Part shown: one piece after another, positions 1 through 64,000 of the stretch
Numbering within the stretch: the stretch's first letter is position 1
Layout: each line of letters starts with the position of its first letter
Position numbers and translations under genes: made by a program
Assembly (NCBI GenBank): GCA_003725585.1
Contig: RJMB01000013.1
Location: 1-64,000, forward strand
Direction of reading: 5' to 3'
Source: Halostreptopolyspora alba
GTDB lineage: Bacteria > Actinomycetota > Actinomycetes > Streptosporangiales > Streptosporangiaceae
Length of the DNA: 64,000 nt
Notes under the pieces: generated by a model
Seen by the model: only the letters and a program-made list of their open reading frames with translations
What the model was told of the DNA's origin: nothing
The model's database searches: none

Positions 1-291
1 AAACCAGCCGGCGCGATCGGAAGTATCCCCACCCTAACCCGACACCACCAGTGCTCAATCCATTATGGCGAGTCGGAAAGGGTGAGCCCCCGGAACTCGG
101 CGGGACGTATCCCGCTCGGCCTCCGGTGTCTTCTAGTTTACCGTACTTTTACGGCGCGTCAGACCACTCCCGGCGGTCACTCCGCGGCCTCGGCCCGGGC
201 TCGTTCCACCGTGTGCCCGGCCCCGGGGCCGGCGCCGGTACGGTACAGCGCCCGGAACCGGCGGGTTATTCCCACGACCCCTTGACCGGGG
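1..291. other. Gene-free edge of window with GC-rich palindromes
   Basis: No convincing gene is seen here; the open frames present have no family resemblance. It holds a perfect 16-bp palindrome at 217-232 (CCGGCCCCGGGGCCGG) and a 6-bp inverted repeat at 276-293 that overlaps the pcrA stop codon. Both could serve transcription termination of the leftward pcrA unit. Confidence 0.4.
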
Positions 292-293
292 TC
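276..293 (-). terminator. Possible terminator hairpin at the end of pcrA
   Basis: GACCCC (276-281) pairs with GGGGTC (288-293) around a 6-nt loop and includes the pcrA stop codon. There is no T-tract, which is common in high-GC actinomycetes. The stem is short, so the call is weak. Confidence 0.3.
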
Positions 294-2601
294 ACAGCTT
301 CTCGATCGGGGCGAACTTGACCAGGAAGTCCTTCTCCCCGAGGTCACCGCCGAAGTCGACACGCGCCTTGGTCTTGTCCCCCGCACCATCCACGAGCAGC
401 ACCGTACCAAGGCCGAACGAGTCGTGGTTGACCTTGTCACCGGGGGAGAGGGTGGGGACGTTCCCACCCTTGGCACCCGCAGCGGGCCGCGTCCGCGCCC
501 GAGCCGGCGAGGCACCGAACGACGACTCGGCGCGGCGCCACTCGACCAGGTCCGGCGGGACCTCGTCGAGGAACCGCGACGGCGGGTTGTACTGCGGGGT
601 TCCCCACGCGCTACGCACCGCCGACCTGGTGAGGTACAACCGCTCCCGCGCGCGGGTGATTCCCACGTAGGCCAACCGGCGCTCCTCCTCCAACGCCGTC
701 TTGTCCCCCAACGTGCGCATGTGCGGGAACACCCCGTCCTCCATGCCGGTGAGGAACACCACGGGGAACTCCAGCCCCTTCGCGGCGTGCAGTGTCATCA
801 GGGTCACAACCCCGCCGCCCTCGTCCGTGTCCGGGATCTGGTCCGTGTCGGCCACCAGGGATATCTGCTCCAGGAAATCCACCAGTGCGGGCCCCTCACC
901 CCGCTCCGCGGACACGGGCGCACCGTCGGGATCGTCCTCGTCGGCGTACAGCGAGCCGGTGAAGGTGTTCTCGAACTCCCGCGCCACCTCGACGAACTCC
1001 TCGAGATTCTCCACACGGCTCTCGTCCTGGATGTCCTTGGAGTTCTCCAGCTCCGACAGGTAACCGGTCCGTTGCAGCACCGCCTCGACCACCTCGACCG
1101 GTGTGCTTGTGGGAACCAGCCCCTCCAGCTCCTCGAGCAGGGCCACGAACTCCCGGACCGCCTTCAGCGAGCGTGTGGCGATCCCCGGAGCCTCCTCGGC
1201 CCGGCGCAGCGCCCTGGCGAACGAGATCCGCTCGCGCGAGGCGAAGACCTCGATCGTCTCCTCGGCCCGGTCACCGATCCCCCGCTTGGGCACGTTCAGG
1301 ACGCGGCGCAGGCTCACCGTGTCCTCGGGGTTGGCGAGCACGCGAAGGTAGGCGAGAACGTCCCGGATCTCCTTGCGCTCGTAGAAGCGCACCCCGCCGA
1401 CGATCTTGTACGGCAGCCCCGTACGTATGAACACGTCCTCGAACACCCGGGACTGGGCGTTGGTCCGGTAGAACACCGCCACCTCGCCCGGGGTACACGC
1501 GTCCTCGTCGGTCAGGCGGTCGATCTCTCCCACGACGTAGGCCGCCTCATCGTGCTCGTTGTCGGCGACGTAGCCGGTCAGCGACGGGCCGACCCCCTGC
1601 TCGGACCAGAGGTTCTTGGCGGGACGCCCGTCGTTGCGCTCGATGAGGGCGTTCGCGGCGTTGAGGATGTTCTGCGTGGAGCGGTAATTCTGCTCCAGCA
1701 GGATGGTGCGCGCCTCGGGATAGTCGCGCTCGAACTCCAGGATGTTGCGGATGGTCGCGCCACGGAAGGCGTAGATGGACTGGTCGGCGTCACCCACCAC
1801 GCACAGCTCCGGGCGCGTGACAACCGCGGCGTCATCGCTCGCCGGCCCACCGGTGCCGACCAGCTCCCGCACCAGCGCGTACTGGGCGTGGTTGGTGTCC
1901 TGGTACTCGTCAACCAGAACGTGTCGGAACCGCCTCCGGTAGTGCTCGGCGACATCGGGGAACGCCTGCAGCAGATTGACCGTGACCATGATCAGGTCGT
2001 CGAAGTCCATCGCCCCGGCCTCGTGCAGCCGTCGCTGATACAGCGTGTAGGCGCTGGCGAGCTTCTTCTCCTGGTCGGTCTGGGCCCGCTCGTTGTAGCT
2101 CTCGTAGTCGACGAGCTCGTTCTTCAGGTTGGACACCTGCGCCGAGAACGTCTTCGGCGGGTAGCGCTTGGGATCGAGATCCAGCTCGCGACAGACCAGC
2201 TGCATCAGCCGCTGGGAGTCGGCCGCGTCGTAGATGGTGAAGCTGCCGGGGTAGCCCAGCCGACCCCCCTCGCGGCGCAGGATCCGCACACAGGCGGAAT
2301 GGAACGTCATCACCCACATCGAGCGGGCGACACGCTGCCCCAACAGCCCTTCGACGCGCTCCCGCATCTCCGCGGCGGCCTTGTTGGTGAACGTGATCGC
2401 GAGGACCTCACCCGCGCGTACCCCCCGCTCGGCCAGCAGGTAGGCGATGCGGTGGGTCAGGACCCGGGTCTTTCCGGACCCCGCCCCCGCCACGATCAGC
2501 AGCGGACCGCCAGCGTGGGTCACGGCGTCGCGCTGCGGGACGTTTAGACCTTCGAGAAGCTGCTCTTGGACCGACACGGCATCCAGGTTACGGGGGCTCA
2601 C
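292..2601 (-). CDS. pcrA: ATP-dependent DNA helicase PcrA/UvrD
   Basis: Superfamily 1A 3'-5' DNA helicase acting in nucleotide excision and mismatch repair and in clearing RecA filaments and replication obstacles. The protein is about 769 residues, normal for PcrA. Motif Q (LNVPQRDAV) is followed by Walker A AGAGSGKT near residues 38-45, motif II VDEYQDTN, motif III GDADQSIYAFRGA, motif IV QNYRS, and C-terminal motifs VTLMTLHAAKGLEFP and EERRLAYVGITRAR. The C-terminal segment after about residue 700 resembles the RNA-polymerase-binding tail of PcrA. The frame stays open much further upstream, but that part has no helicase character and overlaps a membrane protein gene, so I chose the GTG at 2601 (product begins MSPRNLDAV); GTG at 2577 is an alternative. 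Confidence 0.96.
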   Translation of the reverse strand: MSPRNLDAVSVQEQLLEGLNVPQRDAVTHAGGPLLIVAGAGSGKTRVLTHRIAYLLAERGVRAGEVLAITFTNKAAAEMRERVEGLLGQRVARSMWVMTFHSACVRILRREGGRLGYPGSFTIYDAADSQRLMQLVCRELDLDPKRYPPKTFSAQVSNLKNELVDYESYNERAQTDQEKKLASAYTLYQRRLHEAGAMDFDDLIMVTVNLLQAFPDVAEHYRRRFRHVLVDEYQDTNHAQYALVRELVGTGGPASDDAAVVTRPELCVVGDADQSIYAFRGATIRNILEFERDYPEARTILLEQNYRSTQNILNAANALIERNDGRPAKNLWSEQGVGPSLTGYVADNEHDEAAYVVGEIDRLTDEDACTPGEVAVFYRTNAQSRVFEDVFIRTGLPYKIVGGVRFYERKEIRDVLAYLRVLANPEDTVSLRRVLNVPKRGIGDRAEETIEVFASRERISFARALRRAEEAPGIATRSLKAVREFVALLEELEGLVPTSTPVEVVEAVLQRTGYLSELENSKDIQDESRVENLEEFVEVAREFENTFTGSLYADEDDPDGAPVSAERGEGPALVDFLEQISLVADTDQIPDTDEGGGVVTLMTLHAAKGLEFPVVFLTGMEDGVFPHMRTLGDKTALEEERRLAYVGITRARERLYLTRSAVRSAWGTPQYNPPSRFLDEVPPDLVEWRRAESSFGASPARARTRPAAGAKGGNVPTLSPGDKVNHDSFGLGTVLLVDGAGDKTKARVDFGGDLGEKDFLVKFAPIEKL

Positions 2602-2684
2602 GAGTGCCCGTCCCACACCCGACCGAGCCACCACGCCCACGACGGGGGCACGCCTCCCACCGGGGCGGGTGGCCGGGCTCGGGC

Positions 2685-2969
2685 TCAGCCCACGCCCATG
2701 CCGGTGAACACGGACGCGGCCACCACCAGCAGCGCGCCCCCGAGGAGGGCGCAGACAGCGGGGCGCCCGCCCACTGCCCCGGTAGCGGCCCCCGTCGAAC
2801 GGTGCTGCCCCGCGCGCGCCCCGAGGGGGCGCCGGGCGCTCCACGCGTATCCGGCGGCCAGGCCGACGAAGCACAACCCGGTCAGCAGCATGACAACGAA
2901 AACGGTCCACTCGGCCGCGCCTGGCGGCACGCTCAACGAGTTCAGTTCGATGTGGGGCACGGTTCGCAC
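2685..2969 (-). CDS. Small two-helix membrane protein, hypothetical
   Basis: 94 residues with two hydrophobic segments: roughly residues 20-43 (TVFVVMLLTGLCFVGLAAGYAW) and 74-92 (VCALLGGALLVVAASVFTG), separated by an Arg/Gly-rich loop. I do not recognise a family. It sits between pcrA and the LuxR regulator on the same strand, with 73 bp to the upstream regulator stop. The start is uncertain: the GTG at 2969 is used, but a GTG a few codons later would also spare the first helix. Confidence 0.55.
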   Translation of the reverse strand: MRTVPHIELNSLSVPPGAAEWTVFVVMLLTGLCFVGLAAGYAWSARRPLGARAGQHRSTGAATGAVGGRPAVCALLGGALLVVAASVFTGMGVG

Positions 2970-3042
2970 CTTCGTCGCCGTCCTCGCGGACCCTCGACTC
3001 TGCCAGCGCCGGGATCGGGAGGCAACCGTGCCGGTCCGGGGG

Positions 3043-3810
3043 TCAGAACAACTTGCGCGCGCTGGCCCAGCGACTGAGCTCGTGCCGGTTGGAGAGCTGT
3101 AGCTTGCGCAGCACCGAGGACACGTGGGTCTCGACGGTCTTCACCGAGATGAACAGCTCCTTGCCCACCTCCTTGTAGGCGTAGCCGCGCGCGATGAGGC
3201 GCAGGACCTCGCGTTCCCGCTGCGTGAGCCGGTCGAGTTCGGGGTCCATCGGCGGTGAGTCGGTGGCCGCGAACGCGTCCAGGACGAAACCGGCCAGGCG
3301 TGGCGAGAAGACGGCGTCGCCGTCGGCGACCCGAACGATCGCGTCGGCCAGCTCTTTGCCGGAAATGGTCTTGGTGACGTAACCGCGCGCGCCCCCACGG
3401 ACCACACCGATGACGTCCTCGGCGGCGTCGGACACCGACAGCGCGAGAAACTTGATCTCGGGTTGGCTGGCCAGCACGCGACGCAGCACCTCAACCCCGC
3501 CCCCTCCGGGAAGGTGGACGTCGAGCAGCACGATGTCGGGTGGGTGCTCCGTTATGACGTGCACGGCGCTGTCGACGTCGCCGGCCTCGCCGATCACGTC
3601 GACCGCGTCACCGAGCTCTCCGCGGACTCCACTCCGGAACAGTCGGTGATCGTCGACGATCACCACGCGTGGTACCGCGGCTCCGCTGCCGAAGGTCGTG
3701 TTCTCGTCTGCCACATCTGGGACCTTACCCATCCCGGCGGCGCGCCGGCAGCTCGCCATCCGGCCACGGCCGGATCCGGCCCGCCGGTAGCCAGCCGGCC
3801 GGCTGCTCAC
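3043..3810 (-). CDS. NarL/FixJ-family response regulator (LuxR HTH)
   Basis: DNA-binding response regulator partnered with the adjacent PspC-domain sensor kinase. The receiver domain carries the acidic pair in VVIVDDHRLF, the phosphoacceptor Asp in DIVLLDVHLPGGGG and the Lys in YVTKTISGKEL. The C-terminal LuxR-type helix-turn-helix runs from LTQREREVLRLIARG through SVKTVETHVSSVLRKL. With the GTG at 3810 the gene overlaps the kinase stop in a GTGA, suggesting translational coupling, but this adds about 30 residues of Arg-rich leader not typical for the family. ATG at 3735 or GTG at 3717 (product beginning MADENTT) are plausible real starts. Confidence 0.93.
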   Translation of the reverse strand: MSSRPAGYRRAGSGRGRMASCRRAAGMGKVPDVADENTTFGSGAAVPRVVIVDDHRLFRSGVRGELGDAVDVIGEAGDVDSAVHVITEHPPDIVLLDVHLPGGGGVEVLRRVLASQPEIKFLALSVSDAAEDVIGVVRGGARGYVTKTISGKELADAIVRVADGDAVFSPRLAGFVLDAFAATDSPPMDPELDRLTQREREVLRLIARGYAYKEVGKELFISVKTVETHVSSVLRKLQLSNRHELSRWASARKLF

Positions 3811-5003
3811 TCCTGCCGTGTGGCGCGCGGCATGCGCAGCTGGACCTCGGTCCCCTCCCCGGGCGCGGTCCGGATCCGGGCCTCACCTCCGTGGCGTTCC
3901 ATCCGGCCCCTGATGGAACCCCGCACTCCCATCCGGTCGTCGGGAACGGCGTCGATGTCGAACCCCTCACCGCGGTCCCGGACGAAGACGAGCACCTCCT
4001 CGGGCTCGACCTCGCCGAACACCGAGATGTTCTCGGCACCGGAGTACTTGGAGGCGTTGACCATGGCCTCCCGGCTCGCCCGCAGTTGCGCGCGGATACC
4101 GTCGTCGATCGGCCCGTCGCCCACACAGACCACCTCGATCGGCACCCCGTGGGATTCCTCCACCTCGGCGGCGACGCGCTCCAGCGCGGGCTTGACGGTG
4201 GTGTCGGCGTCGGCGGGCCGCTGGTAGAGCCAGCTGCGCAGCGCGCGCTCCTGCACGCGGGCCAGCCGCTGCACCTCGCGCGGGTCATCGCACCTGCGCT
4301 GGATGAGGGTGAGCGTGTGGAGCACGGAGTCGTGGATGTGCGCCGCGAGCTCGGCGCGCTCCTGGTTCCTGATGCGCTCGCGGCGCTCGCGGCCGCGCTC
4401 ACGGACCAGGACCACGATCCACGGCGCCGCGGTCAGGGCGATGCCCACGATCAGGGTGAGCGCGAACGTCAGCCCGGCGCGTGCCTCCGCGAGCTGGTCC
4501 TGGAACGTCAGGAAGCCGATGACGCCGATGAGGATGAGCAGCACGCCGAATCCGGTGCGCAGCCACCCCTTCGTGCTGTAGAGCGGGCGGGTCGCCACCA
4601 GCTCGTCCCGGAGGGTGGGGTTGGCCTGGCGCCACAGTGTCGCCGCGCCGAGCGCGCCGAACATCAGGAACCAGATCACCGGGTCGAGCATCCAGCCGAA
4701 GACGAGGAACAGCAGGACCACGACACCGGCCAGGGCGATGTAGCCGAACGACCGGCGGAGGTCGCGACGCGGCTGCTCCCGCTCCCCGGAGTCCGGCGTG
4801 GCCGTGGGGGCGGGAGGGGCGAAGTACCAGAACACGGCGTAGATGACGATGCCGATGCCCGCGAAGCCGAGCGCGACGAACGCCAGACGGGGCACGATCG
4901 CGGGGATGCCGAGGTGCTCGGCCAGCCCACCCCCGACACCGGCGATTACCCGCCCGTCACGCACGCGGTGGTAGCGCGGCGTGTCAGCGGCCGTCTCGGT
5001 CAA
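3807..5003 (-). CDS. PspC-domain sensor histidine kinase
   Basis: Membrane sensor kinase of about 398 residues. An N-terminal PspC domain (RVIAGVGGGLAEHLGI, then a hydrophobic helix) is followed by several more membrane segments, a HisKA_3-type phosphoacceptor region with the H box AAHIHDSVLHTL, and a HATPase_c domain with N box MVNASKYSGAENI and G-type motif DRGEGFD. PspC domains elsewhere sense membrane stress. The start is TTG 5003: a good ribosome binding site, GGAAAGG, lies 7 nt upstream, whereas the in-frame ATG at 5042 lacks one. It is co-transcribed with the LuxR regulator (GTGA overlap) and diverges from a second PspC-domain gene at 5187. Confidence 0.93.
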   Translation of the reverse strand: MTETAADTPRYHRVRDGRVIAGVGGGLAEHLGIPAIVPRLAFVALGFAGIGIVIYAVFWYFAPPAPTATPDSGEREQPRRDLRRSFGYIALAGVVVLLFLVFGWMLDPVIWFLMFGALGAATLWRQANPTLRDELVATRPLYSTKGWLRTGFGVLLILIGVIGFLTFQDQLAEARAGLTFALTLIVGIALTAAPWIVVLVRERGRERRERIRNQERAELAAHIHDSVLHTLTLIQRRCDDPREVQRLARVQERALRSWLYQRPADADTTVKPALERVAAEVEESHGVPIEVVCVGDGPIDDGIRAQLRASREAMVNASKYSGAENISVFGEVEPEEVLVFVRDRGEGFDIDAVPDDRMGVRGSIRGRMERHGGEARIRTAPGEGTEVQLRMPRATRQE

Positions 5004-5186
5004 CGGTGTGCCTTTCCTACTCGTCCTTCCCCCTCCCAGCATGCCCGCCCGTCACCGCGAGGACATCAGGGAACCACCCCCGGACCGTCCCATCGTGGCT
5101 CAGGGTGTGCTCAGGGTCGTCCCGGATAGGCACCCACCGCCGCTGGGGACGAGCATGGGAGTACGAAGGAGGTGTGGTGACCGACC

Positions 5187-6617
5187 GTGACAGACGAGCA
5201 GAAGCCGACTGACGGCACAACGGCGTGGGAGCCGGGGGCTGACGGCACGAACGGCTCGCCGGAAGGGGGCCACGGTCGGGAGCTCCGCAAGACTCCCGAG
5301 GCCGGCGTCATTACGGGGGTTTGCGCCGGCCTCGGCGAGTTCACTCGGGTGGACCCGATCGTGTGGCGGGTCGCGTTCGCGGTCACCGGCCTCGCCGGCG
5401 GCACCGGCATATGGCTCTACGCGGGCGCGTGGCTGCTGATGCGCGACGCCGAGGGGGGGCCGGCGATGGCGGAGCAGCTTCTCGACCGCAGGTTCGCCCC
5501 CGAGGCTGTGCTGACGCTCCTGGGGTTGGCCCTGGCCGCGGCGACCGCGATCAGCCTCCTCGGCGGGATCAGCGGGGGAACGCTGATGCTCGCGAGCCCG
5601 CTCATCATCGGCGCGCTCGCGGCCCACAACCGCGGTGTCGACCTGAAACAGGCGCTTCGCGAACTCCCCACGAAGCTGAAGTCCAAGGAACCACCCCCCG
5701 CTCCCCCCACTCCGGAGCCGGGGCCGACCTACTACAACCCCGCCCAGCCGTGGGCGTCGGCACCCAACGGGCCGGTCGACCTCGCCGTCGTCGCGCGCCA
5801 GTCCCCGCACGGCGCCCAGGCGGCGGGGGAGAACGTGGAGGACGGGGACGATGACGAGGACTCCTGCGCACCAGGGCGAGAGCGGCGGTCGGCGGCGCGG
5901 GACCGCAGGAGGGCCAAGCGGCACGAGCGCGGCGTCCTATTGTTGGGGCTCGCGTTCTGGTTCGTGGTCGCCGCCGCCGGCATCACCATCGGGGTCTCCG
6001 AACAGCGCCCGTGGGCCGCGCTTCTGGGGCCGGCCACCGGGCCCGTGTTCCTGGGAAGCGTCGTCGCCATCGTCGGTGTGGCGCTCCTGGCCGGCACCTG
6101 GTTCGGCAACCGGCGCGGCCTGGTCACCGTCGGGACACTGGTGAGCCTGCTCGTCCTCGCCGCCGCCAGCACGGATCTCACCGGGGTGCGTGTCGCCGAG
6201 GAGCACTGGCGTCCCACGACGCCCGCCGAGGCGCGGCAGTACCAGCTCGACGGGGGCAGAGCCGAGTTGGACCTCACCGCGCTGGATGTGGAACCGGGTG
6301 AGCGTGTCAACGTTGGCGCGGACGTGCGTTTCGGCCAGGTCGAGGTGCTGGTTCCGGAGGGGGCGCGCGTCGACGTGCACGCCACGTCGACGTTCGGGAG
6401 GATCGAGGTGGGCGACGAGAACTGGTCCGGCGCACGCCTCGATGTCCGTTCGACCATGGCCCCCGAGAACGCGGGAGCCGAGGCCGGGGCGTCCGACGGG
6501 GCCGACCGGGGCGAGTCGGATGGCGAGTCGGATGAGGAGGCGGCCGAGCTCCCCGAGCTGAACGTGCGTCTGGCGTCCTATGGCGCCCTGATGGAGGTGC
6601 GGCGTGTCACGAGTTAG
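5187..6617 (+). CDS. PspC-domain membrane protein with LiaF-like C-terminus
   Basis: Membrane protein of 476 residues. It has a PspC domain near residues 33-85 (KTPEAGVITGVCAGLGEFTRVDP, then a helix), another two hydrophobic segments, a charged linker around residues 200-250, a second cluster of helices, and a C-terminal beta-rich region (GGRAELDLTALDVEPG, VRFGQVEVLVPEGARVDV) like the cell-wall-active antibiotic response domain of LiaF/VraT proteins. That domain pairs with three-component envelope-stress systems, so a role in modulating the divergent PspC kinase is a reasonable inference. GTG 5187 follows AAGGAGGT by 13 nt, slightly long. Clearly separate from the kinase, with a 183-bp divergent promoter region. 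Confidence 0.88.
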   Translation: MTDEQKPTDGTTAWEPGADGTNGSPEGGHGRELRKTPEAGVITGVCAGLGEFTRVDPIVWRVAFAVTGLAGGTGIWLYAGAWLLMRDAEGGPAMAEQLLDRRFAPEAVLTLLGLALAAATAISLLGGISGGTLMLASPLIIGALAAHNRGVDLKQALRELPTKLKSKEPPPAPPTPEPGPTYYNPAQPWASAPNGPVDLAVVARQSPHGAQAAGENVEDGDDDEDSCAPGRERRSAARDRRRAKRHERGVLLLGLAFWFVVAAAGITIGVSEQRPWAALLGPATGPVFLGSVVAIVGVALLAGTWFGNRRGLVTVGTLVSLLVLAAASTDLTGVRVAEEHWRPTTPAEARQYQLDGGRAELDLTALDVEPGERVNVGADVRFGQVEVLVPEGARVDVHATSTFGRIEVGDENWSGARLDVRSTMAPENAGAEAGASDGADRGESDGESDEEAAELPELNVRLASYGALMEVRRVTS

Positions 6618-6822
6618 GAAGCCCGACTGGGCGTCGTTCGTCGCCGGTCTGCTGTTCGTCGCGCTCGGCGGGGTGTTCATCGTCAGTGGCACGTCGGACT
6701 GGGGAATCACCGCGACGTGGCTGCTGCCGGTGCTCGCGATCGGGTTGGGCATCGTCGCCATCACGCGTGCACTCACCCGTTCGCGGGGCCACGACGACCC
6801 CTCCCACCGGTCCGAAACGTAG
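6604..6822 (+). CDS. Small two-helix membrane protein
   Basis: 72 residues with two transmembrane helices (SFVAGLLFVALGGVFIVSG and TWLLPVLAIGLGIVAITRAL) and a charged C-terminal tail. Its GTG start overlaps the end of the PspC/LiaF-like gene by 14 bp, so it is almost certainly translated from the same message. The family is unknown to me. The short helix-hairpin form suggests an accessory subunit of the upstream membrane protein, which is inference only. Confidence 0.75.
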   Translation: MSRVRKPDWASFVAGLLFVALGGVFIVSGTSDWGITATWLLPVLAIGLGIVAITRALTRSRGHDDPSHRSET

Positions 6823-7028
6823 GCGTCGCGGTCGGGAATCACCCCGTGTCCGGGCGGTCCCGAGCGCGACGGGACGCGCCGGCCACCATTGTCCCGAGGC
6901 GTCCATGATGAACTCGCATAGTCACCGCGCGTCTCATTCCCGTCACTATATGGATATGTTCGCATGGTCCCGAGGACGGCGCCCGCCATGTTCCCGAGCC
7001 CCGATCGCGCCGTCTTCGGGAGGGGTCG

Positions 7029-7619
7029 ATGAGACGGTCGCTAGCTTGGGCCACTGTCGGCGTCGTGTCCGTCGCCGTGGCCGGTGGTTCTGCCACCGCC
7101 GTCGCCGCGGACACTGGCGACAGCGGCGAACCCGCGCGGGGCGCGGTGGCGGAGGGGGAGGTCGGGCCCGCTTCCCCGGAGGACAGCCGCGGCGGGTACA
7201 GCGGGTACGGCCACCAGCCCACCACGGAGGGGGCGAACAACGGGGTCGCGGAGTTCGAGGGGGCCACGGTGACCGAGAGGTCGGCGCGAACCGGCGAGAC
7301 CACCCTCGAGGAGCAACCGCTGGACTCCGGGGACGGCACGGGTACGGGCTCCGGGAGCACGGGCGCGAACGACGGTGAGGCGCCCGGCGGTCCCGCCCAG
7401 CCGGAGGAGGAGCCGCGGCCGCCGGAAACGACGCCGGGGTCGGGAGCCGAGACCGGCCGGACCCTGCCCCTCACCGGGGGTCCCCTCGCCGGGATCGCCG
7501 CTCTCGGCGGGATGGCGCTCACCTCCGGCCTCGGCCTACTCGGACTCGCGCGCCGGATGCGCTACACACCGCGGCACCGCGCCCGCCGGGCGGGCCGCGC
7601 CGGTCGGAACCGGTCGTGA
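7029..7619 (+). CDS. LPXTG-type cell-wall-anchored surface protein
   Basis: 196-residue secreted protein. A signal peptide (MRRSLAWATVGVVSVAVAGG, cleavage near AVAA) is followed by a low-complexity acidic Gly/Glu/Pro/Thr-rich region without recognisable domains. At residues 146-150 is the sortase motif LPLTG, then a hydrophobic helix and an Arg-rich tail, the full cell-wall sorting signal. The tail is long (about 20 residues) and strongly basic. No sortase gene lies in the window. It is monocistronic and ends at a strong double hairpin before the convergent enoyl-CoA hydratase gene. Confidence 0.85.
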   Translation: MRRSLAWATVGVVSVAVAGGSATAVAADTGDSGEPARGAVAEGEVGPASPEDSRGGYSGYGHQPTTEGANNGVAEFEGATVTERSARTGETTLEEQPLDSGDGTGTGSGSTGANDGEAPGGPAQPEEEPRPPETTPGSGAETGRTLPLTGGPLAGIAALGGMALTSGLGLLGLARRMRYTPRHRARRAGRAGRNRS

Positions 7620-7626
7620 GAGTTTC

Positions 7627-7697
7627 GGTGGCCGCTCCGGCCAGCGCGCCGTGCGGCCACCGACACTCACGCGGCCCCGTGTGCGGGGCCGCGTGCC
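7627..7697. terminator. Tandem stem-loops between convergent genes
   Basis: Two adjacent perfect stems: 11 bp at 7627-7637/7655-7665 (TCGGTGGCCGC with GCGGCCACCGA) and 12 bp at 7670-7681/7686-7697 (CACGCGGCCCCG with CGGGGCCGCGTG, TGTG loop). They lie between a rightward and a leftward gene and probably terminate transcription in both directions. Confidence 0.75.
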
Positions 7698-7709
7698 GTG
7701 GCGCGGTGG

Positions 7710-8474
7710 CTACTCGCCGCTCCAGTTGGGCGCGCGCTTCTCGGCGAACGCCGCGGCGCCCTCCATGGCGTCCTTGCTGGTGAACACCGGAGCCGTGATC
7801 TCCTCCTGGCGGTCCCACATCTCCGAGCTCGTCCAGTCGTCGGACTCCACGATGACCCGTTTGGACGTGGTGACCGACAGGGGGGCGTTGGCGGCCACTC
7901 GGGCCGCGAGTTCCCGCGCCCCTTCGAGCGCGCCCCCACTCTCGGTGACCCGGTTGACCAGACCGAGATCGGCGGCGCGCTTGGCGTCGACGTGGTCACC
8001 GGTGAGGGCGAACTCCATCGCGATGTTGCGCGGGATCCGGTTGTGCAGCCGGAGCAGACCGCCGCCACCGGCGACCAACCCGCGCTTGACCTCGGGAATA
8101 CCGAACTGGGCGTCCTCGGCGGCGACCACGAGGTCACACGCCAGAACCACCTCGAACCCGCCGGCGAGGGCGAACCCCTCGACCGCGGCGATCAGTGGCT
8201 TGCGCGGCGGGCGCTGCGCGAATCCCGCGAACCCGCGGCCCTCGACGAAGGGGACCTCGCCCTGCATGAACGCCTTGAGGTCCATGCCGGCGCAGAAGGT
8301 CCCCCCGGCCCCGGTGATGATCCCGATGGTCAGGTCGTCACGGGCGTCCAGGTCGTCCAGCGCCTCGGCGATGGCGTTCGCGGTCGCGGCGTTGACCGAG
8401 TTCTTGGCCTTGGGCCGGTTGATCTCCACGACGGCGACGCCGTTGTCGGTGGTGTAACTGACCTCGTCGGTCAC
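7710..8474 (-). CDS. Enoyl-CoA hydratase/isomerase (crotonase family)
   Basis: 254 residues, the usual crotonase length. Oxyanion-hole segments are GGTFCAGMDLKAF and VEGFALAGGFEVVLACD; one catalytic Glu lies in the FGIPEVKRGL segment, and the residue before VVLACD (GGFEVV) is also Glu. The family hydrates trans-2-enoyl-CoA in fatty acid or amino acid degradation. The C-terminus resembles the EchA-type proteins of actinobacteria. It follows the SDR dehydrogenase gene by 15 bp on the same strand, which suggests consecutive beta-oxidation-type steps. The exact substrate cannot be told. Confidence 0.93.
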   Translation of the reverse strand: MTDEVSYTTDNGVAVVEINRPKAKNSVNAATANAIAEALDDLDARDDLTIGIITGAGGTFCAGMDLKAFMQGEVPFVEGRGFAGFAQRPPRKPLIAAVEGFALAGGFEVVLACDLVVAAEDAQFGIPEVKRGLVAGGGGLLRLHNRIPRNIAMEFALTGDHVDAKRAADLGLVNRVTESGGALEGARELAARVAANAPLSVTTSKRVIVESDDWTSSEMWDRQEEITAPVFTSKDAMEGAAAFAEKRAPNWSGE

Positions 8475-8489
8475 GATGGCCTCCTAGGG

Positions 8490-9263
8490 CTACTTCGGTG
8501 GCATGCGCAGGCCACCGTCGATCCGGACGACCTCGGCGTTGAGGTAGCTGTTCTCCAGCAGCGACCGGACCAGATGGCCGAACTCCGCCGGGGTTCCCAA
8601 CCGCTTGGGGAACGGTACCGGCGAGGCCAGGTGCTTCTTGAACTCCTCGGACTCGGGGCCCTGGCCGTAGATGGGGGTGTCGAGGATCCCCGGTGCCACC
8701 GTGTTCACTCGGATTCCGGCAGCGGCGAGGTCGCGCGCGGCGGGCACCGTCATGCCGATGATGCCGCCCTTCGAGGCGGAGTAGGCGATCTGGCCCACCT
8801 GCCCCTCGAGGCCGGCCACGGAGGCGGTGTTGACGATCGCGCCACGCTCGCCGTCCTCCCCGACCGGATCGGTGGCCGACATCGCGGCGCCGGCCAGACG
8901 GACCAGGTTGAACGTGCCGATCAGGTTGACGTCGATGACCTTCTTGTAGCTCTCGAGGTCGTGCGGCTGGCCCTCACGGTTGACCGTGCGGGTGGCCCAC
9001 CCGATACCGGCACAGGCCACGGCGATCCGCAACGGTTTTCCGGTGTCCACCGCGGCCTGCACCGCGGCCTGCATCTGGGCCTCGTCGGACACGTCGGTGG
9101 CCACGAAACGACCGTCGACGCTCTTGGCCAGTTCCTCCCCGCGTTCGGCGTTCAGGTCGGCGATGACGACGGTGGCACCGGCCGAGGCCAGTTCCTTCAC
9201 GGTGGCCTCACCGAGACCACTCGCGCCCCCGGTTACGAGGGCGGATACTCCATTCAGCTCCAT
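8490..9263 (-). CDS. SDR-family dehydrogenase, 3-hydroxyacyl-CoA dehydrogenase type II-like
   Basis: Short-chain dehydrogenase of about 257 residues. The NAD-binding motif [10 protein letters not shown] is at the N-terminus, ADLN follows the second strand (Asp favours NAD over NADP), and the catalytic Ser and YSASKGG tetrad occur in [22 protein letters not shown]. The long VAPGILDTP segment and overall pattern match human HSD17B10-like 3-hydroxyacyl-CoA dehydrogenases. It is first in a two-gene unit with the enoyl-CoA hydratase. I chose the ATG at 9263 (MELNGVS); a GTG three codons earlier at 9272 is possible. Confidence 0.9.
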
Positions 9264-9390
9264 GCGCGGCACTCTACAGACTCCGCGCCCGCCCGACTAG
9301 AACGGGGTTCGGGTGTCGCCGGCACACGTCGCGGTCGCGAGGCGGGCGGGGTGGGTCCGGGGCTCGCGTGGCCGTGTCGCACTGGTCTTC

Positions 9391-9451
9391 GTTGATCTTG
9401 TCGCTGTCGGCACGGAAATCGATTTCCATTATCGATGGCGACAAGATCAAC
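9391..9451. repeat. 61-nt palindromic element, copy 1
   Basis: Outer arms GTTGATCTTGTCGC (9391-9404) and GCGACAAGATCAAC (9438-9451) are perfectly complementary over 14 bp. A further 6 bp pair with G-U wobbles, and a nested 14-nt perfect palindrome GGAAATCGATTTCC sits in the centre (9414-9427). An element of identical length and layout occurs at 35824-35884 with compensating changes. This one lies in the divergent region between the SDR gene and the zinc-ribbon gene. Confidence 0.85.
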
Positions 9452-9505
9452 AAATCGTGCGCGGAGGTCAGCTCTCCCACGGTGGATGTGACGGTCATAG
9501 CTGAG

Positions 9506-9520
9506 TAACCTGTTGGTGTG
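9506..9520 (+). promoter_or_regulatory. Probable -10 box with leaderless start of zinc-ribbon gene
   Basis: TAACCT at 9506-9511 ends 6 nt before the GTG start at 9518, so transcription would begin at or beside the start codon. No ribosome binding site is seen. A leaderless message is inferred. Confidence 0.4.
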
Positions 9521-9871
9521 ACTTGTCCAAAATGCCAGGGCCAAATGCGCACGTTCGACCGCCAGGGAGTCCACATCGACCGCTGCAACGAGTGCAGCGG
9601 GGTCTTCCTCGACCGGGGCGAGCTGGAGCAGCTCATGGAGGCCGAACAGCAGCACTACGGGGCCCCTCCCCCCGACCCCGACCAGCCGCGACGTCCTCCC
9701 CAGGGCGGGTACGCCCCCCAGGGTGGGTACGGACACGGCGGGTACCAGGGGCAACCGCAGGCGTCCCGCCCCTACCCCGACTCCCCGAAGCCGTTCGGCT
9801 CCTACCCCGACTCCCCGCCGCCCTACGGTCGACGCAAGAAGAAGGGCTTTCTCGAGCAGCTGTTCGACTAG
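9518..9871 (+). CDS. zf-TFIIB zinc-ribbon protein
   Basis: 117 residues. The N-terminal 40 residues form a TFIIB-type zinc ribbon with two Cys pairs (CPKC near residue 3 and CNEC near residue 25, followed by SGVFLDRGELEQL). The rest is a low-complexity Pro/Gly/Tyr/Gln tail with repeated PQGGYAPQGGYGH-like and YPDSP units, ending in a basic-hydrophobic KKKGFLEQLFD. The function of the family is unknown. The next gene also begins with a zinc ribbon and starts 6 bp after this stop, so the two are probably one transcript. Confidence 0.85.
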   Translation: MTCPKCQGQMRTFDRQGVHIDRCNECSGVFLDRGELEQLMEAEQQHYGAPPPDPDQPRRPPQGGYAPQGGYGHGGYQGQPQASRPYPDSPKPFGSYPDSPPPYGRRKKKGFLEQLFD

Positions 9872-9877
9872 CCGCAG

Positions 9878-10528
9878 GTGAACCCACTGATCTGCGGGGG
9901 GTGCGGCGCACTGGCGGAGACACCGCTGGTGGACTCCCCTCCACCGGTGCTCGCCTGCCAGGAGTGCGGGCACCGGCAACCGTTCCGGCGACTGCCGCTG
10001 TGGTGCGTCACCGGCCCCAGCGGCACGGGGAAGTCGACGGTGGCCCGCGTCCTCGTCGAGCGGCTCCGGGAACGGTTCGTCGTCCTCGAACAGGACGTGC
10101 TGTGGCTGCCCGGGCTGCGTGACCCGGCGGGCAACCATCGCGCGTTCCGGTCGGCGTGGCTGCGCGTGGCCGCGATGATTCAGCAGAGCGGCCGGCCGGT
10201 CGTGCTGTGCGGCACGGTCGTCCCACCGGAGCTGGAACCGCTGGACGAACGCGTGCTGTTCTCCGACATCCGATACCTCGCGCTGGTGTGCGAGCCCGAG
10301 ACCCTCGCCGGGCGGTTGCGCGGCCGGCCGGCCTGGCGGCAGTGGTCCCGGGAGCGCATCGACGAGACCCTCGAATTCAACGCGTGGCTGTGCGACTCGG
10401 CCGCCGAGCTGTCACCTCCGGTGGAGCTGCTGGACACCACGCACGAGCCCGCCACGGCGACGGCCGGGCGCGTCGAGGCGTGGCTCCACCGCACCGCCGT
10501 TGGTTCGGGCGGCACCGACGCCCCCTGA
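9878..10528 (+). CDS. P-loop kinase-like ATPase with N-terminal zinc ribbon
   Basis: 216 residues. Two Cys pairs (CGGC at residues 6-9 and CQEC near 27-30) form a zinc-ribbon head, followed by a Walker A motif GPSGTGKSTVA near residue 46 and an adenylate/gluconate-kinase-like fold: RPVVLCGTVVP and CEPETLAGRLRGRPAWR resemble the lid segment of small-molecule kinases. I cannot name the substrate. A GTG start at 9878 lies 6 bp after the zf-TFIIB gene. The pairing of two zinc-ribbon proteins suggests a shared role. Confidence 0.75.
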   Translation: MNPLICGGCGALAETPLVDSPPPVLACQECGHRQPFRRLPLWCVTGPSGTGKSTVARVLVERLRERFVVLEQDVLWLPGLRDPAGNHRAFRSAWLRVAAMIQQSGRPVVLCGTVVPPELEPLDERVLFSDIRYLALVCEPETLAGRLRGRPAWRQWSRERIDETLEFNAWLCDSAAELSPPVELLDTTHEPATATAGRVEAWLHRTAVGSGGTDAP

Positions 10529-10529
10529 C

Positions 10530-10551
10530 TCGTCCGGCGCCGCGCGGACGA
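10530..10551. terminator. Possible bidirectional terminator hairpin
   Basis: TCGTCCG (10530-10536) pairs with CGGACGA (10545-10551) over 7 bp with an 8-nt GC-rich loop, between the rightward kinase-like gene and the leftward VWA gene. Confidence 0.45.
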
Positions 10552-10605
10552 ACCCCACGCCCTACCTCGTCGCGCTACCGGGACGCGGACTCCCGAACGG
10601 GGCGC

Positions 10606-11808
10606 TCACCCCCGCTCCGCCTGGTGGCGCTCCACCCACCCGGTCAGCGAGTCGCCCTGGATGGCCGCGGCCATCAGGTCGGGGAACTCGTCGGGTGTGC
10701 AGGCGAACGCGGGCACACCCAGCTCAGCGAGCGCCGCGGCGTTCTGCCGGTCGTAGGCGGGCGCTCCCTCGTCGGACAGCGCGAGCAGCACCACCACCCG
10801 AACGCCGGACGCGGTCATCGCGGCCACCCGCCGCACCATCTCGTCGCGGATGCCGCCCTCGTGGAGGTCGCTGACGAGCACGAAGACGGACTCGGAGGGC
10901 CGGGTGAGGAGCCCTTGGCAGTAGGCGATCGCGCGGTTGATGTCGGTGCCGCCGCCGAGCTGGGTGCCGAACAGCACTTCCACCGGGTCCGACAGCCGCT
11001 CGGTCATGTCCACCACCGAGGTGTCGAACACCACCAGCGAGGTACGCAGCGTCCGGATCGACGCCAACACCGCGGCGAACACGCTGGCGTACACCACGGA
11101 GGAGGCCATGGACCCGCTCTGGTCGACCGCCAGCGTCACGTGCCGCTGCACCCCCTGGCTGCGGCGCCCATACCCGACCAGGGTCTCCGGTACCACCGTG
11201 CGCTGCTCCGGAAGGTAGTTCGCCAGGTTGCGCCGGATGGTGCGGTCCCAGTCGATGTCGGCGACCCGGCGCGGCCGGTGGGTGCGCGCCGACCGGTCCA
11301 GCGCGCCACGCACCACCGACCGGGTGCGGTCCCGCAGCCGCCGCTCCAGGTCCTCCACGACCCGCCGGACCACCCCGCGCGCGGACTCCCGAGCCTGTTG
11401 TGGCATGACCTTGTTCAGCGACAACAGGGTGCCCACCAGGTGCACGTCGGGCTCGACCGACTCCAGCATCTCGGGTTCCGTGAGCATCTGGTTGAGCCCG
11501 AGCCGCCGCATCGCGTCGGTCTGCATCACCCGCACCACCGACGACGGGAAGTAGGTGCGGATGTCGCCGAGCCACCGCGCCACCTTCGGGGCCGACGCGC
11601 CGAGGCCGGCCTTGCGGTCGTTCCCGGACGGCCCGTCATCGCCGTCCTGACGGTCGTACAGCGCGCCCAACGCCTCATCCATGCGGGCGTCGGTGTCGTT
11701 CAGGCTCGCGCACCGCTCCTGGGACGCGTCGCCGAGCACCAGCCGCCAGCGCCGGAGGCGTTCGTCGGGGGCGGTGTCGGCCGGGGGTGTGGGGTCGGCC
11801 GTGGCCAT
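10606..11808 (-). CDS. VWA domain protein of the MoxR module
   Basis: About 400 residues. The C-terminal half is a von Willebrand A domain with a complete MIDAS: DQSGSMASS (DxSxS), a Thr in GGGTDINRAI, and Asp in VLVSDLHEGG. MoxR ATPases usually pair with such VWA proteins to remodel or activate client proteins, as in RavA-ViaA, NorQ-NorD and CbbQ-CbbO. It is last in the SWIM-DUF5691-MoxR-DUF5682-VWA unit, 52 bp after the DUF5682 stop. The ATG at 11808 is chosen because GAGGGAG stands 6 nt upstream; the frame is open further. Confidence 0.92.
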   Translation of the reverse strand: MATADPTPPADTAPDERLRRWRLVLGDASQERCASLNDTDARMDEALGALYDRQDGDDGPSGNDRKAGLGASAPKVARWLGDIRTYFPSSVVRVMQTDAMRRLGLNQMLTEPEMLESVEPDVHLVGTLLSLNKVMPQQARESARGVVRRVVEDLERRLRDRTRSVVRGALDRSARTHRPRRVADIDWDRTIRRNLANYLPEQRTVVPETLVGYGRRSQGVQRHVTLAVDQSGSMASSVVYASVFAAVLASIRTLRTSLVVFDTSVVDMTERLSDPVEVLFGTQLGGGTDINRAIAYCQGLLTRPSESVFVLVSDLHEGGIRDEMVRRVAAMTASGVRVVVLLALSDEGAPAYDRQNAAALAELGVPAFACTPDEFPDLMAAAIQGDSLTGWVERHQAERG

Positions 11809-11860
11809 GGAAGCTCCCTCGGTTCGGGCGTCGGGCAGTGGGGTGGGGGCGGGCACGGGC

Positions 11861-14161
11861 TCACCCGCCGATGATCGCGGCCACCGTGGTCATCGCCGGG
11901 GCGGCCCGTCGTGTGTCGATCCCCGGGCCAGTGTGCGGTTGCCCGGTGTCCTCCGCGGGTCGGGGGCGGGCCACGACCTCGCCGATGGAGCGCCGCTCGG
12001 GGGAGGCGAAGGCGCCGAAGGTGCGCCGCAGCAGCGGCAGGACGGCGGTGAACGCGCCGTCGGACAGGCCGGTGAGCCAGGTGTCGACCACCGCGAGCAG
12101 CTCGTGGTCGTGCGCCAGGATCATCCCGCTGCCCGAGAGGAACCCTTCGAGCCAGGCGGCGGCGTGCGCGGGGTCGCCGGCACGCGAGACGGCCAGCCCG
12201 AGGCGCCGCCGCACGGTGGCGGAGTCGACCCGCCCGGAGTCGTGCAGGATGCGGTGCGCCCGCCCCGCGACCAGTCCCGGTACCACCTCGCGGGCGGCGA
12301 GGGTGTCCAGTGTGTCCAGCCACCGCCGTTCGGCGTCCGCTCCGAGCAGGTGGGCGGCGGTGTGAACCGCGTCGACGAGGCCGGTCATCGTGGTGGCGGC
12401 GTCGTCGTCCAGGTTGGCCACGGCCGGCGCGAGCCCGGAGCACACCCGGCGCAACAGCTCGTCGGCCACCGTGCGCAGCGCCTCGGCGTCGGTGCCACGG
12501 ACGTCGCCGTAGCGTGAGGACCGCGCCAGCGGCGGTAGCGCCCCCATCAGGTGTGTGACGTCGCGGTCGGCGGCGGCGCGTCGCGCGACGGCGTCGAGCA
12601 CCTCGGGTAGGGCGTCGGTGAGCTCGGCCAGCAGGCAGCGCTCGGTGAGGTCGGTAAGTGTGGGTAGCTCCGCCGACGCGGCGAGGTCGCGCGCCCTGGC
12701 GGTGGCGGCGCCGGCCACGGTGGTGCCCCACCGGCTCGCCTCGATGACGGCGACGTCGAGTTCCGGTGCCCACTGGACCTGCCACGACTCGCGGAACGTG
12801 CCGCGTGAACGCACCTGGTCGCGCGCCGGCACTCCCCAGTTCACCCCGATCAGCCGCAGCCGGTGCAGCAGGACGCTGCGATCCCGTTGCCGCTCCGTGC
12901 GCAGGTCGAGGGTGATCCGCTTGCTCAGCGCCTCGGGTTTGAACCGCAGCGCGCGCTGGGTGGCGGCGAGGTCGCGCTGCAGCGGAACCATGGGAGTGTC
13001 CTCGGGTACCGCGCCGAGCCGCTCGCCCACCACCATGCGCCGGTGGGCCAGCTGGGCGCGGGACTCCTCTCCCTCGCACAGCACCGCGCTGGTGGCCTCG
13101 GCGACCTCACTCAGCCCGGCCAGCGGCCGCCCCCGCACGGTCGCCAGGGTCTCGGCCAGCCGCACCGCCTCGATGACGTGGGCCGATGATACGGGTTGGT
13201 CCTCGTCGCGCAGCACCCGCGCGGTGTCGGTGAGCCACCGGTGGATGGGCCGGTCGGGCGCTGTGAACAGGTGGTGGTACCAGCCGGGCGCGGTCACCCC
13301 CGCCCGGTAGCCGCTGGCGGTGGACAGCCGGCCGTGTGTCCACGGCACCCAGGTGACGTTGGTCTTCACCTTGGACAGGCCGCGCAGCAGTGCCCTGTCG
13401 GCGGTGGCTGTTTTCGCGTGCGCGTTCGTTTTCGGGTCGCTGAGCGCCGGGGCGTGCCACGCCCCGCAGATCACGGCCAGCCGTTCGTACCCCTCCTTGA
13501 GCGCGGCGCGTATGGTCTGGCGCATGTGCGCCTCGCGGCGTGCCTCACGTTCGTCGGGTTCGGGCGCCAGCTCGGTACGCACGGCGGCCATGGCCTCGGT
13601 GATCGCGGGGAACGGGGAGGGTTCGCCGTCGTCGCGCTGCTCGACGACGTCGTCCCACCACCGTTCGGCGTCATCGTAGCCGGCGGCCTCGGCCAGCACC
13701 GCGAGCGGGTCGAGGCGGGCGCGCCGCGCCGCCCGGTCGGCGGGGTCCTCGGGCGCCTCCGGTTGGCCGTTCTCGTCTTCGGTGCCGGGTGTGTGGTCAG
13801 CGCGCCGTTCGGCCAGGGTGACGCCGGCCGGGAGGTCGCAGAACCGCACCGCGGTGTCGTGGTCGTGGGCGTAGCGCAGGGCCTGCCACTCCGGGGAGAA
13901 CGTGGCCAGCGGCCAGAACGCGGACGTGGCGGGGTCGTCGGGGTGGTACGCGAGCAGCGCCACCGGTGGCTCCACGGCACCGACCAGCCCGGTGAGGGTG
14001 TCGGCCTCGGGTGGTCCCTCGATGAGGACGGCGTCGGGTTCCAGCTCCTCCAGTGCGGTGAGCACCGCGCGGGCCGAGCCCGGCCCGTGGTGGCGGATCC
14101 CCAGGACGTGGACGTCGGATCCGGCGGCGCCGGAGCCGGCGCGTGCTGTCGTGACCGCCAT
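11861..14161 (-). CDS. DUF5682 family protein of the MoxR module
   Basis: Large 766-residue protein. Several N-terminal motifs resemble the TraB/ChaN/EreA group: GIRHHGPGS (residues 21-29), PDAVLIEGPPEAD (42-54), REAHMRQTI near 209-217 and VICGAWHAP near 230-238, which match the GxxH...S, E, R..M and GxxH signatures of that group. That relation is my inference. The remaining 500 residues look alpha-helical without a recognised domain. The gene starts one nucleotide inside the moxR stop (TGATG), implying coupled translation. Function unknown; it is conserved as a partner of MoxR/VWA pairs. Confidence 0.85.
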   Translation of the reverse strand: MAVTTARAGSGAAGSDVHVLGIRHHGPGSARAVLTALEELEPDAVLIEGPPEADTLTGLVGAVEPPVALLAYHPDDPATSAFWPLATFSPEWQALRYAHDHDTAVRFCDLPAGVTLAERRADHTPGTEDENGQPEAPEDPADRAARRARLDPLAVLAEAAGYDDAERWWDDVVEQRDDGEPSPFPAITEAMAAVRTELAPEPDEREARREAHMRQTIRAALKEGYERLAVICGAWHAPALSDPKTNAHAKTATADRALLRGLSKVKTNVTWVPWTHGRLSTASGYRAGVTAPGWYHHLFTAPDRPIHRWLTDTARVLRDEDQPVSSAHVIEAVRLAETLATVRGRPLAGLSEVAEATSAVLCEGEESRAQLAHRRMVVGERLGAVPEDTPMVPLQRDLAATQRALRFKPEALSKRITLDLRTERQRDRSVLLHRLRLIGVNWGVPARDQVRSRGTFRESWQVQWAPELDVAVIEASRWGTTVAGAATARARDLAASAELPTLTDLTERCLLAELTDALPEVLDAVARRAAADRDVTHLMGALPPLARSSRYGDVRGTDAEALRTVADELLRRVCSGLAPAVANLDDDAATTMTGLVDAVHTAAHLLGADAERRWLDTLDTLAAREVVPGLVAGRAHRILHDSGRVDSATVRRRLGLAVSRAGDPAHAAAWLEGFLSGSGMILAHDHELLAVVDTWLTGLSDGAFTAVLPLLRRTFGAFASPERRSIGEVVARPRPAEDTGQPHTGPGIDTRRAAPAMTTVAAIIGG

Positions 14162-15273
14162 CAGGCGCCGACCTCGCGGCAGGCGCGGTAGAGGTCACGC
14201 CACTCGGCGCGCTCGCGCACCACGGTTTCCAGGTACTCGTCCCACACCACACCGTCGGAGACCCGGTCCTGCACCACGGCGCCACGAATCCCGGAGGCGA
14301 CGTCGCCCGGGCTCAGCCGGCCGTCGCCGAAGTGGGCGGCGAGCGCGATGCCGTTGGTGACCACCGATATCGCCTCGGCGGTGCTGAGCGTGCCGCTGGG
14401 CGACTTCACCTTGGTCTGGCCGTCCTCGGTCACCCCGGAGCGCAGCTCGCGGAAGACCGTGACCACACGCCGGATCTCGGTGATGCTCTCCGGCACCCTC
14501 GGCAGGTCCAGTGACCGGCCGAGCTGCTCGACCCGGCGGCTGACGATGTCCACCTCGTCCTCGGCGGAGTCGGGAACCGGCAGCACCACCGTGTTGAACC
14601 GGCGGCGCAGGGCGCTGGAGAGGTCGTTGACGCCACGGTCGCGGTCGTTGGCCGTGGCGATCAGGTTGAACCCGCGTTGTGCCTGCGCCTCGGTGCCCAG
14701 CTCGGCCACGGGCAGGGTCTTCTCCGACAGCACTGTGATCAGCGCGTCCTGGACGTCGGAGGGCATCCGGGTGAGCTCCTCGACCCGGGCGACGGAGCCG
14801 CGTCCCATGGCGGTCATGATCGGGCTGGGCACGAGCGCCTCCTCGGAGGGACCCTCGGCGAGCAGTCGGGCGTAGTTCCAGCTGTAGCGGATGGCCTCCT
14901 CGGCGGTTCCGGCGGTGCCCTGCACCAGCAGGGTGGAGTCGCCGGAGATCGCGGCGGCGAGGTGCTCCGACAGCCAGGTCTTCGCGGTTCCCGGCACTCC
15001 GATCAGCAGCAGGGCGCGGTCGGTGGCCAGCGTGGAGACGGCCACCTCCACCACCCGGCGGGCGCCGATGTACTTCGGGGTGATCTCGGTTCCGTCGGCC
15101 GCCTGTCCGCCCAGCAGGTACTGGGCGACCGCCCACGGGGACAGCTGCCAGCCCGGCGGGCGCTGCCGGTCATCGGCTTTGGCCAGTGCCTCGATCTCGG
15201 CGGCGTAGGTCTGTTCCGCGTGTGGCCGCAACGCCTCGGTGGTGGACGAGGCGAGGGGGGTGGCAGCGGTCAA
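14161..15273 (-). CDS. MoxR-family AAA+ ATPase
   Basis: 370 residues. Walker A is GVPGTAKTWL around residues 97-106, followed by a Walker B-like VARVEELTRMP segment in which the usual acidic pair is Glu-Glu, sensor 1 IATANDRD, and arginine finger SSALRRRFNTV. These are MoxR/RavA clade features. MoxR proteins are hexameric chaperone-like ATPases that work with VWA partners. Neighbours on both sides are the conserved partners DUF5691 and DUF5682. The stop overlaps the DUF5682 start by 1 nt. Confidence 0.93.
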   Translation of the reverse strand: MTAATPLASSTTEALRPHAEQTYAAEIEALAKADDRQRPPGWQLSPWAVAQYLLGGQAADGTEITPKYIGARRVVEVAVSTLATDRALLLIGVPGTAKTWLSEHLAAAISGDSTLLVQGTAGTAEEAIRYSWNYARLLAEGPSEEALVPSPIMTAMGRGSVARVEELTRMPSDVQDALITVLSEKTLPVAELGTEAQAQRGFNLIATANDRDRGVNDLSSALRRRFNTVVLPVPDSAEDEVDIVSRRVEQLGRSLDLPRVPESITEIRRVVTVFRELRSGVTEDGQTKVKSPSGTLSTAEAISVVTNGIALAAHFGDGRLSPGDVASGIRGAVVQDRVSDGVVWDEYLETVVRERAEWRDLYRACREVGA

Positions 15274-15377
15274 CTCAGCTCCTTGGTGTCATCTCGGGTC
15301 GCAACGCGGCGTGGCCGTCGGGCGGGCCGTCACCGGGCATTCTCGCGGCTGGGGGAGACAATCGCGGCGTTGGGAAC

Positions 15378-16940
15378 TCACCCGAACTCGGCGCGCATCT
15401 CGTGGCGGAACCGCAGCGTGGCCCCCAGCTGGACCACGTTGGACGGGGGGTTCGACGTTGTGGGGGTGAAGCGCTCGTACATGGTTGGCGGCATGCCGAA
15501 CGACGCGTCGAAACAGACGCCGGGCAGGTGGTTCGTCCGGCGGCCGGACGTCGACAGCTGGTCGATGACCTCCGCGACGCGCCCGCCCAACTCCTCGGTC
15601 CAGCGGGACCCCACAAGCCCGGAGATGCCCCACGGCATGCGTAGCACCCGCTCGTGGTCCTCGGCGAGGAGTCGGGACACCCAGGCGCACCTCTCCGCCA
15701 CCGGCAGCACCGCCAGCAGTGCCCCGGGCTCGGGCACCTGGCCCCGACGCGACCGGGGTTCGCCGTGGAACCGTTCGATCGCCGGCAACAGGGCCCGTGC
15801 CCACTCGGGGTCCCGCTGGACCACGGCGGCGTTGCCGAGCGCGGCCAGCAGGTCCCACTCGCCCGCCCCGGCCACGAGCGCCCCGACCTCCGCCGGGGAC
15901 GCGTCCAGGTGCCCCGGCCAGAACCGCAGCGGTGTGTGCGTCACCAGCGCCCACAGCCACTCCCCGCGCGCGTCGCCGGACCCCTTCCCGTTGGTCTTGG
16001 TGACCAGTGCCAGGTCACGCGCGAGATCGCTGTCGGTGGGCTCCGGCGCGACCACGCGCAACGGGCGGTCCCCGCCCCGGTTCGGGGCGCCCAGCCACAC
16101 GTGCTCGCGCGCGTACGCGCACAACCGGTCCGCGTGAGCGCTGTCGGGGAGCCGCGCCAGCAGCGCCAGAGCGGCACCGCGCACGGCGGCCCCCCGGTCG
16201 TCCAGCGCCCGCTCCAGGAACGGCTCGTCATCGACGCTCAGGTTGGTGTCCAGGGTGAGCAACAGCTCGCGGCGCGGCCCGGCCCTCTCGCCCGCCCACA
16301 CCCCCTCCAGCAGCTCGCGCGCCCGCGCCGGGGCCCGCGCCCGAAGCGTCACCAGGGTACGGTGCCGCTCGGCGGGACTCCCGTGCTCCCAGACCTCGGG
16401 GTCGAAGCGTTCGTCGGGCAGGCCGTGCTCGGCGAGGTAGCTCCACTTCGGGTTGTGCCCGGCCAGCCAGTGCCCCCGCTCCCCCACGGCGGCGGCGATC
16501 CTCGGGCGCAGGTCGCGGTCGGAGCGGCCCCGGTCGAGCACCCGCGCCAGGGCCTTGGGGGGAACCCGCATCCCCCGCTCGGTGGCCAGTTCCAGCCACT
16601 CCCCGAGCAGCCAAACTCGGGTACCGGACACGTCCTGCAGCCCGAAGCGGGTGTGCTCGCCGGCCAACACCACTTCCAGCCGGCGCGCCGCGGCGTCGGG
16701 GACCACCGGTCGGGTCTCGGCGGGGGCGGGCGGTACGGGCTCGGCGGTTCCCGGCACCTGTCCGGCGCGCCGTCGCACCACCGCCGCCGCCGCTCGGTCC
16801 AGCAGCGCCGCGGCCGGTTCCTCGGCGGGCGTAGCGGGAAGGTCCGCCGCCCGCGGCACCTCCCTGCGGTTCACTCCCATCAGCGCCGTGGACACCAGGC
16901 TCGGCCAGGTGTCCGCGCCGCGCGAATCCCCCTCGGTCAC
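15378..16940 (-). CDS. DUF5691 family protein of the MoxR module
   Basis: 520 residues, soluble, Arg- and Ala-rich, mainly helical, with HEAT-like features in the middle (for example PFLERALDDRGAAVRGAALALLARLPDS). The C-terminus (LGATLRFRHEMRAEFG) is typical of DUF5691 proteins found beside MoxR/VWA genes. The biochemical function is unknown. It is second in the five-gene unit, 46 bp after the SWIM gene and 104 bp before moxR. Confidence 0.82.
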   Translation of the reverse strand: MTEGDSRGADTWPSLVSTALMGVNRREVPRAADLPATPAEEPAAALLDRAAAAVVRRRAGQVPGTAEPVPPAPAETRPVVPDAAARRLEVVLAGEHTRFGLQDVSGTRVWLLGEWLELATERGMRVPPKALARVLDRGRSDRDLRPRIAAAVGERGHWLAGHNPKWSYLAEHGLPDERFDPEVWEHGSPAERHRTLVTLRARAPARARELLEGVWAGERAGPRRELLLTLDTNLSVDDEPFLERALDDRGAAVRGAALALLARLPDSAHADRLCAYAREHVWLGAPNRGGDRPLRVVAPEPTDSDLARDLALVTKTNGKGSGDARGEWLWALVTHTPLRFWPGHLDASPAEVGALVAGAGEWDLLAALGNAAVVQRDPEWARALLPAIERFHGEPRSRRGQVPEPGALLAVLPVAERCAWVSRLLAEDHERVLRMPWGISGLVGSRWTEELGGRVAEVIDQLSTSGRRTNHLPGVCFDASFGMPPTMYERFTPTTSNPPSNVVQLGATLRFRHEMRAEFG

Positions 16941-16986
16941 GGGGTCGTCACCCTTCCGTCTCGGGTTTCGGGGTCGTCGGTGCCCG

Positions 16987-18324
16987 TCAGAGGGACATCG
17001 CGGTCCGGTCCTCGCCCCACACGGTCAGCGAGCGCGTTCCCCAGGGGGTCCACTCGGCCGCCACGGTGGCGGGCCCGCCGCCGGTGACGGCGAGTAGCGT
17101 CCACGGCGGGCACTCGGCCGTGTGCAGGGGCAGGGCGGCGCCGGTGTCGTCGACGAGCGCCCATTCGGGGTCGCGGGCGACCCGGACGTCGGCGAGCACC
17201 ACCGGCCACGCGTCCAGCCAGGGGTCAACCGCGAGGACCTCCGCGTAGTGGCCCAGCGCCTCGGTCACGGATCCGCCGCCGGGAGGGCCGGCGTCCCCGC
17301 CACCGTGGGTCTCGGCGATGGTGGCCCGGTAGCCGTTGGGGTAGAACGCCACCTCGGCGTCGTGGACGGTTCCGGGCCGGAGGGCGGGTTTCGGTGCCTC
17401 GTTGGCGGCGGCGAAGGTCAGCGACAGCGCGGTGCGCCCACTGTGCTCGCCACGCAGCCACAGCCGGCGCGTGGTCAGCTTCGCCTCGTTGTCGGTGCTG
17501 TCGCGCTTGGCCAGCACTCGCCAGCGGTCACGCACCCGCTCGCCCGTGCGCAACACCTCCTCGCTCCGGAGCCCGAAGCCGATGCGTTCCCGGACGGCCG
17601 CGCGCGTGCGTTCGGGCAGGTCCCGCCCGTTCCGGTACCCGTTGATCAGCAGCCGCAGGAGAGCGAACTCCTCCAGCATCCGGTCGGGCCAGTCGGTCTC
17701 CAGGGCGGTGAGGGGCGCGAGCGCGTTGACCCGTCCGGCGGCGCCGCTCGCCTTGGCGTCCACGAGGCGCTGGCCCATGCGCGTCCAGTGCTCCCGCTTC
17801 CTGCGCGGCGCCTCGGCCAGTCCCGCCTCGACCTGGTCGGTGAGCCACAGCTCCAGCTCCTCGAGGCCGGAGGCGACGAGCTCCTCCCGTTCGCGCGCGG
17901 TCCTGTCGGCCTGCTTCGTGGCCTGCCGGCTCTGCTCGGCGGGCTTCTGGGACCTGCCGCGCGCCCTGGCGGCCCGGGATTCGAGCCACTCTCCGACCCA
18001 GGCCGGGCCGTCGTCGGGTCCGTCGACCTCGCCGGTGGCCCACAGGTACAGCACGGCCAGCGCGTGTTTGCACGGGAACTTACGGCTCGGGCAGCTGCAC
18101 TTGGACGCCGGGGCGTTCTCGCCGACCAGGTCCACGGCGGCCTGGTAGCGCTTGGCGCCGCTCCCCTCGCACTCGCCCCAAACGGCGGCCACCCCGCCGT
18201 CCGGTCCCGCGCGCCAGCCCCGCGTCGGCCAAGAGGCGGGCCTGGCGATCTTCAGCGCCCCCTTCGTCGAGGACGCGTCGGGTGACAGTGCCCAGACGTC
18301 GTCGACACTCCATCGCTCATTCAC
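16987..18324 (-). CDS. SWIM zinc-finger protein, first gene of the MoxR module
   Basis: About 445 residues. The SWIM zinc-binding motif CxCPSxxxPCKH is clear in SKCSCPSRKFPCKHALAVLYL near residues 77-97. A coiled, highly charged stretch follows (SRAARARGRSQKPAEQSRQATKQADRT region), then a helical domain and a C-terminal domain ending with a Trp-rich segment. SWIM domains bind DNA or protein. The GTG at 18324 (product MNERWSVDDVW) was chosen because upstream sequence is Arg-rich and unlike the family. It diverges from the PPOX gene at 18538. Confidence 0.88.
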   Translation of the reverse strand: MNERWSVDDVWALSPDASSTKGALKIARPASWPTRGWRAGPDGGVAAVWGECEGSGAKRYQAAVDLVGENAPASKCSCPSRKFPCKHALAVLYLWATGEVDGPDDGPAWVGEWLESRAARARGRSQKPAEQSRQATKQADRTAREREELVASGLEELELWLTDQVEAGLAEAPRRKREHWTRMGQRLVDAKASGAAGRVNALAPLTALETDWPDRMLEEFALLRLLINGYRNGRDLPERTRAAVRERIGFGLRSEEVLRTGERVRDRWRVLAKRDSTDNEAKLTTRRLWLRGEHSGRTALSLTFAAANEAPKPALRPGTVHDAEVAFYPNGYRATIAETHGGGDAGPPGGGSVTEALGHYAEVLAVDPWLDAWPVVLADVRVARDPEWALVDDTGAALPLHTAECPPWTLLAVTGGGPATVAAEWTPWGTRSLTVWGEDRTAMSL

Positions 18325-18537
18325 GGCGAGAAGCGTAGGAGGCGGCGACGACAATCGCGCCACGGTGCCCGCTACCCGCTTCGCGCGGAACCGACCGGAA
18401 GCGGCCGCCCGCGCGCGTCGACCAGCCCGGCGGTGACGGTGGATGGCGCGGGTCACCACAGGGCGCCGATGAGTTCCGGGGCGTCCAACGGTCATATCGG
18501 GTGAGGAGACATCGCCACCACGCGAAAGGGCGTGACC

Positions 18538-19047
18538 ATGGTCGACCCCGAGGTAGAGCTTGACGGGCGCTTCAGCGAGCCGAGCGCGGTGCCGCCACCG
18601 TGGTCCGACGTCGTCGACGTGCTAACACGGTCGGAGATGTTCTGGTTGTCCACCGTCCGGCGCACGGGACGGCCGCACGTGACCCCGATACCGGCCATGT
18701 GGCTCGACGGCGCGCTGCACTTCTGCACCGGCGCCGGTGAGCAGAAGGAACGGAACCTGGCGTCGGACCCGCGCTGCGTTCTCACCACCGGCACGAACGA
18801 GTTCCGGTCCGGGCTCGACGTCGTGGTGGAGGGGACCGCCGTCCGGGTCACCGAGGAGCGTCGGCTCCACCGGCTGGCCACGTTGTGGGAGTCGAAGCTC
18901 GGGTGGCGCTTCGACGTCGCCGACAAAGCGTTCCGGGATCCCGGGGACCAGCGGGTGGCCCTGGTGTTCGGGGTGCCTCCGGAGAAGATTCTCGCCTTCG
19001 GCAAGGATCCCTACAGCCAGACGCGCTACCGGCTCCCGGCGGGGTGA
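18538..19047 (+). CDS. PPOX-class FMN/F420-dependent split-barrel protein
   Basis: 169 residues with the pyridoxamine-5'-phosphate-oxidase-like split barrel: FWLSTVRRTGRPHVTPIPAMWLDGALHFCTG, then EQKERNLASDPRCVLTTG, then a central strand with VVVEGTAVRV. Actinobacterial members of this group often use F420 or flavin to reduce small molecules; the cofactor here is not determinable from sequence. ATG 18538 is chosen because AAAGGG stands 7 nt upstream, whereas GTG 18532 would be only 1 nt away. Single gene, ending in a strong shared terminator. Confidence 0.85.
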   Translation: MVDPEVELDGRFSEPSAVPPPWSDVVDVLTRSEMFWLSTVRRTGRPHVTPIPAMWLDGALHFCTGAGEQKERNLASDPRCVLTTGTNEFRSGLDVVVEGTAVRVTEERRLHRLATLWESKLGWRFDVADKAFRDPGDQRVALVFGVPPEKILAFGKDPYSQTRYRLPAG

Positions 19048-19073
19048 GGCGGCACCGCGGCGGCCACCGCGCC

Positions 19074-19107
19074 GCGCCGGAGGGTGCCGCGCGGCACCCT
19101 CCGGCGC
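19074..19107. terminator. Bidirectional intrinsic-type terminator
   Basis: A perfect 15-bp stem (GCGCCGGAGGGTGCC, 19074-19088, with 19093-19107) and a GCGC loop, between the rightward PPOX gene and the leftward end of the inositol operon. Lacks a T-tract, as usual at this GC content. Confidence 0.85.
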
Positions 19108-19117
19108 ACCCGACCGT

Positions 19118-19984
19118 TCAGCCGACGAGTTCCCTGGTGACGCGTTCCAGGTTGGCGGCGCACGACTCGCGGGCGCGCTCCTCCCAGGCGAACACGCAGA
19201 CCGTGGCCACACCGTCGAAGCGCATCTCGCGCAGGGTTCCGAAGAACGCGTCCCAGTCCACCTCTCCTTGCCCGATGTCGAGATGCTGGTGCACCCGGGC
19301 GGGGGTCCCCGGCGGGTTCAGGATGTAGCGCAGCCCCGAGGACCCCTTGTGGTCGAAGACGTCCGCGATGTGCACGTGCCGCAGCTTGTCGCCGGCGTAG
19401 TGCAGCATTGCGCGGATGTCGGCGCCCGGGGCGTCACCGGAGAGGTGGAAGGTGTGCGGCGCGCAGTAGACGTAGTTCACCCACGGCTTGTTGATCGCGC
19501 GCACCAGGTCCACCCCTGGCCCGTTGACCTCGCAGAAGTCGTCGGGGTGTGGTTCGAGGTTGAGCGAGATCCCCTCGCGCTCGAACACGGGCAGCAGCTC
19601 CTCCATCGACTTCCAGAAGGCGGCCTCGCTCTCGGCGGCACGCTCCGGGCGCCCGTTGAACTCGGAGTTCATCAGCGTGCACCCCAACTCCACGGCGACC
19701 TCGATCATCCGTCGCCAGTAGCGCACCGCCGCCTGACGCTCCTCCTCGTCGGGACCGGACCATCGGTACAGGGGCAGGATGCTCGCCAGTTCGACTCCGG
19801 TCTCGCGGAGCGCCTTCCCGAGCTCGGCCACGCGGTCGTCGTCGGCGCGCGGATGCAGGAAGAACGGCATGAAATCCTCGCGTGGCGACAGTTCGATGTG
19901 GTCGTATCCGAGGTCGGCGACCGTGCGCACCATCTCCGGCACCGGGAGCGCGCGGAACATCGTGGGGTCCAGGGCGATCTTCAC
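19118..19984 (-). CDS. IolH-like sugar phosphate isomerase/epimerase (TIM barrel)
   Basis: 288 residues of the xylose-isomerase-like TIM-barrel family. It begins MKIALDPTMFRALPVPEMVR and has metal-ligand candidates in NLEPHPDDFCEVNGP, HIADVFDHKG and HQHLDIGQGEVDWD. The opening pattern matches IolH-type proteins of inositol clusters, whose exact reaction is not settled. It is the last gene of the inositol operon, 12 bp after iolG, with AAGGAG 8 nt before its GTG. Assignment to IolH rather than IolI is tentative. Confidence 0.85.
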   Translation of the reverse strand: MKIALDPTMFRALPVPEMVRTVADLGYDHIELSPREDFMPFFLHPRADDDRVAELGKALRETGVELASILPLYRWSGPDEEERQAAVRYWRRMIEVAVELGCTLMNSEFNGRPERAAESEAAFWKSMEELLPVFEREGISLNLEPHPDDFCEVNGPGVDLVRAINKPWVNYVYCAPHTFHLSGDAPGADIRAMLHYAGDKLRHVHIADVFDHKGSSGLRYILNPPGTPARVHQHLDIGQGEVDWDAFFGTLREMRFDGVATVCVFAWEERARESCAANLERVTRELVG

Positions 19985-19996
19985 GGGGAGGTCTCC

Positions 19997-21019
19997 TTAC
20001 GTCTCGTCGGCGGCTCGCTCGTAGAGGTCCGGACGGTCCCCGACACCGGCGCCGACGAGGTCGCCGGAGTGCAGTGCGCGCACGGTGGCGTCGCCGATCA
20101 TCGCCGCGGCGTAGCCGTCCCACGCGCTGGGGCCGGCGGCGCGCCCGGCGGCGACCGAGTCGACCCACTCCTGGATCTCCAGGTCGTAGGCCGCGCCGAA
20201 CCGGTCCTTCCAGTGCTGCGGTACGAGAGTGTGGGCACGCCCCTGGCTGCGCACGAGCGGCTGCTCGGGGTCGGCCAGCTGCACCGTGCCGGTCTCGCCG
20301 ACCACCTCACACCGGATGTCGTAGCCGTACTGGCAGTTCACGAACACCTCGACGTCGACGCGCGCCCCGCTGAGCATCTCGAAGAGCATGACCTGGGGGT
20401 CCTGCAGGTGGTCGAACCGACGGGTGGTCCGACGTGGCCTGAGCACCCGGGCCGAGGCGATCTCGTCGTCCAGCAGCCAGCGCACGGCGTCGATCTCGTG
20501 GATGGCGGTGTCGTGCGTGGCCATCTCCGAGTGGTAGGACTCGGGGACGGTCGGGTTGCGGTGCGCGCAGTGCGCCATCAGGGGGGTACCGATCTCTCCA
20601 GCTGCGACTGCGCGCCGCATCGCCCGGTACCCGGCGTCGTAACGGCGCATGAACCCCACCTGGACCAGACGCCGGCCGTGCCGGGTCTCGGCGTCGACGA
20701 TCCGCACACAGTCCTCGATGGTGGTCGCCAGGGGTTTCTCGCAGAACACCGGCGTGCCCGCGTCGATCGCGGCGAGCACCGACTCGGCGTGCGCCGGCCC
20801 CCAGGAGGCGACGAGCACCGCGTCGACGTCGGCGGCCCCGATCACCTCACGGCCGGACGGCGCCACCCGCGCCCCGGCGGACGCGGCCACCTCCGCGGCC
20901 CTGTCGGTGTCGATATCGGTCACCGCCGTCACCTCGGCGCCGTTCACCACCGAGGTGAGGCGACGGACGTGGTCGGCTCCGATCATCCCCGCGCCGACCA
21001 CTCCGACCTTGACGGTCAT
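19997..21019 (-). CDS. iolG: Inositol 2-dehydrogenase (Gfo/Idh/MocA family)
   Basis: 340 residues. The Rossmann motif GVVGAGMIGADHV lies at the N-terminus, followed by the CEKPLA motif with its conserved Lys and the catalytic-region segment HDTAIHEIDAVRWLL containing the Asp/His pair of inositol dehydrogenases. It oxidises myo-inositol (or a stereoisomer) to the inosose with NAD. The frame stays open upstream into the ABC ATPase gene, but the ATG at 21019 has a strong GGGAGGAGG just upstream and begins exactly at the Rossmann fold, so I use it. A second homologue lies at 32606-33613. Confidence 0.92.
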   Translation of the reverse strand: MTVKVGVVGAGMIGADHVRRLTSVVNGAEVTAVTDIDTDRAAEVAASAGARVAPSGREVIGAADVDAVLVASWGPAHAESVLAAIDAGTPVFCEKPLATTIEDCVRIVDAETRHGRRLVQVGFMRRYDAGYRAMRRAVAAGEIGTPLMAHCAHRNPTVPESYHSEMATHDTAIHEIDAVRWLLDDEIASARVLRPRRTTRRFDHLQDPQVMLFEMLSGARVDVEVFVNCQYGYDIRCEVVGETGTVQLADPEQPLVRSQGRAHTLVPQHWKDRFGAAYDLEIQEWVDSVAAGRAAGPSAWDGYAAAMIGDATVRALHSGDLVGAGVGDRPDLYERAADET

Positions 21020-21048
21020 CTCTTCCTCCTCCCGCCGGGCGGTGGACG

Positions 21049-21924
21049 CTACGTCCATCCCGGCGTGCTGTCGTGCAGGGGGTCCACCGTGGGCAGCTGG
21101 CCACGCTCCAGCTCGTGCTCCAACGCGTCGAGCTCGGCGCCGCCGGCCATGTGGTGGGTCAGGTCCTCCAGTGACAGCTCGGAGCGAGGCGCGTCGAACT
21201 CCACCTCGCCCAGCTTGATCACCACGAAGTGGTCGCCGACCATGTACGCGTGGTGCGGGTTGTGGGTGATGAAGACGACGCCCAGCCCGGCGTCGCGCGC
21301 GGCGTTGACATACTTCAGCACCACGCCCGACTGCTTGACGCCCAGCGCGGCGGTGGGCTCGTCGAGGATCAGCACCCGCGCGCCGAAGTAGATCGCGCGG
21401 GCGATGGCCAGGACCTGTTTCTGCCCGCCGGAGAGGTTCTGCACCGGCATGTCGATGCTGGGCAGGTCGATGCCCATCTTCTGGAGCTCCTGGTCGCAGA
21501 TCGCGCGCATGCGACCGATGTCGAGGCGGCGCAGGGGGCCGAACCCGGTGCTCAGCTCCGACCCGAGGAAGAAGTTCCGCCACACGGGCATCAGCTGCAC
21601 GATCGCCAGGTCCTGGTACACGGTGGCGATGCCGTGGTCGAGCGCCTCCCGCGGCGAGGAGAACCGTACCGGTTTCCCGTCGACCCGGTACTCCCCCTCG
21701 GTGGACCCGTGCAGCCCGGCGATGATCTTGATCAGTGTGGACTTGCCGGCGCCGTTGTCACCCAGGATGCAGGTAACCTCGCCGGTGCCGACCTTCAGGT
21801 CGATCCCGGAGAGCGCGCGGACGTTGCCGAAGGACTTGCCCACACCGCGCAGCTCCACGATCGGGTCCGAACCCTCGGGTTCGCGAGGGCGCGGTGGGTC
21901 GGTGTGTGTGGTCATCGCGGACAT
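21049..21924 (-). CDS. Sugar ABC transporter ATPase, single-domain
   Basis: 291 residues with one nucleotide-binding domain: Walker [12 protein letters not shown] loop YQDLA, signature [14 protein letters not shown], Walker [13 protein letters not shown] loop ITHN. Most carbohydrate ATPases of this (CUT2) class carry two fused domains; this is a single-domain form like FrcA and so should act as a homodimer. It is the ATPase of the inositol importer with the permease (7 bp upstream) and the binding lipoprotein. Confidence 0.93.
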
Positions 21925-21931
21925 CTCTCAC

Positions 21932-22999
21932 TCATCTCTTGTTCGCCTGCGTGCGGACCCACGAGTTGACCAACACCGCCGTCAGCAGCATCGCGCCGAC
22001 GAAGAACATCACCCAGTTGTTGTCCCACCCGGCGTAGACGATGCCCTGCTTGGTCATGCCGTAGATGAACGCGCCGATCACGGCGCCGATCACGGTGCCG
22101 TAGCCGCCGGTGAGCAGACAGCCGCCCACCACCGCGGCCATGATGTAGAGCAGCTCGTTTCCGACACCCTCGCCCGACTGCACGGTGTTGAACTTGAACA
22201 GCATGTGCATCCCGACGAACCACGCCATGAAGCCGACGGTCATGAACAGGCCGACCTTGACCTTGTGCACCGGGACGCCGACGGCGCGGGCGCTCTCCCT
22301 GTTGCCGCCGACCGCGTAGATCCAGTTGCCGACCCGGGTCCGCATGAGCACCCAGGTGGCCACGGCGGCGAACACCAACCACCAGATGACGGTGGCCCGC
22401 AGGTTGAACCCCGCGATGTCGAACTCCGAGGCGAAGACGAGCCGCGCGGAGTCGAACCCGTCCATGTTGGAGATGTTCTGGGTGGCCACGCCGCCGGTGA
22501 TCAGCTTCGTGACGGCCACGTTGATTCCCTGGAGCATCAGGAACATCGACAGTGTGATCAGGAAGCTGGGAACGCGCGTGCGTATCAGCAGCAGCCCGTT
22601 GACGAACCCGATCCCCACCGAGACCAGGAGGGCGACCGCGGCGCCCACCCACACGTTGGTGCTGAGCTGGTAGCTGAACATGCCGGCGGTGATCGCCGAG
22701 GTGATCACCGCGACGCCGGCGGAGAGGTCGAACTCCCCGCCGATCATCAGCAGCGCCACGGCGATGGCCATCAGCCCGATCATCGAGCTGGCGTAGAGCA
22801 CGGTGGAGAACGAGGACGCCTGCCGGAACGGCTCCGCCACCGCGAAGAAGACGCTGAACACGACAACGGCGCCGATCAGCGAGCCGACCTCCGGACGTGA
22901 CAGGAAGCGCCGGAGTAGTGAGCGTTGGCCGACCCGAAGCGCCTTCTCTGAGCCGTTCCCCTCAGGGCTGGTCGCCCTGGGGGCCAGTGTCTGGCTCAT
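21932..22999 (-). CDS. Sugar ABC transporter permease (CUT2 family)
   Basis: 355 residues with 8-10 hydrophobic helices. The family motif GGEFDLSAGVAVITSAITAG and the cytoplasmic loop GGNRESARAVGV (EAA-like region contacting the ATPase) are clear. It pairs with the single-domain ATPase and the lipoprotein. Upstream in-frame sequence is low-complexity Ser/Thr and not conserved in this class; the ATG at 22999 (MSQTLAPRATS) is the chosen start, 7 bp after the lipoprotein stop. Probable substrate myo-inositol from context. Confidence 0.93.
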   Translation of the reverse strand: MSQTLAPRATSPEGNGSEKALRVGQRSLLRRFLSRPEVGSLIGAVVVFSVFFAVAEPFRQASSFSTVLYASSMIGLMAIAVALLMIGGEFDLSAGVAVITSAITAGMFSYQLSTNVWVGAAVALLVSVGIGFVNGLLLIRTRVPSFLITLSMFLMLQGINVAVTKLITGGVATQNISNMDGFDSARLVFASEFDIAGFNLRATVIWWLVFAAVATWVLMRTRVGNWIYAVGGNRESARAVGVPVHKVKVGLFMTVGFMAWFVGMHMLFKFNTVQSGEGVGNELLYIMAAVVGGCLLTGGYGTVIGAVIGAFIYGMTKQGIVYAGWDNNWVMFFVGAMLLTAVLVNSWVRTQANKR

Positions 23000-23006
23000 C
23001 GTCGGA

Positions 23007-23984
23007 TCACCGGGTCCCTTCCTCGGCGTACTCGGCGACCTCGTCGATGTTGTCCTCGTCGATGAACTCGGGGCCGGTGAGGACGGGCTCCTCACCACCG
23101 CCGGAGATGTTGCCGTTGGTGTTGTAGAGCCACAGCCCGTCGACGGCCAGGTAGCCCTGCAGGTAGGGCTGCTGGTCGACGGCCCATTCCACTTCGCCGT
23201 TCTGCAGCGCGCTCACCAGATCGCTGTTGGTGTCGAACGTGGCGACCGAGGCGTCGCTGCCCGCGTCGTCCACCGCGTCGATCGCGGTCATCGCGAACGG
23301 CGCGCCCAGCGTGACGACGTAGTCGATGGCCTCGTCCTCCTGGAGCTTGGCGGTGATCCCCGAGCTGACGTCCGGCATGCTGGAGCCGTCGACGTAGAGC
23401 GTCTCCGAGTCGCCGTCGAAGGACTCCTCCAGGGAGGAGCACCGTTCCTCCAGGGCGACGTGGCCCTGCTCCTGGATCACGCACAGCGCCTTCTGGGCGT
23501 CGACCTCGTTGAGCCGATCGCCGAACGCCTTACCGGCGAGGGTCTCGTCGGTGCCGAAGTACTCCAGCAGGCCGGCCTCCTCCCAGTGGTCGATGCCGGA
23601 GTTCAGTCCGACCACCGGGATGCCGGCCTCGTTGGCGGCGTCGATCGCGCCCTGCAGGGCGTCCGGCTTCGCCAGGGTCACGGCGATGCCGTCGACATCC
23701 CTGTCCACCGCGTTCCGGATGAGCGTGGCCTGCTCCCCGGCTTCGGGGTTGGAGGCGTAGTCGAGTGTGATGTCGCTCTTGGCGGCCGCGTCCTCCGCGC
23801 CGGCGCGGACGATGTCCCAGAAGGTGTCGCCCTCGACCTCGTGGGTGATCATCGCGATGGTCATTTCCGGGGTTTCGACGTCGCCACCCCCCTCGGCCTG
23901 TTGTCCGCCCTCCTCACTGCATGCGGTGACCACCAGCGCGAGGCCGCCCGCGGCGGCCAGTAGGCTGAACAGTTTGCGGTTCAT
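23007..23984 (-). CDS. Sugar-binding lipoprotein of ABC transporter
   Basis: 325 residues. A lipoprotein signal peptide with lipobox LVVTAC (Cys at residue 22) is followed by an acidic linker and a periplasmic-binding-protein fold of the ribose/inositol class (Peripla_BP_4): EVEGDTFWDIVRAGAEDAA, IAVTLAKPDALQGAIDAANEAGIPVVGLNSG, GTDETLAGKAFG, AVDQQPYLQGYLAV. It captures the sugar outside the cell for the permease. A 148-bp gap on its upstream side may hold an extra promoter for the transporter genes. Confidence 0.93.
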   Translation of the reverse strand: MNRKLFSLLAAAGGLALVVTACSEEGGQQAEGGGDVETPEMTIAMITHEVEGDTFWDIVRAGAEDAAAKSDITLDYASNPEAGEQATLIRNAVDRDVDGIAVTLAKPDALQGAIDAANEAGIPVVGLNSGIDHWEEAGLLEYFGTDETLAGKAFGDRLNEVDAQKALCVIQEQGHVALEERCSSLEESFDGDSETLYVDGSSMPDVSSGITAKLQEDEAIDYVVTLGAPFAMTAIDAVDDAGSDASVATFDTNSDLVSALQNGEVEWAVDQQPYLQGYLAVDGLWLYNTNGNISGGGEEPVLTGPEFIDEDNIDEVAEYAEEGTR

Positions 23985-24132
23985 GGCGAGAACCTCTCGT
24001 GTGTTCCGTGACGCGTGATGCGTGTCTTGTTGGTGCTTCTCGTGGTCGCGTGAACGACTTGCGGGGGGCTCCGGACGGGGGCCGTGCGGAGTCAGCGCGC
24101 CCGGCCCGGGCCCGGCTTCGAAACGAGGGATG
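23985..24132. other. 148-bp gap inside inositol operon
   Basis: The only gap over 30 bp between the operon's catabolic half and its transport half. It contains a GC-rich self-complementary stretch near 24099-24117 (GCGCCCGGCCCGGGCCCGG), which could act as an attenuator or RNA stabiliser, and could also host a second promoter. No clear promoter was found by eye. Confidence 0.35.
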
Positions 24133-25068
24133 TCATGCCTTCTGGTGCCGCGCCCCCAGACCGCAGGAGTTCAGGTACCGCCGGGTGCGGATCGCGACCG
24201 GCTGCGGCACGTCGAAGTCGCACGGGTACAGGTCCTGCTCGACGATCACGAACACCCGCGCGTCGACCTCTCTGAGGGCGTCGATGACGCTGTCGGGGGC
24301 CGGTTCGCCCGCGGGCGGCTCGACACAGACACCGCGTTTGACCGCCTCGCCGAACGAGAGGTCCTCCGCACGGACCTGGGCGAGTACCTCGGGGTCCATC
24401 TGCTTGATGTGGACGTAGTCCACCCGTTCGGAGTAACGGCGGATCAGGTCGACGGCGTCACCGCCGCCGTAGGCGACGTGTCCGGTGTCCAGGCACAGGG
24501 AGACGTAGTCGGGGTTGGTGCCGTCGAGGAACCGCTCGATCTCGGGCTGCGACTGGATGTGGCTGTCGGCGTGCGAGTGCAGGCAGAGCCGCACGTCGTA
24601 GTCGTTCAGCAGTATCTTGCCGAGCTCGTTGGCGCCGCGGTGCACCGTCCGCCAGGCGTCCTCCGGCAGCTCCGGCGACTCGGTGAACCGGCCGGTCTTC
24701 TCGTCGCGGTACATCGGCGGGATGAACACCAGGTGGTGCGCGCCCACGGCGCGGGTGAGCGCGGCGACCTTGCGGATCGTGGCGAGCGTGTCGTCCCAGG
24801 CGTCCGCGCGGTGCAGCGCGCCGAACGCGGTGCCGCCAGAGACCCGCAGGCCGCGTCGGTCGACCTCCGCGGCGAGCCGGCTCGGGTCGGTGGGCAGGTA
24901 GCCGTAGGGGCCGAGCTCCAGCCAGGAGTATCCGGCGCCGGCCAGCTCGTCCAGGAACCGGTACCACGGGGTCTGGTGCTCGTCGTCCGGAAACCACACG
25001 CCCCAAGAGTCGGGGGCCGATCCCAGGACCAGGTTGTCGGCGGGCTCAGCGCCGGTGGGGGTACTCAA
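24133..25068 (-). CDS. IolE-like TIM-barrel protein (inosose dehydratase/isomerase)
   Basis: 311 residues of the AP-endonuclease-2/xylose-isomerase-like barrel. It starts with the distinctive GSAPDSWGVWFPDD, then has likely metal sites in CLHSHADSHIQSQ, LCLDTGHVAYGGGD and YVHIKQMDPE, and FVIVEQDLYPCDFDVPQP near the end. In actinobacterial inositol clusters proteins of this type are assigned to inosose dehydratase (IolE) or an isomerase; which of the two cannot be decided here. It lies 28 bp after iolA within the operon. Confidence 0.85.
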   Translation of the reverse strand: MSTPTGAEPADNLVLGSAPDSWGVWFPDDEHQTPWYRFLDELAGAGYSWLELGPYGYLPTDPSRLAAEVDRRGLRVSGGTAFGALHRADAWDDTLATIRKVAALTRAVGAHHLVFIPPMYRDEKTGRFTESPELPEDAWRTVHRGANELGKILLNDYDVRLCLHSHADSHIQSQPEIERFLDGTNPDYVSLCLDTGHVAYGGGDAVDLIRRYSERVDYVHIKQMDPEVLAQVRAEDLSFGEAVKRGVCVEPPAGEPAPDSVIDALREVDARVFVIVEQDLYPCDFDVPQPVAIRTRRYLNSCGLGARHQKA

Positions 25069-25096
25069 TGTCTGCCTCCTCGGAAGGTGCTGGTGC

Positions 25097-26593
25097 TCAT
25101 TGCGCGGTGGGGAAGTTCAGCTCACTGTCGGAGGGCCGGTTGACGCGTGGCCAACGGCTGGTGACGACCTTGGCCCGGGTGTAGAAGTCGACGCCCTCGG
25201 GCCCGTGGATGTGCTTCTCGCCGAACAGCGAGTCCTTCCAGCCGCCGAACGAGTAGTGCGCGGTTGGCACGGGGATCGGCACGTTGACGCCGACCATGCC
25301 CACCCGGACGCCGCGGTGGAATCGGCGGGCGGCCTCGCCGTCGCCGGTGAACACCGCGGTTCCGTTGCCGTAGGGGTTGGCGTTGATGAGCGCGATCGCC
25401 TCGTCGACGTCCCGGCTCCGGACCACGGACAGCAGCGGGCCGAACACCTCGTCGTCGTAGACCTCCATGCCGGGCTCGACGCGGTCGATGAGGCTGGGGC
25501 CGACGAAGAAACCGCCCTCGTGGCCCTCGACGGTGACGCCGCGGCCGTCGACGACGACGTCCGCCCCCTGCTCGGCGCCGCTGGAGACGTAGCTCGCCAC
25601 GCGGTCACGCGCCTGCGCGGTGATCAGCGGGCCCATCTCGGTGGCCGGGTCATGGCCGGGACCGACCCTGATCGCCCTGGCCCTGCTCTCCAGCGTCGAG
25701 ACCAGGGCGTCGCCGGCCTCGCCCACGGCCACGGCCGCCGAGACCGCCATACACCGCTGTCCGGCGGAGCCGTAGGCGGCCGCGGTGAGCTGGGTCGCGG
25801 CGAAGTCGAGGTCGGCGTCGGGCAGCACGACGGCGTGGTTCTTCGCCCCGCCCAGGGCCTGGACGCGCTTGCCGGTGGCGGTGGCGCGCTCGTGGACGTA
25901 CCGGGCGACGGGGGTGGAGCCGACGAACGAGACGGCCTCGACACCGTCGCTGTCCAGCAGCCCGTCGACGGCGTCCCTGTCGCCGTGCACCACGTTGAAC
26001 ACCCCGTCGGGGAGTCCGGCGTCGGCGTAGAGCTGCGCGACGAAGGTGGACGCCGAGGGGTCGCGCTCGCTGGGTTTCAGCACGAACGTGTTCCCGCACG
26101 CGATGGCGATCGGGTGCATCCACAGCGGCACCATGACGGGGAAGTTGAACGGTGTGATCCCGGCGACGACGCCGAGCGGCTGGCGGTAGGAGAAGGAGTC
26201 GATGTCCCCGGAGATCTGGTCGGAGTAGTCGCCCTTGAGGGCGCTGGTGATGCCGCAGGCGAATTCGACGATCTCGCGGCCGCGTACGATCTCGCCGCGC
26301 GCGTCCTCGACCACCTTGCCGTGCTCCGCGCAGACCAGCCGGGCCAGCTCGTCCTCGTGCTCGACCAGGAGCTCACGCAGCCGGAACATGACGCGTGACC
26401 GGAGGGTCAGCGAGGAGTCTCCCCACGACTCGAACGCCTCCGCGGCCGCTGTGACGGCCGCGTCGACCTCGGACCGTCCGGCCATCACGACCTCGGCCCG
26501 CTGCTCGCCCGTGGCCGGGTTCCAGACCGGTGCGGTGCGGGTGGCCCCGGCCGGGGTGAACGCCCCGTTGATCCAGTGCTGAATGGTCCTCAT
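25097..26593 (-). CDS. iolA: CoA-acylating methylmalonate-semialdehyde dehydrogenase
   Basis: 498 residues, standard length for IolA/MmsA. Converts malonic semialdehyde to acetyl-CoA and CO2 with CoA and NAD. Seen: PFNFPVMVPLWM, KPSERDPS, the CoA-dependent GGAKNHAVV in place of the usual Glu-containing ELGG, and the catalytic Cys in GSAGQRCMA. The loss of the general-base Glu is the family hallmark of acylating enzymes. GGAGGACG precedes the ATG. Next to iolD (21 bp) in the operon. Confidence 0.95.
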   Translation of the reverse strand: MRTIQHWINGAFTPAGATRTAPVWNPATGEQRAEVVMAGRSEVDAAVTAAAEAFESWGDSSLTLRSRVMFRLRELLVEHEDELARLVCAEHGKVVEDARGEIVRGREIVEFACGITSALKGDYSDQISGDIDSFSYRQPLGVVAGITPFNFPVMVPLWMHPIAIACGNTFVLKPSERDPSASTFVAQLYADAGLPDGVFNVVHGDRDAVDGLLDSDGVEAVSFVGSTPVARYVHERATATGKRVQALGGAKNHAVVLPDADLDFAATQLTAAAYGSAGQRCMAVSAAVAVGEAGDALVSTLESRARAIRVGPGHDPATEMGPLITAQARDRVASYVSSGAEQGADVVVDGRGVTVEGHEGGFFVGPSLIDRVEPGMEVYDDEVFGPLLSVVRSRDVDEAIALINANPYGNGTAVFTGDGEAARRFHRGVRVGMVGVNVPIPVPTAHYSFGGWKDSLFGEKHIHGPEGVDFYTRAKVVTSRWPRVNRPSDSELNFPTAQ

Positions 26594-26614
26594 TGTTTCG
26601 TCCTCCGGGACGCG

Positions 26615-28504
26615 TCACAGGTAGTGGCGCTGGGTTCGCTTGTGCAGGTCGTAGCTGGCGCGGGCGTCGTTGGTGCTGTCCAACTCGGAGACCTCGCTGA
26701 CGGGCACGTCCCACCAGCCGCTCGACGGTGGGCCCGGTGCCTTCGGGTCGGTTTCGACGTGCACGACGGTGGTGGTGTCGGCGGCGCGGGCGCGCGTGAT
26801 GGCCTCGCGGAGGTCGGCGATCCCGTGGGCCTTGATCACCCGGGCGCCGAGGCTGGCCGCGTTGGCGGCGAGGTCCACGGGCAGCACGTCGCCCTCGAGC
26901 AGCCCGGTGTCGGGGTCGCGGTAGCGGTAGCTGGTGCCGAACCGTTGCGAGCCCAGCTCCTCCGAAAGGGAGCCGATCGAGGCGAACCCGTGGTTCTGCA
27001 CCAGGACGATGACGACCTTGACCCCCTCGGAGACCATCGTGACGATCTCCTGGGCCATCATCAGGTAAGACCCGTCGCCGACCAGGACGACCACCTCGCG
27101 GTCGGGGTCGGCCAGCTTGACGCCGGTCCCGCTCGCGATCTCGTAGCCCATGCAGGAGTAGGCGTACTCGACGTGGTACGCCTTCGGGTCGCGCGCCCGC
27201 CACAGCATCTGCAGGTCACCTGGCATGCTTCCGGCGGCGTTGATAACGACGTCGCGTTCGTCGAGCGTGTCGTTGAGGGCGCCGAGCACCGCTGTCTGGG
27301 CGGGCAGCGGCCGGTGGTCGGCCGCGAAGCAGGCGTCGGTGTTCCTGACCCAGTCGCGGGCCAGCGCGCGGGCGCGGTCGCGGTGGGTCGGCTCGACCTG
27401 CCACCCGTCCAGCTCCCGGCGCAGCGCGCGGAGTCCGGCCCGGGCGTCGGCGACGAGCTGGTACGCCGCGTGCTTGGCGGCGTCGAGCCGCGCCACGTTG
27501 AGGTTGACGAACTCCACGTCCGGGTTGAGGAAGGCGGTGTGGCTCGCGGTGGTGAAGTCGCTGTACCGGGTGCCGACACCGAGTACCACGTCGGCCTCGG
27601 CGGCCAGGGTGTTCGCGCTGCGTGCCCCGGTGGCGCCGATGCCGCCCACCGCGCAGGGGTGGTCCCAGGGCACAGCGCCCTTGCCGGCGTGGGTGTCGGC
27701 CACCGGGATGCCGGTCTCCTCGGCGAACGCGCGCAGCTCCTCGGTCGCCCGGGAGTAGACGGTGCCCCCGCCGGCGACCACCAGTGGCCGGCGCGCCCGG
27801 CGCAGCACGGTGGCGGCGCGGGCCAGCGCCTCGGGGTCGGGTTCCGGGCGGTCGACGTGCCACACACGCTCGCGGAAGAACCCCTCGGGCCAGTCGTGCG
27901 CCTCGGCCTGCACGTCCTGTGGCAGGCACAGGGTGACCGCTCCGGTCTCGGCGGGGTCGGTCAGCACGCGCAGGGCGGCGAGTGCGGCGGGGACGAGCTG
28001 TTCGGGGCGGGTGACCCGGTCCCAGTACTTCGACACGGGACGCAGCGCGTCGTTGACCGTGACGTCGCCGCCGCGGGTGTCCTCCAGCTGTTGGAGAGCG
28101 GGGTCGGGGGCGCGGGTGGCGAACATGTCGCTCGGCAGCAGCAGCACCGGAACCCGGTTCGTGGTGGCCAGCGCGGCGCCGGTGACCATGTTCGTCGAGC
28201 CGGGGCCGGTGGAGGCGGTGCACGCGAACGCCTGCAACCGGTCCCGCATCTTGGCGTAGGCCGCCGCGGTGTGCACCATGCCCTGCTCGTTGCGGGCGAG
28301 GTAATAGGGCAGGTCCGCCTCTTCGGTGGTGGCGGCCTGCAGCAACGCCTGGCCGAGCCCCGCGACGTTGCCGTGGCCGAGGATGCCCCACACCGCGGGC
28401 ACCAGGCGGTGCCGCTCGCCGTCGCGCTCGCTGTACTGCGCCGCCAGGAACCGCACCAGGGCCTGCGCGGTCGTCAGGCGGATGGTCGCGCTCACCGCCG
28501 TCAC
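26615..28504 (-). CDS. iolD: 3D-(3,5/4)-trihydroxycyclohexane-1,2-dione hydrolase
   Basis: 629 residues, ThDP-dependent ring-opening enzyme that turns the diketone into 5-deoxy-glucuronate. ThDP features: catalytic Glu in ARNEQGMVHTAAAYAK, the GDGSYLMM...(N) metal-pyrophosphate motif, and TASTGPGSTNMVTGAALA, typical of the acetolactate-synthase superfamily. Start is GTG 28504, overlapping the iolB stop by 4 bp (GTGA), which suggests coupled translation. Confidence 0.95.
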   Translation of the reverse strand: MTAVSATIRLTTAQALVRFLAAQYSERDGERHRLVPAVWGILGHGNVAGLGQALLQAATTEEADLPYYLARNEQGMVHTAAAYAKMRDRLQAFACTASTGPGSTNMVTGAALATTNRVPVLLLPSDMFATRAPDPALQQLEDTRGGDVTVNDALRPVSKYWDRVTRPEQLVPAALAALRVLTDPAETGAVTLCLPQDVQAEAHDWPEGFFRERVWHVDRPEPDPEALARAATVLRRARRPLVVAGGGTVYSRATEELRAFAEETGIPVADTHAGKGAVPWDHPCAVGGIGATGARSANTLAAEADVVLGVGTRYSDFTTASHTAFLNPDVEFVNLNVARLDAAKHAAYQLVADARAGLRALRRELDGWQVEPTHRDRARALARDWVRNTDACFAADHRPLPAQTAVLGALNDTLDERDVVINAAGSMPGDLQMLWRARDPKAYHVEYAYSCMGYEIASGTGVKLADPDREVVVLVGDGSYLMMAQEIVTMVSEGVKVVIVLVQNHGFASIGSLSEELGSQRFGTSYRYRDPDTGLLEGDVLPVDLAANAASLGARVIKAHGIADLREAITRARAADTTTVVHVETDPKAPGPPSSGWWDVPVSEVSELDSTNDARASYDLHKRTQRHYL

Positions 28505-29391
28505 CTCCCCTTCCCGTTCGCGGTGTAGAGCGGCAGCCGGGGGTCGATCTCCTGGTCCTCCCAGGTCCGCCGGATCCAGCCGTGCGCGGGGTCGTCGCGG
28601 ATGAGCCAGGCTCGCTCGGTGCCCGGACCGGCCATGACGTTGAGGTAGTAGAGGTGGTGGCCGGGGGTGGCCATGGACGGGCCGTGCCAGCCGTGCGGGA
28701 CCAGCACGACGTCCTCACTGCGGACCTCGGCGAGCACGTCGATCGGCCGGTCCGGCGTGCCGTAGACCCGCTGGTAACCGGCGCCCGGGCCGTGCGGACC
28801 GGGGGCGACCTCGAAGTAGTAGATCTCCTCCAACGCGCACTGGGTCTCGGTGAACTCGTCGTGCTTGTGCGGGGGGTAGGACGACCAGTTCGCGCCGGGG
28901 GTCAGCACCTCGCAGGAGATGAGTCTGTCGGCCTCGAAGGTCTGGGGGGTGCAGAAGTTGTTCACCTGGCGGCTGCACTGCCCGGCGCCACGCAGCTCGA
29001 CCGGGACGTCCTCGGCCGGCCCGTAGCGGGGGGCGAGCCTGCGGTCGCAGCGTGCCGACGGCAGCGCGAACCGGCCGCCGTGCTCGCTGCGCACGGTGGC
29101 GCTGACGTCGCGGGGCAGGTAGGCGAAGTCGGTGACGCGGGAGAACACGTCGTCGCGCCCCTGGATCCCGAACACCCGGCCGTCGCAGCGCACGGTGCAG
29201 CCGCCGTTGAGGGGCAGCACCAGCATCTCCTCGGTGCCGGTCTCGATCTCCGTGGCGCCGCCCGCGGGCAGTTCGAGTACCCGCAGCCCGGAGAAGTCCC
29301 AGCCGGCGGACTCCGGCGTGACCGTGGTGCGGTAAGGGCCGGCGGCGGTGCTGCCGGCCGGCAGGTGGTGCGCGCTGGTGGAACGGGTCAC
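28501..29391 (-). CDS. iolB: 5-deoxy-glucuronate isomerase
   Basis: 296 residues with the double-cupin fold of IolB. Metal ligands are visible in SYPPHKHDEFTETQCALEEIYYFE, and a further His in VPHGWHGPSMATPGHHLYYLNVM. It isomerises 5-deoxy-glucuronate to 2-deoxy-5-keto-gluconate. It is overlapped by 4 bp at both ends: with the aldolase-like gene upstream (29388-29391) and iolD downstream, so all three are probably coupled. Confidence 0.95.
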   Translation of the reverse strand: MTRSTSAHHLPAGSTAAGPYRTTVTPESAGWDFSGLRVLELPAGGATEIETGTEEMLVLPLNGGCTVRCDGRVFGIQGRDDVFSRVTDFAYLPRDVSATVRSEHGGRFALPSARCDRRLAPRYGPAEDVPVELRGAGQCSRQVNNFCTPQTFEADRLISCEVLTPGANWSSYPPHKHDEFTETQCALEEIYYFEVAPGPHGPGAGYQRVYGTPDRPIDVLAEVRSEDVVLVPHGWHGPSMATPGHHLYYLNVMAGPGTERAWLIRDDPAHGWIRRTWEDQEIDPRLPLYTANGKGR

Positions 29392-30263
29392 AGCAACCTC
29401 GCAGCGGTGTCAACAGCGGTTACGACGTCGTCGTCGGCGGGGTACAGCAGCGACCTGCCGACGACGAGGCCCTTCACGGTCGGGATCTCCAGGGCGGCGG
29501 CCCATCGGGCGTAGGTGGTTTCGGGGTCGGCCGCGACCTCGCCGCCGAGCAGTAGCGTGGGCAGGGAGGAGGCGGCCACGACCCGCTCCATCTGTTCCAC
29601 GACGGGCACCTTCAACCAGGTGTAGGCCGAGGCGTTGCCGATTCCCGAGGCGATGGACACGGCGCGGACCATGGCCTCGGGGGTGAGGTCGTTCTCGACC
29701 CCGGAGCCTCCACGGTGCGCGATGAACGGCTCGACCATGGCCACGAGCCGGGCGGCGTTCAGTTCGTTGACGGCCCGGGTGCAGCCCGCGAGGGTCGAGG
29801 CGGTGCGGTCGTCGTCGTAGTCGATGCGCAGCAGCATCTTGCCGCCGTCGAACCCGGCCGCCCGCAGAGCGGCGGCGTCGTAGGCGGTGAACCGGTCGTC
29901 CAGTTCGAACGTGGCGCCGGCGAGGCCGCCGCGGTTCATCGAGCCGATGACGGTCAGCCCGTCGAGCGCGCCCAGCAGCAGCAGGTCGTCCAGGATGTCG
30001 GCGGTGCCGAGGACGCCGGTGACCCCCGGGCGGGCGAGCGCGACGCACAGCCGGTCGAGCAGGTCGGCGCGATTGGCCATGGCCATGGGCCGGTCGCCCG
30101 ACCTGAGCGCGCCGCGTGCGGGGTGGTCCGCGGCGATGATCATCGCCCGGCCGTTGTCCCCCACCACGGAGGTGGGGCCGGCTCGGCTGGCGGCCGCGCG
30201 GGCGATGGCCTGGGGGTCGTTGACCCGGATGTCGACGATGTCGCGGAGCCGATCACCCGTCAT
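29388..30263 (-). CDS. Cgl0159-type (beta/alpha)8 aldolase-like protein
   Basis: 291 residues. Segments MIIAADHPARGALRSG, GMLLRIDYDD-like MLLRIDYDDDRT, and LLLGGEVAADPETTYARWAAAL resemble the class I aldolase-like proteins of Corynebacterium and Streptomyces inositol clusters. No classical class II IolJ or DeoC gene is present, so this is the best candidate to cleave 2-deoxy-5-keto-gluconate-6-phosphate. That assignment is inference from context. It overlaps iolC by 11 bp and iolB by 4 bp. Confidence 0.82.
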   Translation of the reverse strand: MTGDRLRDIVDIRVNDPQAIARAAASRAGPTSVVGDNGRAMIIAADHPARGALRSGDRPMAMANRADLLDRLCVALARPGVTGVLGTADILDDLLLLGALDGLTVIGSMNRGGLAGATFELDDRFTAYDAAALRAAGFDGGKMLLRIDYDDDRTASTLAGCTRAVNELNAARLVAMVEPFIAHRGGSGVENDLTPEAMVRAVSIASGIGNASAYTWLKVPVVEQMERVVAASSLPTLLLGGEVAADPETTYARWAAALEIPTVKGLVVGRSLLYPADDDVVTAVDTAARLL

Positions 30264-31281
30264 AGCCGGCCTCCTGAAGTTTCGTCTCGACCTCGCTGAC
30301 CACCGGCATGGCGTCGGAGCAGGCGAGGCGGGAGGCGACGATGGCGCCCGCGGCGTTGGCGAACCGCATGGTGCGCTCGCTGGGCCAGCCCGAGAGCAGC
30401 CCGTGGCAGAGCGCGCCGCCGAAGGCGTCGCCCGCGCCGAGCCCGTTTACCACGTCCACGGGCACCGGCGGGACCCGTACGGCCCCGGTGCCGTCGACGG
30501 CGAGCACGCCTTCGGGGCCCTGCTTGACCACCGCCAGCTCGATCCCCAGCTCCTTCGCCGCGTCGGCGGCGGCGTCGGGGGCACCCCGCCCGACAGCGGT
30601 CTCCCATTCGTCCAGGTTTCCCACGGCCACGGTGGCGTGCGGCAGCGCCTCGGCGACCCACGCGCGCGCCTGCGCGCGTGACTCCCAGAACATGGGCCGA
30701 TAGTCGAGGTCGAGAACGGTGGTCCCGCGGCGCCCGCGGGTCCTGAGCGCCTCGAGGGTGGCGGAGCGGCTGGGTTCCCGGCACAGCCCGGTGACCGTCA
30801 CCCACAGGACGCGTGCCGCGCGGATCGCGTCGCGGTCGAGCTCGTCGGGATGGATCTCCAGGTCGGGTGCCGTTGGCTCGCGGTAGAAGTACAGGGGGAA
30901 GTCGTCCGGTGGGAAGATCTCGCAGAACGTGACCGGGGTGTTCAGGTCGGGAACGGCGCTGACGAACCGGTCGTCCACGCCGTAGTCGCGCAGGGCCCGG
31001 TGGATGAACCTGCCGAACGGGTCCTGTCCGGTGCGGGTGATGACGGCGGACCGCCATCCGTAGCGGGCGGTGGCCACCGCGACGTTGGTCGGGCTGCCAC
31101 CCAGGTACTTCCCGAAGGAGCGCACCCGATCCAGACCCACCCCGACCTGTTCGGGGTAGATGTCCACGCCTACGCGCCCCATGGTGACCACGTCGAAGCT
31201 GGCGCCTCCGGCGCCAGCGAGGTGGCCCTCGCCGCTGTCGTCGGCGCCCTGGCGCTCGCTGGCTCGCACGTGAACCTCCAT
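30253..31281 (-). CDS. iolC: 5-dehydro-2-deoxygluconokinase (PfkB family)
   Basis: 342 residues with PfkB/ribokinase signatures: GRVGVDIYPEQVGV near the start, KYLGGSPTNVAVATARYG and the C-terminal NGLGAGDAFGGALCHGLL containing the catalytic Asp. It phosphorylates 2-deoxy-5-keto-gluconate. First gene of the operon; its start faces the LacI regulator across a 170-bp region with two operators. The first 25 residues (SERQGADDSG...) are unusual; the true start may be later, near the ATG of MGRVGVDIYP. Confidence 0.92.
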   Translation of the reverse strand: MEVHVRASERQGADDSGEGHLAGAGGASFDVVTMGRVGVDIYPEQVGVGLDRVRSFGKYLGGSPTNVAVATARYGWRSAVITRTGQDPFGRFIHRALRDYGVDDRFVSAVPDLNTPVTFCEIFPPDDFPLYFYREPTAPDLEIHPDELDRDAIRAARVLWVTVTGLCREPSRSATLEALRTRGRRGTTVLDLDYRPMFWESRAQARAWVAEALPHATVAVGNLDEWETAVGRGAPDAAADAAKELGIELAVVKQGPEGVLAVDGTGAVRVPPVPVDVVNGLGAGDAFGGALCHGLLSGWPSERTMRFANAAGAIVASRLACSDAMPVVSEVETKLQEAGYDG

Positions 31282-31337
31282 CGTTCGTGAAATGCCGGGC
31301 CGCGGGTCCGGCGGTGCGCGGTACCTCGCTGTGGGGG

Positions 31338-31363
31338 CTGGAGCGCTCTACTGGAGCGCTCTA
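31338..31363. promoter_or_regulatory. Two tandem LacI-type operators of the inositol operon
   Basis: CTGGAGCGCTCTA occurs twice in direct succession (31338-31350 and 31351-31363). Each copy centres on the palindrome GAGCGCTC, the core of known LacI-family sites such as CebR. They lie between iolC and the divergent LacI gene, directly downstream of a TATAAG (31370-31375, minus strand), so binding would block leftward transcription. A minus-strand TTGACA at 31399-31404 is too far (23 nt) for a normal promoter with that -10. Confidence 0.8.
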
Positions 31364-31451
31364 GTATCGCTTATAGTGATTCAGGTCATATCTCCGTGTG
31401 TCAATATCCTGGTTACCGGTGTGATTGGGAAGAACGAAACCGGAGGCCGCC

Positions 31452-32546
31452 ATGGAGCCCCCCGTTCCCGGGTCTGACGGCGCCGAAGGCCGCGTCAGAC
31501 GACCGACCATGGAGGACGTAGCGGCACGGGTCGGGGTGTCGCGCTCCCTGGTGTCCCTGGTGTTCCGTGACGCCCCCGGCGCCGGCCCGCGGACCCGCGA
31601 GCGGGTGCTGCGCGCCGCCGCCGAGATCGGCTACCGGCCCGACAGCGCGGCGCGGGTGCTCGCCCGCAGCCGCAGCCGGGTGCTCGGCGTGCTTCTCACC
31701 GTTCGCAACCCCTTCCACGCCGACCTGGTCGAGGCCATCTACCCCGAGGCCGAGCGGCTCGGCTACGACGTTGTGCTCTCCGCGGACGCGCCCACCCGCA
31801 GCTCGCACAAGGCCATCGAGACCCTGCTGGGGCACCGCTGTGAGGCGGTCATCCTGCTCGGCCCCACCGCGAGGCCCTCGTTTTTGACCAGCGTGCTGCG
31901 GCGGGCCGTTGTGGTCTCGGTGGGCCGCCGGTTCCCCGGGACGGGGGTCGAGACGGTACACACCGCCGAGGCCCGGGGGATCCGCTCGGCCGTCGACTAT
32001 CTGACCGCCCTGGGACACCGCGAGATCGTGCACATCGACGGCGGGAGCAACGCTGGCTCCCCCGAGCGCCGGCGGGACTACCGCGCCGCCATGCGCCGCA
32101 ACGGGCTCGCGGACGAGATCCGGGTCCTGCGCGGCGACCACACCGAGGAGTCGGGCGCCGTGGCGGCGCACCAGCTGCTCTCCGAGGATCGACTTCCGAC
32201 GGCCGTGCTGGCCGGAAACGACCGCTGCGCCATGGGCTTCCTGGACGCCGTGTCGCGGGCCGGCGTGGTCGTGCCCGATGATGTCTCGGTGGTGGGGTTC
32301 GACGACATCCCCTCCGCGGGGCTGTCGCACATCGCGCTCACGACCGTGCGCCAGGACGTTCCCGGCCTGGCCAGAGCCGCGGTGGAGCTGGCCGTCCACC
32401 GGCTGGAGAACTCCGCGGAGCCGGGCCGGGAGTCCGTACTCGACCCCGAGCTGGTCGTGCGGGAGACGACGGCGGCGCCACGCGGCACCACGGCCACCCG
32501 CCCGCCGCGACACGAACCGGACCGTCTCGCACCGAGCGTGCGATGA
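31452..32546 (+). CDS. LacI-family transcriptional regulator
   Basis: 364 residues. The N-terminal helix-turn-helix TMEDVAARVGVSRSLVSLVF is followed by hinge helix DSAARVLARSRS and a periplasmic-binding-protein-like sensor domain (LGVLLTVRNPFHADLV, LLGHRCEAVILLGP, NDRCAMGFLDA, VVGFDDIPSAGLSHIALTTVRQD). It probably represses the inositol operon by binding the two operators upstream. The ATG at 31452 is used because GGAGG stands 5 nt upstream; a TTG at 31425 is open but lacks such a site. Convergent with the second inositol-type dehydrogenase. Confidence 0.93.
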   Translation: MEPPVPGSDGAEGRVRRPTMEDVAARVGVSRSLVSLVFRDAPGAGPRTRERVLRAAAEIGYRPDSAARVLARSRSRVLGVLLTVRNPFHADLVEAIYPEAERLGYDVVLSADAPTRSSHKAIETLLGHRCEAVILLGPTARPSFLTSVLRRAVVVSVGRRFPGTGVETVHTAEARGIRSAVDYLTALGHREIVHIDGGSNAGSPERRRDYRAAMRRNGLADEIRVLRGDHTEESGAVAAHQLLSEDRLPTAVLAGNDRCAMGFLDAVSRAGVVVPDDVSVVGFDDIPSAGLSHIALTTVRQDVPGLARAAVELAVHRLENSAEPGRESVLDPELVVRETTAAPRGTTATRPPRHEPDRLAPSVR

Positions 32547-32598
32547 GGCGGTGTCACACATCGTGGTTCTCCCTCCCCTCACTGGTGTCCGGGCGGTC

Positions 32599-32636
32599 GG
32601 TGCGGCTACCCCGGACGGACCTCGCTGAGCCGCACC
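32599..32636. terminator. Possible bidirectional terminator overlapping a stop codon
   Basis: GGTGCGGCT (32599-32607) pairs with AGCCGCACC (32628-32636) over 9 bp with a 20-nt loop, in the gap and 3' end of the convergent pair LacI regulator / dehydrogenase. Confidence 0.35.
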
Positions 32637-33613
32637 GCGCGGCCCTCGCGCATCGAGCGGTCGGCGGCCTCGGCCACGAGCACGGCCTCCAAGGCGTCCT
32701 CCACCGTGCACGGGCTCGGGGCCTGATCCTTGGCGACGCGCAGGAACTCGGCGATCTCGGCCTCGTAGGCGGGGGTGAAGCGGGGCCAGAACTCCCGGAA
32801 CGGCTCGCCGCGCGGGAAGTCGGCCCCGGGTTCGGCGGACACCAGAGCGGAGTGGTCGTCCAGGCCGACCGCGACCGTCCCTTCTGAGCCCGCCAGTTCG
32901 AGCCGGACGTCGTAGCCCGCGCCGTTGTAGCGCGACCCCTGCAGGGTGACCACGGTCTGGTCGTCCATGCGGAGCACGGCGGCGGTGGTGTCGACGTCTC
33001 CGGCCTCGGCGAAGTATGCGGCGCCCCGGTTGGCGCCGAACGCCGTCACCTCCGTGAACTCCCGGCCGGTCACCCAGCGCACGGCGTCGAAGTCGTGCAC
33101 GTGGCAGTCGCGGAAGATGCCGCCGGACTGCGGCACGTAGCCCGCGGGCGGCGGGGCGGCGTCGCAGGTGACCGCGTGCACCCGGTGCAGCTCGCCGAGG
33201 GAGCCGTCGCGCAGCGCGCGTCGCGCCCGGGTGTATCCGGGGTCGAAGCGGCGCATGAACCCGATCTGGACGGGGACGCTCGCCCGCGTGACCTCGCGCA
33301 GCACCTCGACGGTCCCGGGGACATCCGGCGCCACCGGCTTCTCGCAGAAGACCGGGATGCCCGCCCGCACCCCGGCGGTGATGAGCGCGGGGTGCGCGGT
33401 GGTCGCCGCGGCGACCACCAGGCCGTCGAGGGCGCCCGGGGCGAGCAGGGGGCCTATGTCGTCGACCACCGTGGCCTCCACGGTCGCCGCGACGTCGGTG
33501 GCCCTTTCCCGATCGACGTCGCTGAGCACCAGCTCGGTGACGTCCGGGCGCGCGGCGAGCGCCGCCGCGTGGGACGCCCCGATCCGCCCGGTGCCGACGA
33601 GGCCGATCCGCAT
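32606..33613 (-). CDS. Second Gfo/Idh/MocA dehydrogenase, inositol-type
   Basis: 335 residues, similar to the first iolG: GLVGTGRIGASHA Rossmann motif, CEKPVA segment with the Lys, GFMRRFDPGYTRARRAL, and RDCHVHDFDAVRWV with the Asp/His pair. Substrate could be another inositol isomer or a related polyol; the family also includes deoxygluconate oxidoreductases, so this is uncertain. Its own promoter, TTGACA-17-GAGAAT, lies upstream in the gap shared with the GntR gene. It is transcribed away from that gene. Confidence 0.9.
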   Translation of the reverse strand: MRIGLVGTGRIGASHAAALAARPDVTELVLSDVDRERATDVAATVEATVVDDIGPLLAPGALDGLVVAAATTAHPALITAGVRAGIPVFCEKPVAPDVPGTVEVLREVTRASVPVQIGFMRRFDPGYTRARRALRDGSLGELHRVHAVTCDAAPPPAGYVPQSGGIFRDCHVHDFDAVRWVTGREFTEVTAFGANRGAAYFAEAGDVDTTAAVLRMDDQTVVTLQGSRYNGAGYDVRLELAGSEGTVAVGLDDHSALVSAEPGADFPRGEPFREFWPRFTPAYEAEIAEFLRVAKDQAPSPCTVEDALEAVLVAEAADRSMREGRAVRLSEVRPG

Positions 33614-33674
33614 ATCCGCCCACCTCCGGTCCGCAGTGCGTTCGTCCTGTTCCCTGTGTCACAGATGGGCATGA

Positions 33675-33703
33675 TTCTCGCCTCACGGGGAACCACTGTC
33701 AAT
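33675..33703 (-). promoter_or_regulatory. Sigma70-like promoter of the second dehydrogenase
   Basis: Minus-strand TTGACA (complement of 33698-33703) and GAGAAT (complement of 33675-33680) are separated by 17 bp, the ideal spacing. The -10 ends about 60 bp before the start codon. Confidence 0.6.
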
Positions 33704-33750
33704 AAGTTGTCTTTACATATTTACGTCATGATCTGCCATCAATTCAGGGT

Positions 33751-33778
33751 GCTCCGGCTAGACTGGAGCGTCCGGAGC
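33751..33778. promoter_or_regulatory. Inverted repeat before the GntR gene
   Basis: GCTCCGG (33751-33757) and CCGGAGC (33772-33778) flank a possible -10 box TAGACT (33759-33764). The inner CTGGAGCG resembles the half-sites at 31338-31363. It could be an autoregulatory GntR site or a weak LacI site. Confidence 0.35.
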
Positions 33779-33831
33779 GCACCCCGTGGGAGCGACGGGT
33801 GACCCGGCTCCCCTCTGCAGAACGGAGACCC

Positions 33832-34572
33832 GTGACCGAGACTCCCCTGTCGATCACCCTCGACCGCAGCAGCCCGGTTCCGCTGTACTTCCAGGTCGCC
33901 CAGGAGCTGGAACGGCAGATCCAGGACGGCGCGATGCCGGCCGGAACCCGGTTGGAGAACGAGGTCGTGCTCGCCAACAGGCTGGGGCTGTCGCGTCCCA
34001 CGATGCGCCGCGCGATCGAGTACCTCGTCGACCGCGGGCTCCTCGTGCGCAAGCGTGGTGTCGGCACCCAGGTCGTCACGCCGCGCGTGCGCCGGTCCGT
34101 GGAGCTGTCGAGCCTGTACGACGACCTGGTCCAGGCCGGTCAGCACCCGCGCACCGAGGTACTGCGGCTGGCTGTCGAGCGGCCCTCGGACGCGGTCGCC
34201 GCCGCGCTGGAGGTCGGTGCGGGCACCGACGTCTACGTCCTGGAACGGTTGCGCTACGCGGGCGAGGAACCGCTCGCCCTACTGCACAACTACCTGCCGC
34301 TGGACCTCGTGCGCCTCAGCGAGGACGCGCTGACCAACGACGGCCTGTACAACCTGATGCGGGCGGCCGGCGTGACCCTCAAGATCGCCTCGCAGAGCAT
34401 CGGGGCGCGCGGCGCCACGGCCGCCGAGGCTCGGATACTGGGTGAGCACCGCGGCGCCCCGCTGCTCACCATGGACCGCACCGCCTACGACGACGTCGGC
34501 CGGGTGGTCGAGTTCGGAGCGCATGTCTACCGCGCCTCGCGCTACGCGTTCGACCTCACGCTCACCGGATAA
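33832..34572 (+). CDS. GntR-family (HutC subgroup) transcriptional regulator
   Basis: 246 residues. The winged-helix domain is typical: VPLYFQVAQELERQIQDGAM, GTRLENEVVLANRLGLSRPTMRRAIEYLVDRGLLVRKRGVGTQV. A UTRA effector domain follows (DVYVLERLRYAGEEPLALLHNYLP, FEFGAHVYRASRYAFDL-like end). The effector is unknown. GTG 33832 has GGAG 4 nt upstream; the open frame begins earlier. It stands between the dehydrogenase and the ROK kinase and may control either. Confidence 0.93.
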   Translation: MTETPLSITLDRSSPVPLYFQVAQELERQIQDGAMPAGTRLENEVVLANRLGLSRPTMRRAIEYLVDRGLLVRKRGVGTQVVTPRVRRSVELSSLYDDLVQAGQHPRTEVLRLAVERPSDAVAAALEVGAGTDVYVLERLRYAGEEPLALLHNYLPLDLVRLSEDALTNDGLYNLMRAAGVTLKIASQSIGARGATAAEARILGEHRGAPLLTMDRTAYDDVGRVVEFGAHVYRASRYAFDLTLTG

Positions 34573-34607
34573 CCGCACCCGCACGCCCGGGACGACGCTC
34601 CGGGTGG

Positions 34608-35669
34608 TCAGCGCCGACGTCGCATACCCCGGCGCCCCCGTGGCTCGGGAAGCCGACGCTGTCGCCGTCCCTGGCGCCACCGGGGAAGGGTCTCGCGTGC
34701 GAGGTCGGCCGCGCCGATCATCCCGGCCTCGTTGCCCAGGGCGGCGGGCACCACCCGCGCCAGGGGCCGGTAGCCGCGGCCGGTGAGGTTGCGCTCGAAC
34801 GCCGTCCTGGCCGGGCCCAGGAGCAGGTCGCCGCAGGCCGACACCCCGCCCCCGATGACGAACAGCTCGGGGTCGAACGCGGCGGCGAGGTTGGCCAGCC
34901 CCACCCCCAGCCAGGTCCCGGCGTCCTCCAGCAGCTCCACGCACGCCCGGTCACCGGCGGCCGCCAGCTCCCCGACGAGGGGGCCGGTGATCAGCGACCG
35001 GTCGCCGCCCACGGCCTGGATGATCCCGCCCGCGACCGGGGACTCGGCGGCGGCGAGCTCCCGCGCCTCGCGGGTGACCGCGTTGCCGCTGGCGTACTGC
35101 TCCCAGCAGCCGCGGTTCCCGCACTCGCAGCGGCGGCCACCGGGCACCACGGTCATGTGCCCGAACTCGCCGGCGATCCCGTAGCGGCCCCGCCGCAGCC
35201 GGCCGTCGATGATCAGCGCCCCGCCGATCCCGGTGCCGAGGTTCACCACGATGACCTCGCCGGCGCCCTGCCCGGCGCCCACGCAGACCTCGGCCCAGGC
35301 CGAGGCGTTGGCGTCGTTCTCGACCACGACCGGCAGCCCCAGGCGGGTCTTCAGCGCGTCGCGCAACGGCTCCTCGCGCCAGGCCAGGTGGGGGGCGAAC
35401 TGGACACGGGCGCGCTGCTCGTCCACGAACCCCGCGGCGCCCACGCCCACCGCCTGGACCGGGAAGTCGCGGCGCAACTCCTCGACAAGGTCGGCGATGG
35501 TGTCCTCGACGACCTTGGGGCTCTTGCTGCGGTGCGGGGTCTCGGCGTGCCCGCGGCCCAGGACGCGGCCAGCGGGGTTCACGACGCCGGCGGCGACCTT
35601 CGTCCCGCCGATGTCGATGCCGACGGTGAGCCCCCGCTCGTAGAGGCCCGCCCCTCTGGAAAACGCCAT
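34608..35669 (-). CDS. ROK-family sugar kinase (glucokinase-like)
   Basis: 353 residues. ATP-binding DxGGTK motif in TVGIDIGGTKVAAGVV, the substrate region VENDANASAWAE, GTGIGGALIIDG, and the zinc-binding ROK signature GEFGHMTVVPGGRRCECGNRGCWEQYASG. These fit the glucokinase-like ROK kinases; other hexoses are possible. The last 25 residues are Arg-rich and unusual. The start codon ATG lies inside a 25-bp inverted repeat (35656-35680), which may be an operator. Convergent with the GntR gene. Confidence 0.92.
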   Translation of the reverse strand: MAFSRGAGLYERGLTVGIDIGGTKVAAGVVNPAGRVLGRGHAETPHRSKSPKVVEDTIADLVEELRRDFPVQAVGVGAAGFVDEQRARVQFAPHLAWREEPLRDALKTRLGLPVVVENDANASAWAEVCVGAGQGAGEVIVVNLGTGIGGALIIDGRLRRGRYGIAGEFGHMTVVPGGRRCECGNRGCWEQYASGNAVTREARELAAAESPVAGGIIQAVGGDRSLITGPLVGELAAAGDRACVELLEDAGTWLGVGLANLAAAFDPELFVIGGGVSACGDLLLGPARTAFERNLTGRGYRPLARVVPAALGNEAGMIGAADLARETLPRWRQGRRQRRLPEPRGRRGMRRRR

Positions 35670-35680
35670 AGCGTTTCCAG
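35656..35680. promoter_or_regulatory. 25-bp near-perfect palindrome over the ROK start
   Basis: CTGGAAA (35656-35662) and TTTCCAG (35674-35680) with an inner CGC/GCG pair form an almost perfect palindrome that contains the start codon (35667-35669, complement). Such placement would block translation or transcription and suggests an operator; the binding protein is unknown. Confidence 0.5.
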
Positions 35681-35823
35681 CTTACTCAGTCGGTGTCACG
35701 GCGCTCCCCACCACGCGGGAGGTCGGAGGTGTCCGTGCGCGCGGTCGCACCTCGCTGTCCCAGGGCTGTTGCACTGTCGGTGGAAGGACGTGGTCGCGCT
35801 GGCCCCAATTCCGGGACCCGTTC

Positions 35824-35884
35824 GTCGATCTTGTCGCTATCGACGCGGAAATCGGTTTCCCGTCTCGATAGCGACAAGATCGAC
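35824..35884. repeat. 61-nt palindromic element, copy 2
   Basis: Same design as the element at 9391-9451. The outer arms GTCGATCTTGTCGC... and the reverse complement ...GCGACAAGATCGAC pair perfectly over 20 bp (35824-35843 with 35865-35884). The inner hairpin GGAAATCGGTTTCC (35847-35860) has a 5-bp stem and a TCGG tetraloop. Lies in the divergent region before the bactofilin/pentapeptide-like gene. Confidence 0.85.
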
Positions 35885-35924
35885 ATAGTAGGTGCACTCC
35901 GACGCGATGTCGGCGAAAGGGCGG

Positions 35925-35940
35925 TAAAGTCCGGCTCGTG
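35925..35940 (+). promoter_or_regulatory. Probable -10 box and leaderless start of the 35938 gene
   Basis: TAAAGT (35925-35930) ends 7 nt before the GTG at 35938, so a leaderless message is inferred. The palindromic element ends 40 bp before this box. Confidence 0.35.
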
Positions 35941-37473
35941 GCAAGTTCTCGGCCCTTCCGTTGGTTACTGCCCGCCGAACGCGCGCTGTGGCGGGCCTTT
36001 CCCACCCGCTCCCCGGTGGACCTGCGTCGCGGAGACCCGGAGGTGGACGCTCCCCACACCAGCGACCGTTGGGGGCGCGCCCGGACGGTACGCGCGCCCG
36101 TCATCGCCGCCCTGCTACTCGGCGCGCTCCCGGCCGAGCCCGGCGCCGTCCCCGGAGTCCGCCTGGTCGGCGCGCGGGTCGTCGGGCGGCTGGATCTGGG
36201 GGACAGCGCGCTGAGCCAGACCGTGGAACTCGAACAGTGCGACCTGACCGACGTGGTCACACTCGACGGCGCCACCACCAAGGGGGTGCACCTGCGGGGC
36301 TGCCGGCTGCGCCGGCTACAGGCGGGGCGCGTCCGCGTCGACGGCGACCTCGCGCTGTCCGACACCACGGTGCTGGAGGGTCTCGACCTCGCCGACGCGC
36401 AGATCGGCGGGCAGGTGAGGCTGAACCGCGCCCACGTCGCCCCGCCGACGCGGGCCGCACTCGTCGCCGACGGCTACCACGTCACGTTCCCCGGTGAGCG
36501 GTCCGACTGGGCGGTGTGGGCCGGTGGGGTGAGTGTGCAGGGCGGGTTCTTCGGCCGCGACCTGCGCTGTGACGGCGGGATCCGGATGATCGGCGCCACC
36601 CTGGCGGGCGGGCTGCACCTGCAGGGAGCCCAGGTCACGGCGCGGGGCGAGTACGCGATGGACGCGGGCCACCTTACGTCGGGGTTGGTGGAGCTGAGCA
36701 GGGGTTTCACCGCCCGAGGGACGGTGCGGCTGCGCAGCGCGCGGATCGACGGGGTTCTGTCGTTCGACCGTGCCCGGCTCAGCGGGGGCAGGGCTGCGGT
36801 ACAGGTCACCCACGCCGACGTCACCGAGCTGATCCTCACTCCGGAGTCCATCGAGGGCGCGGTGTCCCTGGGGTACTCCCGATTCGGGGTGCTGCTGGAC
36901 CACCCCGCGGCCTACCCGGACGGGGCGTGGCTCAACGGGGCCACCTACGAGCAGTTGCGGGGGCAGTGGACCCCGGCGGAGCGCCGCCGCTGGGTGTCGC
37001 CCGCCGCTTCCGGGGACTACCGGCCACAACCCTACGAGCAGCTCGCCACCTGGTACCGCACGGTGGGCAACGACCCCGCGGCCCGCACTGTGCTGTTGGC
37101 CAAGCAGCGCGCCCGCCGCGCCACCCTGAACCCGGCCGGCCGGCTGTGGGGTCTGCTGCTGGACGTCGTCGTGGGGTACGGCTACCGGCCCTGGCTGGCG
37201 GCGCTGTGGGCGGCGGTGCTGCTGGTGGTGGGCACCGTGGTGTTCAACGCGGTCCCCCCGGACCAGATCCCCCAGGACGAGCAGCGGACCTTCGTCCCTT
37301 TCATCTACACGCTGGACCTGCTGGTGCCGGTCAGCGTCTTCGAGGAACGCGGCGCGTGGCAACCGGTGGGCTGGACCCGCTGGTTGGCCTGGTCCACCAT
37401 CGCCGCGGGCTGGATCCTGGCCACCGCCCTCATCGCCGGCGCCACCCGCGTGCTGCGCGGCACCTCGTCGTAG
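35938..37473 (+). CDS. Membrane-anchored right-handed-helix repeat protein
   Basis: 511 residues. The N-terminal 330 residues are repetitive, built from short leucine/Asp-rich units (VVGRLDLGDSALSQTVELEQCDLTDV; LALSDTTVLEGLDLADAQIG; TARGTVRLRSARIDGVLSFDRARL), like pentapeptide/bactofilin-type beta-helix repeats. Two membrane helices follow near residues 415-440 and 480-500 (WLAALWAAVLLVVGTVVFNAV; LAWSTIAAGWILATALIAGATRV). Relatives in Streptomyces are often called oxidoreductases, without evidence here. No catalytic motif is seen. It begins GTG 35938 just after the palindromic element copy 2. Confidence 0.8.
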   Translation: MASSRPFRWLLPAERALWRAFPTRSPVDLRRGDPEVDAPHTSDRWGRARTVRAPVIAALLLGALPAEPGAVPGVRLVGARVVGRLDLGDSALSQTVELEQCDLTDVVTLDGATTKGVHLRGCRLRRLQAGRVRVDGDLALSDTTVLEGLDLADAQIGGQVRLNRAHVAPPTRAALVADGYHVTFPGERSDWAVWAGGVSVQGGFFGRDLRCDGGIRMIGATLAGGLHLQGAQVTARGEYAMDAGHLTSGLVELSRGFTARGTVRLRSARIDGVLSFDRARLSGGRAAVQVTHADVTELILTPESIEGAVSLGYSRFGVLLDHPAAYPDGAWLNGATYEQLRGQWTPAERRRWVSPAASGDYRPQPYEQLATWYRTVGNDPAARTVLLAKQRARRATLNPAGRLWGLLLDVVVGYGYRPWLAALWAAVLLVVGTVVFNAVPPDQIPQDEQRTFVPFIYTLDLLVPVSVFEERGAWQPVGWTRWLAWSTIAAGWILATALIAGATRVLRGTSS

Positions 37474-37475
37474 CT

Positions 37476-37593
37476 GTACTGCCCAGGGAGGGTGTGAACG
37501 GGATCCGCGGATGATCGCGCCGCTTTGGCTCCTTCGGAGCCTGGAAGCGGCCAGAACAGCACCGTCGCCGCCTCGGTGTACTGGCCAGGAGGG
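37476..37593 (+). repeat. Imperfect direct repeat flanking a terminator hairpin
   Basis: GTACTGCCCAGGGAGGG (37476-37492) and GTACTGGCCAGGAGGG (37578-37593) are near-identical and flank the hairpin at 37519-37551. The first copy begins directly after the upstream stop codon. Meaning unknown. Confidence 0.4.
37519..37551. terminator. Bidirectional terminator hairpin
   Basis: GCCGCTT/AAGCGGC (7 bp outer stem) encloses GGCTCC/GGAGCC (6 bp) with a TTC loop; there is a 1/3-nt internal loop. Located between the convergent bactofilin-like gene and the membrane protein gene. Confidence 0.7.
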
Positions 37594-37675
37594 CAGGTAC
37601 AGCCCGGATGCGTGCCGCGCCGCGCCCGCCCCCACGGGGCGGCGTCCCGACGTGGCCAGCGCGCTCGCCGACCGC

Positions 37676-38479
37676 TCAGGGCCGCCGGGTCGCCGGGGGT
37701 CGCGCGGCGGACTCGGGCGGGGTGTCGGTGATGACGTCGTGCCGGCCCGCGATCATCTCCTGGAACCGGATCTTCGCCCGGATCATCGGCCGGCGCACCC
37801 GCAGGTCGCGCCGGATGGCCCGCTCCCACTTCTCCGACCCTCGCGGGTAGCGCCACCGCTCCCACGGTGAGCCGGGGACCGCCAGCCGGACCGCGGCGAC
37901 GATCGAGATCACCGGCACGAACACGCCCGTCAGTCCGGTCCAGATCTTGCCCTTGAGCAGGCTGACCACCGAACCGGCGAGGTTGACCAGCGACAGTGAC
38001 ACCAGCCCGGGCTCCACCGCCTCACCACCGCCGGCGTGGCCGACCTCCTCCCACCCGAAGGGGCGCACGCCCGACAGCAGCAGGCCGGTGAGCGCGATCG
38101 CCACGAACACGGCGTCGACGGAGGTCCTGCCCTGCTCGGTCCAGTAGACGTCCCGCAGGTGCAGGATCAGCGCGAACTCGTCGAGCACCAGCGCCGCCCC
38201 CAGTCCGAACATCGACGCCGCCACCACGATGCTCACGCTCTCGCGGTCGGCGATCAGCAACGCCGCGACCCCGCCGAACAGCATCAGCGCGACCCCGACC
38301 ACGACATGGTGGATGTGCAGGTCGCCGTGGCGCAGGTTGCCCGGCCACCAGCGGACGCCCGCCCGGATCAGGCGCACGCTCAGCCGGATGAACAGGAAAC
38401 CCGCCACGAACGCGACGAAGAAGCTGAACAGGGGGAGGCGGCCCGCGTTCACCACACTTTCGCCGAACCACTCGGCCAT
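37676..38479 (-). CDS. Integral membrane protein, hypothetical
   Basis: 267 residues with about six hydrophobic helices, including one near the N-terminus (LFSFFVAFVAGFLFIRLSV), two after a HGDLHIHHVVVGVALM motif rich in His, and further ones to about residue 215. The last 60 residues are cytoplasmic and strongly basic (RWRYPRGSEKWERAIRRDLRVRRPMIRAKIRFQEM). I do not recognise a characterised family; the His cluster next to a membrane helix may bind a metal or haem, which is speculation. It follows kamA on the same strand but a strong terminator separates them. Confidence 0.75.
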   Translation of the reverse strand: MAEWFGESVVNAGRLPLFSFFVAFVAGFLFIRLSVRLIRAGVRWWPGNLRHGDLHIHHVVVGVALMLFGGVAALLIADRESVSIVVAASMFGLGAALVLDEFALILHLRDVYWTEQGRTSVDAVFVAIALTGLLLSGVRPFGWEEVGHAGGGEAVEPGLVSLSLVNLAGSVVSLLKGKIWTGLTGVFVPVISIVAAVRLAVPGSPWERWRYPRGSEKWERAIRRDLRVRRPMIRAKIRFQEMIAGRHDVITDTPPESAARPPATRRP

Positions 38480-38648
38480 GCGCGCCTCTTCCCTCTCCGC
38501 GCCCCGCGGATCCTCGTCCGGTCACCCGCCGTCGCCGCCACCGCGAATCGCTCTACGGCGCCGCGGTAGTGGCCGCGCGTCACCGGATCGAGCACAACCC
38601 CCACAGCGTATCCGTGCGCTGACCGCCCCAACCACCGCAGAACGCACA

Positions 38649-38685
38649 GGGTGGGCGGCGGTGTTGTCCACACCGCCGCCCACCC
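38649..38685 (-). terminator. Strong intrinsic-type terminator after the KamA-family gene
   Basis: A perfect 16-bp stem (GGGTGGGCGGCGGTGT, 38649-38664, with 38670-38685) with TGTCC loop, 15 bp downstream of the leftward gene's stop codon. Confidence 0.85.
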
Positions 38686-38699
38686 GTCGTCGGATCCGG

Positions 38700-40070
38700 T
38701 TACGCGCGGGCCGGGTCGACCAGTGTCGAGGCGTCCGCGGGCGGCGGCGTCTCGTACGGGAAGTGGGTGGCGCCCAGAGCGGGCTCCAGATCGAACAGCC
38801 AGCTCGCGTTCTCGTCGTAGCGGGCGAAGAACGGCCTGCCGACCAGCTCCGGGTCGCGCGCCTGGATGAAGCTCAGTACAAACACCTTCTCACCCAGGAT
38901 CTCGGTCACACCGTCGACACAGACCTTGCCCGGGGTGGCCGACATCGACGGCCCCCGCACGGTGCGGGCCAGACCCGACACGTTCTTGTAGGCGTCCCGG
39001 AAGATCTCGTACGCCCGGGCGAGCGGGACCTCGAAGTACTCCTTGGGACCGGTGTCGCGTTCGACGAACATGTAGTACGGCACCATCCCCACGCGTACCT
39101 GGTCGCGCCACATCCGTTCCCAGGTCCCAGCGTCGTCGTTGATCGTGCGGATCAGGGGGGCCTGGGTACGGATAACCGCGCCGGTGTCACGGATGCGCCG
39201 CACCGCCTCGTGTACCAGGGCCGGGGTCATCTCGTTCGGATGCGAGAAGTGCGCCATGAACGCGAGGTTCTTCCCCGCGTTGGTGACCCTCTCGAACAGC
39301 CGTAGCGTCTCGTCGGCGTCCGGGTCGGTGACGAACCGCTGCGGCCAGTAGGCCAGGGCCTTGGTCCCGATACGGATGGACTCCAGAGTCTCCACCTCGA
39401 GTAGCGGCTCGACGTAGCGGGAGATGACGCCCTCGCCCATGATCATCGGGTCGCCACCGGTGAGCAGCACACTGGTGACCTCGGGATGCCGCTTCAGGTA
39501 GGCCACGAGCTGGTCGATCTCACTGGAGGCGAACTTCAGGTCGGGTTCGCCCACGAACTGGGCCCACCGGAAGCAGTAGGTGCAGTAGGCGTGACAGGTC
39601 TGGCCCTGTTTCGGGAAGAACAGCACCGTCTCGGTGTACTTGTGCTGCACCCCCTCGATCGGTTCGTCGTCCTCGGCCTTGGGGACGTTGAGCTCCATCT
39701 GACCGGCGGGGTGCGGGTTCAGCTTCGCGCGGATCTCGTTCGCGGCCCGGTTGAGCTCGCCCTTGGGGGCCTCCCTGCGCAACAGGTCGGCGATCCACGC
39801 GACGTCCTCCGAGGGCAACATGTCGGCCTGCGGAAAGACGAGCCGATAGATCGGGTCGTCAGGGGCGGCATCCCAATCGATCAGCTCGTCGATGACATAG
39901 CTGTTGACCCGGAACGGCAACACGTTGGCCACAGCGCGGACCGCGAGTCGCTCGTCGGCGTCGAGTCCCGCCCTGGCCGTGAGCTCGTCCAGGTGCTTCG
40001 TGGTGTAGGCACGAAATCGGCGTCCCGCGGACGGGGCCGCTGACACTGCCGCGTCATGCGTCAAGCTCAC
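38700..40070 (-). CDS. KamA-family radical SAM aminomutase-like protein
   Basis: 456 residues. The radical SAM cluster is CHAYCTYC, in TCHAYCTYCFRWAQF, followed by LTGGDPMIMGE and a TIM-barrel core. It resembles lysine 2,3-aminomutase, which converts lysine to beta-lysine using SAM and PLP. A classical PLP-lysine motif GGGGK is not seen; instead there is SATPGKVCVDG near the C-terminus, so lysine activity is not assured. GTG 40070 has GGAAAGGAG 5 nt upstream. It diverges from plsX. Confidence 0.85.
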   Translation of the reverse strand: MSLTHDAAVSAAPSAGRRFRAYTTKHLDELTARAGLDADERLAVRAVANVLPFRVNSYVIDELIDWDAAPDDPIYRLVFPQADMLPSEDVAWIADLLRREAPKGELNRAANEIRAKLNPHPAGQMELNVPKAEDDEPIEGVQHKYTETVLFFPKQGQTCHAYCTYCFRWAQFVGEPDLKFASSEIDQLVAYLKRHPEVTSVLLTGGDPMIMGEGVISRYVEPLLEVETLESIRIGTKALAYWPQRFVTDPDADETLRLFERVTNAGKNLAFMAHFSHPNEMTPALVHEAVRRIRDTGAVIRTQAPLIRTINDDAGTWERMWRDQVRVGMVPYYMFVERDTGPKEYFEVPLARAYEIFRDAYKNVSGLARTVRGPSMSATPGKVCVDGVTEILGEKVFVLSFIQARDPELVGRPFFARYDENASWLFDLEPALGATHFPYETPPPADASTLVDPARA

Positions 40071-40379
40071 GCGTCTCCTTTCCTGAAGCCATCGGGCCGT
40101 CCCCGCGGATCGACCGGGAAGCCCCGACCGGACGGTCCCGTGTGCGCACACTGGTGATCCGCCCATAACGTGAACAATGCGGTTGAAAAACTGACCCGGA
40201 GCGCGATTCCGCTTTGAGGGCCAACGGCGAGCCCTACCCGGTCTGGGATGGTTCTACCCACTCCAGGAAAATCAACCACTGACCTGGGCGTTTCGGACAC
40301 GTACCGGAGATCCCGGCGGCACGGTGTCACGGCGTGACCGTTCCGGGAGTCCCAGGACCGCGAGCGTGAGGAGAGCTCT
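40071..40379. other. 309-bp divergent region between KamA-family gene and plsX
   Basis: No gene is supported. Must hold promoters for both sides, and the GAGGAGAG ribosome binding site of plsX is just before 40380. No clear operator or riboswitch was recognised. Confidence 0.4.
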
Positions 40380-41483
40380 GTGACCGGTACGACCCCGGCG
40401 GCCCCACCCGCGCCGTCCCCCGCCATCGCGGTTGACGCGATGGGCGGCGACCACGCGCCCGAGGAGATCGTCAAGGGTGCCGTCCGGGCGGTGCGCGAGC
40501 ACGGTGTGCGCCTGGTGCTCGTCGGCCGGCTGCCCGAACTCGCCTCGCTGCTGAGTAAGGAGGGGGCGCGCGGGGAGATCCCGGTGGTGCACGCCGAGGA
40601 CGCGCTCGCCATGCACGAGGGAGCTCTGGCGAGCTGGCGACGTCCACGCTCCAGCGTGGCCGTCGCGTGCCGCCTCATCCGCCGGGGAGACGCCTCGGCC
40701 CTGGTGTCGGCCGGGTCCACGGGCGGCGTCGTCGCGACGTCCACCGTTCGGCTGCGCCCCCAGCCCAGCGTGCTCCGCCCGGCTCTGGCTGTGGCACTGC
40801 CGACGCGACCGGTGCCCACGGTGCTGCTCGACGCGGGCGCCAACGCCGACGCCAAGCCCGAGATGCTGGTGCAGTTCGCCCACCTTGGCGCGGCCTACGC
40901 GCACACCGCCCACGGGGTGGCCGAACCCCGGGTGGCCATGCTCACCATCGGGTCCGAACCTGGTAAGGGAAACAAACTGGCGCGCAAGACCGCTGAGCTG
41001 CTGAGCGCCACCTCGGCCGGTCCCACGGGCCAGTCGTGGTTGGACTTCCGCGGCAACATCGAGGGGCACGACCTGTTGTCCGGCGAGGTCGACGTCGTGG
41101 TCACGGACGGGTTCACCGGCAACGTCGCCCTGAAGTCGGTCGAGGGCGCGGTGCGCTTCGCCTTCGACACGGTGCGGGAAGCGCTGGGTTCCACCGCCGT
41201 CTCCCGGGCGGGAACGCTGCTACAGCGCAAGTCGCTGCGGGGGCTGCGCGACCGGTTCGACAGCGAGACCTACGGGGGTGCCGTCCTGCTCGGGCTCAAC
41301 GGCACGGCGGTGATCGCGCACGGCGACAGTCGCGCGCAGGGAATCGAGCGCGCCTGCCTGCTCGCCCACGAGCTCGCGGCCGGTCGGATCGTCGACCAGG
41401 TTCGGCGCCGTATCGGCCCCTCCGCCCGCTCCGCGGGGCGACTGCACCGAAAGGCGGGTAACGAGGGTCAGGGGTCGGGCTGA
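40380..41483 (+). CDS. plsX: Phosphate acyltransferase PlsX
   Basis: 367 residues. PlsX makes acyl-phosphate from acyl-ACP for phosphatidic acid synthesis. Seen: IAVDAMGGDHAPEEIVKGAV at the start, LDAGANADAKPEMLVQFAHLG, EPRVAMLTIGSEPGKGN, FRGNIEGHDLLSGEVDVVVTDGFTGNVALKS and LRDRFDSETYGGAVLLGL. Good GAGGAG ribosome site before the GTG. In many bacteria plsX is next to rpmF, acpP and rnc; here it stands alone before argS, so transcription with argS is possible but a separate argS promoter is visible. Confidence 0.94.
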   Translation: MTGTTPAAPPAPSPAIAVDAMGGDHAPEEIVKGAVRAVREHGVRLVLVGRLPELASLLSKEGARGEIPVVHAEDALAMHEGALASWRRPRSSVAVACRLIRRGDASALVSAGSTGGVVATSTVRLRPQPSVLRPALAVALPTRPVPTVLLDAGANADAKPEMLVQFAHLGAAYAHTAHGVAEPRVAMLTIGSEPGKGNKLARKTAELLSATSAGPTGQSWLDFRGNIEGHDLLSGEVDVVVTDGFTGNVALKSVEGAVRFAFDTVREALGSTAVSRAGTLLQRKSLRGLRDRFDSETYGGAVLLGLNGTAVIAHGDSRAQGIERACLLAHELAAGRIVDQVRRRIGPSARSAGRLHRKAGNEGQGSG

Positions 41484-41532
41484 GCGACTACCGAGCGGGC
41501 CGGTTGTGCACTTCGCGCGCGTGCGGCGCGAA

Positions 41533-41548
41533 TATGCTTGTGGGCATG
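41533..41548 (+). promoter_or_regulatory. Likely -10 box and leaderless start of argS
   Basis: TATGCT (41533-41538) is close to the consensus and ends 7 nt before the ATG at 41546. No ribosome binding site is present upstream of the ATG. A leaderless message is therefore inferred; this also supports the start choice. Confidence 0.5.
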
Positions 41549-43276
41549 GCCGACCCGCAGGAAGTTCTCTCGCGACGGGTCCAGTCCGCGCTCGGCGCCG
41601 CCTTCGGCGCCGACTTCGCCGAGACCGACCCCGTCATCCGCCCTTCGCAGTTCGCCGACTACCAGGCCAACGCCGCGCTGGCGCTGGCCAAGAGACTGGG
41701 CCGCAAGCCACGCGACGTCGCCTCCGACATCGTGGCCCAGCTCGACATCGACGACGTCTGCCGAGAGGTGGAGATCAGCGGGCCGGGGTTCGTCAACCTG
41801 ACCCTGCGCGAGGAGTGGCTCGCCGACCGCGCCCAGGACCTGCTCACCGACCCACGCTTCGGTGTCCCCACGCAGTCGCCGCAGAACATCCCGATCGACT
41901 ACTCCGCTCCGAACGTGGCCAAGGAGATGCACGTCGGCCATCTGCGCACCACCGTCGTGGGCGACGCCCTGGCCCGGATCCTGGAGTTCCTGGGGCACAA
42001 CGTCATCCGGCAGAACCACATCGGCGACTGGGGCACCCCGTTCGGCATGCTCATCGAGCACCTGCTGGACGTGGGGGAGCACTCCGAGGACGCCGAGCTG
42101 GTCAAGACCGACCCCAACGCCTTCTACCAGGCCGCCAAGGCGAAGTTCGACGCGTCGGCGGAGTTCGCCGAGCGCGCACGCGCGCGCGTGGTGGCGCTGC
42201 AGGGCGGCGAACCCGAGACGCTGCGGCTCTGGCGGGAGCTGGTGGACCTCTCCAAGGTCTATTTCAACAGGATCTACACCAAGCTCGACGTCACGCTGAC
42301 CGACGACGACCTCGCCGGTGAGAGCGGGTACAACGACATGCTCGGCGCCATCTGCGACGAGCTGGAGCGCAAGGGCGTCGCCCAGATGAGCGAGGGTGCC
42401 CTGTGCGTCTTCCTGGAGGGCTTCACGGGTCGCGAGGGCAAACCGGTCCCGCTCATCATCCGAAAGAGCGATGGCGGCTATGGGTACGGCACCACCGACC
42501 TGGCCACGGTCAAGTACCGGGTCGAACAGCTCAAGGCCGACCGCCTCGTCTACGTGATCGGGGCGCCGCAGTCGCTGCACCTGCAGATGGTGTGGGGGGC
42601 CGCCCGCGCGGCGGACTGGCTGCCCGATGACGTCACCCCGTACCACGTGCAGATCGGTAACGTGCTCGGCTCCGACGGCAAGATCCTGCGTACCCGGAGC
42701 GGGCAGCCCATCCGCCTGATGTCCCTACTCGACGAGGCGATCGAGCGGGCCTCCACGGTCGTCGCCGAGACCCGTCCGGACCTGGACGACGACAGCCGCG
42801 CGGCGATCGCCCGTGAGGTCGGGATCGGCGCGGTGAAGTACGCCGACCTGTCCGTGTCGCACGACGCCGAGTACACGTTCGACTTCGACCGGATGCTCGC
42901 CCTGAACGGCAACACCGGCCCGTACCTGCAGTACGCGGCGGCCCGGATCCGGTCCATCTTCCGCAGGGGCGGGCTCTCACCCGAGGAGGCCACGGGCCCG
43001 GTGACGCTGGGTGAGCCCGCCGAACGGCAGCTCGCCCTGGCGCTGCTCGGCTTCGGCCCCACGGTACGCACGGTCGGCGACACGCTCGAACCGCACCGGC
43101 TGTGCGGCTACCTGTTCGACCTGGCGCAGACGTTCACCACCTTCTACGAGAACTGCCCCGTGCTCCGGGCCGAGGGTGCCACTCGCGAGTCCCGGCTGGC
43201 GCTGACCGCGGTCACGCTGCGCGTCCTGGTTCGGGGGTTGGAGCTGCTCGGCGTGCACGCCCCGGAACGGATGTGA
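41546..43276 (+). CDS. argS: Arginyl-tRNA synthetase
   Basis: 576 residues, class Ia synthetase that charges tRNA-Arg. The HIGH-type motif is HVGH in SAPNVAKEMHVGHLRTT (residues 129-132) and the KMSKS-equivalent lies in GNVLGSDGKILRTRSGQPI. The C-terminal DALR anticodon-binding domain is recognisable by LALNGNTGPYLQYAAARI and ends VHAPERM. ATG 41546 is used over the TTG/ATG options 12-42 bp earlier because of the promoter position. Confidence 0.97.
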   Translation: MADPQEVLSRRVQSALGAAFGADFAETDPVIRPSQFADYQANAALALAKRLGRKPRDVASDIVAQLDIDDVCREVEISGPGFVNLTLREEWLADRAQDLLTDPRFGVPTQSPQNIPIDYSAPNVAKEMHVGHLRTTVVGDALARILEFLGHNVIRQNHIGDWGTPFGMLIEHLLDVGEHSEDAELVKTDPNAFYQAAKAKFDASAEFAERARARVVALQGGEPETLRLWRELVDLSKVYFNRIYTKLDVTLTDDDLAGESGYNDMLGAICDELERKGVAQMSEGALCVFLEGFTGREGKPVPLIIRKSDGGYGYGTTDLATVKYRVEQLKADRLVYVIGAPQSLHLQMVWGAARAADWLPDDVTPYHVQIGNVLGSDGKILRTRSGQPIRLMSLLDEAIERASTVVAETRPDLDDDSRAAIAREVGIGAVKYADLSVSHDAEYTFDFDRMLALNGNTGPYLQYAAARIRSIFRRGGLSPEEATGPVTLGEPAERQLALALLGFGPTVRTVGDTLEPHRLCGYLFDLAQTFTTFYENCPVLRAEGATRESRLALTAVTLRVLVRGLELLGVHAPERM

Positions 43277-43376
43277 ACCGGAACAGGGCCGGCGGCGAGC
43301 CGCGGGCGCCGAGGGGGCCCGCCATCCCGGCCCCGAGAATCCCCAGCGCGGCCCCGTCGCGCCTGGAAAAACAGCG

Positions 43377-43964
43377 CTAGGACGGCGACGGCCGGGGTGA
43401 GCCATTGGGAGCGGGTGAGGGCTCGTCCGGCTCGTCCCCGTGAGTGTGGCTGGGCGAGGGGGCGGGAGCGGGGCTGGGCTCCTCGGGTTCCCGCGAGGGT
43501 GACGGCGAGGGCTCACGCGACGGTGTGGTTTCCTCGGGCTGGTCATCGGGCTCTCGCCCGCGGCCGTTCTCCGAAGGGGGAGGCGGCTCGGCGCCGTTCG
43601 ACCGAGCGTGGGAATGATCACCCTCAGTCGCCCCCTCGGGGGTGTGGCGAGTGTCGCTCGGAGCCCCGTCTCCCCGGCCCGCGACGGGAGCACGCACGTC
43701 TCCCGTCCCCCCGGCGGTGGGCGAGGGGTCGCCCGGGGTCGGCCCGGCCGTGGTGGCGACACTGTCCTCGCCCGCTGGCGATCGGTCGGCCTCGACGTGC
43801 GAAGTGGCGCCGATGTCGTTCAACGCGAGAACCACGACGCCGGTGATGGCCGCACTCGCCAGTATCCCTCCGGTTACCGCGAGGCGTCGTCTTCGCCGTT
43901 GCCGCTTGACCTCGCGCCGATGGGCGGTCCGCGACAGCTCGTGCGGCGTGGACCTGCCGTTCAT
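43377..43964 (-). CDS. Single-pass membrane protein with Pro/Ser-rich tail
   Basis: 195 residues: a short cytoplasmic head rich in Arg (REVKRQRRRRRL), one membrane helix (AVTGGILASAAITGVVVLAL) and an extracytoplasmic tail of low complexity rich in Pro, Ser, Glu and Thr. No domain is visible. Homologous layout appears in the proteins at 45060-45668 and 52699-53247. Converges on argS. Function unknown; a stalk or wall-embedded protein is possible. Confidence 0.7.
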   Translation of the reverse strand: MNGRSTPHELSRTAHRREVKRQRRRRRLAVTGGILASAAITGVVVLALNDIGATSHVEADRSPAGEDSVATTAGPTPGDPSPTAGGTGDVRAPVAGRGDGAPSDTRHTPEGATEGDHSHARSNGAEPPPPSENGRGREPDDQPEETTPSREPSPSPSREPEEPSPAPAPSPSHTHGDEPDEPSPAPNGSPRPSPS

Positions 43965-44363
43965 AACGGATCGCTGACCTCATTCGTGCTGGGGAGCCGT
44001 CCGCGCGTCACGGACGGCTGGACACGCTGCGGGGGACCTTCCGGACAGCCACGCACCAAAATGCCCCATAGAGTCGCAAATGTCCATTAACAGGTATATT
44101 AATAACCCTCGAGGCATATCGGGCAAAATCGACCAAGAAGCGAACTTCATCCCAAACGCGTGACCAACCCCACACATCGCCACGTTGTACGCCTGGTTTC
44201 TCGGCTGTGTCGGCTTGATCGCCATGTACCACCCGCGCGGCAGCCTTCCGTCGCGTCATTCGTCCGGCGGCCACGGCCACGGTCGATGGTTCCATAGGGC
44301 AGCGGGAGGACGCGGGTGACCAGGTCAGTGTCCACGTGTCCCCCGTGACCACGGGAGGGAGTT
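43965..44363. other. 399-bp gene-free region with AT-rich island
   Basis: Holds an inverted repeat at 43995-44019 (AGCCGTCCG / CGGACGGCT, 9 bp, 7-nt loop) and a strongly AT-rich island near 44055-44145 (for example CATTAACAGGTATATTAATA), unlike its surroundings. It probably contains divergent promoters for the neighbouring genes. A possible 81-codon minus-strand frame (43980-44225) has no family support and is not called. Confidence 0.5.
43995..44019 (-). promoter_or_regulatory. Inverted repeat upstream of a membrane protein gene
   Basis: 9-bp perfect arms AGCCGTCCG and CGGACGGCT separated by 7 nt, 31 bp before the start of the leftward gene. Could be an operator or a 5'-UTR hairpin. Confidence 0.4.
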
Positions 44364-44981
44364 ATGTCACCAGCTCAGGAAGACGGTGCCATCTTCGGGC
44401 CAGGCCCGGGGACCTGGCACCTGGACCCGTTACATTCAAGCCTGATCTTCGTCGCGCGCTACCTGCGTTTCGGCCGCGTCCAAGGCACCTTCGGCCGCGC
44501 CAAGGGGCTCGTCAACGTCGCCGAGGACCCGGCCCGCTCCAAGGTGGACATCGCCATCCTGGCGGAGAGTCTGAACACCGGGGTCGAAGCACGCGACAGT
44601 CATCTGCGTTCCCCGGACTTCCTCGACGTCGAGCGGTATCCCGAACTGCGGTTCGCCAGCACCGGGATCGAGCAGAGGGGGCGCGGCGAGCACGCTTTCC
44701 TGCTGCACGGTGACCTGACCATCCACGGCACCACGCTGCCCGTCACGCTGCACTGCCAGTGGGCCGGCGAAGCGCCCGACTACATCAAGCCCGACGAGAT
44801 CCACGGCCACTTCTTCGCGGCCACGACCCAGATCCGGCTCTCCGACTTCGGGGTGGGCGACGGCGGCCCGTTGCCCTGGGGCGGCCGGATGGTCGGTGAC
44901 ACGGTCGACATCGTCCTCGAGGTCCGTATCCAGGACCAGGACCCCGCACCGTTCCTCGCCGAGATCGGGCACGAGCGGTAG
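44364..44981 (+). CDS. YceI-family lipid-binding protein
   Basis: 205 residues, one YceI domain (GTWHLDPLHSSLIFVARYLRFGRVQGTFGR, VEARDSHLRSPDFLDVERYPELRFASTGIE, HGDLTIHGTTLPVTLHCQW). YceI proteins are lipocalin-like barrels that bind isoprenoid or other lipids. No signal peptide is seen, so it appears cytoplasmic. GGGAGGGAG precedes the ATG. Single gene, convergent with the next membrane protein. Confidence 0.92.
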   Translation: MSPAQEDGAIFGPGPGTWHLDPLHSSLIFVARYLRFGRVQGTFGRAKGLVNVAEDPARSKVDIAILAESLNTGVEARDSHLRSPDFLDVERYPELRFASTGIEQRGRGEHAFLLHGDLTIHGTTLPVTLHCQWAGEAPDYIKPDEIHGHFFAATTQIRLSDFGVGDGGPLPWGGRMVGDTVDIVLEVRIQDQDPAPFLAEIGHER

Positions 44982-45059
44982 TCAAACCGCGGGGGTGCCG
45001 TGGGGAGGTCGGTGCCTCGTCAGGTGACCAGCGGTCCCGAGCCCGTACGGCGGAACCCA

Positions 45060-45668
45060 CTACCACGGCCACCACCATTCCGGATGGTCGTCACTGTCGT
45101 CGCCCTCCTCGTTCTCCCCGTCGTTGTCCCCATCGTCGTCGCTGTCATCCTCGGTGGGCGAGTCACTCGACGGGGGGCGGGGGTCGTACTCCTCGCCGCC
45201 TCTGTTGCCCCGGTCGTCCCTGTCGGGGTCCTCTCTGGAGGGGCGTTGGTCGCGGTCGTCCTCTCCCGAGCGCGGCGACCGGTCCTCGTTCTCGTCGCGG
45301 CCCTCGTCCTCGGCGGAGTCCGGCGCCGGTTCCTCACTCTCGGCCTCCGGCGCGGGGACCAGCTCCGGGCTCGGGGACGCGAGTCCCCCGTCCTCCTCGT
45401 CGGACGAGGAGGACGGGGGATTCGACGGGTCGGCACCGTCCTCGCTCGGTGACGGAGCGTCAGAGGTCACCGCGTTCGGGGCTGGTTCTGGCGGGTCGTC
45501 GGCTTCGACCCTGACCGGCTGGTCAACGAGCCACACCGCGGCGACGACCGCGGCGGCCAGCGTGCCGAAGCACAGGGCCGCGGTCGTGAGCAGTTTCCCT
45601 CGCTTCCTGCGGCGCTCCTCGCGCCGACGCGCGCTCCGTGAGCCTTCCACGGGTTCCTCACCGGTCAT
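45060..45668 (-). CDS. Single-pass membrane protein with very acidic tail
   Basis: 202 residues. The head is basic (RSARRREERRRKRGK), followed by one helix (LLTTAALCFGTLAAAVVAAVWLV) and an external tail dominated by Asp, Glu, Ser and Pro ending in an aromatic HPEWWWPW. No domain is recognised. Same layout as the gene at 43377, suggesting a small family of membrane-anchored low-complexity proteins. Function unknown; it sits after rbsK on the same strand with a 133-bp gap. Confidence 0.7.
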   Translation of the reverse strand: MTGEEPVEGSRSARRREERRRKRGKLLTTAALCFGTLAAAVVAAVWLVDQPVRVEADDPPEPAPNAVTSDAPSPSEDGADPSNPPSSSSDEEDGGLASPSPELVPAPEAESEEPAPDSAEDEGRDENEDRSPRSGEDDRDQRPSREDPDRDDRGNRGGEEYDPRPPSSDSPTEDDSDDDGDNDGENEEGDDSDDHPEWWWPW

Positions 45669-45801
45669 AGGGCTGCGTCTCTTGCTGGGGCGGTTGGGAC
45701 GGTGGGGACGCGCAACGACCCGCGGTGCGTTCTTCCCACCTGGCGTGGCTGGGGATCGTGTTACCCCACTACTGCGGACTCGGCCCTGTCAAGGGCTATG
45801 G

Positions 45802-46713
45802 TCAGCCCGTTGTACGGACGCGCTCGATCTCGGCCCGCTCGGGCATGGACAGGCTCGCGCCGTACCGCTGGACCGAGAGCGCGGCCGCCTCCGACGCGAA
45901 CCGCAGCGCGGCCTCGGCCGACCGCCCCTCGGCCCGGGCCACGGCCAGCGCCCCACAGAACGTGTCTCCGGCCGCGATGGTGTCGATCGCCGTCACCGGC
46001 CGGGCGGGAACCCGCACCGGGTCCTCGCCACGACGCCCGTGGACCGCCCCATCGGCCCCCAGGGTGACAACCGCCTCGGGGACCCGTTCGAGAAGCGGGG
46101 CGAGGGCGCGTGAGGGGTCGCTCTGCCCCGCGATCGCCGCCGCCTCGTGCTGGTTGGCCACCAGGAGGTCGACCGCGTCGAGCAGCTCGTCGGGGAGCTC
46201 CTGTACGGGGGCGGGGGTGAGCACCGTCGGCACTCCCACCTCGCGCGCGGCGCGGGCCGCCGCGGTCACCGCGGGCAGCGGCAGCTCGAGCTGCAGCAGC
46301 AGGGCGGCACTACCCCGGATCAGCCGGACATCGTCGTCGCCGACGTCGGTGACCCGGCCGTTCGCTCCCGGGATGACGATGATCGAGTTGGCGCCGTCGC
46401 TCTCGACGACGATGTGGGCCACCCCCGACGCGCCCGCCTCCGTGCGCAGCCCGGAAACCTCGATTCCGGACTCGACCAGGGTACTGCGCAGCTGGGTGCC
46501 GAAGGCGTCGTCGCCGACCGCGCCGAGGAAGGAGACGTCACCTCCCGCTCGTGCCGCGGCGATCGCCTGGTTGGCGCCCTTCCCGCCGGGTACCTGGCGG
46601 AACTCCGTGCCCGTGACGGTCTGCCCACTGCCGGGAGCGGTGGCGACGTAGGCGACGAGGTCCATGTTGACACTGCCGAAGACCGCGATCCGCGGGGCCG
46701 TTGCGACGTTCAC
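45802..46713 (-). CDS. rbsK: Ribokinase
   Basis: 303 residues. PfkB-family kinase: substrate region GSVNMDLVAYV, QVPGGKGANQAIAAARAGGDVSFLGAVGDDAFG and the catalytic Asp in DTIAAGDTFCGALA. The GGKGANQA and overall pattern fit ribokinases, which make ribose-5-phosphate. No ribose transporter is adjacent. It begins with GTG 46713, preceded on its 5' side by a repeat-rich 322-bp region. Confidence 0.92.
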   Translation of the reverse strand: MNVATAPRIAVFGSVNMDLVAYVATAPGSGQTVTGTEFRQVPGGKGANQAIAAARAGGDVSFLGAVGDDAFGTQLRSTLVESGIEVSGLRTEAGASGVAHIVVESDGANSIIVIPGANGRVTDVGDDDVRLIRGSAALLLQLELPLPAVTAAARAAREVGVPTVLTPAPVQELPDELLDAVDLLVANQHEAAAIAGQSDPSRALAPLLERVPEAVVTLGADGAVHGRRGEDPVRVPARPVTAIDTIAAGDTFCGALAVARAEGRSAEAALRFASEAAALSVQRYGASLSMPERAEIERVRTTG

Positions 46714-47035
46714 GGTGCCGAGACTACCGAGGATCAGGGACAGGTCGGGCGCCGCCGGGGTTTTGGAGGGTCAGGGTCGGGCGCCGCCGGGGTTCTGGAG
46801 GGTACGGAGGTGGGGAAGCGAACAACGAACACCCCCACCGAAGAACCCGAAGGTTCCCGGCACCCAGGCGCCCGACCCCGCGAGCACCAGCGAGCCAAAC
46901 AACACCCAAACACCGCCGGGGTTCTACAGGACCCGAAGGAGGACAAGCGAACAACGAACACCCCCACCGAAGAACCCGAAGGTTCCCGGCACCCAGGCGC
47001 CCGACCCCGCGAGCACCAGCGAGCCAAGCTCTTAC
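46714..47035. other. Repeat-rich gap between xthA and rbsK
   Basis: No gene is supported. Most of it is the 129-bp tandem repeat plus two 31-32-bp copies of its left part. Open frames on the minus strand encode repeated peptides, which simply reflect the repeats. Confidence 0.7.
46741..47027. repeat. Tandem 129-bp repeat with nested smaller repeats
   Basis: An 83-bp block is perfectly repeated (46816-46898 and 46945-47027), offset 129 bp. The left border CCGCCGGGGTTCT occurs at 46784 and 46913, completing a 129-bp unit. A related 31-32-bp segment with GGGCGCCGCCGGGGTT is present twice more at 46741 and 46772. GAACC-CGAA-GGTTC forms a hairpin in each unit, and the GGGTCGGGCGCC of the small repeats is complementary to GGCGCCCGACCC in the large ones. 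Confidence 0.9.
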
Positions 47036-47845
47036 CTACCCCGTCCCGTCGATGTCGACGATGACTGGGGCGTGGTCGGAGGGTCCCTTGCCCTTGCGTT
47101 CCTCACGGTCGATCATCGCGTTCGAGACGCGTTCGGTGAGACGGGGCGACGCGAGCACGAAGTCGATCCGCATCCCTTTGCGTTTGGGGAACGCCAGCCC
47201 CTGGTAGTCCCAGTAGGTGTAGACGCCGGGTCCGGGGGTGTAGGGGCGGACGACGTCGGTGAACCCGGCCTGGACGAGGTTGGCGAACGCGTCGCGTTCG
47301 GGCTTCGTCACGTGTGTCTTGCCCTCGAACTCGGCCATGTCCCACACGTCGTCGTCCTGGGGAGCGACGTTGAAGTCGCCGCAGAACGCCACCTGCGCGG
47401 TGGGGTCCGCGGCTAGCTGGGCTTCACCGGCGGCGCGCAGCCGGTCGAGCCAGCGAAGCTTGTAGTCGTAGTGTGGATCACCGATCTCCCGTCCGTTCGG
47501 CACGTACAGGCTCCACACTTGGACTCCGGCACAGGTGGCCGCTATGGCACGGGCCTCGGGGGTGTCCTCCTCGCCGCTGTCGCCGCCGAAGCCGGGCTGT
47601 CCAGGAAACCCGATCCGCACGTCGTCCAGGCCGACCCGGGATGCCACGGCGACACCGTTCCACTGCGAAAGGCCGTGGTGGGCGACCTCGTAGCCCAGAT
47701 CATGAAAGATCTGGGTCGGGAATTGGTCATCGCGGCATTTCGTCTCCTGGATCGCGACGACGTCGACGTCACCGCGCTCCAGCCATGACGCGATCCGCCC
47801 CGACCGGGCGCGGGCACTGTTGACGTTCCAGGTGGCGATACGCAC
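47036..47845 (-). CDS. xthA: Exodeoxyribonuclease III
   Basis: 269 residues, exonuclease-endonuclease-phosphatase family enzyme for abasic-site repair. Metal-binding Glu in IQETKCRDDQFP, catalytic-type segments WSLYVPNGREIGD, FCGDFNVAPQDDDVWD, MRIDFVLASP and SDHAPVIVDI are all intact. It is a single gene whose end lies at the repeat region; it diverges from the OmpR regulator across 323 bp. Confidence 0.95.
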   Translation of the reverse strand: MRIATWNVNSARARSGRIASWLERGDVDVVAIQETKCRDDQFPTQIFHDLGYEVAHHGLSQWNGVAVASRVGLDDVRIGFPGQPGFGGDSGEEDTPEARAIAATCAGVQVWSLYVPNGREIGDPHYDYKLRWLDRLRAAGEAQLAADPTAQVAFCGDFNVAPQDDDVWDMAEFEGKTHVTKPERDAFANLVQAGFTDVVRPYTPGPGVYTYWDYQGLAFPKRKGMRIDFVLASPRLTERVSNAMIDREERKGKGPSDHAPVIVDIDGTG

Positions 47846-48168
47846 ACCGTCAGGCTAGCGCGGATGTCGCCGGGGTGGAGGCGACGCTCGGGGCGACCGC
47901 CGGGGGACAGGTCGAGGCCCCGGTGCAGCCGTCCTCTACACCGGGGCCTCGCCACACGACTCCTGGCACGCGAACTCGCCAATTGAGCCGTCTGTACGTG
48001 TGATGGCCAGCTGTGGCCAAAAGTTCACACCGGTTGGCTCGTGAATTCCGTGGGGAGGGGCGCCCCGCGATGGTCCGAGGCGCGTGAAGCGACAGACCTG
48101 CGGCATCATGGGAGTCTCGAGCGAGATTGCACGGTCTGCCGGACCCTCGCGAACCTCAGAGGTGACTC
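47846..48168. other. 323-bp divergent region between xthA and a response regulator
   Basis: No gene is supported. Contains the 12-bp stem-loop at 47914-47950 and a palindromic motif TGGCCAGCTGTGGCCA at 48004-48019. Promoters for both flanking genes must be here. Confidence 0.45.
47914..47950. other. 12-bp perfect stem-loop in a divergent promoter region
   Basis: GAGGCCCCGGTG (47914-47925) pairs fully with CACCGGGGCCTC (47939-47950), loop of 13 nt. It lies upstream of both flanking genes, so it is not an obvious terminator of either; it could end a small RNA or act in a long 5'-UTR. Confidence 0.5.
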
Positions 48169-48897
48169 ATGACCGAGAGCGCGCCAGTAACACTGCCCCA
48201 TGTGCTCGTGATCGACGACGAACCCAATATCCGGGATCTCGTGCAGACCGCGTTGCGTTTCCACGGGTTCAGCGTCAGCACGGCCGAGACGGGGGACGAG
48301 GGCATCTCCCTCGCACGCGAGCGGCGACCCGATCTCCTACTGTTGGACGTCCTGCTCCCCGACGTCAGCGGGTTCGACGTCTGCCGCCAGCTGCGCGACG
48401 CGGGAAACGAAGTCCCGGTCATCTACCTCACGGCCCGCGACACTCCCTCCGACACGGTCACCGGGCTCTCGCTCGGGGGCGACGACTACGTGACCAAGCC
48501 CTTTTCCGTCGAGGCCCTCATCGCGCGGATCCGCGCCCTGCTCCGCAGGACCCGGCGCGACGAGACCTCGAACGCGGCCCGCGACGAACACGGCACACTG
48601 CGGGTCGCCGATCTGGAACTCAACGAGCGCACCTGGAAGGTCACCCGCGCGGGTGTGCCCGTCGAACTGTCCCCCACCGAGTTCCGCCTGCTCGCCTACC
48701 TGATGAGCAACGCCGGTCAGGTGCTGACGCGGTCCCAGCTCCTGGAGAACGTGTGGGGCTGGGACTACGCGGGCCACTCGCAGATCGTCGAGACCTATGT
48801 CAGCTACCTGCGACGTAAGCTCGACCCACTCGGGCCGTCACTCATCCATACCCAGCGGGGAGTGGGCTACGCGCTGCGAGCTCAGGACGACAGCTGA
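48169..48897 (+). CDS. OmpR-family response regulator
   Basis: 242 residues. Receiver: DDEPN acidic pair in LVIDDEPNIRDLV, phosphoacceptor Asp in DLLLLDVLLPDVSG, Lys in YVTKPFSVEAL. The C-terminal winged helix has the OmpR pattern VELSPTEFRLLAYLMSNAGQVLTRSQLLENVWGW and YVSYLRRKLDPLG. It pairs with the kinase that begins on its last base. Its signal is unknown; the pair looks like the TcrX/PrrA-type systems of actinobacteria. Confidence 0.95.
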   Translation: MTESAPVTLPHVLVIDDEPNIRDLVQTALRFHGFSVSTAETGDEGISLARERRPDLLLLDVLLPDVSGFDVCRQLRDAGNEVPVIYLTARDTPSDTVTGLSLGGDDYVTKPFSVEALIARIRALLRRTRRDETSNAARDEHGTLRVADLELNERTWKVTRAGVPVELSPTEFRLLAYLMSNAGQVLTRSQLLENVWGWDYAGHSQIVETYVSYLRRKLDPLGPSLIHTQRGVGYALRAQDDS

Positions 48898-50303
48898 TGC
48901 TGCCTGGACGGTTGCGCTCGCGGCTGCTCATCGGGTTGCTCGTGGTGACCGGAGTCGGGTTGTTCGTCACGGCTCTCGTTGGCTTTCTGACCCTGCGGTC
49001 CTTCATCACCGACCGTCTCGACGCGCAACTCACGCTCGCCGCCGAGCGGGCCATGGTCCGGCTGGACAACGACACCCCACCCGCGGGCGTGGACGCCCCC
49101 AGCCCCTCCCCCTACTTCGTCGCGCTGGTGGAGGAGGAGACGGGAGAGATCACCCAGATCTACGGTGACACCGAGCGCGAGGACGTGGTGATGGACCGCG
49201 TCACCGCGATACCGGTGGAGGAGCTGCGTGGATACGGCTCCAGCGGGCGGATCTTCGAGCTCTCCGGCCAGGATCCCGACGTCCCACCGCACCGGGCCAC
49301 GGTCCGGTTGCGGCCGGACTCGATCATGGTCACCGGTGTCCCGACCAACGACCGTGAGCAGTACTCGCAACAGCTCGTGCTCACCCAGCTGGTCACCGCG
49401 GTGCTGCTGCTCACGGCGTTGGTGCTGGCGGGGCGGTGGCTCATCGTGCGTGGCCTGGAGCCGCTGGGCCGCATGGCGACTACCGCGAACCAGATCAGCA
49501 CCGGCTCGGATCTCTCCGAGCGCATGCCCGAATCCGACCCCCAGAGCGAGGTGGGTCGCCTCGGGCAGGCGATCAACACCATGCTCGGCAGGATCGAACG
49601 GTCGTTCGCCGCCCAGCGTGAGTCCGAGGAGCGTGTCCGCGCCTTCGCCGCCGACGCGTCCCACGAGCTGCGGACACCGCTGACCACCATCCTGGGTTAC
49701 GCCGAGCTGTACCGTCATGGAGGCATCAGTGAGGAGGCGATGCCGGGCGCGATGCGGCGGATCGAGGTCGAGGCGGGACGCATGAGCCGGCTGGTGGCCG
49801 AGTTGCTGGAGCTGGCCCGGCTGGATCGGAGCGGGTCACTGCGGCTCGAGCGCACGGACCTGGCCGAGGTGCTGCGCGAGGTCGCTGACGACGCCCGCTC
49901 GCTGCGGACCGACACCGAGGTCACGTTGGACGTGCCCGACCATCTCGAATGCGAGGTCGACGAGGGGCGCGTCCGGCAGGTCCTGGCGAACCTGCTGAGC
50001 AACGTCACCGAACACACCCCCGACGGCACCCCCATCACGCTCCGGCTGCGCGCGGAGGACGCCAGCGCCCGTATCGAGGTGGCCGACGAGGGGCCCGGCA
50101 TGAGCGAGGAGGACCTGCGGCGCGCCCGTGACCGCTTCTACCGGGGCACCCGCGCGCCCGGCGGGGGCAGCGGGCTCGGCCTGGCGATCGTCGACGCGAT
50201 CGCGGTGGCGCACGGTGGGGAGGTCGACATCGGCTCCACTCTCGGTGCCGGCACGACAGTGACCGTGCGTTTCCCGCTGCGCCACGACAACGACGAGGCG
50301 TGA
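48897..50303 (+). CDS. Sensor histidine kinase, partner of the OmpR regulator
   Basis: 468 residues. Two membrane helices at about 9-32 and 161-182 enclose a sensor domain of about 125 residues. A HAMP domain follows, then HisKA with the H box AADASHELRTPLTT (His near 259) and HATPase_c with N box LANLLSNVTEHTPDG, G1 DEGPGMSEED and G2 GGGSGLGLAIV. TGATG overlap with the regulator stop indicates translational coupling. The sensed signal is unknown. Confidence 0.95.
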   Translation: MLPGRLRSRLLIGLLVVTGVGLFVTALVGFLTLRSFITDRLDAQLTLAAERAMVRLDNDTPPAGVDAPSPSPYFVALVEEETGEITQIYGDTEREDVVMDRVTAIPVEELRGYGSSGRIFELSGQDPDVPPHRATVRLRPDSIMVTGVPTNDREQYSQQLVLTQLVTAVLLLTALVLAGRWLIVRGLEPLGRMATTANQISTGSDLSERMPESDPQSEVGRLGQAINTMLGRIERSFAAQRESEERVRAFAADASHELRTPLTTILGYAELYRHGGISEEAMPGAMRRIEVEAGRMSRLVAELLELARLDRSGSLRLERTDLAEVLREVADDARSLRTDTEVTLDVPDHLECEVDEGRVRQVLANLLSNVTEHTPDGTPITLRLRAEDASARIEVADEGPGMSEEDLRRARDRFYRGTRAPGGGSGLGLAIVDAIAVAHGGEVDIGSTLGAGTTVTVRFPLRHDNDEA

Positions 50304-50503
50304 GCCGCTCCCTTCGGGGCTCTCCCCTCCCTCCGTACGCGCACGGGTGTGGCGGTCTCGGGAGGGTTTCGCCCCTCGGAAAGGGCGCTGAGCGGCGGAT
50401 GCTTCACGGGGGCTACTCGCGGGTAGTGATGTGATGGACGACATATCCGGTTCTCTGGGTGGCTGCTCGACCCATGCGTTGTGTCTAGCGAGGTGCACGA
50501 CCG

Positions 50504-52441
50504 ATGACCGCGACCAAACCCGATTCCGGCCCGGCGCAGGTTGACGAGCGGCAGGCTCGCGCGGTCGCCGAGGCCGCGCGCGAGTCCGAGTGGCGCCGCC
50601 CCAGCTTCGGCAAGGAGCTGTACCTCGGCAACCTGCGTCTGGACCTGGTCCACCCGTACCCGCGGCCGGACGAGGAGGCGCGGGCCACCGGCGAGGAGTT
50701 CCTGGAAAAGCTGCGAGAGTACTGCGCCACGATCGACGCCCAACGGATCGAGCGGGAGGAGCGCATCCCCGACGAGGTGATCCGCGACCTCAAGGAGCTG
50801 GGCGCCCTCGGGATGAAGATCCCCAAGGCGTACGGCGGGCTCGGGCTGAGCCAGGTGTACTACAACCGCGCGCTCACGCTCGTCGGCTCGGTCAACCCGG
50901 CGATCGGCGCCCTGCTTTCGGCGCACCAGTCGATCGGCGTACCGCAACCGGTGAAGATGTTCGGCACCGAGGAGCAGAAGCGCGCCTACCTTCCCCGCTG
51001 CGCCACGAGTGACATCAGCGCGTTCCTCCTCACCGAGCCCGACGTCGGAAGCGACCCCGCCCGGCTGCACGCCACCGCCACGCCCACCGAGGACGGGGAC
51101 GCCTACCTCCTCGACGGGGTCAAGCTGTGGACCACCAATGGGGTCGTGGCCGACCTGCTCGTGGTCATGGCACGCGTACCCAAGAGCGAGGGGCACCGGG
51201 GCGGAGTCACCGCGTTCGTGGTCGAGGGGACCTCCGAAGGCATCACCGTCGAGAACCGGAACCGCTTCATGGGGCTACGCGGCCTGGAGAACGGGGTAAC
51301 GCGGTTCCACCAGGTGCGTGTGCCCGCCGCCAACGTCATCGGGCGCGAGGGGGAGGGCCTCAAAATCGCGCTGACCACCCTGAACACCGGCCGGCTGTCC
51401 CTTCCGGCCATGTGCGTCGGCGCGGGCAAGTGGGCCACCAAGGTCTCCCGCGAATGGGCGCGCGAGCGCGTGCAGTGGGGCCGTCCGGTCGGCAAGCACG
51501 AGGAGATCGCCAAGAAGGTCTCCTTCATCGCCGCCACCACCTACGCGATGGAGGCGATGCTCGAGCTGTCCGGACAGCTCGCCGACGACGAACGCAACGA
51601 CATCCGCATCGAGGCGGCCATCGCCAAGCTCTGGGCCTCGGAGATGGCCTACAAGGTCGCCGATGAGCTCGTGCAGGTCCGCGGCGGACGGGGGTTCGAG
51701 ACAGCGGAGTCGCTCGCCGCGCGCGGTGAGCGCGGCGTACCGGCCGAGCAGGCGCTGCGCGACCTGCGGATCAACCGGATATTCGAGGGATCCACCGAGA
51801 TCATGCACCTGCTCATCGCCCGCGAGGCGGTCGACACCCACCTCGCGGTCGCGGGGGACATCATCGATCCCGAGGCGGCGAAGGCGGACAAGGCGCGGGC
51901 GGTCGCGCGCGCCAGCGGCTTCTACGCGACGTGGCTCCCCACCCTGGTCGCCGGACGTGGGCAGGTGCCCTCGGCGTTCGACGAGTTCGGGCCACTGGCC
52001 GAGCACCTGCGCTTCGCCGAGCGCGCCAGCCGCAAACTGGCACGGTCCACGTTCTACGCGATGTCGCTCTGGCAGGGCCGGCTGGAGACGAAGCAGGGCT
52101 TCCTGGCCCGGGTCGTGGACATCGGCGCGGAGCTGTTCGCGATCAGCTCGGTGGTACTGCGCGCGCACGCGGACCGCGAGGAGTACCCCGACCGCGGCCG
52201 GAGCGCCTACGAGCTGGCCGACGCCTTCTGTCGGCAGTCCCGGATCCGCGTCGACGGGCTGTTCGACGCCCTGTGGTCCAACACCGACGACGTCGACGGC
52301 AAGCTCGCGCGTCGCGTCATGGACGACCAGTACACGTGGCTGGAGGACGGCATCATCGACCCATCCGTGCCCGGCCCGCAGATCGTCACCACCGAGCCGG
52401 GGCCGTCACGGAAGGAGAACGTGCACCGCAGGATGGGGTGA
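50504..52441 (+). CDS. Acyl-CoA dehydrogenase, long form
   Basis: 645 residues, larger than the usual 380-400 because of about 45 residues at the N-terminus and a C-terminal extension of roughly 200 residues. The FAD and substrate segments are AFLLTEPDVGSDPARLHATA, DGVKLWTTNG, LRGLENGVTRFHQVRVPAANVIG, RVQWGRPVGKHEEIAKK and the characteristic QVRGGRGFETAES plus RINRIFEGSTEIMHLLIAREA. The C-terminal part resembles acyl-CoA dehydrogenases of the VLCAD/ACAD9 type in length. It oxidises acyl-CoA in beta-oxidation; chain specificity unknown. Monocistronic. Confidence 0.93.
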   Translation: MTATKPDSGPAQVDERQARAVAEAARESEWRRPSFGKELYLGNLRLDLVHPYPRPDEEARATGEEFLEKLREYCATIDAQRIEREERIPDEVIRDLKELGALGMKIPKAYGGLGLSQVYYNRALTLVGSVNPAIGALLSAHQSIGVPQPVKMFGTEEQKRAYLPRCATSDISAFLLTEPDVGSDPARLHATATPTEDGDAYLLDGVKLWTTNGVVADLLVVMARVPKSEGHRGGVTAFVVEGTSEGITVENRNRFMGLRGLENGVTRFHQVRVPAANVIGREGEGLKIALTTLNTGRLSLPAMCVGAGKWATKVSREWARERVQWGRPVGKHEEIAKKVSFIAATTYAMEAMLELSGQLADDERNDIRIEAAIAKLWASEMAYKVADELVQVRGGRGFETAESLAARGERGVPAEQALRDLRINRIFEGSTEIMHLLIAREAVDTHLAVAGDIIDPEAAKADKARAVARASGFYATWLPTLVAGRGQVPSAFDEFGPLAEHLRFAERASRKLARSTFYAMSLWQGRLETKQGFLARVVDIGAELFAISSVVLRAHADREEYPDRGRSAYELADAFCRQSRIRVDGLFDALWSNTDDVDGKLARRVMDDQYTWLEDGIIDPSVPGPQIVTTEPGPSRKENVHRRMG

Positions 52442-52479
52442 GGCGTGGGGCCGTGGGGCCCGGTAACGCGCCCTCACCG

Positions 52480-52504
52480 CGTGCCCGCCCGTGGGGTGGG
52501 CACG
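52480..52504 (+). terminator. Possible terminator after the acyl-CoA dehydrogenase
   Basis: CGTGCCC (52480-52486) pairs with GGGCACG (52498-52504) over 7 bp, loop 11 nt, 39 bp after the stop codon. Confidence 0.4.
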
Positions 52505-52698
52505 TGCACTCCGCCTCCGGGGGCGCCGTGGCGCGCCGTCACCGAGGCGGGGCGGCTGTGTTCGGGGACGCCCCGGAACGGTGTCACGCGTGCCGTCAGT
52601 TGTTCGCGGCATTGGCCACGGCTAGCATTTCCTGAACCACGTTCTGGCACTGACCTGTGTTTCCCGCCAGAGCTGTCCCCATCCCTCAGGAGTCCGCT

Positions 52699-53247
52699 GT
52701 GTCGCCGCACGCATCCGCCACAGGTGACCCGGCCGCCGACGGCCCCGAGGAGGCGGGCACGGACGCGGACGCCCGCGTGGGCGACTCCCCCCACATTCCC
52801 GGTGGCGCCGAGATACCACCCGGCCCCGGGGAGAAGCCCCGGAGGCGCTGGTGGCGCCCGACTCTCGCCCTCGGCTGCTGCGCGCTCGTGGCCCTGGCCG
52901 TGGGCGCGGCGATCGCGACGGCCCCCCGGGACCCAGCTGGGTCCCGGGGGGCCGGCACCGAGTCGACGGTGCGGGAGGGCACATCGAGCGCCGAGACGCC
53001 GACCTCGCCCGGGACCGATCCGACCGCCCGCGACACTGTCGCTCCCGCTCTCCGCGACGATCCGCCCACACCACCGGCCGCGCCGCCCGCGGGTGAGCCG
53101 CCCGCGGGTGAGCCGCCGGAGCCGGATCCCGCCCTCACGGACCTCCCCGACGTCGGGGACAAGGAACCGTCGTGGGAGTCCGCCAAGGAGCGGCTGGAGG
53201 AGTTGGCCGAGGAGTACAACTACCCCCGGATCCGCGAGCCCCGTTGA
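52699..53247 (+). CDS. Single-pass membrane protein with low-complexity tail
   Basis: 182 residues: Pro/Gly-rich cytoplasmic head ending in KPRRRWWRP, one helix ([21 protein letters not shown]), then a Pro/Thr/Glu-rich external region and a charged C-terminus ([29 protein letters not shown]) likely to be a short helix. Just after the helix, codons for [10 protein letters not shown] form a perfect 34-bp DNA palindrome (52920-52953). Third member of the low-complexity membrane-anchored group. GTG 52699 follows AGGAG by 6 nt. Confidence 0.72.
52920..52953 (+). repeat. 34-bp perfect palindrome within a coding sequence
   Basis: Left arm GGCCCCCCGGGACCC and right arm GGGTCCCGGGGGGCC (15 nt each) enclose AGCT, itself palindromic, so the whole 34 bp is self-complementary. 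It encodes the residues right after the membrane helix. In mRNA it would form a very stable hairpin. Confidence 0.85.
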
Positions 53248-53374
53248 ACGGCTCTCCCGTCGTCGACGCGCAGCGGTGAGGGTGCGGAACGCGCTGTGTG
53301 GCGGTCGGCACGTCATGGCGCCCCCGTGTCGGTGCCCTGGCGGGTGCCCGCCGGCGGCGGTACGTTTGGAACTG

Positions 53375-54586
53375 ATGTACGAATCCGCCGCTCCCCCGCA
53401 CCCGCGCCGCGACTCCACACTCTCCCTCCCGCAGGCCCGCCGGGTCGCGCTGGCCGCCCAGGGGTTCACCGACCCGCGCCCCACGGGCCGGCCCACGCTG
53501 CGGCACCTGCGTCGCGTCGTGGACCGTGTCGGTGTTGTCCAGATCGACAGCGTCAACGTGCTCGCCCGCAGCCAGTATCTCCCTTTCTTCTCCCGGCTCG
53601 GCGGCTACGACACAACGCTGCTCGATCGCGCGGCCACCCGGAGCGGTGGCCGGCGTCTCGTGGAGTACTGGGCCCACGAGGCGAGCCTGATCCCGCCCGA
53701 CACCCACCGGCTGTTGCGTTGGCGCATGGCCCGGGCCCAGAGCGAGGCATGGGGGGCCATCCGGCGGATCGCCGAGGAGCATCCCGACCTCATCACCGCC
53801 GTACACGCCGAGGTGGGCCGCATCGGGCCGGCGACCTCACGCGAGATCGAGGCCGCGTTGGAGCACGACCGGCCGCGCGCCAAGGACCACTGGGGGTGGA
53901 ACTGGTCACGGGTGAAGCGCGCGTTGGAGTACCTGTTCTTCTGCGGGCGGGTCACCGCCGACAGCCGCACCCGGCAGTTCGAGCGCCGCTACGACCTGCC
54001 CGAACGGGTGCTACCCGCCGAGGTACGCGAGGCCCCGGACCCGGATCCCGACGAGGCCCGACGCTCACTGCTGCGGATCGCCGCCCGCGCGCACGGGGTC
54101 GCGACCGAGCAGTGCCTACGTGACTACTTCCGGCTGCGCGCCGCCGAGGCCCGACCGGCTCTGAACGACCTGGTGGAGGCCGGCGAGCTGGTCCCGGTGA
54201 CCGTCGAGGGCTGGAGCCGCCCGGCCTACCTGCACCGTGATGCCCGTGTTCCGCGCCGGGTCACGGCCCGCGCGCTGCTCAGCCCGTTCGACTCGCTCGT
54301 GTGGGAGCGCGACCGCACCGAGGCGCTGTTCGGTTTCCGGTATCGCCTGGAGATCTACGTCCCGCCGGAGAAACGCGTGCACGGCTACTACGTTCTGCCG
54401 TTCCTCCTCGGAGACCGCCTCGTCGCCCGGGTCGATCTCAAGGCCGACCGCCGGGCCGGCGCACTACTGGTCCGGCGGACCACCCTGGAGGACGACGCCC
54501 CTTCGGGAACCGTCGACGAACTCACCGCCGAACTCGAACGCATGGCCGACTGGCTGGAACTACGCAACGGTCTCCACCACCGCTAG
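53375..54586 (+). CDS. Winged-helix DNA-binding protein (YcaQ/AlkX type)
   Basis: 403 residues. HTH_42 winged-helix family, whose founding member YcaQ is a DNA glycosylase that unhooks interstrand crosslinks. Seen: [77 protein letters not shown], and [60 protein letters not shown]. The QIDSVN and EYWAHEA motifs are typical. The frame is open upstream, but ATG 53375 ([12 protein letters not shown]) begins where family resemblance begins. Confidence 0.9.
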
Positions 54587-54833
54587 GACCTGCCTTTCGG
54601 ACCGAGTGGTCGTTTTGGGTCGGGTGCCGCCGGGGGTTCCGGATGGCCCGCGGGTGGGGCGGCCGAGACACGCGGCACCGACTCGGGTGGCCCACCTCAG
54701 GTGCCCGAAGGCCCCCGGCTGCCCGGGCACACCCCTCCGGGCGAGCGGCGGCGAGCCCGAAAACACCGCCCGGCCGAATCCGGCGACTCGAGAAGTGGCG
54801 GACCACGGGTGATCGAACTCGAAATAATCCGTA

Positions 54834-54895
54834 CGGGAAGGTTTTCCTTCCCGGGTATACGACGAATCCCCCAATGGGGGTCGCCGAGCCGGCGA
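54834..54895. other. Three consecutive small hairpins
   Basis: CGGGAAGG-TTTT-CCTTCCCG (54834-54853), CCCCC-AAT-GGGGG (54868-54880) and TCGCCG-AGC-CGGCGA (54881-54895) lie almost back to back. On either strand this would be a highly folded RNA. Confidence 0.6.
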
Positions 54896-54994
54896 GCCAC
54901 TCCAGAATCCGATCCGCCCCCGACACCGTTCGGGATCCAGTGACCTGACCGTATCGGACGGCGAATGGCCGGAAAAGAGGGTGTTTCGTTCCCG

Positions 54995-55012
54995 GCGGGA
55001 ACCGTTTCCCGC
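54995..55012. other. Hairpin in the 685-bp gap
   Basis: GCGGGAA (54995-55001) pairs with TTCCCGC (55006-55012), 4-nt loop, in a stretch that also repeats the GGGAAC/GTTTCCC theme. Confidence 0.4.
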
Positions 55013-55271
55013 TCGCACGTGGCGGGCGCCGCGCGGCCGCACGGCGCCCGGATCCCCCGTTGTGTCGCCGCTACGGCAGCCGGGGCGCGGTCATACACCC
55101 GAATTACGAAGAGATTAGGAGGTCAGCGGGTTCCGACACGATCCCCACCGGATGCGGGCACCGGTTCGGGCATCAGTAACGACTCTTTCCGGAAAAGAAA
55201 CCGAAATTTCATGCACAGGCGAGGATCTCCGGTATGGACACGAAGCGGTACCGTCCCATTAAACTCCCCGC

Positions 55272-56672
55272 ATGCCTGACCCTCACCCCACCACGACAGA
55301 TACCGACGCCCCATTCCCCGATATCGCCGACTCCCTGCGAACGAAACTATCGTGCGAGGTCATCGGTCCCGGTGACGCCGACTGGGAAAGGAGCCGCCTC
55401 GCCTGGAACACCCACGTCGACCAGCGCCCCGCGGCGATCGTGACACCGGACGGTGCCGACGACATCCGCGCGACCGTGGCCCTGGCCCGCGAGCACACCC
55501 TCACCGTGGCCGTCCAGCCGAACGGCCACGGGGCCACCACGGCGCTCTCCGGCACGATCCTGATCCGCCCTGTCCGGCTGCGCGACATCACCGTTGACAC
55601 CGAGCGACGCCGGGTCCGGGTCCAGGCGGGCGCGAAATGGAAGGAGCTGCAGGAGGCGCTCGACGGCACGGGGCTCATGGGGCTTCCCGGCAGCACCGCC
55701 GACAACTCCGTCGTCGGCTACCACCTGGGGGGCGGGCTCTCCTGGTTCGGCCGGGCCCACGGCCCGGCGGCGAACTACGTCCGGTCGCTGGAGGTGGTCA
55801 CACCGGAGGGCGAGTCGCGGGAGGTCACCGCCGAGAACGACCCCGACCTGTTCTGGGCCCTGTGCGGCGGCGGGGGTGACTTCGGCGTCGTCGTGTCGTT
55901 GGAGATCGAGCTGCTCGACGAGTCCCCGGTGTACGGGGGCAGGCTCATGTGGCCCGCCGAGTGCGCCGAAGAGGTACTGCGCGCCTACGTGGCGACCACC
56001 CGGGCGGCCCCGGTGCGGCTCAGCGCGTGGCTCTGGTTCGTGACCTACCCGCCCATCGACGCCATTCCGGCCGAACTACAGGGACGCTCCTTCGCTGTCG
56101 TGGACTCCACCTTCCTCGGCACCGCGGAGGAGGCCGAGCGGTACCTGCGTCATCTCCGGGCGGTTCCCGGGCTGGAGACCGACACCCTCGGCCCGGTCGC
56201 GGTGTCCCGCATCGACGAGGTGGCCGGGGAGCCGACCGATCCCATGCCCGCCATCGACTGGGCGCGGCTCGTGACCGACATCGACGAGGAGTTCGTCAAG
56301 CGACTGCTGGAGCTGAACGCGCCCGGGGGTGGGTCCCCCGTGGTGGCGCAGCTCCGCCATATCGGGGGCGCACTGGCTCAACCGGGGGCGACCGCCGCTT
56401 CCGGACTCGCGGGGGAGTACCTCCTGACCACGATGGGAATCCCGGTCACCGAGACGGACGCGGAGGCGATCCACCACCACCTCGATCGCCTGGAGACCGC
56501 GCTCGCGGACAACCTCATCGGGCACTCGCACCCGAACATGCTGGGCCACGACTCCCGGGCGCGGCTCGCGCACTCCCCCGCGAACCTGGAACGCCTGCGC
56601 CGCATCAAGCGGGAGCGCGACCCCGCGGGGGTGATCCGCGGAAACCGGCCGGTGCTCGGGTCCTCCGAATAG
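55272..56672 (+). CDS. FAD-dependent oxidase/dehydrogenase of the BBE type
   Basis: 466 residues. The FAD-binding fold (FAD_binding_4) contains the histidine attachment motif VQPNGHGATTAL, then GLPGSTADNSVVGYHLGGGLSWFGRAHGPAANYVRSLEVVTPEGE and CGGGGDFGVVVSLEIEL. The C-terminal berberine-bridge-type segment is weakly recognisable (GHSHPNMLGHDSRARLAHSPANLERLRRIKRERDPAGVIRGNRPV). No secretion signal. Members oxidise sugars, alcohols or secondary metabolites; the substrate is unknown. The usual second covalent Cys is not apparent, so FAD is probably attached once. Confidence 0.9.
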   Translation: MPDPHPTTTDTDAPFPDIADSLRTKLSCEVIGPGDADWERSRLAWNTHVDQRPAAIVTPDGADDIRATVALAREHTLTVAVQPNGHGATTALSGTILIRPVRLRDITVDTERRRVRVQAGAKWKELQEALDGTGLMGLPGSTADNSVVGYHLGGGLSWFGRAHGPAANYVRSLEVVTPEGESREVTAENDPDLFWALCGGGGDFGVVVSLEIELLDESPVYGGRLMWPAECAEEVLRAYVATTRAAPVRLSAWLWFVTYPPIDAIPAELQGRSFAVVDSTFLGTAEEAERYLRHLRAVPGLETDTLGPVAVSRIDEVAGEPTDPMPAIDWARLVTDIDEEFVKRLLELNAPGGGSPVVAQLRHIGGALAQPGATAASGLAGEYLLTTMGIPVTETDAEAIHHHLDRLETALADNLIGHSHPNMLGHDSRARLAHSPANLERLRRIKRERDPAGVIRGNRPVLGSSE

Positions 56673-56778
56673 GCCGCTCCGGCACCGGCCCCACCGGGGG
56701 CCCAGCCACGAACCCCCGCCCGGCGCAAGGTGCCCCACCTCGTACTCCCCCACCCCCCGTCCCCGCTAACGAGGTCTC

Positions 56779-59151
56779 ATGCGATCACCGCGTACCCGCT
56801 CCGTTCGCTTCCGGATCCTCACGGTCATCCTCATTCCGATGGTGACGTTCGTACCACTGGCGGGTTTCGCCATCTACCTCACCGTCCCGGAGGGTCTGGA
56901 CCTACTCGACCAGCAACGGTTGCACCCGGAGATCGGCGCGCCCACCGAGAACCTGGGCAACGCGGTCAGCGCCGAGCGTCGCGCCACGCTCGTCCACATC
57001 GCCGATCCCACCGCCGCCCCCGACGAGCTGGAGGCGGCGCGTTCGGAGACCGACGACGCGGTCCAGGAGTTCGAGAAGATCCAGGAGGGCGACGTACTCG
57101 AGGTGGTGGAGCCCACCACCCGGGAACGTGTGCAGCGTATGCAGGAGCGGATCGACCAGTTGGAGTCGACACGGTCCGCCGTGGACGACGGGTCGCTCGG
57201 CTCCCGGGAGGCGTTCGACTACTACACGGGGATGAGCGACGGCTATCTCGCCATCCTGCAGTCCATAACCACGCTCACCGATCCGGAGATGACCGGCTGG
57301 GGCATAGCGCTGGCGCGCACCACCGCCGCCCGCGAGGAGCTCCTCCAGGAGGACTCGATCCTGGCGGCCGGCATCGTCGCCGAAGAACTCGGTCCCCAAC
57401 AGCACCACCGCTTCGTTGAACAGGTGGGCGCCGCGCGTTCCGCCACCGACAGCGCCGTCATCGACCTGCCCCCGCACCTGCGTGAACAGCACCGGGAGCG
57501 GGTCCAGAACAGCGATGACATGGCCCGGTTGCGCGAGCTGGAGGACGCGGTCATCGAGGCCGGGCCGGGCCCCGTCCCCAACGAGGTCGCCGCCGACTGG
57601 CAGCAGACCGTCGACAGTGTCGCGGAGAACAACCGCGAGGTGGAGTACGCCACCGCCGAGTACCTCACCGCCAGCGCCGAGCCCATGGCGATGGGCATCA
57701 TGGCGCGGGCCGGCGTCGCCGTGGTGGGGACTCTGCTCGGGATCGTGCTCTCGATCATGGTCTCGGTGCGCATGGCGCGCCGGTTGATCAGGGAGACCAC
57801 CGACCTCAAGGAACAGATCGAGGACGTCGCGCACAACCAGCTCCCCAACCTGGTCCGGCGGCTACGCTCCGGGCAGCGGGTGGACGCCGCCGACGTCGGC
57901 CCCTCCAGGCTCGCCTTCCAGATCCACACCAGGGAGCTCGACGACCTCAACTGGGCCTTCAACGAGGCGCGCATGGTCGCCATCCAGTCGGCCACCGGAG
58001 AGGCGAAGCTCCGCGAGAACGTCAACGACGTCATCATCAACCTGGCGCGGCGGAACCAGTCCCTGCTGCACCGCCAGCTGAAACTCTTCGACGCCCTGGA
58101 ACGTCAGGTCGACGACCCCGACCAGCTGCGGGAGCTGTTCCTACTCGACCACCTCGCGACCCGCATGCGCCGGCACGCCGAGGGCCTGCTCATCCTCTCC
58201 GGGGCGCTGCCGGGTCGCGGCTGGAGCAAGCCGATGCCCGTCGTCGACGTCATCCGCGCGGCCTCCACGGAGGTCGAGGAGTACACCAGGGTCAATGTCT
58301 TCCCGATGGCCTCCGTGCGGCTGGCGGGAGGCGCGGTGACCGACGTCATCCACCTGCTGGCCGAGCTGATCGAGAACGCGACCCTCTCCTCGCCGCAGAC
58401 GAGCGAGGTCCTGGTTCGCGGACGCGAGGTGGCGAACGGTTTCGCCATCGAGATCGAGGACGGCGGGCTGGGTATGAGCCAGCAGTCGCTGGAGGAGGCC
58501 AACGCGCTGCTCGCAGATCCGCCCGAGCTGGACCTGGCCAAGCGCACGGAGCTGGGGCACTTCGTCGTCGCCACGCTGGCGCGGCGCCACGGGATCAAGG
58601 TGCACCTGCGCGACTCACCTTACGGCGGGGTTACCGCCATCGTCCTGCTTCCACGCTCCATCCTCTCCGTCGAGGAGCAACCAGGTGTGGAAGAGGGCCA
58701 GCCCCGGCCGGCGGCCACCCCCGAAGGCCGCCACCACGCGGATCCGGCCGCGAGCATCGAGGGGCCGCCAGCCACGCACTCCCCCACCACCCCCGCCCAG
58801 GACCCGCTGCCCTCCCACGCGGAAGGGCCGGCCCAAGCTCCCTCCGCCGGCGGGGAGACCCCCCACCCGCCCAAGCCGCGCCCGAGCCAGCCGTCCGGGT
58901 CGGGCGACGGCGAGCGACGCCGTACTCTGCCCCGCCGTGTCCGGCAGGCCAACCTCGTTCCGCAGCTACGCGACGATGAGTCCGGCTCTCCCCCGGACAC
59001 CGCGGACGACCGCCCGCCGGAACAGGTGCGGTCCATGATGTCCGCGATGCAGGACGGCTGGACACGCGGCCGCGACGACAACCTTCCACGGGATCGGGAC
59101 TCGGCACGCTCCGTCCCACCCAACGCCGACGACCTGGAAGGGAACCAGTAG
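56779..59151 (+). CDS. cvnA: Conservon sensor kinase CvnA
   Basis: 790 residues. N-terminal helix at about 13-33, a large extracytoplasmic sensor region of the nitrate/nitrite-sensing type (around 35-300) and a second helix near 303-330. The cytoplasmic part carries LLHRQLKLFDALE, equivalent to the phosphoacceptor region, N box LLAELIENATLSSP and G box GHFVVATLARRHGIKVHLRDSPYGG. A Pro/Glu-rich tail of about 160 residues follows. First of four overlapping cvn genes. Confidence 0.94.
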   Translation: MRSPRTRSVRFRILTVILIPMVTFVPLAGFAIYLTVPEGLDLLDQQRLHPEIGAPTENLGNAVSAERRATLVHIADPTAAPDELEAARSETDDAVQEFEKIQEGDVLEVVEPTTRERVQRMQERIDQLESTRSAVDDGSLGSREAFDYYTGMSDGYLAILQSITTLTDPEMTGWGIALARTTAAREELLQEDSILAAGIVAEELGPQQHHRFVEQVGAARSATDSAVIDLPPHLREQHRERVQNSDDMARLRELEDAVIEAGPGPVPNEVAADWQQTVDSVAENNREVEYATAEYLTASAEPMAMGIMARAGVAVVGTLLGIVLSIMVSVRMARRLIRETTDLKEQIEDVAHNQLPNLVRRLRSGQRVDAADVGPSRLAFQIHTRELDDLNWAFNEARMVAIQSATGEAKLRENVNDVIINLARRNQSLLHRQLKLFDALERQVDDPDQLRELFLLDHLATRMRRHAEGLLILSGALPGRGWSKPMPVVDVIRAASTEVEEYTRVNVFPMASVRLAGGAVTDVIHLLAELIENATLSSPQTSEVLVRGREVANGFAIEIEDGGLGMSQQSLEEANALLADPPELDLAKRTELGHFVVATLARRHGIKVHLRDSPYGGVTAIVLLPRSILSVEEQPGVEEGQPRPAATPEGRHHADPAASIEGPPATHSPTTPAQDPLPSHAEGPAQAPSAGGETPHPPKPRPSQPSGSGDGERRRTLPRRVRQANLVPQLRDDESGSPPDTADDRPPEQVRSMMSAMQDGWTRGRDDNLPRDRDSARSVPPNADDLEGNQ

Positions 59152-59564
59152 TGAGCACACCCCCCGACCAATTGACCTGGCTGCTCGACGGGCTGGTCGA
59201 GCAGGTCCCCGGAATCCGGAACGCGATCGTGCTGTCGAGCGACGGGATGTTGGTGGGATCCTCGACGGGGATGGGGCGCGACGACGCCGAACACCTGTCG
59301 GCCATCTCCTCCAGTTTCCAGAGCCTCGCGCGGGGGGCCAGCCACTACTTCGACGAGGGCGGGGTACGCCAGACCATCGTGGAGATGGACACGAGCTTCC
59401 TCTTCGTGATCGGCGCCGGGGCGGGCTCGTGCCTGGCCGTCCTCGCCGACTCCGGCGCCGACATCGGAGTCATCGCCTACGAGATGGCACGCCTGGTGAA
59501 GCGCATGGGCGAGCACCTGTCGGTCGGAGCCCGCCCCCCGGTCGGTCATTCCCCCGAAGGATGA
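59151..59564 (+). CDS. cvnB: Conservon Roadblock/LC7 protein CvnB
   Basis: 137 residues, Roadblock/LC7 domain (LDGLVEQVPGIRNAIVLSSDGMLVGSSTGM, AISSSFQSLARGASHYFD, FLFVIGAGAGSCLAVLAD). Such proteins bind small GTPases; here the partner is CvnD. Its GTG overlaps the cvnA stop by one nucleotide. Confidence 0.95.
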   Translation: MSTPPDQLTWLLDGLVEQVPGIRNAIVLSSDGMLVGSSTGMGRDDAEHLSAISSSFQSLARGASHYFDEGGVRQTIVEMDTSFLFVIGAGAGSCLAVLADSGADIGVIAYEMARLVKRMGEHLSVGARPPVGHSPEG

Positions 59565-59568
59565 CCTC

Positions 59569-59961
59569 ATGGCCACCGACGACAGCGATGGCACCTCCCG
59601 GTGGACGGATGAGGACCCCGGCCCTCTGCTCCGGAACTTCGCCATCACACGCGGACGGACCCGGCCCACACGAGACTATCCGCCATTCCCGCTCACCGCC
59701 GTGATCCACACGGTCACTCCCGACCCCCCGGCCGACCCCGTCGGCTGGGGGCCCGAGCACCGCTCCATTCTGTCGCTGTGCCGGCAACCGACGGCTCTCG
59801 CCGATCTGGCGTCCGAGCTCGACCTGCCCGTGAGTGTGCTGCGGGTGCTGCTCGCCGACCTGTTGGAACGCGATCTGATCTCACTGCAGGACCCGGCGAC
59901 CCAGGAACGACCGAGTCGAGACATCCTCTTGGAGGTCCTGCATGGCCTCGAAGCACTCTGA
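59569..59961 (+). CDS. cvnC: Conservon DUF742 protein CvnC
   Basis: 130 residues, DUF742: HTH-like core ILSLCRQPTALADLASELDLPVSVLRVLLADLLERDLISLQ, after an N-terminal segment with ITRGRTRPTRDYPPFPLTAVIHT. Role within the conservon is adaptor-like and still unclear. Its last 20 bp overlap cvnD. Confidence 0.94.
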   Translation: MATDDSDGTSRWTDEDPGPLLRNFAITRGRTRPTRDYPPFPLTAVIHTVTPDPPADPVGWGPEHRSILSLCRQPTALADLASELDLPVSVLRVLLADLLERDLISLQDPATQERPSRDILLEVLHGLEAL

Positions 59962-60568
59962 ACCGAGTGCGTCCACCGTGAGCCTGACCGCCCTGAAGTT
60001 CCTCATCTCCGGCGGGTTCGGGGTGGGAAAGACGACCCTGGTGGGGAGCGTCAGTGAGGTGCGGCCGCTGCGCACGGAGGAGAACCTCAGCGCCGCGGGC
60101 ACCGGGGTCGACGACATCGCCGGTGTCGAACGCAAGACCACCACCACCGTCGCGCTCGACTACGGCCGTATCACCATCCGCGACGACCTCGTGCTCTACC
60201 TCTTCGGCACACCGGGCCAGGACCGGTTCTGGTTCATGTGGGACGAGCTGGCGGTTGGTGCGCTCGGTGCGGTGGTGCTGGTGGACACGCGGCGGCTGGA
60301 ACTGTCGTTCGCCTCGATCGACTACTTCGAGAAACGTGGGCTTCCCTTCATCGTCGCCGCGAACCAGTTCCCCGACTCCGACGAGTTCGCGCCCCGGGAG
60401 ATCAGCCAGGCGCTCGACCTGGACCCGGAGGTGCCGGTGATGACGTTCGACGCGCGGCTCCGGGACTCCGGCAAGCAGGTGCTCATCACGCTGCTGCGCT
60501 ACCTCATCGACCGGACCCCGTCCCCGCCGCCCGGCACGGCGCGAAACTCCCCGACGGTGCCCCCGTAG
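59942..60568 (+). CDS. cvnD: Conservon small GTPase CvnD
   Basis: 208 residues. P-loop GGFGVGKTTLVGSV near residues 24-37, switch region TTTTVALDYGRI, G3-like LFGTPGQDRFWFM and an ANQFPDSDEF segment replacing the classical NKxD. These are the MglA/CvnD-type bacterial Ras-like GTPases. It ends the conservon; the gene overlaps cvnC by 20 bp. Confidence 0.95.
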   Translation: MASKHSEPSASTVSLTALKFLISGGFGVGKTTLVGSVSEVRPLRTEENLSAAGTGVDDIAGVERKTTTTVALDYGRITIRDDLVLYLFGTPGQDRFWFMWDELAVGALGAVVLVDTRRLELSFASIDYFEKRGLPFIVAANQFPDSDEFAPREISQALDLDPEVPVMTFDARLRDSGKQVLITLLRYLIDRTPSPPPGTARNSPTVPP

Positions 60569-60702
60569 GGGCCGCGACCGGCGGCGATGGCGGCTCGTGA
60601 CGTTCCTCCTACCTTGAGAAGCCAAGAGAGCCGAAGCGGCACGATCACCCACGGAGAGGATGCCCTTCGCTGGGGGATCCAGGCACGATCCGGCTCGCCA
60701 GG

Positions 60703-61020
60703 TCAGTCGAGTGCCAACACAGCTTGGAGGGCGGTGTCGACGGCACGCGTTTCGGCGCTGTCGAGCCGACCGGCGAACTCTTCGAGGCGGGCTTGTGGGT
60801 CGATCACCGTAAGCTGTTCAACCATCACTCGCGTCTTGGTGCCGTTGATCTCGATCTCCGGTCGGAATGACGCCGCCCGCCTACCGGTCGAGGTCGGTGC
60901 GATGATCCATGTGGACAGTGGCAGGTCATCGGATTGCACCACCACGGCGTAGCGCGTTTCGGTTTGTTCGCGACCCCGGGCATCCTTGGGGGCTTTGAGG
61001 CGGTAAAGGTCACCACGCAC
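60703..61020 (-). CDS. MazF/PemK-family toxin
   Basis: 105 residues. Ribonuclease toxin of the MazF family: MRGDLYRLKAPKDARGREQTETRYAVVVQSDDL, WIIAPTSTGRRAASFRPEIEINGTKTRVMVEQLTVIDP. It cleaves mRNA when its antitoxin is lost. Overlaps the upstream antitoxin gene by 11 bp, a standard toxin-antitoxin arrangement. Confidence 0.9.
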   Translation of the reverse strand: MRGDLYRLKAPKDARGREQTETRYAVVVQSDDLPLSTWIIAPTSTGRRAASFRPEIEINGTKTRVMVEQLTVIDPQARLEEFAGRLDSAETRAVDTALQAVLALD

Positions 61021-61240
61021 GGGTCGCGTCCATTTCCGCGGCCAGTTCCCGCGACGCTGCTACGTCGTCGGGATCGTCGCGTAGGTTCTCGGCCTCCGCC
61101 CGCAGCCGTGCCCGGCGGTGCGCCCGTTCGGCTTCCAGGATCGCGGTCCGGGCCGCCTCCGAACGTGACCGCCCCTCGCTTGTCAACGCCTCCAGGGCCC
61201 GCTCCACCTCGGGGTCAGTGCGAATCGTAAGCGTACTCAT
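61010..61240 (-). CDS. Ribbon-helix-helix antitoxin
   Basis: 76 residues. N-terminal MSTLTIRTDPEVERALEAL and SRSEAARTAILEAERAHR form a ribbon-helix-helix DNA-binding domain; the C-terminus is charged and flexible, the toxin-binding part. Start is ATG 61240; the longer frame upstream has Trp/Cys/Arg residues untypical for the family. Leftward, first in the pair with the MazF toxin. Confidence 0.88.
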   Translation of the reverse strand: MSTLTIRTDPEVERALEALTSEGRSRSEAARTAILEAERAHRRARLRAEAENLRDDPDDVAASRELAAEMDATRAW

Positions 61241-61374
61241 ACGACTGGTTGTATTACACCGCGCACGACACCACCAGGACGCATCTGAGGCCCACTCGCG
61301 CCGCACCACGACCAGCGGCGCGGCGCTCCGACCCGGAACCGGGCGGGAACGCCGCGCGTGGAACCGGCGCGGGG

Positions 61375-62517
61375 TCAGACGCTCTCGATGATGGTGGTGT
61401 TGGCCTGGCCACCGCCTTCACACATGGTCTGCAGCCCGTACCGGCCACCGCTGCGCCGAAGCTCGTGGACCAGCTTGGTCAGCAGGACAGAGCCGGTGGC
61501 GCCCAGCGGGTGCCCGAGGGCGATCGCGCCGCCGTTCGGGTTGGTGGTGGCCGGGTCGGCGCCGATCTCCTCCATCCAGGCGAGCGGGACCGGGGCGAAC
61601 GCCTCGTTGACCTCGGCGACGTCAATGTCGCCGATACCCAGCCCGGCCTTCCGCAGCGCGGCCCGGGTCGCCGGGATCGGCGCGGTGAGCATGTACACCG
61701 GGTCGTCCCCGACCAGGGACAGCTGGACGATCCTGGCCAGCGGTGTGAGGTCGTGCTCCTTCACGGCGCGCTCCGAGGCGATCAGCACGGCGCCCGCGCC
61801 CACCGAGACCTGGCTGGCGACGGCCGGGGTCAGCTCCCAGCCCTCACGCAGCGGGTCCAACCCGGCCATCTTCTCCAGGGTCGTGTCGGGGCGCACCCCC
61901 TCGTCCCGGGTGACGCCCAGGTACGGCGCGATCTGGGCGTCGAAGTGGCCGGCGTCCTGGGCGGCGGCCGCGCGCTGGTGGCTCTCCAGCGCGTACTGTT
62001 CCAGTTCGGCGCGCTTGTAGCCCCATTTCTCACACATCAGCTGGGCGCCACGGAACTGCGAGATCTCCTGGTCGCCGTACCGGTCACTCCACCCCTGGCC
62101 GAAGAGTGGCAGCCCGTTCTCCAGGGCGAACCCGACGTTGGCCCCCATGGGCACCATGCCCATGTTCTCCACCCCTGAGGCGATCACGAGGTCCTGGGTT
62201 CCCGACATGACGCCCTGGGCGGCGAAGTGCGCCGCCTGCTGCGACGAGCCGCACTGGCGGTCGATGGTGACCCCCGGGGTCGTCTCCGGTAGCCCGGCCG
62301 ACAGCCAGGCGGTGCGGGCGAGGTCGAGCGCCTGCGGGCCGACCTGGCTCACGCAGCCCATGACGACGTCCTCGACCGCGGCCGGGTCGACGCCGCTGCG
62401 CTCCACGACGCTGGAGAGGACGTGCGCCCCCATGTCCGCGGGGTGCGCGCCCGCCAAAGCGCCCTTCTTGGTCCCTACCGGGGTGCGGACCGCCCCGACG
62501 ATGAATGCCTCAGCCAC
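61375..62517 (-). CDS. Thiolase (acetyl-CoA acyltransferase)
   Basis: 380 residues. Catalytic Cys89 in DRQCGSSQQAAHFAAQG; the rest of the triad appears in NEAFAPVPLAW, GHPLGATGSVL and CEGGGQANTTIIE. It removes acetyl-CoA in beta-oxidation or makes acetoacetyl-CoA. Diverges from the acyl-CoA dehydrogenase gene, with which it shares a 196-bp promoter region carrying two operators, so both are probably co-regulated. Confidence 0.94.
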   Translation of the reverse strand: MAEAFIVGAVRTPVGTKKGALAGAHPADMGAHVLSSVVERSGVDPAAVEDVVMGCVSQVGPQALDLARTAWLSAGLPETTPGVTIDRQCGSSQQAAHFAAQGVMSGTQDLVIASGVENMGMVPMGANVGFALENGLPLFGQGWSDRYGDQEISQFRGAQLMCEKWGYKRAELEQYALESHQRAAAAQDAGHFDAQIAPYLGVTRDEGVRPDTTLEKMAGLDPLREGWELTPAVASQVSVGAGAVLIASERAVKEHDLTPLARIVQLSLVGDDPVYMLTAPIPATRAALRKAGLGIGDIDVAEVNEAFAPVPLAWMEEIGADPATTNPNGGAIALGHPLGATGSVLLTKLVHELRRSGGRYGLQTMCEGGGQANTTIIESV

Positions 62518-62559
62518 GGTTCCCTCCTGTGGGGTCTCTCGTACCTACGACTCCTCAAA

Positions 62560-62576
62560 CCGAACCATATTCGGTA
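62560..62576. promoter_or_regulatory. Operator 1: ACCGA-N7-TCGGT
   Basis: ACCGAACCATATTCGGT. On the minus strand it overlaps a -10-like TATGGT, so binding would repress the thiolase gene. Forms a pair with the element at 62635-62651. Confidence 0.65.
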
Positions 62577-62634
62577 TGACGAAAACGGCAAGGCGTGGGG
62601 CGCACCACGTCACGCACCACCTTCCTCCCCAAAA

Positions 62635-62651
62635 CCGAACGTCGCTCGGTT
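62635..62651. promoter_or_regulatory. Operator 2: ACCGA-N7-TCGGT
   Basis: ACCGAACGTCGCTCGGT, with the palindrome extended to AACCGA...TCGGTT. It abuts a plus-strand -10 TAGGCT (62652-62657), about 60 bp before the acyl-CoA dehydrogenase. Probably a TetR-family site; the regulator is not in the window. Confidence 0.65.
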
Positions 62652-62713
62652 AGGCTTGCCGCGGGCTTTCAGCGCACCAGTCCGGCCGGCCACGCGACAG
62701 AGGGAGTCAGACC

Positions 62714-63856
62714 ATGCGGCGAGAACTCTTCGAAACCGACCACGAACTTTTCCGTGAAACCGTCACCGAGTTCCTCAAGCGCGAGGTGTCCCCGTACCAC
62801 GCCCAGTGGGAGGACGACGGGATCGTGCCACGCGAGGTGTGGCGCAAGGCCGGCGAGGTCGGGATCCTCGGGTTGGGGGTCCCGGAGGAGTACGGCGGTC
62901 CGGGCGTCGTTGACTACCGCTTCAACGCCGTGGTCACCGAGGAGCTGTGCCGGGCCCACACCACAGGCCCCGGCTTCACTCTGCACAACGACGTGGTGGC
63001 GCCCTACCTGGTGGACCTGACCACCGAGGAGCAGAAGGCGCGCTGGCTCCCCGGTTTCTGCAGCGGGGAGCTGATCACCGCCATCGCGATGACCGAGCCC
63101 GGCGCCGGCAGCGACCTGCAGGGGGTGCGGACCTCCGCGGTCCGTGACGGCGACGCGTTCGTCCTCAACGGGCAGAAGACCTTCATCACGAACGGCATCA
63201 ACGCCGACCTCGTGATCGTGGTGGCCCAGACCGACCCCGACGCCGGAGCGCACGGGCTCTCGCTGTTCGCTGTCGAGCGCGGCACGCCGGGCTTCGAACG
63301 CGGCCGCAACCTGGAGAAGGTGGGGTTGAAGGCGCAGGACACCGCGGAGCTGTTCTTCTCCGACGTGCGAGTCCCCGTCGCCAACCTGATCGGCCAGGAG
63401 AACCAGGGGTTCATCCACCTGATGAACAACCTGCCGCAGGAGCGGCTGTCGATCGCCTGTTCCGCCGTGGCCGCCGCCGAGAACATGCTCGCCGAGACCG
63501 TCGAGTACTGCAAGGAGCGGACCGCGTTCGGCCGCCCCATCGGCAAGTTCCAGAACACCCGCTTCGTCCTGGCCGAGCTGGCCACCGAGGTCGACATCGC
63601 CCGCACCTACGTCGACCGCGGGATCACGCTGCTCAACCGAGGGGAGCTGACCGTCGACGACGCCGCCAAGGCGAAGTGGTGGACAACGGAGCTCACCAAC
63701 AAGGTGATGGACCGTTGCCTACAGCTGCACGGCGGGTACGGGTACATGATGGAGTACTCCGTCGCCAAGGCGTGGCAGGACGCCCGGATCCAGTCGATCT
63801 ACGGTGGCACCACCGAGATCATGAAGGAGATCGTGGGGCGTTCACTGGGCCTGTGA
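62714..63856 (+). CDS. Acyl-CoA dehydrogenase
   Basis: 380 residues, standard length. Signatures are ITAIAMTEPGAGSDLQGVRTSA, LNGQKTFITNG, VGLKAQDTAELFFSDVRVPVANLIG, ERTAFGRPIGKFQNTRFVLAELATEV and QLHGGYGYMMEYSVAKAWQDARIQSIYGGTTEIMKEIVGRSL; the catalytic Glu is probably in GGTTEI-flanking or SIYGGTTE region as usual for the family. Oxidises acyl-CoA to enoyl-CoA with FAD. Paired with the thiolase across a shared regulatory region. Confidence 0.95.
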   Translation: MRRELFETDHELFRETVTEFLKREVSPYHAQWEDDGIVPREVWRKAGEVGILGLGVPEEYGGPGVVDYRFNAVVTEELCRAHTTGPGFTLHNDVVAPYLVDLTTEEQKARWLPGFCSGELITAIAMTEPGAGSDLQGVRTSAVRDGDAFVLNGQKTFITNGINADLVIVVAQTDPDAGAHGLSLFAVERGTPGFERGRNLEKVGLKAQDTAELFFSDVRVPVANLIGQENQGFIHLMNNLPQERLSIACSAVAAAENMLAETVEYCKERTAFGRPIGKFQNTRFVLAELATEVDIARTYVDRGITLLNRGELTVDDAAKAKWWTTELTNKVMDRCLQLHGGYGYMMEYSVAKAWQDARIQSIYGGTTEIMKEIVGRSLGL

Positions 63857-63895
63857 GCACCCCCGCAGGGGCACAGTGAAAGGGGAGCAACCCTC

Positions 63896-64000
63896 ATGAG
63901 TGGCGCGTGGGACGGCCTGATCGTCCTCGGTCTGCTGGTCCTACTCCTGGTCATCGGCATACGAAAGCTCCGCCCGCGGATGTACATCCCGTGGACGACC
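63896..64000 (+). CDS. Partial membrane protein at window end
   Basis: ATG 63896, with AAAGGGGAG upstream, opens a frame that runs off the window; 35 codons are seen. They encode a short N-terminus, one membrane helix (LIVLGLLVLLLVIGI) and a basic start of a following region (RKLRPRMYIPWTT). It follows the acyl-CoA dehydrogenase by 39 bp and may be in the same transcript. The rest of the gene is unseen. Confidence 0.6.
   Translation, partial: MSGAWDGLIVLGLLVLLLVIGIRKLRPRMYIPWTT

Follow-up and report, generated by a model that had tools for sequence, protein, structure and literature searches.

The two palindromes found in this stretch of DNA belong to a dispersed family of repeats that we consider to be REP/REPIN-like non-autonomous mobile elements, probably served by an AbiEi-like/nuclease protein; we put the probability of this reading, in which mobility is inferred, at about 65%. 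The family consists of non-coding, intergenic palindromes of about 63 nt, of the form CGTTGATCTYG...CRAGATCAACG and variants of it. Copies would be mobile, spreading as a DNA hairpin on which a trans-acting enzyme works, and their arms would co-evolve with that enzyme. The best candidate for the enzyme is an AbiEi-like protein whose C-terminus is DUF559/MTES_1575-like and probably a nuclease, and whose gene lies between two palindromes in five genomes.

The window, i.e., the whole 64 kb stretch that was analysed, is the first part of contig C5 of a genome of 5.26 Mb in 68 contigs (G000). It holds two 61-nt palindromes with a shared plan, at 9391-9451 and 35824-35884 (no strand assigned), and the positions, the length, the arms and the nested GGAAATCGRTTTCC core that the initial annotation had given for them were all correct. 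The distance from GATC to GATC is 55 nt in both (9394-9448 and 35827-35881), and these cores are flanked further by GTT/AAC or GTC/GAC. In copy 1, the left arm (GTTGATCTTGTCGCTGTCG, 9391-9409) and the right arm (CGATGGCGACAAGATCAAC, 9433-9451) enclose a nested palindromic core (GGAAATCGATTTCC, 9414-9427), while copy 2 has its left arm (GTCGATCTTGTCGCTATCGA) at 35824-35843, its nested core (GGAAATCGGTTTCC) at 35847-35860 and its right arm (TCGATAGCGACAAGATCGAC) at 35865-35884; both interiors are of class A. An inverted-repeat listing of the window ranked 35824-35884 first and also contained 9388-9454, and the core motif occurred four times on the two strands, with up to two mismatches, against 0.28 expected. 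Two G+C-rich inverted repeats unrelated to the palindrome family were also seen, a perfect one of 16 bp (38649-38685) and a near-perfect one of 22 bp (45380-45424). Approximately 63 nt at the start of the window (1-63, the start of contig C5) are common to the start of contig C9 (locus L363), so that the window begins inside another repeated sequence.

The initial annotation had counted two copies and had listed a miniature repeat family among its options. The count has to be revised upward, to 25 copies (pattern search) or 32 sites (covariance model) in the same genome, and the miniature-repeat option is supported by these 25 to 32 intergenic copies and by palindromes with other arms in related genomes. 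Exact 11-nt arms with a spacer free to vary from 20 to 45 nt were found at eight places, and the spacer was 33 nt in 8/8. A fixed-length pattern with three mismatches allowed, which sets the element length by design, gave 25 places, and its reversed control gave none. A covariance model built from these 25 copies (R1) returned 61 matches over both strands, corresponding to 32 distinct sites, i.e., the 25 pattern copies plus seven weaker ones. The interiors of the 25 copies were GGAAATCGATTTCC-like in 14, GTGTCACCGAGTGACC-like in eight and of other kinds in three. Being multi-copy, intergenic and palindromic with a constant layout (25 copies; equal length in 8/8), the repeats have the features of the REP/REPIN criterion. 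Their ends, CGTT and AACG, are paired on both sides, and they lack the one-sided, unpaired tag (GTAG or CGTC) of REP/REPIN elements. Flanks of about 12 nt are pyrimidine-rich to the left of the palindromes and purine-rich to the right.

The placement of the sites relative to genes bears on what the palindromes might do. With crude gene calls, and tolerating an overlap of up to 30 nt with a gene end, none of 59 sites in three genomes (G000, G030 and G169) lay inside a called gene. Both neighbours were called at 53 sites, again crudely, and these were convergent at 23, divergent at 11 and in tandem at 19. The divergent promoter setting that had been described for both window copies is therefore not typical of the family (11/53). 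Convergent neighbours occurred at roughly 23/53 palindrome sites against 24/127 of the remaining gaps at the same loci, the 127 having been obtained by subtraction rather than by counting. At locus L017, one palindrome supplies the TGA stop codons of both a galactokinase-like gene and the nuclease-like gene that faces it. The convergent preference, this shared stop-codon palindrome and the blank Rfam result all disfavour two other options of the initial annotation, a promoter-linked regulator site and a 5' RNA structure. Both options are further disfavoured by a comparison within one genus: for only three of 17 sites in G030 was there a counterpart with clearly homologous flanks among the 17 sites of G169 compared.

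The convergent excess (23/53 against roughly 24/127 in other gaps) could also point to transcribed RNA hairpins, e.g., two-way terminators or stability elements at gene ends, as could the RNA folds of both window copies, which on both strands lay 5.6 to 8.5 SD below dinucleotide shuffles. However, there is no U-run, the flanks being pyrimidine-rich before and purine-rich after the palindrome, and Rfam gave no match above its gathering score in the window, the two microRNA models listed around copy 1 scoring far under their cut-offs; with nothing in Rfam, a known structured RNA was rejected as an identity. RNA hairpins would also fail to explain the genome-wise arm families and the bracketing of one gene type described below, and we regard this explanation as highly improbable.

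Related palindromes were found beyond the source genome. When 200 genomes of the bacterial family were searched with the R1 model on both strands, scoring at most 25 candidates per genome, 19 gave matches and 13, in eight genera, had three or more. Six genomes with a single match were kept out of the 13: the matches in G180 and G212 were not GATC palindromes, and those in G071, G110, G135 and G194 were isolated hairpins, 42 to 78 nt long. The congener G001 gave no R1 match, and the strict pattern, run on a set of 60 genomes, had no match in the other 59. A pattern scan of named genomes hit seven contigs of other phyla, unrelated to the family, and is no proof of absence elsewhere, because it also missed G030-type copies that fit the pattern. 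Among the relatives' copies inspected, the sequence was CGTTGATCT[T/C]G...C[A/G]AGATCAACG or a close variant. Spacing from GATC to GATC was mostly 54-56 nt, with 80 nt predominating in G124 and found in the single G095 copy inspected. The arms were genome-specific (GTAGCTACCG in G030, GTACCTACCG in G169 and GGGGATATCGACCGAAT in G021).

Long palindromes with GTAG or GTGG ends (GTAGCGCCGGCGATCTTGTCGCCGG...) were seen on two Bryobacterales MAG contigs and one Ignavibacteriae MAG contig (L043 4489-4541, L045 1451-1503 and L048 2363-2415). Their sequences hardly differ between the two phyla, and they resemble REP dimers or may reflect misbinning. Pattern matches on viral contigs were rejected for poor pairing or as another sequence, and a plasmid search gave no match to the palindrome. 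The AbiEi-like protein likewise had no match in plasmids, phages or viral contigs, and a plasmid or phage origin was rejected on these results.

The differences between the two window copies had been read as coordinated changes that preserve pairing. Aligned by hand, the copies contain a single two-sided change, in which T-A at the outer end becomes C-G; at four other arm differences pairing is kept solely by G-T/G-U, and at three inner positions either copy 2 alone pairs or neither copy does. Among the 25 copies of the source genome, four pairs had a two-sided change, a number reached by 97/500 shuffles, and there were 14 two-sided cells, reached by 11/500. Paired cells amounted to 93.9% against 92.2% in shuffles (0/500), the score was 0.115 against 0.088 (0/500), and a stricter Watson-Crick test gave 136/5000. 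Covariation among these copies is weak. Column pair 17/55, for example, was C/G in nine copies, C/T in eight, A/T in six and otherwise composed in two. The arms change in concert at the level of the genome more than at that of the single copy.

Between genomes, the arms differ yet keep pairing. Alignment A3 consists of 29 hand-chosen rows from 12 genomes and excludes the rows with 80-nt spacing (G095 and most of G124). In it, 95.3% of cells paired against 76.8% in shuffles, two-sided changes affected 16 of 24 pairs, and two-sided cells numbered 119, where shuffles gave 34 and slid controls 8-29; the relatives' palindromes had been retrieved by a model that rewards pairing. Evidence independent of that model came from two orthologous sites of G030 and G169 (88% identity over 3.1 kb at the first) at which both species carry the palindrome; there the arms differ as GTAGCT and GTACCT, with bases changed on both sides. 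Selection on pairing, as the initial annotation had proposed, is supported across genomes and at these two orthologous sites, and weakly supported by the copies within the source genome.

At locus L017 of the source genome, two inverted copies 1.1 kb apart enclose a single gene, encoding a protein of 326 amino acids (P0001). P0001 matched the PADLOC AbiEi model (E 5e-20), and PADLOC AbiEi models matched 28/28 members of the homologue set A2; Pfam AbiEi_4 was found in 21/28, with P0001 under Pfam's cut-off. Searches of the PDB and NCBIfam gave no match. At the C-terminus, MTES_1575 was found in 2/28 of A2 (best E 3e-5), and residues D256, E267 and D269 are nearly invariant in the set. The homologues in G169 and G030 are bracketed too; one of the G169 palindromes stands some 0.85 kb away from the gene, on its upstream side. 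The proteins of these three genomes are 70-81% identical, and the genes beyond the bracketing palindromes show no homology among the three loci.

Two distant relatives are bracketed in the same manner, in G065 (L395, 312 amino acids) and G010 (L397, 301 amino acids). They are about 29% identical to P0001 and 53% identical to each other, match PADLOC AbiEi with E-values of 1.9e-12 and 7e-10, respectively, and have DUF559/MTES_1575-like C-termini; DUF559 was over the cut-off for the G010 protein only, and MTES_1575 was under it for both. These matches place the bracketed protein in the AbiEi family. DUF559 is a nuclease domain, and these weak profile matches make the C-terminus of the AbiEi-like protein a probable nuclease and a candidate for the PD-(D/E)XK-like group. 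The bracketing palindromes, CGCCGATCTTGACC...GGTCAAGATCGGCG with its partner in G065 and CGCCGATCTCGGGAGAA...CGAGATCGGCG twice in G010, follow the plan of the family, with arms that differ from those of the genome copies inspected (L080, L092 and L082).

Just downstream of the homologues in G215 and G156 (54-55% identity) stands a 63-nt palindrome whose core is similar and whose outer arms differ. A half-pattern of it was found at four places in G215 (two in near-identical surroundings) and one in G156, and ten further genomes gave no match; in these copies, 19-22 of 31 positions pair. The G021 homologue (L178) is accompanied by a 60-nt palindrome of other sequence, which was excluded from the count. 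At the homologue on G030:C2 (L387), a 69-nt direct repeat that is 81% identical and not palindromic stands on both sides of the gene (1309-1377 and 2418-2486), and a weaker, likewise non-palindromic direct repeat was seen at L181.

AbiEi proteins are known autoregulators that bind inverted repeats, and because the bracketed gene encodes an AbiEi-like protein, the palindromes may be linked to a DNA-binding protein. They could be operator sites of a dimeric AbiEi-like regulator, flanking its own gene for autoregulation, with the other copies forming a regulon; the symmetric arm changes, which a dimer site also predicts, would then reflect co-evolution with the dimer rather than pairing. The mode of AbiEi autoregulation fits this, as do the PADLOC AbiEi matches in 28/28 of A2 and in the G065 and G010 proteins and the position of the palindromes around the protein's own gene. 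However, the sites favour convergent over divergent neighbours (23/53 against 11/53), and the gene has a downstream as well as an upstream copy, with only a downstream one in G215 and G156. In addition, lengths of 54 to 80 nt far exceed the footprint of a dimer, and flanks are common to just 3/17 sites in the within-genus sample (G030 against G169). We consider operator sites unlikely.

How strong is the link between palindrome and gene? We examined 50 homologue loci, i.e., the 30 best per genome plus 20 more. Bracketing by two family palindromes was seen at five of them, in five genomes of four genera and in two subfamilies about 29% identical; two more had a related palindrome on one side only, and the remaining 43 had no such palindrome by these scans. 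Eight of the 13 palindrome-rich genomes had no bracketed gene among the loci examined. The 70% line that separates the first subfamily from the next homologue (63%, not bracketed) was set post hoc, and three of the five bracketed loci (G030, G065 and G010) were reached via the gene and not via the palindromes. The two copies that bracket a gene tend to resemble each other: the G000 pair was the third closest of 300 pairs, the G169 pair second of 136 and the G030 pair 28th of 136, and identity was 95% in G065 and 88% in G010. As a control, 1.2 Mb of G001 contained 122 palindromes and no similar pair 0.5-1.8 kb apart; the same scan flagged four of the five bracketed loci. A homologue (at least 40% identity over 200 residues) was present in 12/13 palindrome-rich genomes against 17/187 others (p ~1e-10, with a cut-off of our own choosing and with shared ancestry making the p value generous). 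The 13th palindrome-rich genome, G010, carries the bracketed distant relative. It is the bracketing in five genomes and two distant subfamilies that makes the AbiEi-like/nuclease protein the most likely partner of the palindromes.

Pairs of palindromes enclose other genes as well (named by eye): ImmA-like and PIN-like genes in G030, a short-chain dehydrogenase in G169 and a hydrolase in G129. The G030 genes lie between near-identical direct palindromes (L093 1661-3818), beside a DUF4429-like gene, and the same DUF4429-like gene adjoins the AbiEi-nuclease unit at L095 of G169, so that a single hotspot holds different contents in the two genomes. At L094 of G169 (1823-2571), a short membrane-protein-like reading frame lies between two palindromes that are 694 bp apart and identical, near flanks included.

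Such pairs raise the alternative that the palindromes are sites of recombination or gene capture, recombination between two of them adding or removing the single gene enclosed and leaving one palindrome as a scar. The other enclosed genes in G030, G169 and G129 speak for this, as does part of the synteny with G001, in which 1.2 of 6.9 Mb of G001 plus selected loci were covered and five sites (one of them weak) were anchored on both sides. At three (L025 3695, L027 3411 and L036 3723), G001 has about 1 kb and one gene more (by eye hydrolase-like, lytic transglycosylase-like and unknown) where G000 has only a palindrome, and at the weak site (C6:136797) G000 has about 1.4 kb more than G001. However, the fifth site (L029 3435) shows no gene-sized difference (450 against 538 bases), G001 has no R1 match, the comparison spans 1.2 of the 6.9 Mb, and the linked pair at L195 is dissimilar (rank 120/136). 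Opposite the gene bracketed at L017, G001 has about 30 kb of sequence, and the 41.6 kb of aligned G000/G001 sequence contained two further indels of 500 bases or more. We judge gene capture very unlikely as the explanation of the family.

An insertion-like element also adjoins some copies. Its end, TATTGGTTCATCCTGGAGAGG, occurs at five places in the readable contigs of G000, each directly after the GATC of a palindrome and each at a contig end, the contigs (L018, L019, L020, L023 and L026) ending 28-51 nt into the same element; the 51-nt end gave no identification in plasmids. The palindromes might be hairpin ends or favoured targets of an insertion element that is the true mover, with the AbiEi-nuclease gene as a passenger. 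The constant position of TATTGGTTCATCCTGGAGAGG would fit this, and three of the five adjoining palindromes differ by just 1-2 nt, against a median of 13. However, the remaining two belong to interior class A and are unlike those three; the junction lies 4 nt inside the symmetric end of the palindrome, and looks like insertion into an existing target; and 27 of the 32 sites have no such end alongside. We rate this reading as quite unlikely.

The reading we prefer remains that of REP/REPIN-like elements served by the AbiEi-like/nuclease protein, and the bracketing pairs suggest an undescribed kind of small mobile DNA. Against this reading, the loci compared yielded no empty site that was clean and exact at its ends, and the element adjoining five copies could itself be the mover or hold a Y1 transposase. 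We tentatively go further, at somewhat less than even odds, and propose that the REPIN/RAYT arrangement was invented independently a second time: hairpin repeats would be copied around actinobacterial chromosomes by a fusion of an AbiEi-type DNA-binding protein with a restriction-like nuclease, several subfamilies of the enzyme would each have their own arms, and the repeats would mark the gain or loss of single genes. A palindrome family paired with a different, testable gene would demonstrate that more than one kind of nuclease can serve hairpin repeats, and a partnership of this kind would give a function to actinobacterial AbiEi-like/nuclease fusions. In several genera it would also supply arms and enzymes that are naturally matched.

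A search of one literature library by combinations of terms found no description of this palindrome family, and several known systems can be compared with it. Integron attC sites were rejected because, judged by eye against the attC consensus, the conserved GTT/AAC ends face the opposite way. Like the MITEs of DDE transposons, the palindromes are small, non-autonomous, inverted-repeat elements. However, a search for target-site duplications of fixed length (2-8 nt at offsets of 0-8) in four genomes found none, with no direct repeats at the ends (best p values, before correction for many tests, 0.084 in G000, 0.026 in G030, 0.059 in G169 and 0.128 in G021), and DDE-type MITEs were rejected on this result. 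The insertion-like end that adjoins palindromes at 5/5 places resembles the ISPpu9-type elements inserted in REPs (PMC8450116).

In a paper on REPs (PMC3733652), GTAG REPs are tied to a single enzyme type, RAYT, and CGTC REPs are said to have no dedicated transposase; Actinobacteria, Streptomyces, Nocardiopsis and Thermobifida do not occur in its main text. CGTC-tagged REPs resemble our repeats as palindromic extragenic repeats with no RAYT partner, and some copies here begin with CGTC. There, however, the tag is unpaired, at one end of a unit of 20-40 bp, whereas here CGTT or CGTC pairs with AACG or GACG at both ends of a 63-nt unit (PMC3733652).

The closest comparison is with REPINs, REP doublets that form hairpins and are associated with RAYT (PMC3116915). 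RAYT genes sit between REPs. A RAYT profile (PF01797) had no match in the readable contigs of G000, and across the 200 genomes it matched 80, comprising 4/13 palindrome-rich genomes against 76/187 others; RAYT was rejected as the partner on both counts. With the RAYT and tag tests negative, we do not class the palindromes as REPs or REPINs, despite their REP/REPIN-like behaviour in the features tested. Set beside REPINs with RAYT (PMC3116915), the differences are that the palindromes carry no GTAG tag, that a RAYT/Y1 transposase is absent from readable G000, that the arms are, by eye, no clear REP hairpins themselves, and that there are about 32 copies. The likeness lies in an intergenic, dispersed distribution, inverted-repeat hairpins of constant layout, compensatory changes, arm sequences that vary by genome, and an enzyme-like gene flanked by copies, in this case a gene for an AbiEi-like protein whose C-terminus is nuclease-like.
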